DNA from: Beijerinckiaceae bacterium
GTDB taxonomy: Bacteria; Pseudomonadota; Alphaproteobacteria; Rhizobiales; Beijerinckiaceae
Length of the DNA: 36,573 bases
Assembly: GCA_947474545.1 (NCBI GenBank)
Contig: CANJJI010000029.1
Span: 1 to 36,573, forward strand
Direction of reading: 5' to 3'
Below are positions 1-36,573 of this stretch, piece by piece (position 1 is the first letter of the stretch; the number at the start of each line of letters is the position of its first letter). The notes under the pieces were generated by a model. The model did not search any database. It was given only the letters and a program-made list of their open reading frames with translations, and was not told the origin of the DNA. Position numbers and translations under genes: made by a program.

Positions 1-230
1 ATGTGTTTGATAGCGTCTCGCGCAGAGGCATTTCGAGGCACTCGCCTGTTGGTGATTTGTCGTGGAAACACCATGCCAGGTTCGGACCCGGATGCCTCGA
101 TTTATTCCCTTTCAGGGCGAAAAATCAGCGCGCAATCGCGGTTTTGCACTTGGCTCAATGGACGTGGGAGCCGGACGTGACCGTGCTGGAAGCAGTGCGG
201 CCGCCGGAATATAGAAGGAGGAAATTCAAC

Positions 231-686
231 ATGGCAAAAATTGCACTTAATGTGGATGGGAAATCCCATAGTATAGAGGCGGATCCCGATATGCCGCTGC
301 TTTATGCGTTGCGGGATGATCTGGGCCTGCGCAATCCCAAATTTGGCTGCGGGCTTGCCCAATGTGGCGCCTGCACAGTCATCGTTGATGGCGAAGCGAC
401 ACGCTCCTGCGTGACGCCTGTTGATTCTGTTCAGAAGAACAAGATCGTGACATTAGCCGGTCTCGGCGGCGGCAAAGCCCACAAACTTCAGGAAGCCTTT
501 CTGGCCGAACAGGTACCGCAATGCGGCATGTGCATGAACGGCTGGATCATGACGGCGGCGGCGTTTCTTGAGAAGAACCCCAAGCCGTCCGAGGCGCAAT
601 TCAAGGAAGCGCTGACAGGCATCAAGTGCCGCTGCGGAACCCATATGTCCATCCTGCGCGCGCTGATGCGCGCGGCTCAGGCTTGA
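231..686 (+). CDS. iorA: 2Fe-2S subunit of xanthine dehydrogenase-family molybdenum hydroxylase (isoquinoline 1-oxidoreductase alpha-like)
   Basis: A 151-residue small electron-transfer subunit. It carries electrons from the molybdenum subunit encoded just downstream through two [2Fe-2S] clusters. The eight expected cysteines are visible: C40, C45, C48 and C60 form the plant-type ferredoxin cluster, and C98, C101, C133 and C135 the C-terminal helical-domain cluster (CGMC...CRC). Length fits the family (about 150-160). The reading frame is open further upstream, but the start at 231 is preceded by AAGGAGG about 9 bases away and begins exactly where family homology should. The stop lies 11 bases before the iorB start, so the two are co-transcribed. 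The family assignment is firm. The substrate (an N-heterocycle or an aldehyde) is inferred only from family naming. Confidence 0.93.
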   Translation: MAKIALNVDGKSHSIEADPDMPLLYALRDDLGLRNPKFGCGLAQCGACTVIVDGEATRSCVTPVDSVQKNKIVTLAGLGGGKAHKLQEAFLAEQVPQCGMCMNGWIMTAAAFLEKNPKPSEAQFKEALTGIKCRCGTHMSILRALMRAAQA

Positions 687-697
687 GGGAGGCTCAC

Positions 698-2974
698 ATG
701 AATCATCAGATCAATCGCCGTCAGCTTCTTTCGGGCGTTGGCGCTCTCACCGTTTCCGTACTCTTGCCCGGCGTGGAAGCGCGCGCCTTCGTGTCTACCG
801 CTGGCACGGCCCTGCGCCCGCCGCTCGATCCCAAGCGGCTGGCTTCCTATATTTCAATCACCACTGATGGCAGCGCCATTGCCTATTTCGGCAAGATGGA
901 TATGGGCCAGGGCACCGATGTCGGCGTCGCACAAATGGTGGCCGAGGAACTCGATCTTCCCGCAGAGCGTGTTCACATCGTCATGGGGGACAGCGGCACC
1001 AGTATCAATCAGGGCGGCGCATCAGGTTCCACCGGGGTCTGGCTTGGTGGCGCAGCACTGAAGAATGCCGCAGCAGAGGCCCGCCTCATTCTTGTGGAGA
1101 TGGCGGCCAAGCAGCTGGGCGTTCCCGTAGACGATCTCACGGTCGACAACGGCATGATTTCGGCGAAGAGCGACCCGAAGAAAAACGTCAGCTATGGCGA
1201 ATTAATCGGCGGACGCTGGTTCGATCAGGAAATCGCCTGGAACGGTCAGTACGGCAATCCCCTTGCGCTCAAAACCCGCGCCAAACTGAAGGACCCCAAG
1301 AATTACAAGATCTATGGCAAGTCGCCGCCGCGCCGCGATGTGCCAGCCAAGATTCTCGGCACAGCTGATATGGTCATCGACATCAAGGTGCCCGGCATGA
1401 TGCATGGCCGCACAGTTCTGCCGCCGGTGGCTGGCGCTGTGCCGGTTTCGTTCGATCAAAGCTCGATCAAGCATATACCTGGCGTGACCGTTGTGCATGA
1501 AAAAGGCTTTCTGGGCGTCGTCGCCGCGCGCGAATGGGATGCGGTGAAAGCAGCCCGCGATCTCAAAGTCACCTGGTCTGAGGTCAAGCCAGCTTTCCCT
1601 GATCAGAAGGACATCTACAAGCACATCACCAACGCACCTGTATCCAAGTCAGGCGGCGAAAAGGAGAATGTTTCGGCGGAAAAACTTGCAGAGGCCTTTA
1701 AAGGCGCTGTGCGCATTGTCGAAGCGACATATGAGTTCCCGTTCCAGTCTCATGCCAGCATGACACCGGGTATAGCGGTCGTTGACTATCAACCCAATGG
1801 CCAGACGACGTTGTGGACCGGATCGCAGAAGCCGCATTACACCGGCGATGGCGTAGCGCATATTCTTGGCCTGAAGAACGAGCAGGTCCGCGGCATCTGG
1901 GTGCCCGGCGCTGGCTGTTATGGCCGCAACGATGCGGGCGATGCCGCTGTGGGCGCAGCCATTCTGTCGCGAGCCGTTGGCAAGCCTGTGCGCTATCAGA
2001 TGATGCGCCATGAAGGCCACGGCTGGGATCCGAAATCGCCGGCCTCGGTGCACAAGGTGCGCGCAGGTCTCGACAAGGACAACAAGGTTGTTGCGTGGCA
2101 CTTCCATTCGAAGTCCTTTGACCGGCTGAACGTGCATTCCAACGAGAGCAATTCATCTGACAATCTCTTCGGTCAGATGACCGGCGCAAAACCCAAGCCG
2201 CAACTTGTGTATGGCTCGCCATCGGAGTCTTACAAATTCCCGGCGAAGTCGCTCACATGGGACGTTATCCCGCCGCTGCTGGAGCATTCCTCGCCACTGC
2301 GTACATCGCATCTGCGCGATCCGTTGGGGCCGGAAATCCACTTCGCCAGTGAAAGCTTTGTGGATGAAGTTGCGTTTGCCATCGGCGTTGATCCCGTCGA
2401 TTTCCGCCTGCAACATGCAGAAGACCAGCGCGACAAGGATGTCATCAAGGCGGCGGCTGAAAAGTCCGGCTGGCAAAAACACACAGCGGCGCGCAAACAA
2501 CGGCGCGGCGACGTCGCGTTCGGACACGGCATGGCCTATGCACAACGAAATGGTACGCGTGTCGCCATCGTGGCGGAAGTCGAAGTTAATCTGAAAACAG
2601 GCAAGGTCTGGGGCAAGAAGTTTACGGTGGCGCATGATTGCGGCGTTGTGATCAACCCTCAGCTCCTTACGCAAACGATCGAAGGCAATATCGTACAGGC
2701 GTTGAGCCGTGCGACGCTTGAGGAAGTGATGTTCGACAACAAGAATGTCACGAGTGTCGATTGGGAAACCTATCGCATTCTCGACATTACCGAGATGCCG
2801 GAAACTGTCGATGTGGTGTTGATCAATCGCCAGGACATCGCGCCCACAGGCGCTGGCGAAGGCTCGATGCGTCCCGTCACAGCGGCTGTCGCGAACGCGA
2901 TTTATGACGCAACGGGTATACGTATCCGGCAGGCGCCGTTTACGCCAGAGCGTATCAAGGCGGGGCTGGCCTGA
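698..2974 (+). CDS. iorB: Molybdopterin-binding subunit, isoquinoline 1-oxidoreductase beta / aldehyde oxidase type
   Basis: A 758-residue catalytic subunit of the xanthine dehydrogenase superfamily, paired with the 2Fe-2S subunit upstream. It hydroxylates a carbon next to a heteroatom, or an aldehyde, with water as oxygen donor. The N-terminus carries a twin-arginine signal (NRRQLL, then a hydrophobic stretch ending near ARA at residues 25-28), so the folded complex is probably exported to the periplasm, as known for IorB-type enzymes. Family features include GGASGST near residue 110 and the C-terminal GAGEGS, whose E721 matches the conserved active-site glutamate. The chosen start at 698 has GGGAGG five bases upstream and gives the Tat signal directly. 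An earlier in-frame start at 626 would overlap iorA. No c-type cytochrome partner gene is adjacent. Function certain at family level, substrate unknown. Confidence 0.92.
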   Translation: MNHQINRRQLLSGVGALTVSVLLPGVEARAFVSTAGTALRPPLDPKRLASYISITTDGSAIAYFGKMDMGQGTDVGVAQMVAEELDLPAERVHIVMGDSGTSINQGGASGSTGVWLGGAALKNAAAEARLILVEMAAKQLGVPVDDLTVDNGMISAKSDPKKNVSYGELIGGRWFDQEIAWNGQYGNPLALKTRAKLKDPKNYKIYGKSPPRRDVPAKILGTADMVIDIKVPGMMHGRTVLPPVAGAVPVSFDQSSIKHIPGVTVVHEKGFLGVVAAREWDAVKAARDLKVTWSEVKPAFPDQKDIYKHITNAPVSKSGGEKENVSAEKLAEAFKGAVRIVEATYEFPFQSHASMTPGIAVVDYQPNGQTTLWTGSQKPHYTGDGVAHILGLKNEQVRGIWVPGAGCYGRNDAGDAAVGAAILSRAVGKPVRYQMMRHEGHGWDPKSPASVHKVRAGLDKDNKVVAWHFHSKSFDRLNVHSNESNSSDNLFGQMTGAKPKPQLVYGSPSESYKFPAKSLTWDVIPPLLEHSSPLRTSHLRDPLGPEIHFASESFVDEVAFAIGVDPVDFRLQHAEDQRDKDVIKAAAEKSGWQKHTAARKQRRGDVAFGHGMAYAQRNGTRVAIVAEVEVNLKTGKVWGKKFTVAHDCGVVINPQLLTQTIEGNIVQALSRATLEEVMFDNKNVTSVDWETYRILDITEMPETVDVVLINRQDIAPTGAGEGSMRPVTAAVANAIYDATGIRIRQAPFTPERIKAGLA

Positions 2975-2987
2975 TCAGAAAACACTG

Positions 2988-3018
2988 CGTCCCGGACAGT
3001 TTCAAGCTGTCCGGGACG
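2988..3018. terminator. Strong hairpin between convergent iorB and permease genes; member of the CCCGGA...TCCGGG family
   Basis: A perfect 12-bp stem (2988-2999 with 3007-3018) around a 7-base loop, containing the CCCGGA/TCCGGG core seen in other intergenic palindromes of this window. It sits between two convergent stop codons (2974 and 3048), so a bidirectional transcription-terminating role is plausible. There is no clear T-run on either side, so intrinsic termination is inferred from position and stem strength only. Confidence 0.6.
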
Positions 3019-3047
3019 GAGATATCGTGACTTCTTGCGAGAGTGAG

Positions 3048-3554
3048 CTACGTTACAGACTTCCAAAAATACATCATGGCCTGCGCCAGATAGGCCGCCA
3101 GAAACGGCAAGGGCGCAGACGACGCAAGCCGCGCTGCCGAAAAACGCCAGCCCATCATCGGAATTTCGTAAGTCAGCACGCGATGCAAGGCGAAAACTGA
3201 CCACGCAGTCAGGAATGCCACCACCTGCGGAAATCCTGCACCAGCCTTCATCAAAACGACGATGATAGGAAACGAGACGATCGGCCCTGCTGGCGTTATT
3301 CCCCCAGCAAATGACGCCAGCGCGATCCCATAAAATCCGCTATCGGGGCCTATCTGGTGGCCGACAGTTTCCGCTGGCAGCAATTTGCCCACGAAGCCTG
3401 CCGCCAGGATAGCGCAGGAAACACGGGGTATTATTTCGACAAATCTTTTGAAGGCCGTAGTCATCGACGAGCGCAACAATGCTGGCGATTTACGGTATGC
3501 GAGAATCGCCAGCACGATAGCCAGCGGCAGCATGAAGGCGAGGCCTTCCATCAT
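3048..3554 (-). CDS. Half-size permease B (ArsP/DUF318-like membrane protein)
   Basis: A 168-residue hydrophobic protein with about four or five membrane segments. It carries a central GITPAGPIVSFP motif near residues 87-98, then a long hydrophobic stretch and a C-terminal PLPFLAAYLAQ segment. The same arrangement occurs in the gene immediately upstream (GAITPGGPMISFP ... PLPFIAAFISQ), so the two proteins are paralogous halves. Pfam permease family PF03773 (ArsP_1/DUF318) proteins are usually around 300-350 residues, so each product is about half size. The start overlaps the stop of the upstream gene by four bases (ATGA), indicating translational coupling. The pair lies downstream of a Rieske oxygenase on the same strand. 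The substrate is unknown; metal, organic acid or small neutral compound are all possible. The family call rests on motif memory and is moderate. Confidence 0.62.
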   Translation of the reverse strand: MMEGLAFMLPLAIVLAILAYRKSPALLRSSMTTAFKRFVEIIPRVSCAILAAGFVGKLLPAETVGHQIGPDSGFYGIALASFAGGITPAGPIVSFPIIVVLMKAGAGFPQVVAFLTAWSVFALHRVLTYEIPMMGWRFSAARLASSAPLPFLAAYLAQAMMYFWKSVT

Positions 3555-4162
3555 GCTTTTGACTCCGCAGCCGGCGTGTCGTCCGTCTCATTTTCAATGC
3601 GCTCTTGCGGCAGATATTGCGATATAAAAGCTGCTATGAAGGGCAATGGCAACGAAGCCAGCCAGCGGATACTCATCAATTCCACGCCGAGAAATTGCAA
3701 TTCCCAAATGAGAATGCGTTGAAACCCAAGAACTTCCCACGACGTCAGATAGGCGATCAGAGAAGCGCGGCCAGAACCTGCCCTTGATAACGCCGCCACA
3801 AGTGGAAATGAAATCATGGGGCCACCCGGTGTGATGGCTCCAACGCCGGTAGCAAGCGCTGCGCCTTTCATTCCGGCCTTGTCACCAATCCACGCCGCTA
3901 TCAAAGAACGCGGAACAAGCGCTGTGACCAGGGCCGCTACAGCCATGGCGATAGCCATCTTCGGCACGAATGAGAGCAGGAGCCAGGATTCCGCAACGGC
4001 ACTTTCGACGACTTCATCCCAGCCGCGCAGATACCAGACAGCCGCGCCACAGATCAGCATCAGCACATACATGACCTGCATGGAGCCATCGAAAAACATG
4101 CCCCGCCAATCAATCGGTTTGAACCCGGCAGTTTTTACATCCTTGGCGCTTTTCGCGTTCAT
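3551..4162 (-). CDS. Half-size permease A (ArsP/DUF318-like membrane protein)
   Basis: A 203-residue membrane protein. A cytosolic-looking N-terminus (about 25 residues) precedes five hydrophobic segments, and the acidic C-terminal tail (residues about 186-203, rich in E and D) is soluble. The motif GAITPGGPMISFP near residues 107-119 is the counterpart of GITPAGPIVSFP in the next gene, and both continue with an A-x-L-T-(S/A)-W segment. This marks a gene duplication of a half transporter or the splitting of a two-repeat permease. The cysteines typical of true arsenical ArsP permeases are not apparent in the motif, so arsenic export is not supported. The stop overlaps the next start by four bases. 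The gene lies 32 bases after the unknown gene 4195-4710 in what looks like one operon with the Rieske oxygenase at 4780-6066. Confidence 0.62.
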   Translation of the reverse strand: MNAKSAKDVKTAGFKPIDWRGMFFDGSMQVMYVLMLICGAAVWYLRGWDEVVESAVAESWLLLSFVPKMAIAMAVAALVTALVPRSLIAAWIGDKAGMKGAALATGVGAITPGGPMISFPLVAALSRAGSGRASLIAYLTSWEVLGFQRILIWELQFLGVELMSIRWLASLPLPFIAAFISQYLPQERIENETDDTPAAESKA

Positions 4163-4194
4163 ACGCCGGTTTTGCCTTCACAGATTGGCGCCCA

Positions 4195-4710
4195 TCAGGC
4201 GCGCAAAGCGGTCAACATGGTTTCGATATAGTCCCGACCGCTCGCAACGACCAGCATGCGCGTATGGGGACGCAGATGATCCAGTGACGTCGCAACATCT
4301 TCTTCGCTTGCGCCATCTTTAGGCACAACAAGACCGATAAGGCTTTTGTTATGCGCCTTGCAGGCAGCTGCGATCACCGAGGCTGCGCGGCCGTCTTCAC
4401 CCGCAGCAGTAATCACGACGACAAAATCAGATTCAGCAACTTCGCCAGCCAGATCCATCGCGCGGCCGGCGAGATCGCCGAGCCAGGCTTTCATGCCCTG
4501 GTCGGTCGTGCCGGGGCCGCTATCGGCAGTGAACGATAGCGAAGTGAAAAACTTCGCGCCGTTCCATTTCTGCTTTGAAACCTCGTTTACGAGCGCCGCA
4601 CTCTCCGGATCGAGAGCAATGATCCTGGCGGCGCGTGGCTTGGAATTTGGATACTGAATGCGAAAGCTCGCTTCATGAGCCGTTGTCATGCGGGCAGATT
4701 CGCTCAGCAT
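4195..4710 (-). CDS. Conserved-looking protein of unknown function, Rossmann-like
   Basis: A 171-residue soluble protein that I do not recognise confidently. Visible features are alternating hydrophobic strands and helices. Residues about 99-106 (SDFVVVIT) are a buried strand followed by AAGEDGRAASVIAAACK, and then the strand SLIGLVVP. This strand-loop-helix-strand pattern recalls the nucleotide-binding half of tubulin/FtsZ proteins or a generic Rossmann unit, but the GGGTGTG signature of FtsZ is absent. The gene sits between a Rieske oxygenase (upstream, separated by a palindromic repeat) and the two half-permeases (32 bases downstream), so it probably serves the same pathway or the transporter. 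The start at 4710 is preceded by GGGAACGG; an internal ATG at 4689 has no good ribosome site. Function should be left open. Confidence 0.55.
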   Translation of the reverse strand: MLSESARMTTAHEASFRIQYPNSKPRAARIIALDPESAALVNEVSKQKWNGAKFFTSLSFTADSGPGTTDQGMKAWLGDLAGRAMDLAGEVAESDFVVVITAAGEDGRAASVIAAACKAHNKSLIGLVVPKDGASEEDVATSLDHLRPHTRMLVVASGRDYIETMLTALRA

Positions 4711-4733
4711 CGTCCGTTCCCTTTACACATTGA

Positions 4734-4769
4734 TCATCCCGGACGCTGTGAAGCACAAGTCCGGGATGA
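4734..4769. repeat. Intergenic palindrome, CATCCCGGA...TCCGGGATG family
   Basis: A perfect 11-bp stem (4734-4744 with 4759-4769) around a 14-base loop, located in the 69-bp gap between the Rieske oxygenase stop and the start of gene 4195-4710. It shares the TCATCCCGGA core with elements near 9500, 10620, 24913 and 26117. It could attenuate or separate transcription within this operon. Confidence 0.75.
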
Positions 4770-4779
4770 CGTTTTCGGC

Positions 4780-6066
4780 TTAAACGCTCGTTTGCCTTAC
4801 GCCCGGCTTCACTTTCAATGCTTCCTTTGCGCCGTCCTTGTATTGAACGTCACGCTTGAGAAGCAGCGCAGCCTGACGGACCTTGTGATGTTCGGGATCA
4901 ACTCCTGGCGGGGTGATGCCCTTCTCGTTGAGCGCACGCGCCGCACGCAACAGGCGGTGGCGGGCCATGATGATGCCGTTGTCCGTGCCGACGAGATTTT
5001 CTTTCTCACGGTCGCAGATCGGCCCCATGCTCTCTTGCAGCGAGGCATCCTGCATACCGATGCCTTCAACGCCCGAGAAAGTCTTGCCGGCCTTCTGGCC
5101 TGCACGATCCATCAGATAATCATTGTCCTTGTTGGCGAGCGGACGATAGGTGCCGGGCACATATTTTACATGAATGCCCTTGCCGTCTTTCATCGCATTG
5201 ACTTCATTCTCGCTCAGCGGACGCGTCGGATGATAGTCATAGCTCCAGGCCCAGCAATTTTCGTCATCGATTGGAACCCAGAAATGGCCGTGGATCGGGT
5301 GATCGCCGCGCGGGGGTACGCCCGTATAGCAAGGCATGACCCAGGGCGTGATACGCCAGTAATATTGATCGTCTTCCGCATTGCGGCGCGCGCCGATCAG
5401 CAGCCCGCCGTCGTTCTCAACGACTTCGAAAACGGGCGACAAATCCTGCATGTTGTACTTGTTGCCGGCCGAGCCCTTGAACAGCGGATCGTTTGAGAGA
5501 TCGCCACGATGCAGGAAGGAGACGTGGGAAGAATCGATCCCGCCTTCCATTGCCTGCAACCAGTTGCACTCCTGTAGCCGTTTACTCATGAATGTCTGGT
5601 TCAACGGCACCGTGCAGAATTCATACATGGGTTCCGGAGGCGTTTTTTCCGGCGGGCCCATATAGGTCCAGAGTACGCCACCTTTTTCGATCAGCGGGTA
5701 ATTCTTGAGTTTGATTTTCTTCGCATAGCCGGATTCTGCCGGTTCGGATGGCACTTCCGTGCATTGGCCGGTCACATCATATTTCCAGCCATGATAGGGG
5801 CAGCGCAGGCCGCAGTCTTCGTTCCGGCCGAACCAGAGCGAGACGCCGCGATGGGCGCAAAATTCGTCAATCAGGCCCAGCTTTCCTTCGCTGTCGCGAA
5901 AGGCGAGCAGGCGTTCGCCCAGTAGCTTGAGCCGCACGGGTGGACAATCAGGTTCGGGAAGTTCTTCGGACAACAACGCCGGCATCCAATAGGCCCGGAA
6001 CATATTGCCCATGGGCGTTCCCGGGTCTGTCTGGCAGAGATAGTCGTTCTGCTCTTTTCTCAGCAT
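4780..6066 (-). CDS. Rieske non-heme iron aromatic ring-hydroxylating oxygenase, large subunit (phthalate 4,5-dioxygenase-like)
   Basis: A 428-residue oxygenase component that inserts oxygen into an aromatic substrate, using electrons delivered by a ferredoxin and reductase. The Rieske cluster ligands are C70, H72, C89 and H92 (CAH...CPYH). The mononuclear iron site is marked by D178, H181 and H186 (DSSHVSFLH). The layout matches homo-oligomeric phthalate/LigX-type oxygenases, which need no beta subunit, and none is present. The frame is open to 6186, but the start at 6066 has GAGGGA seven bases upstream and gives the normal N-terminus; an ATG at 6081 is a possible alternative. It diverges from the ferredoxin-GTPase-IclR-reductase operon across a 203-bp region carrying inverted repeats, so the IclR protein probably controls it. 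The aromatic-acid substrate is inferred from context. Confidence 0.92.
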   Translation of the reverse strand: MLRKEQNDYLCQTDPGTPMGNMFRAYWMPALLSEELPEPDCPPVRLKLLGERLLAFRDSEGKLGLIDEFCAHRGVSLWFGRNEDCGLRCPYHGWKYDVTGQCTEVPSEPAESGYAKKIKLKNYPLIEKGGVLWTYMGPPEKTPPEPMYEFCTVPLNQTFMSKRLQECNWLQAMEGGIDSSHVSFLHRGDLSNDPLFKGSAGNKYNMQDLSPVFEVVENDGGLLIGARRNAEDDQYYWRITPWVMPCYTGVPPRGDHPIHGHFWVPIDDENCWAWSYDYHPTRPLSENEVNAMKDGKGIHVKYVPGTYRPLANKDNDYLMDRAGQKAGKTFSGVEGIGMQDASLQESMGPICDREKENLVGTDNGIIMARHRLLRAARALNEKGITPPGVDPEHHKVRQAALLLKRDVQYKDGAKEALKVKPGVRQTSV

Positions 6067-6167
6067 ATCTGGCTCCCTCATGCGCTTTGAGAGCGGCGAC
6101 CCACACGGTAAAATAGTACGCGTTGGGGCGTTGACCCGTTTCAAGCGGCTTGCTATGCGAATGGCTA

Positions 6168-6204
6168 GTTCCGTTATGCGGAACAATGTTCCGCTCTGGC
6201 GGAG
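6168..6204. promoter_or_regulatory. Overlapping inverted repeats, probable IclR-family operator in a divergent promoter
   Basis: Half-sites alternate in the order GTTCCG (6168-6173), CGGAAC (6179-6184), GTTCCG (6188-6193) and a weaker CGGAG (6200-6204). The central pair forms the perfect palindrome GCGGAAC-AAT-GTTCCGC at 6178-6194. The left pair forms GTTCCG-N5-CGGAAC at 6168-6184, which is close in shape to the short 15-17 bp palindromes bound by IclR-type regulators. It lies between divergent start codons at 6066 and 6270, and an IclR gene is encoded 1.3 kb downstream. The repeats are seen directly; regulator identity is inferred. Confidence 0.7.
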
Positions 6205-6269
6205 AGATCAATACATCGCCCACGGCAGGCCGTCAAATGCGGGGCCGCCGTTTCGACAGGAGAATGGAA

Positions 6270-6587
6270 ATGGCTGCGGCCGGTGAAAAACTCGAACTTT
6301 GCAAGACTGCCGATGTGGATGAAGGTTCCGCCATCAAGGTTGAAAAGAACGGTCTCGAACTGGCCGTGTTCAACCTGAATGGCGCCTTTTATGTGATGGA
6401 CGACGTCTGCAGTCACGGCCCGGGTTCATTGTCGGAAGGTTTCATCAGCGGCGATACGATTGAGTGCGATTTTCACAATGGTGTTTTCAACATCAAAACC
6501 GGTGAAATCGTCGAACCACCCTGCATGATTCCGCAAAAGACTTACAAGACATTCGTTGAGAACGATAAGGTCTTTATCGAAACCTGA
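6270..6587 (+). CDS. Rieske-type ferredoxin (bedB/bphF-like) for the adjacent oxygenase
   Basis: A 105-residue soluble Rieske ferredoxin that shuttles electrons from the reductase to the terminal oxygenase. The cluster motif is C-S-H at about residues 45-47 and C-D-F-H at about residues 64-67, separated by the usual 16 residues. The rest follows the family pattern, with a FNLNGAFYVMDD strand before the first ligand loop. Start choice: two in-frame ATGs lie at 6264 and 6270, and AGGAG at 6258-6262 is seven bases from 6270 but only one from 6264, so 6270 is preferred. It is first in a tight plus-strand operon and only 7 bases precede the next start. It diverges from the oxygenase gene, which it most likely serves. 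Confidence 0.93.
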   Translation: MAAAGEKLELCKTADVDEGSAIKVEKNGLELAVFNLNGAFYVMDDVCSHGPGSLSEGFISGDTIECDFHNGVFNIKTGEIVEPPCMIPQKTYKTFVENDKVFIET

Positions 6588-6594
6588 GAACGCA

Positions 6595-7617
6595 ATGGTC
6601 CAGCGCACGCGCATACCGGTCCTGCTTCTGACAGGCTTTCTCGGCAGCGGCAAAACCAGCCTGTTGTCGAAATGGTTGCGCGCGTCTGAATTTTCCAACT
6701 CGATGGTGATCGTGAACGAACTGGGCGAAGTCGGTCTTGACGACCGGCTGGTGCAATTTTCCAGTGAAGCGCCGATTTTGTTAGAAAATGGCTGCGCCTG
6801 CTGCGAAGCAGCCGAGGACCTGAACGCGACATTGGAGCGGCTTTTCTGGCAACGCCTGCATCGCCAAATTCCCAAATTCGAATGGATGCTGATCGAAACC
6901 ACTGGCATCGCCGATCCTGCCCCTATCATGGCTTCAATTGGCACAAACGAGCTTGTGGCCGAACGTTACCGCCTTGCTGGTGTCGTCACTACTGTTGACG
7001 CGCGGCGCGGCCCCGAACAAATCGCGCAGCATCCCGAATGCCGCAATCAGATCATGCAGGCTGACCTGATTATCCTGACAAAGATGGATACGGCCTCCAT
7101 TGAAGAGGCCAACGCCACGCGAGCGGCAATCCTGAGACTGCGCCCGTATGCGGACATCATGGAATCCGCTAACAGCAACCTGCCTGCGGCCACCATTGTG
7201 AATGCACTGAACGCCCTCGCAGGTTTAGCCCGCACCAATCTGTCTCAGGCGGCAGCAGAGCATTCCGCAGATGTGACAAGCGCCTTTGCACCGCTGGCTG
7301 CACCGGTCACCTGGCCGCAACTTGAAGCCGCGCTGGAAACCATTCTGCAACGTTATGGCAAGCGCATCTTGCGCCTGAAAGGCATTGCCGACTTCGACCG
7401 GGCAGGCAATACACAGGTGATTCAAGCTTCTTCGGACGAACCCATTGAACGCACCATGCTGACCGCCAACACGCGCGAAATCGGCGGCAAAACCGGCATC
7501 ACCATCATCGCCCAATTTGTGCCGGCCGAGCTTATCGCACGCGATCTTCTGTCAATGTTGACGGTGACGGAAACAAGCGCGGCTCTTCCGGTCTTTCCCC
7601 AGCGCATGGGGAGCTGA
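6595..7617 (+). CDS. CobW/COG0523-family GTPase (metallochaperone-like)
   Basis: A 340-residue G3E-family P-loop GTPase. Motifs in order: Walker A GFLGSGKT (residues 14-21); NELGEVG switch region (41-47); the metal-binding GCACC motif (C67, C69, C70) characteristic of COG0523; ETTGIADP (101-108); and the guanine-specificity motif LTKMD (161-165). A CobW C-terminal domain fills about residues 250-330. Family members insert or deliver metals such as Zn, Co, Ni or Fe. Here the gene lies between a Rieske ferredoxin (7 bases) and the IclR regulator (1 base), so it is probably dedicated to metal or cluster loading of this oxygenase system; that role is inference. The start at 6595 puts the P-loop at the usual place near residue 14. 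Confidence 0.92.
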   Translation: MVQRTRIPVLLLTGFLGSGKTSLLSKWLRASEFSNSMVIVNELGEVGLDDRLVQFSSEAPILLENGCACCEAAEDLNATLERLFWQRLHRQIPKFEWMLIETTGIADPAPIMASIGTNELVAERYRLAGVVTTVDARRGPEQIAQHPECRNQIMQADLIILTKMDTASIEEANATRAAILRLRPYADIMESANSNLPAATIVNALNALAGLARTNLSQAAAEHSADVTSAFAPLAAPVTWPQLEAALETILQRYGKRILRLKGIADFDRAGNTQVIQASSDEPIERTMLTANTREIGGKTGITIIAQFVPAELIARDLLSMLTVTETSAALPVFPQRMGS

Positions 7618-7618
7618 C

Positions 7619-8449
7619 ATGGACACGGCGCTCGACATGAAAAAAGAAAAACCCCAGCAGCAAAAGGCGGCAAAGCGCGCCGAGCCACAAAGGCTCTCCT
7701 CCGTCGCCACAGCCATGCATCTTCTGAAAACGTTCAGCGAAGGCGAAGCGGAACTGGGCGTCACAACTCTGGCCAAACGGCTGGGAGTCGCCAAAAGTAC
7801 AGTTTACCGGCTTGCTTCGACGCTGGTTGCCGAAGGCATGCTGGAACAGAATCGCGAGAATGAAAAATACAGGCTTGGCATCGCGCTTTTCGGCCTCGGC
7901 GCATTAGTGCGTCAGCGCATGAACGTCTCCAACGAAGCGCGTCCGCATATTTTTGCATTGCGCGAAGCCACCAATGAAACTGTGCGTCTGGCTATACTCG
8001 ATGGCGCCGACATCATGTTTGTGTACGATCTGGAAAGTACGCAGGCGATCCGCATGCGTGCCAACCTCGGCGACCGCAAACCGGCGTTCTGCTCTTCCGA
8101 AGGCCGCGCCATGCTTGCCTTTCAGGATGAAGCGGCCATCGAGCGCATTTTGGGCGGCGAACTCAGCCCGCGCACGGCGAAAACCGAAACCGATCCTGCC
8201 CAGTTGCGAAAGGCTCTGGCAAGAGTGCTCAAGACGGGTTATTCGCTTGAAGATGAGCAATGTGAAGCTGGCATGCGCTCGCTTGCCGCACCTATACGCG
8301 ATGCGGACGGGCGGGTGGTGGCTGCGGTCGGCATAGCAGGCCCACGCCAGCGCTTGTCTGACGATGTGATGGAGACTTTCGCGCCTCAGGTTGTTGAGAC
8401 TGCGCGAATAATTTCTTCCCGCCTCGGTTACAGGGCGGCGAGTTTCTGA
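7619..8449 (+). CDS. IclR-family transcriptional regulator
   Basis: A 276-residue regulator. The N-terminal winged helix-turn-helix spans about residues 25-85, with LGVTTLAKRLGVAKSTVYRL as the DNA-binding helices, and the C-terminal IclR effector-binding domain spans about 100-265. A lysine-rich leader of about 20 residues precedes the HTH; an in-frame ATG at 7637 is an alternative start. It begins one base after the GTPase stop and ends 22 bases before the reductase, so it is made from the operon it probably controls. IclR regulators of aromatic catabolism (PcaR, PobR and PcaU types) respond to pathway substrates or intermediates, which fits the Rieske genes here. The likely target is the GTTCCG/CGGAAC array at 6168-6204. 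Whether it activates or represses cannot be told from sequence. Confidence 0.93.
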   Translation: MDTALDMKKEKPQQQKAAKRAEPQRLSSVATAMHLLKTFSEGEAELGVTTLAKRLGVAKSTVYRLASTLVAEGMLEQNRENEKYRLGIALFGLGALVRQRMNVSNEARPHIFALREATNETVRLAILDGADIMFVYDLESTQAIRMRANLGDRKPAFCSSEGRAMLAFQDEAAIERILGGELSPRTAKTETDPAQLRKALARVLKTGYSLEDEQCEAGMRSLAAPIRDADGRVVAAVGIAGPRQRLSDDVMETFAPQVVETARIISSRLGYRAASF

Positions 8450-8471
8450 AGAGAAGAAAGCGGTAGGACGC

Positions 8472-9485
8472 ATGACGAAAATCACAATACCCGCTGCTAA
8501 CATCAGCTTTGACGTTGGCGAAGGCGACACAATCGCACGTGCTGCCGCGCGCGCCGGGCTTGGCTTTCCCTATGAATGCAATGTCGGAGAATGTGGCAAT
8601 TGCCGCTTCGAACTGCTTGAGGGCGAGGTTACCTATCTGCGCGAAAATCCGCCGGCTGTGAATGATCGCGATGTCCAGCGCAAACGCTATCTCGGCTGCC
8701 AAGCGTTGCCGCATGGCGAATGTCAGATCAAGGTGCCGCTGCGCGATCACTACAAGAGCAAATTCATTCCACTGCGCACCAAAGGCAAACTTGTCGAGAT
8801 GATCGACATCACCCATGACATCCGCGAGTTTCGGTTTGCGCTGGAAAAGCCCGTGGGATTTCTCGCCGGGCAATATGGCCTGATCTCGGTCCCCGGTGTG
8901 AACGGGGCGCGCGCTTATTCCATGTGCAATGTAACCTCCTCGGGCGAACAATGGCATTTCCAGATCAAGCGTGTGCCCAATGGCAAGGCGACGTCAGGCC
9001 TGTTTGACAGCGTAAAGGTTGGCGACAGCGTTGGCCTCGATGGCCCCTATGGCATGGCCTATCTGCGTGAAGATGCGCCGCGCGATATTCTTTGTCTTGC
9101 AGGTGGTTCTGGACTTTCGCCGATGATTTCCATTTCACGCGCTGCGGCAGCAAGTGCGAGCCTGCAGGGGCAGCATATACATTTCATTTATGGCGGGCGG
9201 GCGCCGCGTGACATATGCGGCGAACAGATGCTGAAGGAACTGCAAGGCTTCGGTTCGCGCATCCATTATCACCCGGCCATATCTATGCCTGACGATCCCG
9301 CCGCGGCAGGCTGGACAGGCCACACCGGCTTTGTGCACGACATCGCCGAAAAGCTTTTTGGCGACAAGCTCGCCAATATGGAAGTCTATTTCGCTGGCCC
9401 GCCACCCATGGCGCAGGCCGTGATGAAAATGCTGATCAAGGCGAAAGTGCCGGCAACACAGATGCACTTTGATCAGTTCTATTGA
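8472..9485 (+). CDS. Ferredoxin-NAD(P)H reductase of the oxygenase system (2Fe-2S / FAD / NAD domains)
   Basis: A 337-residue reductase that passes electrons from NAD(P)H through FAD and a plant-type [2Fe-2S] cluster to the Rieske ferredoxin or oxygenase. The N-terminal ferredoxin domain has C36, C41, C44 and C76 (CNVGECGNC...GC). The flavin domain has RAYSMCN near residue 142, corresponding to the RxYS FAD-binding motif. The NAD domain has the LCLAGGSGLSPM nucleotide loop near residue 212 and ends with the usual FAGPPPM and aromatic C-terminus (FDQFY). It is the BenC/XylZ/CDP-reductase arrangement. Together with the oxygenase (4780-6066) and ferredoxin (6270-6587) it completes a three-component system. 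It starts 22 bases after the IclR gene. Confidence 0.93.
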   Translation: MTKITIPAANISFDVGEGDTIARAAARAGLGFPYECNVGECGNCRFELLEGEVTYLRENPPAVNDRDVQRKRYLGCQALPHGECQIKVPLRDHYKSKFIPLRTKGKLVEMIDITHDIREFRFALEKPVGFLAGQYGLISVPGVNGARAYSMCNVTSSGEQWHFQIKRVPNGKATSGLFDSVKVGDSVGLDGPYGMAYLREDAPRDILCLAGGSGLSPMISISRAAAASASLQGQHIHFIYGGRAPRDICGEQMLKELQGFGSRIHYHPAISMPDDPAAAGWTGHTGFVHDIAEKLFGDKLANMEVYFAGPPPMAQAVMKMLIKAKVPATQMHFDQFY

Positions 9486-9497
9486 GAGTAAGCCACG

Positions 9498-9595
9498 AGG
9501 TCATCCCGGAAATCGCGGCGCGATTATCCGGGATCGCCACTAAAATAAATCAATAATACGATCCCGGCTCTCATATCGTTCGACCGGGATGACCT
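9498..9595. repeat. Compound palindromic element: two CCCGG hairpins with long-range complementary ends
   Basis: Left hairpin: ATCCCGGA (9503-9510) pairs with TCCGGGAT (9527-9534) and continues inward through AATCGC/GCGATT with one bulged A. Right hairpin: ATCCCGG (9561-9567) pairs with CCGGGAT (9584-9590). In addition the outer ends AGGTCATCCCGG (9498-9509) and CCGGGATGACCT (9584-9595) are complementary over 12 bp, so the 98-bp element can fold in two alternative ways. Its right end directly abuts the GGAGG (9596-9600) of the next gene. It resembles the paired palindromes of REP/BIME type. Confidence 0.78.
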
Positions 9596-9605
9596 GGAGG
9601 AAACA

Positions 9606-10592
9606 ATGTCAAAACTCAAGCTCACACTCGCCTGCTGGAATTATGATCGCACCCGCGCTATTCAGGATGGCAGCGTGCAGCCCGATGGCATTGATCTCAA
9701 CTATCTCGATCTGCCCGTTGAAGAGACCTTCTTTCGCATGGTGCGCCATCGCGAATTCGACGTCGCGGAAATGTCGTTATCGTCCTACACTGTATCCTTG
9801 CATCGAAATCCCCGGCCGTTTATTGCGATACCCGTGTTTCCTTCACGCTTCTTCCGACACTCCTGCATTTTCGTCAGCGCGAAATCGAACATTCGCGAGC
9901 CCAAGGATCTCATTGGCAAGAAGATCGGCGTCCCGGAATTCCAGATGACGGCGCCTGTGTGGATCCGCGGAATTCTCGATGAATTCCACGGCGTACCTGT
10001 CGACAGCGTGACCTATTGGACTGGCGGTGAAGAAGAACCGGGACGGCCCGAGAAGCAATCGATCAATCTGCCAGGGAATATCAAGGTCAATCCAATTCCC
10101 GAAGGCAAGACGCTGAGCCAGATGCTCGCCGATGGCGAGATCGACGCACTTCATTCCGCCCGCTCGCCATCGACGCTGGATGGCGTACGTGTGCTGCGCC
10201 TGTTCCCGAATTACCGCGAAGTCGAGCTCGACTTTTATCGCAAGACCAAGACCTTTCCGATTATGCACACCATCGCCATCAAGCGCGAGGTCTATGAAGC
10301 CAACCGCTGGATTGCGCAGTCCCTGTTCAAGGCGTTCCAGGAATCTCAGCGCCGTACGTATGAAGACCTCACGCAGACCGCCGCCATGAAAGCCATGGTG
10401 CCCTGGCTCACGCACGACATCGAGGAAGCCCAACGCGAAATGGGCGACGATTACTGGTCATATGGCTATGAAAACAATATGCATGTGTTTGATCGCTTCC
10501 TGCGCTATCACCACGCCTGCGGTCTGTCGCCAAAACTGTTGAAGCCAGAAGATCTGTTCGCGCCAGAGACGCTGGAAGCATTCAAGATTTGA
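9606..10592 (+). CDS. 4,5-dihydroxyphthalate decarboxylase-like protein (periplasmic-binding-protein fold, no signal peptide)
   Basis: A 328-residue protein with the type 2 periplasmic-binding fold. The opening strand KLTLACWNYDRT, the EFDVAEMSLSSY segment and the DLIGKKIGVPEFQMTAPVWIRGIL block match the family that includes phthalate-pathway 4,5-dihydroxyphthalate decarboxylase (Pht5). The protein starts directly with the first strand and has no signal peptide, which favours a cytoplasmic enzyme over a transport receptor. GGAGG lies five bases before the start, directly after the palindromic element. The position downstream of the three-component oxygenase fits decarboxylation of a hydroxylated aromatic acid. 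No dihydrodiol dehydrogenase is visible here. A receptor role for another transporter cannot be excluded. Confidence 0.75.
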   Translation: MSKLKLTLACWNYDRTRAIQDGSVQPDGIDLNYLDLPVEETFFRMVRHREFDVAEMSLSSYTVSLHRNPRPFIAIPVFPSRFFRHSCIFVSAKSNIREPKDLIGKKIGVPEFQMTAPVWIRGILDEFHGVPVDSVTYWTGGEEEPGRPEKQSINLPGNIKVNPIPEGKTLSQMLADGEIDALHSARSPSTLDGVRVLRLFPNYREVELDFYRKTKTFPIMHTIAIKREVYEANRWIAQSLFKAFQESQRRTYEDLTQTAAMKAMVPWLTHDIEEAQREMGDDYWSYGYENNMHVFDRFLRYHHACGLSPKLLKPEDLFAPETLEAFKI

Positions 10593-10618
10593 TATAGCTT
10601 AGTATTAAGCGCACAATG

Positions 10619-10652
10619 TCATCCTGGACGCTGCCAGCGATCCGGGAAGACA
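10619..10652. repeat. Degenerate copy of the intergenic palindrome
   Basis: GTCATCCTGGA pairs imperfectly with TCCGGGAAGAC, and the inner CGCTG/CAGCG arms pair exactly. It is an eroded member of the CATCCCGGA family and lies 24 bases before the start of the binding-protein gene at 10676. Confidence 0.6.
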
Positions 10653-10675
10653 TTCAAAATCGTCAGGGAGTATGC

Positions 10676-11689
10676 ATGAAAAAACTTATTTCCTGTATTG
10701 CTGCTGTTCTTCTGCCCGCAATGGCGCAGGCGCAATCGCCGGCTGAATGGGACAAAGTCATCGAGGCCGCGAAGAAAGAGGGTAAGGCGGTCGTTTATTC
10801 CGGCTATGTCTCGCCAGAGACGCACAACGCGATCAACGCGGAATTCAAGAAGAAATATGGCATCAGCGTCGATGTTCTCTCTGCGCGGGGCGGTGAATTG
10901 CGCGAGCGCGTGCGCATGGAGCATCAGACAAACCGCTTTCTGGTCGATGTCTATCATATGGCCATAGCCATTACGTCAGTGGGACTCGATAGCGACAAGA
11001 CGATTGCGCCGCATGGCGGGCTTCCGAACATAGCCAATCTTACGCCAGACATGGCGGCGCGCGCCAATGATAAGATGGCGCCGATTTTCACTATCAATTA
11101 TGGCATCTTTTATAATGCGCAGATGGTGAAGCCCGAAGACGCGCCAAAATCCTGGCACGACCTGCTGGATCCAAAATGGCGCGGCAAGATCATGATGGAT
11201 GATCCGCGCGCGTCAGGCGGCGGGCGTGTTTTCTTTCACATGACCTACGATAAGTTTGGGCGGAACTTTCACGAAAAGCTGGCGGCGCAGGAGCCCACAT
11301 TTACGCGCGACTATAACGAAGCGGCGCGCCGGGTTTCGCGTGGGGAATACCCGATCTATCTGCCGCTGATCTTTGGAGCCTTCGACAAATTTCGCGCGTT
11401 GCCTGTGAAGTATGTCATCCCCGAAGAAGGCGCGACATACGGCTCTTACGGCATTTCGGTGATGACGAACGCCCCGCATCCCAATGCTGCGCGGCTGCTC
11501 GCAGATTTCTATCTCGGCGAAGAGGCGCAAGCCATCTATGCCAAAACAGGTCATGGCATCGTCGTCAAATCATTAAAGGAAAAGCTCTCGCCCGAGATGG
11601 AAGCGCTCGCGCGTGTGAAACCTCTGGTAGAAGAAGATTTTTCGCGTATCGACCAGCACTTCAAGAACGCCAAGGAAATTTATAAATAG
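10676..11689 (+). CDS. ABC transporter periplasmic substrate-binding protein (Fe3+/2-aminoethylphosphonate/PotD-like)
   Basis: A 337-residue secreted receptor. The N-terminus is a Sec signal peptide (KK, then a hydrophobic core, with AQA before residue 20). The mature part opens with EWDKVIEAAKKEGKAVVYSG, typical of the iron/thiamine/polyamine SBP group (SBP_bac_6/8), and contains the internal NAPHPNAARLLADFYLGEEAQ segment common near the C-terminus of that group. The start at 10676 has AGGGAG seven bases upstream; the frame is open to 10616 but that region has no signal peptide. It follows the decarboxylase-like gene by 83 bases and closes the plus-strand series. No cognate permease or ATPase lies alongside; the only ABC ATPase of matching type is at 26255-27385. 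It may import the aromatic substrate or a metal for the oxygenase. Confidence 0.88.
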   Translation: MKKLISCIAAVLLPAMAQAQSPAEWDKVIEAAKKEGKAVVYSGYVSPETHNAINAEFKKKYGISVDVLSARGGELRERVRMEHQTNRFLVDVYHMAIAITSVGLDSDKTIAPHGGLPNIANLTPDMAARANDKMAPIFTINYGIFYNAQMVKPEDAPKSWHDLLDPKWRGKIMMDDPRASGGGRVFFHMTYDKFGRNFHEKLAAQEPTFTRDYNEAARRVSRGEYPIYLPLIFGAFDKFRALPVKYVIPEEGATYGSYGISVMTNAPHPNAARLLADFYLGEEAQAIYAKTGHGIVVKSLKEKLSPEMEALARVKPLVEEDFSRIDQHFKNAKEIYK

Positions 11690-11703
11690 CCGAATTTCAG
11701 ACT

Positions 11704-12033
11704 TCACGGTTTGTAGTGAATGGCTAGCCAGAGTGTCGGCTGCGTGGCATCAGTCAGCTCGACACGATGGCGCACATGCGCGGGAATTTCCAGATAGTCG
11801 CCGGGGGCGATTTGGCGCGGCGATGGTTCATTTTCGATCTGCAGCGATGCAGAACCTGATAACAAGATCACCCATTCGGTCCAGCCCTGATCATACCAAA
11901 AGCCGGGCGGACTTGCCTGCCCTGTCGAGACGATGCGTTCAATCTTCAGGCCAGGTGCGCTCGTGAGCCGTGAAATATCCTCGGCGTCATGTTTTGAGGC
12001 GATGCCTGCGAACAGATTGCCTGTGTTGATCAT
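11704..12033 (-). CDS. Small single-domain cupin protein
   Basis: A 109-residue cupin. The beta-barrel motifs are visible as GFWYDQGWTEWVILLSGSA (first cupin motif, with a D/E and W where the usual two histidines would be) and PGDYLEIPAHVRHRVE (second motif, H88 or so). Many proteins of this type are annotated as phosphoribosylaminoimidazole-carboxylase-like cupins without known function. The first motif lacks the canonical HxH, so metal binding may be altered. It is last in a minus-strand series of three with the alpha/beta hydrolase (28 bases upstream) and M15 peptidase, and converges with the binding-protein gene across only 14 bases. Function unknown. Confidence 0.8.
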   Translation of the reverse strand: MINTGNLFAGIASKHDAEDISRLTSAPGLKIERIVSTGQASPPGFWYDQGWTEWVILLSGSASLQIENEPSPRQIAPGDYLEIPAHVRHRVELTDATQPTLWLAIHYKP

Positions 12034-12061
12034 TCAGATTTCCGTAAAGTACAAAGACCGG

Positions 12062-12913
12062 TCACATACGTTCGTTCAAAAAACGCAACACGCGCGGCGC
12101 CAGCCAGCGGGAATAGGATGCAGGCTCATCCATGGGATATTGTGTGAAATAATGTCCTGCTCCTGGTATGATGAGTTTGCGTGAAAAGATGTTCGCAATC
12201 TTGAGCGCATCGTGAAAAGCATCTGTTTGGCAGCGATCAACGACATCGTCTTCATCGCCATGCACCAGAAGAAATGAAGTCTCTGTCTTGTCGCGCAAGG
12301 CGTAGCTGATGGGCGAAGCTTCGAAATAAATCTGCCTGTTGTCTGGCGGCGCAAAACCCAGAAACTTTTGAACGATATGATCGCCGAGCCGCACGGCCTG
12401 ATCGTGATGCCATTGCTGCAGCATGTCATAGACGCCATAATTGCCGACCACGGCGCGCACCTTCGTATCGAGGCTGGCGAATTTGTCGTCAGGATAGCCC
12501 CCGGTAAATGGCGGACTATCGCCAGCCAAAGCAACGAGCGCAGACAAGTGCGCACCTGCGGAATCGCCCATAAGCGCGATGCGCCGCGGGTCAATTTTGA
12601 GTTCACTCGAGCGTCCCTTGAGAAACTGAATGGCGGCCCGCACATCCTGAACTGCTTCAGGATACATTTTCCGCGTTTGTGAAGAAAAGCGATACATGAC
12701 CGAAAACATCGCGATGCCTCGCGCCGCCAGCCAAGGCCCCCATTGCCGGTAATTATCCGGACCGCCCATCTGCCAGCCGCCGCCGTGTATGGTCATCAGA
12801 ACAGGAAATGGCCCGTCGCCATTTGGCCGCCAGAGGTGTCCCTTCAGCGATATGCCGTCATGCACGGCATATTCAACATCGCGCAGCGTCTCAACGCTCT
12901 CTTGCCGATCCAT
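12062..12913 (-). CDS. Alpha/beta hydrolase, carboxylesterase (BD-FAE/HSL-like)
   Basis: A 283-residue serine hydrolase. The oxyanion-hole motif is HGGGW (residues 43-47), the nucleophile elbow GDSAG has S118, the acid is in LLVHGDEDDVVD near residue 225, and the catalytic histidine is in GAGHYF near residue 255. No signal peptide is apparent, so it is probably cytoplasmic. Such enzymes hydrolyse short-chain or aromatic esters; the local aromatic catabolism makes an ester or amide of an aromatic acid a possible substrate, but this is inference. The start ATG at 12913 follows GGGGGA closely. It lies 24 bases after the M15 peptidase gene and 28 before the cupin. Confidence 0.88.
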   Translation of the reverse strand: MDRQESVETLRDVEYAVHDGISLKGHLWRPNGDGPFPVLMTIHGGGWQMGGPDNYRQWGPWLAARGIAMFSVMYRFSSQTRKMYPEAVQDVRAAIQFLKGRSSELKIDPRRIALMGDSAGAHLSALVALAGDSPPFTGGYPDDKFASLDTKVRAVVGNYGVYDMLQQWHHDQAVRLGDHIVQKFLGFAPPDNRQIYFEASPISYALRDKTETSFLLVHGDEDDVVDRCQTDAFHDALKIANIFSRKLIIPGAGHYFTQYPMDEPASYSRWLAPRVLRFLNERM

Positions 12914-12937
12914 ATTTCCCCCACAGCAAATGGCCTA

Positions 12938-13747
12938 TCAACTCTCGAACATTTCGGGCCGGTATTCGAAATGCATGGTGTCATAATGATACCATTTGCC
13001 GCCCCAGATGAAATTCTCTTTTTCGAAAACCTCGACAATCTCAAACGGGATTTTGTTGCGATAGGGAACAGCGCCAGTGCCCTTGCCACGCGCCCACACC
13101 CAGTAATCCGATTGCGCCGTGCTGACATCAATGGCTGCGCCGGAGGCATGCATGCTGGGCTTGCCGGTATCGGCAACCACACGGCAATTATAGGTGCCCG
13201 CCGAAGGCACCAGAAACGCCTTGAAACGATCCGGCATGCCTTCCAGCTCCGTAATCACGCGTTCAAGCCGGCCCGCAACATCGTTGACTGTGCTGAGCTG
13301 AATAACCTGCGATTTAGTTTTCGGCATCCAGCGCACGTTGCGCATGCGCTTGGTCACTTCGCCCTTTTTGCAATCACCATACATTTTTGTGAAAAAACCT
13401 TCGTGGCGGATACGGCCAGGGCTCTCATTAACGCCAGGGTTTTGCGCAAGTTTGCCGCGCTTGTAGGTCTGGCGGAGTTGATCTGCGAGCGACGCATTGC
13501 GCAACATCTGCTCAAAAGATTTGCTGGCAAGGCCGTCATCCAAGGCCATGCGCGTCCCATCTTTCCAGATGAGCGCACCGTCTTCAATCTTCGCGAGCAA
13601 GTCCGGATAGGATGTGACGAGCCTCTCAAATCGGGCGAGTGAGACGCCCGGGATATGATCGGCCGCCACGGACGGCCGCAGCAGCATCGGCGAAACAGAC
13701 GCCAGTCCCATGCCTGCGAGAAATTTTCGTCGCGACAAACCCGGCAT
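12938..13747 (-). CDS. Tat-exported M15 family D-alanyl-D-alanine carboxypeptidase-like protein
   Basis: A 269-residue putative zinc peptidase. The N-terminus has a twin-arginine signal (SRRKFLAG, hydrophobic core, then AAD near residue 29). The VanY/M15 metal motif appears as SMHASGAAID with H200 and D207, and the third ligand is H259 in HYDTMHFEYRPE. These enzymes trim peptidoglycan stem peptides in the periplasm. The start at 13747 has GGGAG seven bases upstream. It is first in a minus-strand run with the hydrolase and cupin. Its cell-wall role does not obviously fit the catabolic neighbours, so co-transcription may be incidental. Confidence 0.85.
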   Translation of the reverse strand: MPGLSRRKFLAGMGLASVSPMLLRPSVAADHIPGVSLARFERLVTSYPDLLAKIEDGALIWKDGTRMALDDGLASKSFEQMLRNASLADQLRQTYKRGKLAQNPGVNESPGRIRHEGFFTKMYGDCKKGEVTKRMRNVRWMPKTKSQVIQLSTVNDVAGRLERVITELEGMPDRFKAFLVPSAGTYNCRVVADTGKPSMHASGAAIDVSTAQSDYWVWARGKGTGAVPYRNKIPFEIVEVFEKENFIWGGKWYHYDTMHFEYRPEMFES

Positions 13748-13848
13748 ATCCGACTCCCTTCAAGATAATGTGCGCTTTCCATGAGGCACACATTCATAAT
13801 TGGGGGAAATTGAAAGTGTCGTTGATGCAGAACAGGTTTTAGCCAATC

Positions 13849-15345
13849 CTATTTCATCGTCGGTATCGTAAACTCGGCGCCTTCCTTCACGCCGCTCGGC
13901 CAGCGAGACGTGATCGTTTTAGTTTTCGAATAGAATCTGATCGAATCCGGCCCGTGCTGGTTGAGGTCGCCAAAGGCCGAGCGTTTCCAGCCGCCAAACG
14001 TGTAATAGGCGAGCGGCACAGGGATGGGCACGTTGATGCCGACCATGCCCACTTGGACACGCGAGGCAAAATCGCGGGCAGCGTCGCCGTCGCGCGAGAA
14101 GATTGCAACGCCGTTGCCATATTCGTGATCAGTGCACAGCGCCAGCGCCTCTTCGTAATCCTTGGCGCGGACCACGCTGAGGACAGGGCCAAAGATTTCT
14201 TCCTTGTAGATGCGCATGTCAGGCGTCACATCATCGAACAGGCAGCCGCCCATGTAAAAGCCTTTTTCATAACCCTGCATGGTGAAGCCGCGTCCGTCCA
14301 CGAGCAGCTTGGCGCCCTCTTTCACGCCGAGCTCTACGTAGCTTTTGACTTTGTCCAGATGAGCCTGAGTCACCAGCGGGCCGAAATCTGCGGCGTTATC
14401 TGTCGAAGGACCTATTTTGAGAGATTCCGTGCGCGGGATGAGCCGCTTCACCAATTCATCTGCGGTCTTCTTGCCGACCGGCACAGCAACAGACACCGCC
14501 ATGCAACGTTCACCGGCGGAGCCATAACCCGCTCCCACAAGCGCATCCACGGCCTGATCCATGTCCGCATCGGGCATGATGACCATGTGGTTTTTCGCGC
14601 CGCCAAAACATTGCACCCTTTTGCCGCTCGCTGTGCCCTTTGTGTAGACATATTCGGCGATGGGTGTGGATCCGACAAAGCCGACGGCCTGAATGTCAGG
14701 ATCTTCCAGAATAGCGTCTACGGCTTCCTTGTCGCCGTTGACGACGTTGAGAATGCCCGGCGGCAATCCCGCTTCGATCATCAGTTCGGCCATGCGTAAG
14801 GGCACGCCCGGATCGCGCTCGCTGGGTTTAAGAATAAAGGCGTTGCCACAGGCGATGGCGGGGGCAAATTTCCACATGGGAATCATGGCGGGGAAGTTGA
14901 ACGGGGTGATTCCCGCGACGACGCCCAACGGTTGGCGGATCGAATAGATGTCAATGCCCGGCCCGGCGCCCTCGGTAAATTCGCCCTTCATCAGATGCGG
15001 AATACCGCAGGCAAATTCCACAACTTCAATACCGCGTTGTATATCGCCCTTGGCGTCGGCGATGGTCTTGCCATGTTCGCGCGCCAGCAGGTCTGCCAGC
15101 GCATCGTTCTCGCGCGCCATGACCTCGAGGAACTTCATTAACACTCGGGCGCGGCGCTGCGGATTGGTCGCTGCCCAGGCGCTCTGCGCAGCTTTGGCGT
15201 TTTCGACAGCCGCCCGCATTTCGGCTTTCGAGGCGAGCGGTACCCGGGAGATGACCTCGCCGGTCATTGGCTGATAGGCGTCGGCAAAACGGCCAGATGT
15301 GCCCTTGACGTGTTTTCCGCCAATGAAATGTGTCAGCTCGCGCAT
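13849..15345 (-). CDS. mmsA: CoA-acylating methylmalonate-semialdehyde dehydrogenase
   Basis: A 498-residue aldehyde dehydrogenase of the MmsA/IolA type, converting (methyl)malonate semialdehyde plus NAD+ and CoA to propionyl- or acetyl-CoA with loss of CO2. The catalytic cysteine is C281 (AGERCMAV) and N150 sits in TPFNFP. The usual ALDH general-base glutamate region (ELGGK) is replaced by FGGAKNH, which is characteristic of the CoA-dependent MMSDH group. The frame is open to 15399, but the start at 15345 has AGGGAGAAG about nine bases upstream and gives the standard length (about 498-500). It serves valine, beta-alanine or inositol breakdown. No mmsB or other valine-pathway gene is adjacent. 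Confidence 0.94.
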   Translation of the reverse strand: MRELTHFIGGKHVKGTSGRFADAYQPMTGEVISRVPLASKAEMRAAVENAKAAQSAWAATNPQRRARVLMKFLEVMARENDALADLLAREHGKTIADAKGDIQRGIEVVEFACGIPHLMKGEFTEGAGPGIDIYSIRQPLGVVAGITPFNFPAMIPMWKFAPAIACGNAFILKPSERDPGVPLRMAELMIEAGLPPGILNVVNGDKEAVDAILEDPDIQAVGFVGSTPIAEYVYTKGTASGKRVQCFGGAKNHMVIMPDADMDQAVDALVGAGYGSAGERCMAVSVAVPVGKKTADELVKRLIPRTESLKIGPSTDNAADFGPLVTQAHLDKVKSYVELGVKEGAKLLVDGRGFTMQGYEKGFYMGGCLFDDVTPDMRIYKEEIFGPVLSVVRAKDYEEALALCTDHEYGNGVAIFSRDGDAARDFASRVQVGMVGINVPIPVPLAYYTFGGWKRSAFGDLNQHGPDSIRFYSKTKTITSRWPSGVKEGAEFTIPTMK

Positions 15346-15421
15346 GTGCAGTCTTCTCCCTGTTGGAGAGGTTTTAGCCCGGGTGGCTTGGCTTGTCATG
15401 TGCGGCGAAAGCAGCAGCCGA

Positions 15422-15751
15422 TTATGGCCCGGCGCTGGCGGAAAACAATTGGAGAATCGAAATTCCTGCGATGATCAATGCGAGCCCGATCAGGGCAGGC
15501 AAATCGAGAGGCTGCCTGTCAACCAGCCAGCCAGCACCCGCGATCAATACAATTCCCGCGCCGGACCAGATCGCATAGGCTACGCCCACTGGCATGGTCT
15601 TCAGGGTCAGGGCCAGAAATACAAAGGCTATCCCATAGCCAAGGGCCATGATCGCTACCGGCCAGACGCGGGTCAGACCCTGAGAGGCATTCAGAGCTGT
15701 TGTGGCGATGACTTCGCTGACAATAGCGAGTGAAAGATAGAGGTAGGTCAT
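15422..15751 (-). CDS. Small multidrug resistance (SMR/EmrE-type) efflux protein
   Basis: A 109-residue, four-helix inner-membrane protein of the SMR family, which exports cationic drugs or guanidinium-type compounds in exchange for protons as a dimer. The essential membrane glutamate is E13 (SLAIVSEVIAT), and the third-helix signature VAYAIWSGAGIV closely matches EmrE. Length equals EmrE. The frame is open back to 15820, but the start at 15751 aligns with the family N-terminus; no strong ribosome site is visible there. It lies 76 bases upstream of mmsA on the same strand and diverges from the ABC gene at 15883. Confidence 0.93.
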   Translation of the reverse strand: MTYLYLSLAIVSEVIATTALNASQGLTRVWPVAIMALGYGIAFVFLALTLKTMPVGVAYAIWSGAGIVLIAGAGWLVDRQPLDLPALIGLALIIAGISILQLFSASAGP

Positions 15752-15882
15752 GGCGTAGGAGAATTCTTTGGCGTCATGGAATGCTGATAGCTTCGCTTCA
15801 TGTCGATATAGCGACACCACCGGAAAGCCAGCATATATTTGATTTCATTCACGCTGCAACGTAACCATGGAACCGGTAGACG

Positions 15883-17679
15883 ATGAGCAACCACCATTCT
15901 CCGGGTTTTGACGACCAGCTGCTGCGCCATGGTGCCTCTCGCGGCCGCTTCGCTGGCAGCGAACATCCAGGTGCGCCGGCTGTACGGATTCTCCGGCTGC
16001 TGGCCGGTATATTTCGTACCCCCGCAAGATTTGCCACAGCCGGGCTTATTTTGGCAGCTGGTTGCATCACCGTCGGCGAAGTCTTTGTCGTGCTTCGCCT
16101 GTCCAGCTGGAATGCAGATTTTTTCAATCTCCTGGAAAAGAAAGCGGTTGAAGGCCTCATCACACAGATCTGGATTTTTCTCGCCATCGTTGTCACCATG
16201 ATGTGCCTGCAGGGTGGCAGTCTGGAAACCAAGATGCGGCTTCAAATGAGGCTGCGCACCTGGTTGACACGTGTGGTCCGCGACGCCTGGATGGCGGACG
16301 GTCGTCACTACAGATTGCGCTATATGAGCGGTGAACATGCCAACGAAGAAGGCCGCCTCACCGATGACATCCGTGTCAGCTGCGAAATGGTTGTCGAATT
16401 TGGCGTGTCCCTGCTTTATTCATTGACGCAGATCGTGCTGTTTTCCAGCGTGCTCTGGCTCAATTCCGGGCCGCTGACGATTTCGGCCGCCGGTGCGTCG
16501 CTGACGATACCCGGACACATGTTCTGGGTGGCGATCCTTTATGCCATCGCGGGCGCTATCATCACCATACTGATCGGCCACCCGCTTGTACGGGCGACCG
16601 ACAAGCGGCAAACCGCTGAGGCCGATTATCGTGCGCGTCTTGTGATTTCCATCAACCATTCCCAGACGATCGCACTGAGCGGCGCAGAATCCGGCGAACG
16701 CCGAAGGCTCGGGGCAGCGTTTAATCGCATCCTCGACGCCTGGCGGATCCAGAAAACGTCTTTCCGGAACCTGATCTACTTTTCTGCCGGTTACGGAACG
16801 CTGACTGGTGTGCTGCCTTTGCTGGTATTGGCGCCGCGTTACTTTTCTGGCGACATCACGTTAGGCGCATTGATGCAGGTGACGATTGCCTTCGGGCAGG
16901 TTACGACTGCCCTATCGTGGCTTTCGGGAAATTACTCTGGCATCGCACAATGGGAGGCCTCTGCCTCTCGTGTGCTTGCGCTGCATGAAGCGGTTTCCGA
17001 TATTGATGATGAATTTGAGGGCGACAGCGCTGGCCGCTTCACGCGGGCGGCTATCAATGGTCCCAATCTGACCTTCCGCGATCTCAGCCTGTTTTCGCCT
17101 GCTGGTGAAATCCTCGTTCAGCGATTTTCCGCCGATCTCTGTCCTGGCGAGCGTGTGCTTGTTGAGGCCACGCCACATGCGGCTGAAGGCCTGTTTCGCG
17201 CGGTGGCCGGACTTTCGTTTCTTGGCGCAGGCCGGATAGAATTGCCGGAAGGAAGCGCGCCGCTCTTTATGGGTGAATATCCCTATTTGCCCGAGACAAC
17301 TTTGCTGGAAGCGCTCGTCGAGCAACAGCACCTGGACAAACTCGATAAAGATGATGTGGCGCGTGTGCTTGTCGACGTAGGGCTTGCGAAACTTGTGCCG
17401 TTGATCGAGCGAAGCGGAAAATGGGAACAGGAACTGGGCATAGAAGACCGGCAAAGGCTTGGTTTTGCTATCGCGATCCTGCGCAAACCAGGCTGGATCT
17501 TGATGCACGAAGCCACAAGCGCCCTAACGCAAGCGGCTGAAGACCAGATTGTTGGCATACTCGAACAGCGATTGCCCGATGCCGCAATCATCAGAATTAC
17601 CCATCGCGGTGTGACAGAGCGCGGATTTCACCGGCGGATATCGATATCGGATACTGCGGCCACAGGCATCGAATCCTGA
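15883..17679 (+). CDS. BacA/YddA-like ABC transporter with degenerate nucleotide-binding domain
   Basis: A 598-residue membrane protein: N-terminal ABC_membrane_2 (SbmA/BacA/YddA-type) domain, about residues 40-370, then a C-terminal domain in the position of an ABC ATPase, about 385-590. Homology to the YddA NBD is clear (GRIELPEG, YPYLPETTLLEAL, RQRLGFAIAILRKPGW, EATSAL, RITHR). However, the Walker A site reads VEATPHAAEG (427-436) with no GxxGxGK(S/T), the Walker B aspartate is replaced by H542 (LMHEATS), and the signature LSxGE is replaced by LGIED. E543 and the H-loop histidine remain. It is therefore probably not an ATPase. SbmA/BacA proteins import peptides without any NBD using the proton gradient, whereas BclA/YddA have a working NBD, so this protein could be intermediate. 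It diverges from the SMR gene. Family confident; energy coupling inferred. Confidence 0.87.
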   Translation: MSNHHSPGFDDQLLRHGASRGRFAGSEHPGAPAVRILRLLAGIFRTPARFATAGLILAAGCITVGEVFVVLRLSSWNADFFNLLEKKAVEGLITQIWIFLAIVVTMMCLQGGSLETKMRLQMRLRTWLTRVVRDAWMADGRHYRLRYMSGEHANEEGRLTDDIRVSCEMVVEFGVSLLYSLTQIVLFSSVLWLNSGPLTISAAGASLTIPGHMFWVAILYAIAGAIITILIGHPLVRATDKRQTAEADYRARLVISINHSQTIALSGAESGERRRLGAAFNRILDAWRIQKTSFRNLIYFSAGYGTLTGVLPLLVLAPRYFSGDITLGALMQVTIAFGQVTTALSWLSGNYSGIAQWEASASRVLALHEAVSDIDDEFEGDSAGRFTRAAINGPNLTFRDLSLFSPAGEILVQRFSADLCPGERVLVEATPHAAEGLFRAVAGLSFLGAGRIELPEGSAPLFMGEYPYLPETTLLEALVEQQHLDKLDKDDVARVLVDVGLAKLVPLIERSGKWEQELGIEDRQRLGFAIAILRKPGWILMHEATSALTQAAEDQIVGILEQRLPDAAIIRITHRGVTERGFHRRISISDTAATGIES

Positions 17680-17760
17680 GACACAGTTCGGGACAGTGCG
17701 CCGTTGACGGTCTCCGGCCACCTAGTAATATCCGCACAACAGAACATCGGGAGCAGCGCA

Positions 17761-18918
17761 ATGGACGGGAATGTCGAACGTCCCTCAGGCAAACGTCATT
17801 TGCATGAAACCGGACCGCAGACTTTGATGGGCCGCCTGCTGCGTCACTTCTGGCATCCCGTGGCGCTCGCAGTAGATGTGCCGGCACGTTCGGCGCGCGC
17901 CATCAGGATTTTGAGCGAAGACCTTACTTTATATCGTGGTGAAAGCGGGCGGCCCTATCTGGTTGGCGGCCGCTGTGCGCATCGCTGCACCGTGCTGCAC
18001 ACGGGTATTGTTCAGGGTGAAGATATCAGCTGTATGTATCATGGCTGGCGCTATGATAGTACGGGTTTATGCAAGGACATTCCCGCCGAAAAGCAGCCAC
18101 GGGCAAAACCGGTTCGCATCGCTGGTTACCCTGTCCACGAATATTGCGGGCTGATCTTCGCCTATATGGGACCCTTGCCTGCGCCTGAATTCGAACTGCC
18201 ACGCAAGGAGATTTTTGAAGACACAAGCCGCGCAATCATCGCCAAGCGCGAGTTTTGGGACTGCAACTGGTTTCAGCAGGTCGAAAATTCCATGGACGCG
18301 GTCCATCTGAGCTTTGCGCATATGTGGGGTATAGAAGGCCAGTTCGGATCAGCCATTTCAGGTGGACGCCAGATTCCAGATCTCGAATACGAGGAAACCA
18401 GCAGCGGCATCCGCCAGATCGCCACGCGCTCCAACGGCAATGTGCGCATCAGCGACTGGACGTTTCCCAACAACAATCACATCGTTGTGCCCGGCCTGGA
18501 TAAGAATTCATCCTGGGGACATGTCAGCGTCTGGGCGACGCCGGTGGACGATGAAAACACCATGCGGTTCAGGCTTTACTCGACTGACGAGACTGATCCA
18601 ACAAAGATTGCGAAAGCCAGGCAGGACCAGAAATTCGAACCGCTGGACCATGTCGAGAAATTGTTTTCGGGCGATCTCTCTGGCTTGAGCGAGCAGGCCT
18701 TGATCAGTGCGCAGGATTATCTCGCGGTACGCGGACAAGGCGCGATTTGCGATCGCGATGAGGAAAATCTGTCGGCATCCGATGCCGGCATTATCTTCCT
18801 CAGAAAACTTTTTTTGCGCGAGCTGGAAGCGATTTCGCGCGGACAGGAAACCAAGACATGGGCCAGGCTTGCTGACAAAGTGCATCTGCCTCCCCCTCCC
18901 GTCGCCGCCGTGATCTGA
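17761..18918 (+). CDS. Second Rieske non-heme iron oxygenase large subunit
   Basis: A 385-residue Rieske oxygenase. Cluster ligands are C72, H74, C91 and H94 (CAH...CMYH); the catalytic iron motif is D179, H182 and H187 (MDAVHLSFAH). It is of the vanillate/phthalate homo-oligomeric class, probably demethylating or hydroxylating an aromatic or similar ring substrate. The start at 17761 has GGGAGC upstream and gives a normal N-terminus; the frame is open back to 17704. It heads an apparent operon with two TctC binding proteins (38 and 27 bases apart) and a quinone-oxidoreductase-like gene. No ferredoxin or reductase gene accompanies it, so it may borrow the reductase at 8472-9485 or use the MDR-type protein of its operon, which lacks iron-sulfur motifs. 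Confidence 0.91.
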   Translation: MDGNVERPSGKRHLHETGPQTLMGRLLRHFWHPVALAVDVPARSARAIRILSEDLTLYRGESGRPYLVGGRCAHRCTVLHTGIVQGEDISCMYHGWRYDSTGLCKDIPAEKQPRAKPVRIAGYPVHEYCGLIFAYMGPLPAPEFELPRKEIFEDTSRAIIAKREFWDCNWFQQVENSMDAVHLSFAHMWGIEGQFGSAISGGRQIPDLEYEETSSGIRQIATRSNGNVRISDWTFPNNNHIVVPGLDKNSSWGHVSVWATPVDDENTMRFRLYSTDETDPTKIAKARQDQKFEPLDHVEKLFSGDLSGLSEQALISAQDYLAVRGQGAICDRDEENLSASDAGIIFLRKLFLRELEAISRGQETKTWARLADKVHLPPPPVAAVI

Positions 18919-18956
18919 AGGCACGCTTTATCTTTCGTGGATGTCAAAGGGGATAC

Positions 18957-19949
18957 ATGAAACTCTCATCATGGCTTGGCGGAATGTTCGTAAAATCCAT
19001 GCTGGCCGCCTGCATCTTTGCCACCTCTGTGGCAGCTGTGATCCCGGCAGTTGCGCAGGGCTACCCCAATCGCGCGATCAAGATTGTTGTTCCTGCAACT
19101 GCCGGGGGCGCGCTCGACCTGATCTCGCGCGTACTTGCAGACAAAACGTCGGAAGATTTGAAGCAGCCTGTCTATGTAGAGAACAAGCCTGGCGCCAACT
19201 GGATCATAGGCATGCAAGCAGTCGCCAGTGCTGCGCCGGATGGTTATACCTTGCTGGTAGTTTCAGGTTCAGGTTTCAGCATCAATCCGCATCTTTTCAA
19301 AAATGTTCCGCCCATCAGCGATTTCACGCCCATTATAGCGGCGACGAAAGGCACGTTCGTGCTCATCGTCAATCCCAAACTCAATGTCGCCACCGTGCCG
19401 GAATTCATAAACGTCCTGAAACAAAGCCCCGGCAAGCTTAATCATGCCTCCAACAGCGCCACGACAAAGCTGCTCGCCGAACTGTTCAAAGTGAACGCAG
19501 GAGTCGAATTTTCCGATATCGGCTATCGCGGTGCGTCACAATCCATCAACGACACCATGCTGGGCATAACCGATTTCAGCTTTGTGGATTACGGCAGCGC
19601 ATCGAGCTTCATGCAACAGGGCGTAGTTAAGCCCTTGGCGGTAACGTCACTGGGGCAGTACGAACTCAGTCCCGAAATAAAGCCGCTCTCGGCACAGGGA
19701 TTTCCGGGCTTTGCCGTCGATGGCGGCACAATCGTCTTTGCGCCCGCTCAAGTACCGCGTGAAATCATTGCAAGACTCAACCAGATCCTCCTGAAGGTGT
19801 TGAAGTCACCGGACACAAACACGCGTTTTCGCGCGATTGGTCAGATCGCCTTTGGCAATTCTGCCGAAGAAACTGAAAAGAACCTGATGAATGAAGCGCG
19901 GCAATGGGCTGATCTTATCCGGGACCGCAATATAAAATTCAATCCGTAG
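18957..19949 (+). CDS. Tripartite tricarboxylate transporter receptor (TctC/Bug family), copy 1
   Basis: A 330-residue periplasmic receptor. The signal peptide runs to about residue 35 (AVAQ), followed by YPNRAIKIVVPATAGGALDLISRVLA, the hallmark opening of Bug proteins (YP-x-(K/R)-x-I-x-hhhP...GG..D...R). It captures carboxylated or aromatic solutes for a TctAB-type permease or acts as a sensor. AAGGGG lies about five bases before the start. It is second in the operon after the Rieske oxygenase and directly abuts the next open frame. No tctA or tctB is present in the window. The ligand is probably the oxygenase substrate (inference). Confidence 0.92.
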   Translation: MKLSSWLGGMFVKSMLAACIFATSVAAVIPAVAQGYPNRAIKIVVPATAGGALDLISRVLADKTSEDLKQPVYVENKPGANWIIGMQAVASAAPDGYTLLVVSGSGFSINPHLFKNVPPISDFTPIIAATKGTFVLIVNPKLNVATVPEFINVLKQSPGKLNHASNSATTKLLAELFKVNAGVEFSDIGYRGASQSINDTMLGITDFSFVDYGSASSFMQQGVVKPLAVTSLGQYELSPEIKPLSAQGFPGFAVDGGTIVFAPAQVPREIIARLNQILLKVLKSPDTNTRFRAIGQIAFGNSAEETEKNLMNEARQWADLIRDRNIKFNP

Positions 19950-19976
19950 ATGATTGCATATCTGCCCGGAGGATCA

Positions 19977-21023
19977 ATGCCAGAGACGTATGACGATGGC
20001 GGCAATTCGAAACCGATCGCACAACCGCTCAGCCGCCGCGCCTTTATCGGCTCCAGCCTTTGCGCCTTGCTTTCACAACCTGCAAAGGCAGCGATCACTT
20101 TTTCTGGCAAGACTATCAACCTGATTGTCGGATTTCCGCCCGGCGGCGGGGTGGACAATGGGGCGCGATTGATGGCCCGCTACTTGCCGCGCTTTCTTTC
20201 CGGCACGCCCAATATCGTGATTCAGAACATGCCGGGCGCGGGCGGCGTCATCGCAGGTAATTATCTTTATACCAAAGCGCCGCGCGACGGCCTGACGCTG
20301 GGTGTTCCCGGACGCGACTGGCCTCTTGTACCTATTCTGAACCCCTCGGGCGCACGTTACCAGCCGCTTGAATTTGAATATATAGGTTCGACCGGCGAAG
20401 TGAATACATTCATCTGGTTAAATAAGAATCTGGGCATCGCAAATGCCGGCGAGTTCAAGGCGAGCAAGAAGCCAATCATTTTCGGCGGTATGACGCCGGA
20501 CACACAACCCAGCATGGTTGCAAAAATTCTCGCCATGAATGGCTATCCCATCAAGGTTGTGAGCGGTTATCGCGGTACTGCCGAGATCGTCAACGCCATC
20601 GAATCCGGGGAGGTGGATGCGATCAAGACCAATGCGGCTAGTTTCGCGCGGCGGCCCGACATGGCGGAAAAGACAACGCGGCTCATGCAGTTATTACCGT
20701 CAAAGGAACCGCTGCCCCTGACATCGGATTTTGTTGACGAAAATTCCAGGCTCCTGCTGAAGTTGACAGGTTATGCAAGCGCCACCGGAATGCCGCTGGT
20801 TGCACCGCCTGGTTCACCTGGGGAATATGTTGCAGCCTATCGCGACGCCTTTGCGAAAATGGCGGTGGACCCTGGTTTCGCGGATGAAGCGGAAAAGCTC
20901 GGCGAACCCCATGGCTCGCCTCTCGGTGGCGAGCAGATAAAAGCTATTCTGCAAGATACAATCAACGCCGCGACACCTGCGGTGCTTGAAACATTCCGCA
21001 AACTGGCGTCTTTAAGTAATTGA
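19977..21023 (+). CDS. Tripartite tricarboxylate transporter receptor (TctC/Bug-like), copy 2, Tat signal
   Basis: A 348-residue receptor with the Bug-type opening KTINLIVGFPPGGGVDNGARL and NMPGAGGVIAGNYLY. Unlike copy 1 it has a twin-arginine leader (SRRAFIGSS at about residues 19-27) and therefore probably folds before export. The open frame begins at 19950, immediately after the previous stop, but the ATG at 19977 has GGAGGA just upstream and better matches expected leader length. The two receptors are divergent in sequence, so the operon likely handles two related ligands or uses one as a sensor. It is followed 14 bases later by the MDR-type oxidoreductase. Confidence 0.88.
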   Translation: MPETYDDGGNSKPIAQPLSRRAFIGSSLCALLSQPAKAAITFSGKTINLIVGFPPGGGVDNGARLMARYLPRFLSGTPNIVIQNMPGAGGVIAGNYLYTKAPRDGLTLGVPGRDWPLVPILNPSGARYQPLEFEYIGSTGEVNTFIWLNKNLGIANAGEFKASKKPIIFGGMTPDTQPSMVAKILAMNGYPIKVVSGYRGTAEIVNAIESGEVDAIKTNAASFARRPDMAEKTTRLMQLLPSKEPLPLTSDFVDENSRLLLKLTGYASATGMPLVAPPGSPGEYVAAYRDAFAKMAVDPGFADEAEKLGEPHGSPLGGEQIKAILQDTINAATPAVLETFRKLASLSN

Positions 21024-21037
21024 GAAGGAGTTATGAG

Positions 21038-21964
21038 ATGAAAGCATCATTCATCCGGCGGCATGGTGGGCCCGAGGTTCTCGAATATGGCGAGCTGCCC
21101 GATCCCGTTGCAAAGGCGGGGGAAGTCATCGTTGACATTCATGCCGCCAGCGTCAATGGCGCGGACTGGAAAGTCCGGGAAGGCGGCTATGGCAGCGACA
21201 CCCAATTTCCCTATGTGCTCGGCCGCGATTTTTCCGGAATCGTAAGTGCGCTGGGTGCAGGTGTATCCGATCTTAAGATTGGCGATGAAGTCTTTGGCGT
21301 TTGCGCCGCAGGGCAGGAAGGCGCGTATGCGGAAAAGATAGCCATTGCAGCATCTATCGTAACGAAAAAGTCTGCATCGATGACGCACGTTCAGGCTGCC
21401 GCTCTCGCGCTTGCGGGACTGACCGCGCTGGTCTCAGTCGAGGACACGCTCAAACTACAGCCGGGGGAGACCATCTTTATTCAGGGTGGCGCGGGCGGTG
21501 TCGCCAGTTTTGCGATCCAGCTTGCCAAACACATCGGCGCGAAGGTGATCACAACAGCGAGTGCGGCAAATCATGACTTTCTGCGCAAGCTGGGCGCGGA
21601 TGAAATCATCGATTATCACACGCAGGATTTCACCCGAATGGTGAAAAACTGCGACGCCGTGTTCGATACTGTGGGCGGCGATCCCGCGTTGGCGACATTC
21701 GGAATATTGAAGCCCGGCGGGCGCGCCGCATTCATTGCGTCTGGCGGTAAAGCGCCGGTTTCGCCGCGTGCCGATGTACAATCCCTGCGTCCGCAAGTGG
21801 GCCGGGATCGCGCCCATCTGGATCGCATCAGCGAATTGTTCACCAAGGGCGCCATCGCGCCGCCAGAGGTGAAACTTTACACGCTCGCTGAAGCAGAAGC
21901 GGCTCATCGCATCAGCGAAGGCCGCCATTTGCGCGGCAAACTTGTTTTTCAGGTCCGCCCGTAG
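21038..21964 (+). CDS. Zinc-independent MDR oxidoreductase (quinone oxidoreductase-like, NADPH)
   Basis: A 308-residue medium-chain dehydrogenase/reductase of the quinone oxidoreductase/enoyl reductase group. The GroES-like fold covers residues 1-125, and the nucleotide-binding domain has GGAGGVASFAIQLAKHIGA near residue 149. The cysteine and histidine zinc ligands of alcohol dehydrogenases are absent. It would reduce an enone or quinone with NADPH. AAGGAG lies seven bases before the start at 21038. It is last in the Rieske-TctC-TctC operon. Its 3' end overlaps the convergent FAD monooxygenase gene by 16 bases (21949-21964). Confidence 0.88.
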   Translation: MKASFIRRHGGPEVLEYGELPDPVAKAGEVIVDIHAASVNGADWKVREGGYGSDTQFPYVLGRDFSGIVSALGAGVSDLKIGDEVFGVCAAGQEGAYAEKIAIAASIVTKKSASMTHVQAAALALAGLTALVSVEDTLKLQPGETIFIQGGAGGVASFAIQLAKHIGAKVITTASAANHDFLRKLGADEIIDYHTQDFTRMVKNCDAVFDTVGGDPALATFGILKPGGRAAFIASGGKAPVSPRADVQSLRPQVGRDRAHLDRISELFTKGAIAPPEVKLYTLAEAEAAHRISEGRHLRGKLVFQVRP

Positions 21965-23646
21965 CCGCTGATCGCAGCGATGACACCACTGGCGTCGGCG
22001 GGCATGTCATCGCTGCGCCAGGCCACATGACCATCAGGCCGCACCAGCACGAAGCGCCGTTCGTATATGCGCGCAGCAGCGGCATTTTCTATGCACTCGA
22101 GGCGCATGGGCACAGCGGCTTTGCGCGCTGCCGCCAGCATCGGCCCGGCCTTCGCGCCATCATCGTTGAAACACAGCAATACGTAACCGCGTCCGAACAG
22201 ATCAAGGATCGACGCGCCCTCGCGCAGCCAGACATGAGGCGCACGATGGCCGGGCCGCGTGGTGGCCGTATAGCTTGCCGCGTCATGGGGTGGCGCTGGT
22301 GTTCCGTCAGCAATAATGAGTGGCGACGCCTCATAATGATAACCAAGATGTACACCGATAGGCGCGAAGTGTTTGATCTTCGGCGGCAGTTTTTCAGCGA
22401 GCGCGCGGCGGGCTCCAGTGCCTGTTTCACCTGGTTCTTCAATCTGCATCGCCTGCGCAAAAATGTCGCCGCTGCGGGCGTAATTGTCTGCCGCTTCTAA
22501 AGTGTTTCGCGTACCTATGGGTCTGCGTTCTCTATCGTAAGTGGCGAGGATCGCTGGATTGGCCCAGCCCTGCATCACCGCGTCGATTTTCCACGCGAGA
22601 TCGGCCACGTCACCGATGCCGGTGTTCATGCCAAAGCCGCCGGTCGGCACGAACAAATGGCACGCATCACCCGCCAGAAACACGCGGCCTTCACCATAGG
22701 ATTCCGCAACAAGCTGACGCGGCAGCCATTCCAGCGCGGAGATGATTTCGATTTCTATATCAGCGCCAATCGCAGCTCTTATAAGCTCCTGCGGGTTCTG
22801 CAGACGCGCCTCTTCTTCCGAATTAAAATAGCGATTGAACACCCATTCATCGCCGCCATCGATTGTATAAATGGTTCCACCGCAGCCGGGTGCGAGCGGC
22901 CAATACATCACGCCGGCATTGCGCCCTAACGCAGCACGCAAGGCTGGCGCACGAAAATAAAGACCCAGCGCGATACCGAGAGTGCCGCGCCCAGTCAGCT
23001 TGATGCCAAGGCCCGCACGCACAACACTTTTTGCGCCATCGCAACCCGCGAGATATTGCGCCCGGCATGTTTCTTGATGGCCGCTCACTTCCTCTACCAA
23101 TGTGATATCGACGCCATCACCATCCTGCGTGAAGGACTCGATGCGGCATCCCAGCCGCAATTCGATCAGCGGGCTCGCCTTCACATGGGCGCGCAACATG
23201 CGCTCCAGCGGCGCTTGGGCAGTCCAGGTCTTGTAATAGGGAGAGGCCGTGGTCTCGGGAATCGATTGCGCCAATGCTGCAGCGTCAGTCTTCAGGGCGT
23301 TGATGGAGGGAATGGCGAAGCGGTGTATCTCCTCGCCCAGCATGCGTGTGACATAGACCACATCCAGCGCCTGATCGCGCGGCACGCCGGCGTCAATCAC
23401 CTTCTGGTCGAGGCCGAGGCGGCGGAAATGCTCCATGCTGCGCACGCCGATGGAAATGGCGCGCGGATGCGGGTTCACCTCGATCTGCGGATCAGCGACA
23501 ATGCAGCGGATGCCGCGCCAGGCGAGTTCCGCCGCGAGTGTCAGGCCAATCGGGCCTGCCCCGGCAATGACAACCGGCACAGCGCCGCGCGTTTGGTGAA
23601 CCAAGTCAGACAAATCGCCTCCGCAGGAACAACAACCATTGGCCAA
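21949..23646 (-). CDS. FAD-dependent aromatic monooxygenase (FAD_binding_3, MhpA/PheA-like)
   Basis: A flavoprotein hydroxylase of up to 565 residues. Motifs: GAGPIGLTLAAELAWRG (dinucleotide fold, about residues 30-46), a middle substrate region, and FLAGDACHLFVPTGGFGMNTG (second FAD motif, about 330-350). The C-terminal thioredoxin-like extension is typical of phenol and 3-(3-hydroxyphenyl)propionate hydroxylases. It adds a hydroxyl ortho to a phenolic OH using NAD(P)H and O2. No ATG start exists near the N-terminus. The longest frame begins with TTG at 23646, with GGAGGA directly adjacent; a second TTG at 23613 has GGAGG four bases upstream and may be the true start (giving MSDLVHQ). It diverges from the acyl-CoA dehydrogenase over about 60 bases, and its end overlaps the MDR gene. 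Confidence 0.9.
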   Translation of the reverse strand: MANGCCSCGGDLSDLVHQTRGAVPVVIAGAGPIGLTLAAELAWRGIRCIVADPQIEVNPHPRAISIGVRSMEHFRRLGLDQKVIDAGVPRDQALDVVYVTRMLGEEIHRFAIPSINALKTDAAALAQSIPETTASPYYKTWTAQAPLERMLRAHVKASPLIELRLGCRIESFTQDGDGVDITLVEEVSGHQETCRAQYLAGCDGAKSVVRAGLGIKLTGRGTLGIALGLYFRAPALRAALGRNAGVMYWPLAPGCGGTIYTIDGGDEWVFNRYFNSEEEARLQNPQELIRAAIGADIEIEIISALEWLPRQLVAESYGEGRVFLAGDACHLFVPTGGFGMNTGIGDVADLAWKIDAVMQGWANPAILATYDRERRPIGTRNTLEAADNYARSGDIFAQAMQIEEPGETGTGARRALAEKLPPKIKHFAPIGVHLGYHYEASPLIIADGTPAPPHDAASYTATTRPGHRAPHVWLREGASILDLFGRGYVLLCFNDDGAKAGPMLAAARKAAVPMRLECIENAAAARIYERRFVLVRPDGHVAWRSDDMPADASGVIAAISGYGRT

Positions 23647-23709
23647 TCCTCCGCTATCTCTTATTCATGGATTTCAAGGCGTCAAATCGCCTGAATATCC
23701 GGGGGCGAA

Positions 23710-24873
23710 ATGGACATTGCCACACATGAAGACCATGGCGATCTGCGCGAGGCGGTACGCGCGCTCTGCGCACAATTTGATGGCGCCTACTGGCGCGGCA
23801 TCGACGAGGCGCGCGGCTATCCCGATGCGTTCGCGGAAGCCCTGACCAAAGCAGGCTGGATGGCCGCGCTGATCCCTGCTGAATATGGCGGCTCCGGCCT
23901 CGGCCTCACGGAAGCCTCCGTCATCATGGAGGAAATCAATCGCTCCGGCGGTAATTCCGGCGCTGTGCATGGGCAGATGTACAATATGTCGACCCTGTTA
24001 CGCGCAGGCTCGGCGGCGCAGAAACAGGCCTATCTGCCCCGCATCGCCAGCGGCGAACTACGCCTGCAATCCATGGCCGTGACCGAACCCACCACGGGTT
24101 CTGATACGACGAAGCTGAAGACCACAGCTGTCCGCAAGGGAGATCGTTATGTCGTCAACGGGCAGAAGGTCTGGATATCGCGTGTACAGCATTCTGATTT
24201 GATGATCCTGCTGGCCCGCACCACGCCGCGCGAAGACGTGAAGAAGCGCACGGATGGCCTGTCGGTCTTCATCGTCGATGTGAAACAGGCGCTGGCCAAG
24301 GGCATGAGCGTGACGCCCATTCGCAACATGGTGAACCATGAAACCAATCAGGTGTTTTTCGACGATCTGGAAATCCCGGCCGAAAATCTCATCGGCGAGG
24401 AAGGCCAGGGCTTTCGCACCATTCTGGCCGGGCTGAATGCGGAGCGCGTGCTGATCGCCGCCGAATGCATTGGCGATGGCTATTGGTTTGTCGACAAGGC
24501 GCGCGCCTATGCAGGCGAGCGCCTTGTGTTCGACAGGCCCATCGGCATGAACCAGGGAGTGCAATTTCCCATTGCGCGTTCTTACGTGAACGTCCGGGCC
24601 GCCGATCTCATGCGTTATACGGCGGCGGCGTTGCACGATGCGGGCCGGCCCAATGGCGCGGAAGCCAATATGGCCAAGCACCTGGCCGCCGAATCCTCAT
24701 GGGAAGCCGCCAACGCCTGTCTGCAGACCCACGGCGGCTTTGGCTTTGCCGCCGAATATGACGTTGAGCGCAAATTCCGCGAAACGCGCCTCTATCAGGT
24801 CGCACCCATCTCCACCAATCTCGTGCTGTCCTACATCGCCGAACATGTGCTGGGCATGCCGAGATCGTATTGA
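23710..24873 (+). CDS. Acyl-CoA dehydrogenase
   Basis: A 387-residue flavoprotein that forms the alpha-beta double bond of an acyl-CoA. The family signatures MAVTEPTTGSDTTKLKT (about residues 119-135) and WISRVQHSD are clear. In the C-terminal motif the YEGT glutamate of medium- and short-chain enzymes is replaced (RLYQVAPISTN). A glutamate at residue 245 in AGLNAERVL corresponds to the helix-G base of isovaleryl-CoA and long-chain dehydrogenases, so the catalytic base is probably there. The substrate may be branched or aromatic-derived. It starts about 60 bases from the divergent FAD monooxygenase and ends in a palindrome before a convergent cupin gene. Confidence 0.91.
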   Translation: MDIATHEDHGDLREAVRALCAQFDGAYWRGIDEARGYPDAFAEALTKAGWMAALIPAEYGGSGLGLTEASVIMEEINRSGGNSGAVHGQMYNMSTLLRAGSAAQKQAYLPRIASGELRLQSMAVTEPTTGSDTTKLKTTAVRKGDRYVVNGQKVWISRVQHSDLMILLARTTPREDVKKRTDGLSVFIVDVKQALAKGMSVTPIRNMVNHETNQVFFDDLEIPAENLIGEEGQGFRTILAGLNAERVLIAAECIGDGYWFVDKARAYAGERLVFDRPIGMNQGVQFPIARSYVNVRAADLMRYTAAALHDAGRPNGAEANMAKHLAAESSWEAANACLQTHGGFGFAAEYDVERKFRETRLYQVAPISTNLVLSYIAEHVLGMPRSY

Positions 24874-24912
24874 GGGGCATTCAGGATGTCATCTAAGTTG
24901 CCATCTTAGCGT

Positions 24913-24950
24913 GTCATCCCGGATAAGCGCCGCGCGCTTTCCGGAATGAC
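24913..24950. repeat. Intergenic palindrome, CATCCCGGA family, between convergent genes
   Basis: GTCATCCCGGA (24913-24923) pairs with TCCGGAATGAC (24940-24950) with one mismatch, and the inner AAGCGC (24925-24930) pairs with GCGCTT (24934-24939), giving a stem of about 17 bp with a 3-base loop. It lies between the stops at 24873 and 24965 and could terminate transcription from both sides. Confidence 0.75.
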
Positions 24951-24964
24951 CATAGACCAATCGA

Positions 24965-26083
24965 TCACGCAGCCTTGGGCGGTAAGGTCTCAAGTTCCTG
25001 CTGGTAGGCGGTGTCCATTTTCGGCTGCAGATTGTGGCGGGCAAGTTCGGCTTCAAATTCGGCGCGGATCGCGGGATCTTCATCGGCGTAATCGATCTGG
25101 TCGCCGCCGAGGCGCTTGCTGATCCAAGCCTTTGGCACGCCCTGGCCGTTGCGGATGGAGACGACCTCGTGTTTGAAGGCGAGATAGCGCGCAGGCGTCG
25201 TGCCGGTGTTGAAATGCTGGTGGAACCACATGTTTGGCGGCACAATCATGGTGCCGACTTCCCAATCATAACGGCGGGGCTTTTCGCCTTCCGGCCACAT
25301 CAGCGAATAACCTTCGCCTGACAGAATTATCACATGGGCGCCGGGGCCGTGGGCGTGGCCCTTCTTGTAGGTGCCGATGGGGAATTGCGAGATGTGGCTG
25401 TTCATCGACCCTTTGGCCATGTTGAAACGGATATGGCCACCGCCTGCGCCGCGCTCTTTTGCTGTGATCAGCGGCAGGTTCACCGCATCGGGCACAAAGT
25501 TGGTGACGAGCTTGAAGCCGGTCTGCTCGCCCTTGGCGGAGAAGTAATCGGGCTCGCCATTAAAGCGCTGTTTGAAATCGTGCTGCGTGTTGAACACGAA
25601 ATCGGAGTCCTCATAGAGGTTCATGACCGGCGGGCCATCGGTGACGGCGACAAAGCGCGCGGGCTCCTGACCTGAGCCATTGAAGTGTTGGTGAATGGCG
25701 TTGAGCGGAATAGCGAATAATGCGCCAGCCTTCCATTCAAAGGTGATGCGTTGGCCTGCATCGTTCCAGACCGTGGTGGAGCCGCGTCCTGTCAGCACCA
25801 GGATCATTTCCTCAAACAGCTGGCGTTGTGGTGCGAGCTTGCCGCCCGGCGCGATTTCGCAGACATAGCAATCGTTCGAGGTGCGGGAGGCCTCATGATT
25901 GATATAGACCCCCTTGCCGCCGCGGCGCGCCCAGGGCTTCAGCTCGACTGTGCGCAGGTTCTGCACGTAATGGGCCGAGATGATGTCCAGCCCCTCACCG
26001 TGCACCCAGCGCAGATAGGGCGTTTCCTTTTCAGACGCGAATTTCTGGGCAAGGTCTTCGGAGACGAGGGCGTCTTTGGCCAT
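24965..26083 (-). CDS. Bicupin protein, paralogue of the one at 34913-36148
   Basis: A 372-residue protein with two cupin barrels. First domain: EEMILVLTGRGSTTVW near residue 96, then FEWKAGALFAIPLNAIHQHFN. Second domain: THE segment KKGHAHGPGAHVIILSGEGYSLMW near residue 246 (H-x-H ligand pair) and IVPPNMWFHQHFNTG (further histidines). The architecture recalls gentisate 1,2-dioxygenase-type bicupins, but I cannot assign that activity; family members often have unknown function. The first barrel has fewer histidines, so only the second may bind metal. The start at 26083 has GAGGA eight bases upstream; the frame is open to 26191 through a palindromic region that is not coding-like. It is downstream of the ABC ATPase on the same strand. 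Confidence 0.85.
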   Translation of the reverse strand: MAKDALVSEDLAQKFASEKETPYLRWVHGEGLDIISAHYVQNLRTVELKPWARRGGKGVYINHEASRTSNDCYVCEIAPGGKLAPQRQLFEEMILVLTGRGSTTVWNDAGQRITFEWKAGALFAIPLNAIHQHFNGSGQEPARFVAVTDGPPVMNLYEDSDFVFNTQHDFKQRFNGEPDYFSAKGEQTGFKLVTNFVPDAVNLPLITAKERGAGGGHIRFNMAKGSMNSHISQFPIGTYKKGHAHGPGAHVIILSGEGYSLMWPEGEKPRRYDWEVGTMIVPPNMWFHQHFNTGTTPARYLAFKHEVVSIRNGQGVPKAWISKRLGGDQIDYADEDPAIRAEFEAELARHNLQPKMDTAYQQELETLPPKAA

Positions 26084-26113
26084 GATAGTGTCCTCATTTA
26101 TTGGCTTTTCGGC

Positions 26114-26245
26114 TTCATCCCGGACGCCCAAGGCGATCCGGGATCGTTCTGTTACTAGACAGGTGTTGCCAATGATCCCGGATAAATGCAATAGGGCGTC
26201 GAAAGATGCCCGTCTCTCAACGGGCTATGGCATTTTCCAGGATGA
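26114..26245. repeat. Compound palindromic element of the CATCCCGGA family
   Basis: A first hairpin pairs ATCCCGGA (26117-26124) with TCCGGGAT (26137-26144), with inner CGCC/GGCG arms and one bulged A, as in the 9498-9595 element. A second, wider imperfect hairpin pairs ATCCCGGATAAATGC (from 26175) with GCATTTTCCAGGAT (to 26243). The element fills most of the 171-bp gap between the ABC ATPase stop (26255) and the bicupin start (26083), and ends against the ATPase stop. Confidence 0.68.
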
Positions 26246-26254
26246 CACCGGCTG

Positions 26255-27385
26255 CTAGGCCGCCTTGCGGGCGGGTGATTCATCCACAATAGCGATACAT
26301 TTCTCCGGCTTTACGCGCAAATTGATGGCGTCGCCATCCCCCGCCCTCAGCGACGGATGGGAGCGCGCCTGCAGCATGGCGCTGCCGAGCCTGACTTGAA
26401 CGTCGACGAAATCGCCGAGGAATACGGTGGTGTCGATCTTGCCCTTGTAGATATTCGAGCTTCCCTCTGCCGGAAATTCCCGGTCCGACAATTCGATATC
26501 CTCGGGCCGGATGGCGATGGACACGCGGGCGCCCGCATCGAAGCGGGTATCCGACTGCACGAGCATTTCACCGACTGGTGTATCGATCCGGAAGCGAGCC
26601 GCCTGCTCGTCGTAGGCCTTCACGATTCCATCGAGGAAATTGGTGGTGCCAATGAAATCGGCCACAAATTTCGTTTTCGGGTGGTTGTAGATGTCGCGCG
26701 GCGCACCAATCTGAACGATCCGGCCTTCGCTCATGACTGCGATCTCGTGGCTGAGCGCCAGCGCCTCGCCCTGATCATGCGTGACGTAGATGGTGGTCAA
26801 CCCGTTCTCGCGCTGGATGCGTTTGAGCTCAAAGCGCATGGCCTCGCGGAGTTTTGCATCGAGGTTGGACAGCGGCTCGTCGAGCAGCAGGATTTCCGGC
26901 TCCATCACCAGCGCGCGGGCGAGCGCCAGACGCTGTTGCTGGCCGCCAGACAGGCGGGTGGCATCCCGTTCGGCCAAATGGTCAAGCTGCACCGCCGCCA
27001 GAACGCTCATCACCTTGTCACGGATTTGGCTCTTGGAGGGCTTGTTCTTGCGCACTTCCAGCGGGAAGGCGGCGTTGGAAAACACGGTCATATGCGGCCA
27101 GATGGCGTAGGACTGGAACACCATGCCGAAATTGCGCTTGTTGGGCGGCACGAAAAGGTTCTTGCCGGAGGAATAGACAATCTTCTGATTAGCTTCGATT
27201 TCCCCCGATGTGGGCCGCTCCAGCCCGGCTATCGAGCGCAGGGTCGTGGTTTTGCCGCAACCAGAGGGGCCCAGCAAGGTGAAAAACTTGCCTTTGGGCA
27301 CCTCAAACGAAACATCCTGCGCGGCTTTCACCGGCGGCCCCTTCTGGGTCTGATATTCCGTACAGAGCGCGCGAACGCTGAGCAT
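26255..27385 (-). CDS. ABC transporter ATP-binding protein (PotA/FbpC-like, TOBE domain)
   Basis: A 376-residue intact ATPase subunit. Walker A GPSGCGKTT (39-47), Q-loop Q91, signature LSGGQ (145-149), and Walker B with catalytic E170 in LLLDEPLSNLD are all present. The C-terminal third (about 280-365) is a TOBE_2 domain, as in spermidine/putrescine, iron and 2-aminoethylphosphonate importers. The start at 27385 has GGAGGAAGGG upstream. No permease gene is adjacent. The receptor at 10676-11689 is of the matching class, so the two could belong to one transporter whose permease lies outside the window, but that is a guess. Confidence 0.93.
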   Translation of the reverse strand: MLSVRALCTEYQTQKGPPVKAAQDVSFEVPKGKFFTLLGPSGCGKTTTLRSIAGLERPTSGEIEANQKIVYSSGKNLFVPPNKRNFGMVFQSYAIWPHMTVFSNAAFPLEVRKNKPSKSQIRDKVMSVLAAVQLDHLAERDATRLSGGQQQRLALARALVMEPEILLLDEPLSNLDAKLREAMRFELKRIQRENGLTTIYVTHDQGEALALSHEIAVMSEGRIVQIGAPRDIYNHPKTKFVADFIGTTNFLDGIVKAYDEQAARFRIDTPVGEMLVQSDTRFDAGARVSIAIRPEDIELSDREFPAEGSSNIYKGKIDTTVFLGDFVDVQVRLGSAMLQARSHPSLRAGDGDAINLRVKPEKCIAIVDESPARKAA

Positions 27386-27459
27386 GTTCCCCTTCCTCCC
27401 GTGTTGGGATTGTTATGCGATGGACGGGGGAAGAGCGCAAGATGGGGCGGGCAGTCGCT

Positions 27460-28674
27460 TCACACACTCGAGCGGATATGGTCCCGTACAGCTGGATAGA
27501 TCTGGTTATCCCAGCGCTTGCCACTGAAGACGCCGTAATGGCCGACGCCGGTCTGCAGGTGGTGCGATTTCATATAGGGGCGCAGGCGGCTGCAAAGATC
27601 ATGCGCTGCCAGCGTCTGGCCGGGAGCGCAGATGTCGTCGCGCTCGCCCTCGACGGTGAGCAGGAAGGTTCGGCGGATTGCGCCGGGGTCAACCTTCACG
27701 CCGCGGAACGTCAGTTCGCCCAGCGGCAGAGCGTATTTCTGGAAAACCAGCTCGATGGTTTCAAGATAGAATTCCGCCGGCAGATCCATGATGGCGAAAT
27801 ATTCCTGATAGAATGCCTTGATAGCGTCGGCCTTTTCAAATTCTCCTTCAATGCGATGTTTGAACATGTCGACGAAGGACTTGGCGTGACGCTCGATATT
27901 CATGCTCATAAAGGCGGCAAGCTGGAGAAAGCCCGGATAGACCTTGCGCCCTGCGCCATTGTGCGCCCAGGGAACGACACCGGTGAGCTTGTCGCGGAAC
28001 CATTCGATGGGTTTGCCCATCGCAAGCTCGTTGACCTTGGTGGGGTTTATACGCGTGTCAATCGGGCCGGCCATCAAGGTCAGCGAGGCCGGTTGATCCG
28101 GATCCTTGTCCGCCGCCATGACGGATACCGCGACAAGCGCCGCCACTGTCGGTTGGCAGACGGCGACAACATGGGATTGCAGCCCAAGCTTCTTGATGAA
28201 CTGGATCACATGGGCGGTATAATCATCCAGGCCGAACACGCCTGCCGACAAAGGAACGTCACGCGCATTCTTCCAGTCGGTGATGTAGACATCATGATCC
28301 CTGAGTAAAGTTCGCACGGTATTGCGCAACAAGGTCGCGAAATGTCCTGACATGGGGGCAATTAACAAGACCTTTGGTTCTTCAGTGCTGATATGCTTGC
28401 GAAAGCGCAGCAGGGCGCCAAATGGCGTATTGTCGATGATCTCTTCTGAAATTGCGACGCTCGCGCCATCAATTTCGATGTCCCTGATTTCATAGTCAGG
28501 CCGTGCATGGGTAAAGCCTGCCAGCGCCTCCAGTTCATAATAGGCCGCCATGCGCTGCAACGAGGAATTGTAAGGCGCCTGTCCCCAGTTTGTCAGTATG
28601 CTTTCGGCGTTGGCGGCAAGCATGCGCACGGGATAGGCCATGTCGGCGTAATTCTGATATGCATCATACATCAT
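27460..28674 (-). CDS. phaZ: Intracellular poly(3-hydroxybutyrate) depolymerase
   Basis: A 404-residue cytoplasmic alpha/beta hydrolase that mobilises stored PHB granules. It begins MMYDAYQNYADMAYPVRML, the usual start of PhaZ1/DepA-type depolymerases. The catalytic nucleophile is a cysteine, C173, in HVVAVCQPTV, the cysteine-containing box known from the Ralstonia eutropha intracellular enzyme instead of the lipase serine. The length fits the family (about 400-420). The frame is open to 28779, but the homologous start is at 28674 (a second Met at 28671). Regulation is not evident. It suggests that the host stores PHB. Confidence 0.92.
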   Translation of the reverse strand: MMYDAYQNYADMAYPVRMLAANAESILTNWGQAPYNSSLQRMAAYYELEALAGFTHARPDYEIRDIEIDGASVAISEEIIDNTPFGALLRFRKHISTEEPKVLLIAPMSGHFATLLRNTVRTLLRDHDVYITDWKNARDVPLSAGVFGLDDYTAHVIQFIKKLGLQSHVVAVCQPTVAALVAVSVMAADKDPDQPASLTLMAGPIDTRINPTKVNELAMGKPIEWFRDKLTGVVPWAHNGAGRKVYPGFLQLAAFMSMNIERHAKSFVDMFKHRIEGEFEKADAIKAFYQEYFAIMDLPAEFYLETIELVFQKYALPLGELTFRGVKVDPGAIRRTFLLTVEGERDDICAPGQTLAAHDLCSRLRPYMKSHHLQTGVGHYGVFSGKRWDNQIYPAVRDHIRSSV

Positions 28675-28779
28675 GGGGTCCGCAATTGCCTTTAGCTTCA
28701 GGGATTGATTAGCAAGGCCTGTGCCATTGGCATGCGGTTTGCTTTGTGTGATGCGATCACGCAGGAGCAGCTGTCTCAC

Positions 28780-29433
28780 ATGCCCCAGGTCACGCTGACA
28801 ATCTCTAGCAAGAATTACTCATCCTGGTCGTTACGCGGCTGGCTGATGGTCAAGCAAAGCGGTGTGAAGTTTAAAGAAATCGCTGTGTCGCCAGATGATC
28901 CGGAAGCACGCGCGGAGATCCTCCTGCTATCACCTTCCATCCGCGTGCCTTGTCTCGACTATGATGGGATCAGGGTTTGGGACACGCTCGCCATCGGCGA
29001 ATTCATGAACGAGATTGCCCCTAAAGCAGGCATGTTGCCCACGGATCAGATGCAACGTGCCCATTGCCGTTCAATCTGCGGCGAGATGCATTCCGGCTTT
29101 TCAGCCCTGCGATCATCTTTGCCGATGAATATCAAGGCGAGCTTTCCGAAATTCAAGGTTTGGTCCAAGGCGCAGGCGGATATCGGCCGTATTCAGGACA
29201 TCTGGCGTGAATGTCTTGATGCCTATGGCGGTCCCTTTCTGTTTGGAAAATTCTCCATAGCGGACGCCATGTATGCGCCGGTTGTGACGCGCTTTCGAAC
29301 CTATGGCGTGGAACTGGACAAGGATTGCCAAGGCTATTGCGACGCAATCTGGAATGCTGCGCACATGCAGGAGTGGATTATGGCTGCGCAGCAGGAAGCT
29401 GATGATTTTGAGGAGCTGGAGGTCGAATTCTGA
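28780..29433 (+). CDS. Glutathione S-transferase family protein
   Basis: A 217-residue GST. The N-terminal thioredoxin-fold domain opens with VTLTISSKNYSSWSLRGWL, where the SSWSLRGW block is where the catalytic serine is expected, and continues with IRVPCLDYDGIRVWDTLAIGEFM (cis-proline and glutathione-binding region). The C-terminal helical domain follows, with the FGKFSIADAMYAPVVTRF N-capping segment near residue 155. Roles include conjugation of electrophiles or ring cleavage product isomerisation. The start at 28780 matches the family N-terminus; the frame is open to 28705. It diverges from phaZ and is followed 42 bases later by a cupin. Confidence 0.91.
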   Translation: MPQVTLTISSKNYSSWSLRGWLMVKQSGVKFKEIAVSPDDPEARAEILLLSPSIRVPCLDYDGIRVWDTLAIGEFMNEIAPKAGMLPTDQMQRAHCRSICGEMHSGFSALRSSLPMNIKASFPKFKVWSKAQADIGRIQDIWRECLDAYGGPFLFGKFSIADAMYAPVVTRFRTYGVELDKDCQGYCDAIWNAAHMQEWIMAAQQEADDFEELEVEF

Positions 29434-29475
29434 CGCGCATTCGCGCGCTGGAAACACTGGCGAAAGGAAATGGTT

Positions 29476-29904
29476 ATGCTGGACAGCGTCAAGACGGACA
29501 CAGAATTCTCTCATGTAAAGCCAGGCGATACGCCGTGGCGAACTGACGGACTGCGCGATTTTTTTCTCTACCGCGATCTTGGCATTGCCGGGGCGACGCA
29601 TGGCAAGGTGATCGCGCATCTGGTGAAAGCCAACAAACCGCCAGACAAGGGCACCGGCTGGCATATTCATAAATCCGATTTCCAGATCGTGCTGATGACG
29701 AAGGGCTGGGCGCGCTTTATGTATGACGGCAAGGAAACCCTTGTGGAATCGGGTGATTGTGTGCATCAACGACCGGGCATCGTGCACTATCTCTTCGATT
29801 ATTCACCGGATATGGAATATCTGGAAATCGTCAGCCCAGCCGATTTTGGCACGGAAGATGTGGAATGTTCAGTGCCGGTTCCAGCACCCGAGGCGTGGAA
29901 GTGA
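29476..29904 (+). CDS. Single-domain cupin protein
   Basis: A 142-residue cupin. The first motif is KGTGWHIHKSDFQIVLMTKG (H-x-H near residues 61-63) and the second is VESGDCVHQRPGIVHYLFDY (H near residue 104), so a metal site is likely. Proteins of this kind are often found beside aromatic or carbohydrate catabolic genes, but the reaction is unknown. Two in-frame ATGs lie at 29470 and 29476; AAAGGA at 29463-29468 is seven bases from 29476, so that start is preferred. It follows the GST gene on the same strand, probably in one transcript. Confidence 0.86.
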   Translation: MLDSVKTDTEFSHVKPGDTPWRTDGLRDFFLYRDLGIAGATHGKVIAHLVKANKPPDKGTGWHIHKSDFQIVLMTKGWARFMYDGKETLVESGDCVHQRPGIVHYLFDYSPDMEYLEIVSPADFGTEDVECSVPVPAPEAWK

Positions 29905-29977
29905 CAGCGAGCTGCCCGGGTTATTCCGTCCAATAGAATCCTCCTTCCATGGAAGCGCGGCTTTCAAGTGCTTGCGT

Positions 29978-30940
29978 TCACTGCGCGGGCTTGTTCTTCG
30001 CGATCACCTTGCCCCAGCGTTCACGCTCACGCACGATCCAGGTAGCAGCCTCAATGCTGCTGCCGGATTCAGCTTCGTTGGAGAGTGATTTCAGCTTCGC
30101 AATAAAGTCTGGATCGCGCGCGATCGCGAGCGTTTCATTTTCCATATAGGCGAGCAGCGCAGGTGACGTAGCTGACGGGGCCATGAGGATATTGGCAAAA
30201 CGCGCTTCGAAATCGGCAATGCCCGCTTGTTGCGCTGTTGGGACATCTGGCAGATCGGCAATGCGCTTGTTTGCCGATACGGCCAGCGCCCGCAGCGCGC
30301 CAGATTTAACGTGCGGAACCAAGACGCCCGCCACGATGAAGCTTGCATCAATTTGACCGCTGACGAGATCCTGTAGCGCCAGCGCCGCGCCGCGATAAGG
30401 CACATGTACGCCTTTCAATGGGCTCACTGCGCGCAGATATTCAAACGCCATATGGCCTGGCGAACCGACACCTGCCGAGCCGAAGCTGAGGTCACGCTTT
30501 GCGCTCAATTGCACAAGTTCCGCAAAGGTTTTGGCTTCAATTTTCTGCGCATTCACGGCAAGCAACAATACGACTTCGCCGATTTTGGAGACGGCCGTCA
30601 ACGCCGCGGGGTCATAACTGCGGTTGGGGTTCATGTGCGGATTAATGGTCAGTACTGAATCGGTGGTGAAGAACCATTGCCGCCCGTCCGGCGCGGCTTT
30701 CGCGACTGAAGCAGCAGCAATGTCTCCCCCTGCCCCGGTACGGTTCTCTGCCACGAACGAACGGCCTGTGCGCGGCGCAAGCCGCTCGATCAATATGCGC
30801 GCCACACCATCCAACGGCCCGCCTGGTGCGAAGGGGAGGACGATGGTGATCGTGCCTTGAGGCAGGGGATTGTCCTAAGCCACCACGTGATGCGGCAGCA
30901 ACGCTGCACCGCAAAACGCCAGCGCCTTAAAAAACTTCAT
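29978..30940 (-). pseudogene. TctC/Bug-family receptor gene interrupted by an in-frame amber codon
   Basis: The full frame from ATG at 30938-30940 encodes 321 codons, the normal size for a Bug receptor. A leader MKFFKALAFCGAALLPHHVVA is followed at codon 22 by TAG (30875-30877 on the plus strand reads CTA), and the frame then continues without another stop through GTITIVLPFAPGGPLDGVAR, the family hallmark, to the end at 29978. The TAG sits exactly at the expected signal cleavage position (VVA|Q), so a single C-to-T change of CAG explains it. The downstream part has only weak non-ATG starts and would lack a signal peptide. It is either a recent pseudogene, a sequencing error or a readthrough case. 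Confidence 0.82.
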
Positions 30941-31069
30941 GTCACGATGTCCATTGTAGAAGATGCCGGCACAGCCGTTCCTTGACCTGCTGATACCAAA
31001 AGTGCGCATGGCAATCCAGCCCGTTTCTGGCAATCTCACACCAAGATGCATTGAGAACAGCGCACCGCG

Positions 31070-32074
31070 TTAGGGATCGTCAGGCGAATCGCCTTCCACT
31101 GCTTGGAGGAAAAACAATTTCAACTCGGGAACTTCTTCGGCGAAGTCTTCCTTCCATACATATTGCAAAGGTCCGCTCCTGACGAATTTACCGCCGCAAG
31201 ACGCCAGAATGTCTGCGGGCTTGTTTATATCTACAATGAATGTCAAACCACTGATGGAACCATATTGCGGATTGGCATTTTCGAGCTTCATACTGATGTT
31301 ATGAATCTTATAGGGCCGGTAGGGCTTTTCATTCTTGCGCGCGCGAAAGCGCTTGCGAATTACAGCCAGCTGATCTGGCTTGAGACAGAGAAAATCAAGT
31401 TTCTCCGCATCAAGGCCGTAAACCAATTTACCGCCTATCTGGACAATGGATTCGACATACGTGCCGATGATGGGGCGATAGCTTATTTTCAATTCGCTGG
31501 GCTGGCCAGGCTGAAATACCTGCCGCGCTACATATGTCGTTTCCAGCGTCCAAAGTGGACCCCATTGCGAAATGATACCTCGCTCAGTGAAGTCCGCGCG
31601 CAGGGCGCCGGATAATGTGTTGATCGCCGCAGCCGTTGCGTTGCCAAATGGCGCAAGCGGTATGCCTGCATTCTTGAGATCGCCCGTCAGATCGACGCCG
31701 AGATAGCTGGCACGGGCGACGGCTTTGAAATCGATGGGAACAGCGTTGAACGTTGCATTCACGCCGAGCGGATCGCTCGCCAGGTCACCAGAGAACGCGC
31801 TTTTATTGTCGGCATAGTCGGAATCAAAAGGCGCGATTGGCAGATAAAGATATTGTGCGCTCTCAGCTTTTGCAGCCGGTTTGAATTGATAGATCAGCTC
31901 CATTTTATCACGCGAAAGATGGATAGACGTTTCATGCGGATTGATCTCCGTATTCCGCGACATTTTGAGCAATGGCGCCGGCAAGGCTACGTAAACTGGA
32001 CCATCATACGCTGCCGCTTTCTGACAAGATGGCAGAATTGAAGTCATCACAAGTGCGAAAGTGATTGAGCGCAT
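31070..32074 (-). CDS. Secreted DUF4424-like protein of unknown function
   Basis: A 334-residue exported protein. The N-terminus is a signal peptide of about 22 residues; LPSC at residues 14-17 loosely resembles a lipobox, so lipoprotein processing is possible but uncertain. The mature part is mainly beta-strand-like, with MSRNTEINPHETSIHLSRDK and a following LIYQFKPAAK strand that resemble the opening of DUF4424 proteins (strands describing polypeptide surface domains with Y and F). Three cysteines occur, C17, C224 and one near C297. I cannot give a function. It diverges from a small SH3 protein across a 190-bp region with an FNR/FixK-type box, 80 bases from its start, and converges with nothing; the interrupted TctC gene lies downstream on the same strand. 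Confidence 0.7.
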   Translation of the reverse strand: MRSITFALVMTSILPSCQKAAAYDGPVYVALPAPLLKMSRNTEINPHETSIHLSRDKMELIYQFKPAAKAESAQYLYLPIAPFDSDYADNKSAFSGDLASDPLGVNATFNAVPIDFKAVARASYLGVDLTGDLKNAGIPLAPFGNATAAAINTLSGALRADFTERGIISQWGPLWTLETTYVARQVFQPGQPSELKISYRPIIGTYVESIVQIGGKLVYGLDAEKLDFLCLKPDQLAVIRKRFRARKNEKPYRPYKIHNISMKLENANPQYGSISGLTFIVDINKPADILASCGGKFVRSGPLQYVWKEDFAEEVPELKLFFLQAVEGDSPDDP

Positions 32075-32154
32075 GATAATATTGCACCTGTTTGATGCGC
32101 AGAGGGTTTGCGCATTTTCGCTTTACATGATTGCCAACAATTCAACTTACGCCT

Positions 32155-32168
32155 TTGATCCGCATCAA
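32155..32168. promoter_or_regulatory. Perfect FNR/FixK-type box
   Basis: The sequence TTGATCCGCATCAA matches the consensus TTGAT-N4-ATCAA exactly, with both arms complementary. It lies in the gap between divergent starts at 32074 and 32265. On the plus strand its centre (32161.5) is about 41.5 bases before a point near 32203, and an AT-rich stretch TATTTAAATTAAA (32189-32201) covers the expected -10 region, the layout of a class II FNR/FixK-activated promoter toward the SH3 gene. Confidence 0.68.
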
Positions 32169-32188
32169 TGGCGGCAAAGGATTTCATG

Positions 32189-32201
32189 TATTTAAATTAA
32201 A
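32189..32201 (+). promoter_or_regulatory. Candidate -10 region for the SH3-protein gene
   Basis: An unusually AT-rich block in otherwise GC-rich DNA, at the distance from the FNR/FixK-type box expected for a -10 hexamer. The transcription start would be near 32203, giving a 5' leader of about 60 bases before the ATG at 32265. No experimental or -35 evidence; prediction from spacing only. Confidence 0.42.
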
Positions 32202-32264
32202 CAGAATGCGACGTGACCCGGTTTCGAGCGGGTTGCAGTACAAAACGCAAAACCGGAGTTTCTC

Positions 32265-32525
32265 ATGTCCAGATTATTCGCCGCCGCACTTATAGCTGTG
32301 GGGTTGAGTGCATCGGCCACGCCCGCTGCAGCTGAATATGTTTGCGGCCTCAACCCCTATGGCGACAATTTTCTGTCTTTGCGCAGTGGTCCGGGCACAG
32401 GCTATCCGGAGATCACGCGATTGGGGCCAGGTGCTGGACTTGCCGTCGTTCGCGGCAGCGGCGGCTGGTTGTATGTTCGAACGCGCTATGGCGCGGGTTG
32501 GGTCGCAGCCCGCTACGTTTGTTAA
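32265..32525 (+). CDS. Small secreted bacterial SH3-domain protein
   Basis: An 86-residue protein. A signal peptide covers about residues 1-23 (ending TPAAA|E), followed by one bacterial SH3 domain (SH3_3): FLSLRSGPGTGYPEITRLGPG and WLYVRTRYGAGWVAARYV carry the typical LxLRSGPGT and GW-V motifs. C26 and the final C86 could form a disulfide. Such domains bind peptidoglycan or cell-wall peptides in the periplasm. It stands alone and is downstream of the FNR/FixK-type box, so it may be induced at low oxygen. The end lies 73 bases from the convergent EutA-like gene. Confidence 0.88.
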   Translation: MSRLFAAALIAVGLSASATPAAAEYVCGLNPYGDNFLSLRSGPGTGYPEITRLGPGAGLAVVRGSGGWLYVRTRYGAGWVAARYVC

Positions 32526-32597
32526 GGGCTTCCACTGTCAGATCGCGAAACGGTATCGCCAGGTCACGCGAAAAATCCAGCAGGGCTGGCTCTAAGA

Positions 32598-34361
32598 TCA
32601 GTGTTTGTGATCATGCGGGTGTCCATGTCCACGATCATGTGAATGTCCGTGATCATGCGAATGTCCATGATGATGCGAATGACCATGGCCATGCGAATGG
32701 GAATGCCCCTGCCCTTCCCCTTCTTCGCGGTGATGGATGATCTCTTTTGATCGCGGTCCGCGCGGGTCTTCGCTGAACACCAGCGACTTGATGGTGACAG
32801 GCACTGTGTAGGAGGGCACACGCACCTTGCCGAGGTCGATGTAGTCGAAATCCATAAGCATCACGCCGTCAATGACGAGGATCTCGCTCATCACGCCGCA
32901 GTCTTCGCGCAGGATGCCACCCAGGGTCTGCGCCACGTCGCCGTCCAGCATGATGTAGAGCGGATCGTTGCGCGCAATCTTGTCAGCGAGGCCGAGTTTC
33001 ACGCCTTCGGCAAAGGCGCGCACACGCTCATAGGCGGGAATGCCGCGCCAGCGCAGAGCCAGAGCGAATTCGGCTTCGGGATAATCCATATCGAAGGCCA
33101 CGCGATGGCTCTTGATCGCCCTGGCCAGCGCCCCGCTGTCCACCTCTTCGCCATCGGCTTCAAACGGCGGCTGCATGACTTGCAGATTTCTGCGCGGCAG
33201 CAATTTGCCTGGTGTCGAAATGTAGCTCGTATTGCCCGAGAGTTGCACGGAATATTCGGATGCGCCAAGCGCGGTCGCGCGAATGCACTCGTGTGCAGGC
33301 AACAGCGGCCAGGGGAATTTGCCTGCGTCGATCTTGCGGCGGATGGCGTGTCCGAGGCGTTTGCCCATGTCGCCAAAATCTTGTTGTTCGCGATCATAAA
33401 CATATTCTGCAACACCGCCCGAAAACATCATCCCAGCGACATCGCTGAAGTCACTGATTGCATCGGTGAGATAAAGATGTTCCACATCATGCGGCATGGG
33501 CCGCGTGACCAAGGCATCGACGAGGGTATCAGCCATTTTATCAGCGACCTTGTCGAGATCCTCCGGGTTGATGACATCGCCAAGTTTCCAATCAAAGCCA
33601 GCGCGGCGGGCGTGCGTGCGTCCTGCGGGGTCTAGCCGGACAATCCTGCCGTTCTCTGTGACCTGCAGACGGCCGCCGATATGCACGGCTGCTGTTGTGA
33701 TGACTTTGCCGCCTTCCACCAGACCGAGCTTTGTGGTCCCGCCGCCGATGTCGATATTGAGCACGCGCTTGCCCAGATCCATCGAAGCCTTCGCGGCGCC
33801 CGAACCATAGGCCGCCAGCATGCTCTCCATGTGATGGCCTGCTGTGGCGCAAACGAGGTCGCCCGATTGCTCTGACAACATGGCGGAGATCGCCTGGGCA
33901 TTTTCGCGCCGCAGCGCTTCGCCTGTCAGGATCACTGCGCCGGTGTCCACGTCCGCGCGATTTATGCCGCCCTTCTCGTAGGCTTCTGCAATGATGAGTT
34001 TCAGTTTTTCATCATCAATGCGGGTTTCGCTGGCATAGGGCGTCAGCGCGACAGGCGAGAGATAAAGCTGTTCGCGCGACACGACATAATAACGGCTGGT
34101 CAATTCCTCCGCGAGGCGGCGCAGGTGGATGCGCGAGAAAATCACTTGCGTGCCGGACGAGCCAATGTCGATGCCGACGCTGGTCAGATGCACATTGTCC
34201 TGGATCCAGAGCGGATTGTCCTCCAGCGGGCCATCAGATTCATATTCGTCGTGATCATGGTCTTCATCGCCGCCATGCTGGTGGAACACATCGCCCATGG
34301 TGTGGTCGGTGATGGTGTGGCCCCCTGCGGGAAATCCGTCGTCTTTCTTGTCGCCAGCCAT
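32598..34361 (-). CDS. eutA: EutA-like ethanolamine ammonia-lyase reactivating factor with histidine-rich ends
   Basis: A 587-residue ASKHA-fold protein. The EutA core contains SVGIDIGSSGTQVIFSR (first phosphate motif, about residues 61-77) and VLNIDIGGGTTKLGLVEGG (second, about 200-218). EutA normally reactivates B12-dependent ethanolamine ammonia-lyase by releasing damaged cobalamin in an ATP-dependent way. It is about 120 residues longer than the enterobacterial protein: an N-terminal segment with H15, H20, H27, H29, H35 and H37, and a C-terminal tail of 38 residues (550-587) with 18 histidines. Such tails bind Ni, Co or Zn. No eutB/eutC, microcompartment or cobalamin gene is in the window, so its target may be different. 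The start at 34361 has AGGA seven bases upstream. Confidence 0.85.
   Translation of the reverse strand: MAGDKKDDGFPAGGHTITDHTMGDVFHQHGGDEDHDHDEYESDGPLEDNPLWIQDNVHLTSVGIDIGSSGTQVIFSRIHLRRLAEELTSRYYVVSREQLYLSPVALTPYASETRIDDEKLKLIIAEAYEKGGINRADVDTGAVILTGEALRRENAQAISAMLSEQSGDLVCATAGHHMESMLAAYGSGAAKASMDLGKRVLNIDIGGGTTKLGLVEGGKVITTAAVHIGGRLQVTENGRIVRLDPAGRTHARRAGFDWKLGDVINPEDLDKVADKMADTLVDALVTRPMPHDVEHLYLTDAISDFSDVAGMMFSGGVAEYVYDREQQDFGDMGKRLGHAIRRKIDAGKFPWPLLPAHECIRATALGASEYSVQLSGNTSYISTPGKLLPRRNLQVMQPPFEADGEEVDSGALARAIKSHRVAFDMDYPEAEFALALRWRGIPAYERVRAFAEGVKLGLADKIARNDPLYIMLDGDVAQTLGGILREDCGVMSEILVIDGVMLMDFDYIDLGKVRVPSYTVPVTIKSLVFSEDPRGPRSKEIIHHREEGEGQGHSHSHGHGHSHHHGHSHDHGHSHDRGHGHPHDHKH
32601..32714 (-). 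repeat. Tandem low-complexity repeat encoding the His-rich tail of the EutA-like protein
   Basis: Imperfect direct repeats built on CATGNNCATGNN-type units encode alternating H-S-H-D-H-G residues (18 His in 38 codons). The array is in frame with the gene and its units vary in length, so it is a coding repeat that can expand or contract by slippage and not a CRISPR array. Confidence 0.85.
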
Positions 34362-34432
34362 GATGTTTCCTGAAATTTTGCAAGGGTTCCGTCGCCGATG
34401 GGCGCAGGCGTGTCAAGCGATCCCCAACGCCG

Positions 34433-34750
34433 CTATAGCCTTGCCCAGACCGAAAGCAACATCAGCGGCGCACCGAAGGCCAGCAACGTTGCGGCAATCA
34501 TGAACCGCCCGTGCCAGGTAAACAGCAGGGCTGGCAACGCGCCAAATGCAAGAAATAGCGCCAGCACGGTCGAAACGCCTTGCGCAATATTGCGGCCAAG
34601 GGGATCGCTGCCAGCACTTGCCAGCAGGAAGACAATTACGGCCACCAGCGCCAGCGCCTCCAGCGCCGCGAGGCCAAGGATGAACATGCGCCAGCGGCCT
34701 GTTTTTGCAGGCGGCGGCTCCTCAGAGGGCAGGCTCGCGGGTGCGTTCAT
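34433..34750 (-). CDS. Small membrane protein of unknown function
   Basis: A 105-residue protein with a proline- and glutamate-rich cytoplasmic start (about 18 residues) followed by three hydrophobic segments (about 22-44, 56-77 and 83-103), each long enough to span the membrane; W and R residues flank the segments. No recognised family motif. It is upstream of the EutA-like gene on the same strand, 71 bases away, and could be co-transcribed. No clear ribosome site precedes the ATG at 34750. Reality as a gene is supported by its strong membrane-protein composition and lack of a better frame. Confidence 0.62.
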   Translation of the reverse strand: MNAPASLPSEEPPPAKTGRWRMFILGLAALEALALVAVIVFLLASAGSDPLGRNIAQGVSTVLALFLAFGALPALLFTWHGRFMIAATLLAFGAPLMLLSVWARL

Positions 34751-34912
34751 GGGGGGCTTTCGTTTCAGACCGGCATTCCGGAAATATAGTAGTGGCGATC
34801 AGCCTGCAGCCCAAGCTGTATTCCCGGCGCTTAAAGTTGACACGTCCCACGGTTTGCCTGAATACCGCAGCAGCGCCGAGCAGGCGGCTTGAGACATTTC
34901 CGGGAGACGAAC

Positions 34913-36148
34913 ATGCCGCATGACGACAAGGGTGGAGTACACTGGCACGAGCCGGGCGGAATGAAAAAAGCCGGTTTCGGCGAGTTCAAAAAGCAGCCGA
35001 CGCCCTATGACGCTTTCATGGAATCAGAAGGCGTGCCTGTTTTCCGCGACATCGGCATTTCCAGCGTCGCCAACCTTCCCCTGCACAATTGGAAGCGCAA
35101 GGGCGGCAAGGGCCATTACATCCAGCTGTTCGGCACCGAGACCAAATGGGGCTGCTTTGTCGTTGAAGTGCCGCCGGGCGGCGCGCTCAACCCGGAAAAG
35201 CACATGTACGAGGAAATCTACCTCGTCGTGGAGGGACGCGGCACGACAGAAGTCTGGCAGGAAGGCGACAGCAAGAAGCACGTGTTCGAATGGCAGAAGG
35301 GCTCGATTTTCTCGATCCCCATGAACGCCTGGTTCCGCATCGTCAACGCCACGTCGGGCGGCGCACTGCTGCTGGCCGGCACGACGGCGCCGAATGTCAT
35401 GAACATGATCAACAATGTTGACGCTGTGTTCAACAATCCCTTCGTTTTCCGCGACCGTTTTTCCGGCGCTGACGATTTCTTCAAGCCGAAGGACGACATC
35501 GAGCCCGATCCGGTGCGCGGCCTTGCCATGCGCCGCACGAATTTCATCCCCGATGTGGTGAATTGCGATCTTCCGCTGGATAACCGGCGTTCGGTCGGCT
35601 GGCGGCGCGTGGAGCCGTTCATGACCAACAACCAGTTTTATTACTGGATTGGCCAGCACGAACGCGGCCGCTATTCCAAGGCCCATGCCCATACCTCCGC
35701 CGCTGTGCTGATCTGCCTGAAGGGGGGAGGCTACACCTATTCCTGGCCGGAGCGTCTGGGCCCGACACCCTGGCTCGACGGCAAGGAAAACGAAGTGCGG
35801 CGGCTCGATTACGGCCCGTTCGGCATGGTGACGGCAGCGCCCGGCGGCGACCGCTGGTATCACCAGCATTTCTCTGCTTCCAGCGACGACTTCCGCCTCA
35901 CCGCCTGGTTTGGCCCGCATAACCCCGGCCGCGACCCCGGCGCGCCCGGCCAGAAACACACCGATTACACCGCTATCGATCTCGACAAGGGCGGCACCGC
36001 CATCCCCTACTGGATGGAAGACCCGTATCTGCGCCGCGAATACGAACAAACCCTCGCCCGCAACAACGTCGAAAGCCGCATGGACCCGGCCTGGTTCGTG
36101 AAGCCGAATGATGCAGGCGGCGACGCCAAGCGCGATAGCGTGGTGTAA
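34913..36148 (+). CDS. Bicupin protein, paralogue of the one at 24965-26083
   Basis: A 411-residue two-cupin protein. First domain: EEIYLVVEGRGTTEVW near residue 101, then FEWQKGSIFSIPMNAWFRIVN. Second domain: RYSKAHAHTSAAVLICLKGGGY near residue 260 (H-x-H pair) and GGDRWYHQHFSASSDD (further His). The order and spacing match the gene at 24965-26083, including the internal NxMN...VFN...F..RF.G..D(Y/F)F segment, so they are ancient paralogues. Start at 34913 has GGGAG seven bases upstream; the frame is open from 34889. Function unknown: an aromatic-ring dioxygenase or isomerase is possible but not shown. The gene is transcribed alone and ends before a strong palindrome. Confidence 0.85.
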   Translation: MPHDDKGGVHWHEPGGMKKAGFGEFKKQPTPYDAFMESEGVPVFRDIGISSVANLPLHNWKRKGGKGHYIQLFGTETKWGCFVVEVPPGGALNPEKHMYEEIYLVVEGRGTTEVWQEGDSKKHVFEWQKGSIFSIPMNAWFRIVNATSGGALLLAGTTAPNVMNMINNVDAVFNNPFVFRDRFSGADDFFKPKDDIEPDPVRGLAMRRTNFIPDVVNCDLPLDNRRSVGWRRVEPFMTNNQFYYWIGQHERGRYSKAHAHTSAAVLICLKGGGYTYSWPERLGPTPWLDGKENEVRRLDYGPFGMVTAAPGGDRWYHQHFSASSDDFRLTAWFGPHNPGRDPGAPGQKHTDYTAIDLDKGGTAIPYWMEDPYLRREYEQTLARNNVESRMDPAWFVKPNDAGGDAKRDSVV

Positions 36149-36166
36149 GTCCAGCGATGCAACAAA

Positions 36167-36194
36167 CCCTTCTCCCCGCCTGCGGGGAGAAGGG
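36167..36194. terminator. Perfect CCTTCTCCCC/GGGGAGAAGG hairpin downstream of the bicupin
   Basis: An 11-bp perfect stem (36167-36177 with 36184-36194) with a 6-base loop starts 19 bases after the stop codon. It could end transcription, though the following bases (CTTCCTTC) form only a weak T-rich tail. The same CTTCTCCCC palindrome is known as a dispersed repeat in many Hyphomicrobiales, so it may be repeat and terminator in one. Confidence 0.7.
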
Positions 36195-36573
36195 CTTCCT
36201 TCGGAATTTTGCATAAGGCGATAGGTGCAGCGGGCATAATTTGATTGAGCCCCGCCGCTGCAGAATACGTGCGAGATTAGGGACGAATCAGGCCCGCTCT
36301 TCTCGCCGCAGTGAACCAATTCAGACCTTGCTACGATTCCCGTTCAAACGCATAATTCCGTCAAATAGGTTTTAAGGACTGAATTGCGATGGATGATGGG
36401 GCGGGCGGCGTAAAAAAAGACAAGCGAGCCTCTTGCAAAACTCTTCGGGGGATTCGCCAGCTTGGGGCTGATTTTGCCGGATAGCGCTGTTTCCGGGCGT
36501 TCGCCATACCGTTCTGGCCTTGCATGGCCCATTTTCCGTGATTGCGGACGCGCGGCATCCGCCGCTTGCGCGG
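36195..36573. other. Non-coding or unassigned end of the window
   Basis: In this 379-base stretch I see no gene that I can support. The short frames on both strands lack a good start and ribosome site or any recognisable motif, and one plus-strand frame near the right edge runs open to the end of the window without a clear start. No tRNA-like fold or palindromic repeat of the CATCCCGGA type was found in it. Confidence 0.5.

Follow-up and report, generated by a model that had tools for sequence, protein, structure and literature searches.

A clade of YddA/BclA-type transporters that has lost the ATP site of its nucleotide-binding domain and kept the domain

Introduction

The closest described relatives of the transporter analysed here are YddA of Escherichia coli and the rhizobial BclA. 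They share its domain order, the family of its transmembrane domain (TMD) and the fold of its nucleotide-binding domain (NBD), and the best intact rows are ~30-34% identical. YddA and BclA keep the Walker A lysine and most of the other ATP-site motifs, whereas the clade described below carries a deletion in Walker A. For BclA, transport is described as requiring ATP hydrolysis (PMC12003926).

E. coli SbmA and S. meliloti BacA have a related TMD and likewise have no usable ATPase. As described in PMC13316013 (2026), SbmA lacks the NBD and the coupling helices, both of which are lost in SLiPTs, and carries a glutamate ladder (E193, E203, E269, E276, E287 and E378); YddA is without equivalents of E203 and E287. 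The same paper speculates that SbmA derives from a YddA-like TMD separated from its NBD. In contrast, the present clade has an NBD and only an incomplete ladder. Rv1819c of Mycobacterium tuberculosis, given there as an ABC cobalamin transporter (PMC13316013), resembles our model in fold; its P-loop lysine is present, unlike that of the protein studied here.

MsbA provides a laboratory counterpart. According to PMC4979069, NBD-less MsbA can transport on a proton gradient, and it effluxed ethidium, whereas the delta-K382 form, which lacks the Walker A lysine but keeps its NBD, gave no ethidium efflux. The delta-K382 lesion is of the same kind as that of the present clade, but it was made in the laboratory in another ABC family, whereas the lesion reported here is natural and kept across a clade.

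A literature search, with subscription journals mostly outside its coverage, found nothing on the clade with a dead NBD that we describe here. The starting point was a gene in a 36,573-nucleotide stretch of Beijerinckiaceae DNA (contig CANJJI010000029.1), referred to in full as the window. The initial annotation of the window had read this gene as an ABC fusion with an apparently dead ATPase domain and as a possible missing link to BacA.

Results

The gene occupies 15883..17679 on the forward strand, as do all its features given below, and runs uninterrupted from an ATG at 15883 to a stop codon at 17677-17679, encoding 598 aa. The start codon is plausible, since three orthologues (L042, L037 and L038) have their initial methionine in the same alignment column. 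Pfam identifies the TMD (about residues 48-372; 16024..16998) as ABC_membrane_2 with 114.4 bits and as SbmA_BacA (PF05992) with 71.9 bits against a cut-off of 24. PF05992 also matches 17 of the 18 rows of our family alignment at E 0.01, the alignment including the NBD-only fragment L040. Pfam finds no ABC_tran domain in the window protein at E 0.01 and finds one in 3 of the 18 family members. NCBIfam and PDB searches align the C-terminal third to ABC NBDs, indicating a diverged NBD and no other type of domain. The TMD and NBD are thus fused in one chain, with the TMD inside the YddA/BclA family by Pfam, tree and AlphaFold2.

The AlphaFold2 model, built from an input of 20 sequences (the window protein and proteins of related loci), has a pLDDT of 80.1, a pTM of 0.71 and the fold of a type IV ABC half-transporter, with TMD helices and a pseudo-NBD (about residues 388-590; 17044..17652) predicted to adopt an ABC ATPase fold by AlphaFold2, Foldseek and VIA. 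A strand at residues 424-428 is followed by a helix at 431-441, leaving a short P-loop. Foldseek ranks Rv1819c first for the model (E 3.3e-24), and phmmer gives it as the best match of the protein in the PDB. In VIA, Rv1819c (6tqe) reaches Z 25.6 across 557 residues, with rmsd 3.6 and 22% identity; PCAT1 (8vpa), at Z 26.3 across 496 residues, ties with it, as do numerous further type IV ABC transporters. SbmA (9g3g) scores Z 23.5 over 307 residues of the model.

The gene is flanked on one side by a divergent SMR efflux gene and on the other by a set encoding a Rieske oxygenase, a TctC-like protein, an alcohol dehydrogenase and an FAD monooxygenase. The window also holds several oxidoreductase genes, two Cupin_2 ORFs of ~400 aa (24965-26191 and 34889-36148) and an EutA-like ORF at 32598-34361 (Pfam EutA, 388 bits), with no other ethanolamine genes among the scanned window ORFs.

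Alignment to intact relatives locates the damage. The Walker A remnant VEATPHAAEG (residues 427-436; 17161..17190) has no glycine or lysine at the P-loop positions and is one residue shorter than its intact counterparts, the deletion falling at the lysine position. The Q-loop glutamine is Glu465 (17275..17277), the signature remnant reads LGIEDRQ (residues 518-524; 17434..17454), the Walker B aspartate is His542 (17506..17508) and the D-loop aspartate is Thr549. The absence of the Walker A glycines and lysine, the histidine at Walker B and the broken signature had all been claimed in the initial annotation and are borne out here; it did not mention that Glu543, which follows Walker B, and the H-loop His574 are retained. 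Its view that the intact frame speaks against simple decay also holds, given the open frame, the clade-wide deletion and the low dN/dS of the NBD (below). Two of the checks that it suggested agree with it: collected homologues share the Walker A/B losses as a clade, and structure prediction of the C-terminal domain gives an ABC ATPase fold.

The one-residue Walker A deletion is present in 29 of 29 aligned full-length dead members relative to intact relatives, and no full-length row outside this clade is without the Walker A lysine. Because rows were sorted into dead and intact by that lysine itself, its count (0/29 against 90/90) is true by definition; what can test the distinction is the common deletion, the gap in scores, the tree of the TMD and the remaining motifs. 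Retention in dead against intact rows was 3/29 against 90/90 for the Walker A column of G434, 7/29 against 82/90 for the Q-loop glutamine, 9/29 against 83/90 for the signature serine, 3/29 against 82/90 for the signature glycine, 1/29 against 86/90 for the Walker B aspartate, 12/29 against 81/90 for the following glutamate and 12/29 against 72/90 for the H-loop histidine. The Walker A lysine, Walker B aspartate and signature glycine are jointly missing in 26 of 29 dead members. These rows contain many near-copies (summed weights of 14 in the dead set and 44 in the intact one) and remain after removal of duplicates (L002-L005, L037, L071-L080, L115, L128, L129, L144) and fragments (L095, L039, L056, and L040, whose frame is below the length limit).

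Median retention was 0.14 for 12 ATP-site columns and 0.83 for 50 other conserved NBD columns. The difference (Mann-Whitney p 1.7e-6, Fisher p 1.5e-6) is only a guide, as the columns share descent and the ATP-site list was chosen by us from the known motifs, with the lysine column included and D549 and G429 placed among the others. Together, the same deletion in every relative of the clade and the concentration of losses in ATP-site columns show that the loss goes beyond chance: the ATP-site lesion of the window NBD is confirmed as real and clade-wide. A private mutation or sequencing error was rejected on the ground of the same deletion in all clade members.

The Walker B aspartate position reads H, E, Q, Y or D depending on lineage, and this variability resembles that of a disused site. 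Likewise, the former P-loop varies across the clade, with an EATPQAA-type sequence nearly constant within the window-type members. Newly conserved NBD residues are few (F398, R399, G527, I539). L140, whose genome belongs to a class other than that of the window, retains the Q-loop glutamine, signature glycine, Walker B aspartate and following glutamate, suggesting that the lysine deletion probably came earliest and that the other motifs eroded later, lineage by lineage. We also considered a displaced Walker lysine in a shifted P-loop and rejected it; a lysine or arginine lies two columns downstream in some members, e.g. Methylobacter L046/L047, and is absent in the window protein and in other members.

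The dead NBD is under purifying selection, somewhat weaker than that on a live NBD. Its dN/dS is below 1 in all dead pairs with a value (10 of 12 pairs, which share members; one of the other two is TMD-only and one saturated), ranging from 0.095, for the window against L040, to 0.49; seven intact pairs give 0.057-0.243. For the TMD the ranges are 0.08-0.41 in dead and 0.03-0.30 in intact pairs. Decay of the family as a whole was rejected, dN/dS being well below 1.

Relatives were gathered from 101 genomes, genome contigs and plasmids, with 4 of the 12 best Azospirillum plasmid matches fetched; those with the same lesion came at ~33-89% identity. We ran an 18-member profile on 385 genomes of the window's class, 398 of its phylum and 321 of the class of genome G496, all drawn as samples. 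Among fetched full-length matches bearing an NBD, all those at 677 bits or more are without the Walker A lysine and all those at 652 bits or less have it. Consistent with this gap, the 321-genome search gave two further matches without the lysine at 749-761 bits and one with it at 558 bits. Motifs were read in fetched loci, and the score gap was relied on for the others. On this basis the dead clade occurs in 10 of 385 class genomes, in 2 of 398 phylum genomes, both also in the first draw, and in 2 of 321 genomes of G496's class among the matches listed (E < 1e-165). At least 5 of 51 genomes of the window's genus have the gene (G000, G003, G007, G019, G024).

Among the named carriers are Azospirillum, Elioraea, Methylobacter and Desulfurivibrio, besides other MAGs. 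Isolates are represented by Azospirillum brasilense Sp7, Azospirillum sp. B510 and Elioraea tepidiphila DSM 17972, and the dead state appears in Azospirillum plasmid records, three of four being described as complete sequences. The dead-NBD transporter is a patchy accessory gene. In the closest relative of the window protein, L039/L040 from a MAG of Rhizobium sp. Q54, the gene is interrupted: its 5' part contains stop codons and a shift of frame, and it is also split by a contig break. Either real decay or an assembly fault may be the cause.

The initial annotation had proposed a BacA-like proton-driven importer linking the two families. A tree of the TMD only (57 rows, 333 columns, LG+C20+F+G4 PMSF), in which 22 intact rows represent the 90 after identity thinning (13 were picked manually), does not place SbmA/BacA with the dead clade. 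The 29 dead rows form one clade with support of 99/93, recovered in 100% of 200 bootstrap trees, whose neighbour is the intact L082. A long branch of its own unites SbmA, BacA and two relatives; it sits next to E. coli YddA, a join with weak support (80/46). Constraining the dead clade and SbmA/BacA together was rejected (p-AU 0.0015), so the missing link to BacA is not supported and a direct evolutionary link was discarded. Since long branches are in play, we regard the separation of SbmA/BacA from the dead clade in this phylogeny as strong but not final. The loss of ATP use here looks like an event separate from, and independent of, that in SbmA/BacA.

The glutamate ladder does not favour a BacA-like proton path either. 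Aligned to SbmA at ~20% identity, 29 of 30 dead rows (L144 still being included in this set) have glutamate at the E193 equivalent, 30 of 30 at E276 and 18 of 30 at E378. These positions are common in intact relatives too, with 64/90, 90/90 and 33/90 respectively. At the equivalents of E203, E269 and E287, glutamate is found in 0 of 30 dead rows, and none is seen among the residues listed for intact relatives. The window protein has D161, E246 and Q356 at the positions of E193, E276 and E378. Among conserved residues of the dead clade no new acidic ladder is visible, so a route for ion coupling is not apparent.

The TM2-TM3 coupling-helix region (about residues 139-158; 16297..16356) has conserved sequence in the dead clade, whereas the four SbmA/BacA-type rows are gapped inside it. 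Part of this region is newly conserved (G140, G150, H152), as are the polar TM-helix residues T63, Y179 and Q290. The incomplete ladder and the retained coupling region thus give no sign of an SbmA-type proton path.

A dead half-transporter might be paired with a live one. Among 20 genomes searched within the ABC_membrane_2 family, the dead gene is the sole match in eight (G363, G266, G139, G944, G1055 and those of L041, L043 and L047); completeness is given for the first five and is 98-100%. At least one further match occurs in the other 12, the window genome having four in all; the window genome has the intact relatives L031 and L032. In L037/L143 a paralogue with an intact Walker A lies upstream in tandem with the dead gene. 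The single-match genomes weaken a heterodimer within this TMD family as a general rule, which we rejected; with further matches in 12 genomes, that of the window among them, the window protein itself may form one. TAP, TM287/288 and BmrCD are heterodimeric exporters with natural NBDs altered in catalytic residues and paired with an intact partner. The dead clade differs from them in that 8 of 20 genomes hold no partner of the same TMD family and that 26 of 29 members have damage in both half-sites.

An unexpected feature of the clade is its glycosidase neighbours. A GH1 gene lies near 13 of 30 dead loci and a GH5 gene near 3 of 30, 15 of these 16 within ~112 bp of the dead gene and the remaining one 2.1 kb off. 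The 30 loci correspond to 29 places, since L039 and L040 belong to the same interrupted gene, of which each is one end, and the two tandem dead genes of L135 are counted once. We noticed this link first and tested it afterwards: the same six GH queries, taken from dead loci, found GH1/GH5 in 0 of 20 loci of high-scoring intact relatives, whose flanks were of unequal length. Family names come from Pfam, from the annotation of the record or from a genome search with PF00232, and GH1 reached the NCBIfam beta-glucosidase cut-off in both members tested. The class draw contains nine genomes with the pairing, and in seven of them no full-length GH1 other than the adjacent one is present. G1055 has a GH1 away from its dead gene, and no GH1 was found in G944.

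There are two GH1 types, 44-48% identical and with different gene orders, plus a GH5 type, which points to repeated origins of the pairing. By eye, the GH1 and GH5 N-termini inspected have no obvious signal peptide. The alignment of the GH5 gene next to L041 is spread over two frames. From this neighbourhood, the cargo in the GH-linked branches is likely to be glucosides or glucan oligosaccharides.

This reading does not reach as far as the window gene. No GH1/GH5 neighbour was found in the window's own subclade (8 of 30 loci) or in six further loci, an absence that weighs little where flanks are short (e.g. L046, 591 bp; L142, 600 bp; L145, 151 bp on one side). The window genome gave no match to GH1, and the window itself no GH1/GH5 gene. 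Nor did we find a constant neighbour in the window-type subclade, where blastp finds a TctC-like gene in three loci, with the Pfam name confined to the window copy, while OpgC and a luciferase-like gene each occur in a single locus.

Two further genes recur at GH1-linked loci. A protein of ~365 aa is encoded beside four such dead genes (L134:1868-2962, L135:7956-9053, L133:4014-5156, L137:5246-6349); it matches DUF4185 weakly (best E 0.0028, two of four members), with PDB sequence matches no better than E 0.14. A TPR-sulfotransferase gene lies near the GH1-linked pair at L136:10230-12362 (Pfam) and L138:10326-12431 (~80% identical, tblastn).

Discussion

We propose, with moderate confidence, that the dead clade consists of ATP-independent homodimeric carriers in which the pseudo-NBD serves as a scaffold, with glucoside cargo only in the GH-linked branches. 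The shared deletion and the single clade suggest that the NBD of a full-length YddA/BclA-type half-transporter (type IV, ABCD-like) became a pseudo-ATPase, most simply once, through deletion of the Walker A lysine; the remaining ATP motifs would have eroded afterwards by lineage. Sequence and model show that purifying selection preserves the NBD fold and the coupling region of the membrane domain. The homodimer would work by alternating access without ATP, with the NBD setting the cytoplasmic gate in a docking or structural role. A substrate gradient, or possibly an ion gradient, would drive transport. In the GH1/GH5-linked branches, glucosides or glucan oligosaccharides may be drawn inward by the cleaving hydrolase, which has no obvious signal peptide; it is the gene neighbourhood that points this way. 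The missing ethidium efflux of MsbA delta-K382 raises the prospect that a dead NBD may block transport instead of permitting it. A clade with a natural deletion of this kind must have got past the block or be without transport.

A bolder form of this proposal makes the whole clade facilitative or ion-coupled, with GH-linked branches for beta-glucosides or glucan oligosaccharides and the pseudo-NBD as an essential mechanical part, so that the clade would represent a second exit from ATP, independent of SbmA/BacA and halted halfway. We put this forward only tentatively and hold it doubtful.

The pseudo-NBD might instead be a sensor whose remodelled P-loop pocket binds another ligand, or a nucleotide without hydrolysis, and so gates the transporter; the SUR subunits of KATP channels offer an analogy. 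Purifying selection, a fold predicted to be whole, the retention of the Glu543 equivalent in 12 of 29 members and of the His574 equivalent likewise in 12, and the near-constant EATPQAA-like sequences of the window-type subclade would all suit such a role. However, the former P-loop is not conserved clade-wide, the Walker B position depends on lineage and newly conserved NBD residues are few, so we think a sensor unlikely. That transport was lost altogether, leaving a membrane-anchored scaffold or receptor with a TMD that no longer alternates, is quite unlikely. Here the TMD itself argues against the idea through its low dN/dS in dead pairs and its newly conserved polar residues (T63, Y179, Q290), and the tight linkage to hydrolase genes, seen at 16 of 30 loci, hints that the substrate is soluble; what speaks for it is that ATP use is gone and nothing obvious has taken over the energy coupling, together with the lack of ethidium efflux by the MsbA lysine deletion with its NBD in place (PMC4979069).

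Pairing with an intact paralogue encoded elsewhere appears very unlikely to us. Intact L031 and L032 and four ABC_membrane_2 matches make it conceivable in the window genome, other matches exist in 12 of 20 genomes, and L037/L143 even place a Walker-A-intact paralogue in tandem; yet eight genomes hold no second ABC_membrane_2 match, and joint loss of the Walker A lysine, Walker B aspartate and signature glycine in 26 of 29 members would leave neither composite site whole. A BacA-like proton-driven importer standing between YddA/BclA and SbmA/BacA is highly improbable. It would fit the SbmA_BacA Pfam domain above cut-off, the well-kept E193 and E276 equivalents (29/30 and 30/30) and the proton-coupled transport by the MsbA membrane domain alone (PMC4979069), but joint grouping fails on the TMD tree, three ladder glutamates are missing throughout, the window has Asp161 and Gln356 at E193 and E378, and the best-kept positions are shared with intact relatives. 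A pseudogene or sequence error is extremely improbable: the interruption of the closest relative, L039/L040, is set against the frame of the window gene and those read in further full-length members, all of them open, against plasmid records of Azospirillum that show the dead state as well (three of four described as complete) and against dN/dS well below 1.

An ATP-independent carrier with a retained NBD would bear on the route from ABC transporter to secondary carrier. The dead clade shows an alternative to SbmA in the same superfamily, with the ATP site lost and the NBD and coupling region kept. If the dead NBD is indeed kept as a mechanical part, the role of an NBD would exceed the burning of ATP, and the GH neighbours offer concrete candidate substrates.

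Related losses are seen in other members of the superfamily. In three genomes of the window's genus, a TMD-only relative (L033/L170, at G000:C82:18328-19347; L171; L172) has frames of 384-435 aa that stop just past the membrane domain, and L033 groups with intact full-length relatives, away from SbmA/BacA. The pattern G....GK[ST] is found in none of the frames read of L170 and L172 and once in L171, in a frame that is possibly a chance one. This relative probably lost its NBD in yet another, independent event.

Erosion of the NBD seems to have happened repeatedly in this superfamily. Half-degenerate relatives (L037:3489-5183, which is L143:8634-10499; L020; L030) keep Walker A, have ED for DE at Walker B and have lost the Q-loop glutamine and the H-loop histidine, the L037/L143 copy being the one in tandem with a dead gene. 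Likewise, a branch comprising L064:1872-3692 (S. meliloti pSymB), L021, L026 and L014 has the P-loop lysine intact, a changed signature and no H-loop histidine; the S. meliloti gene adjoins queE/D/C.
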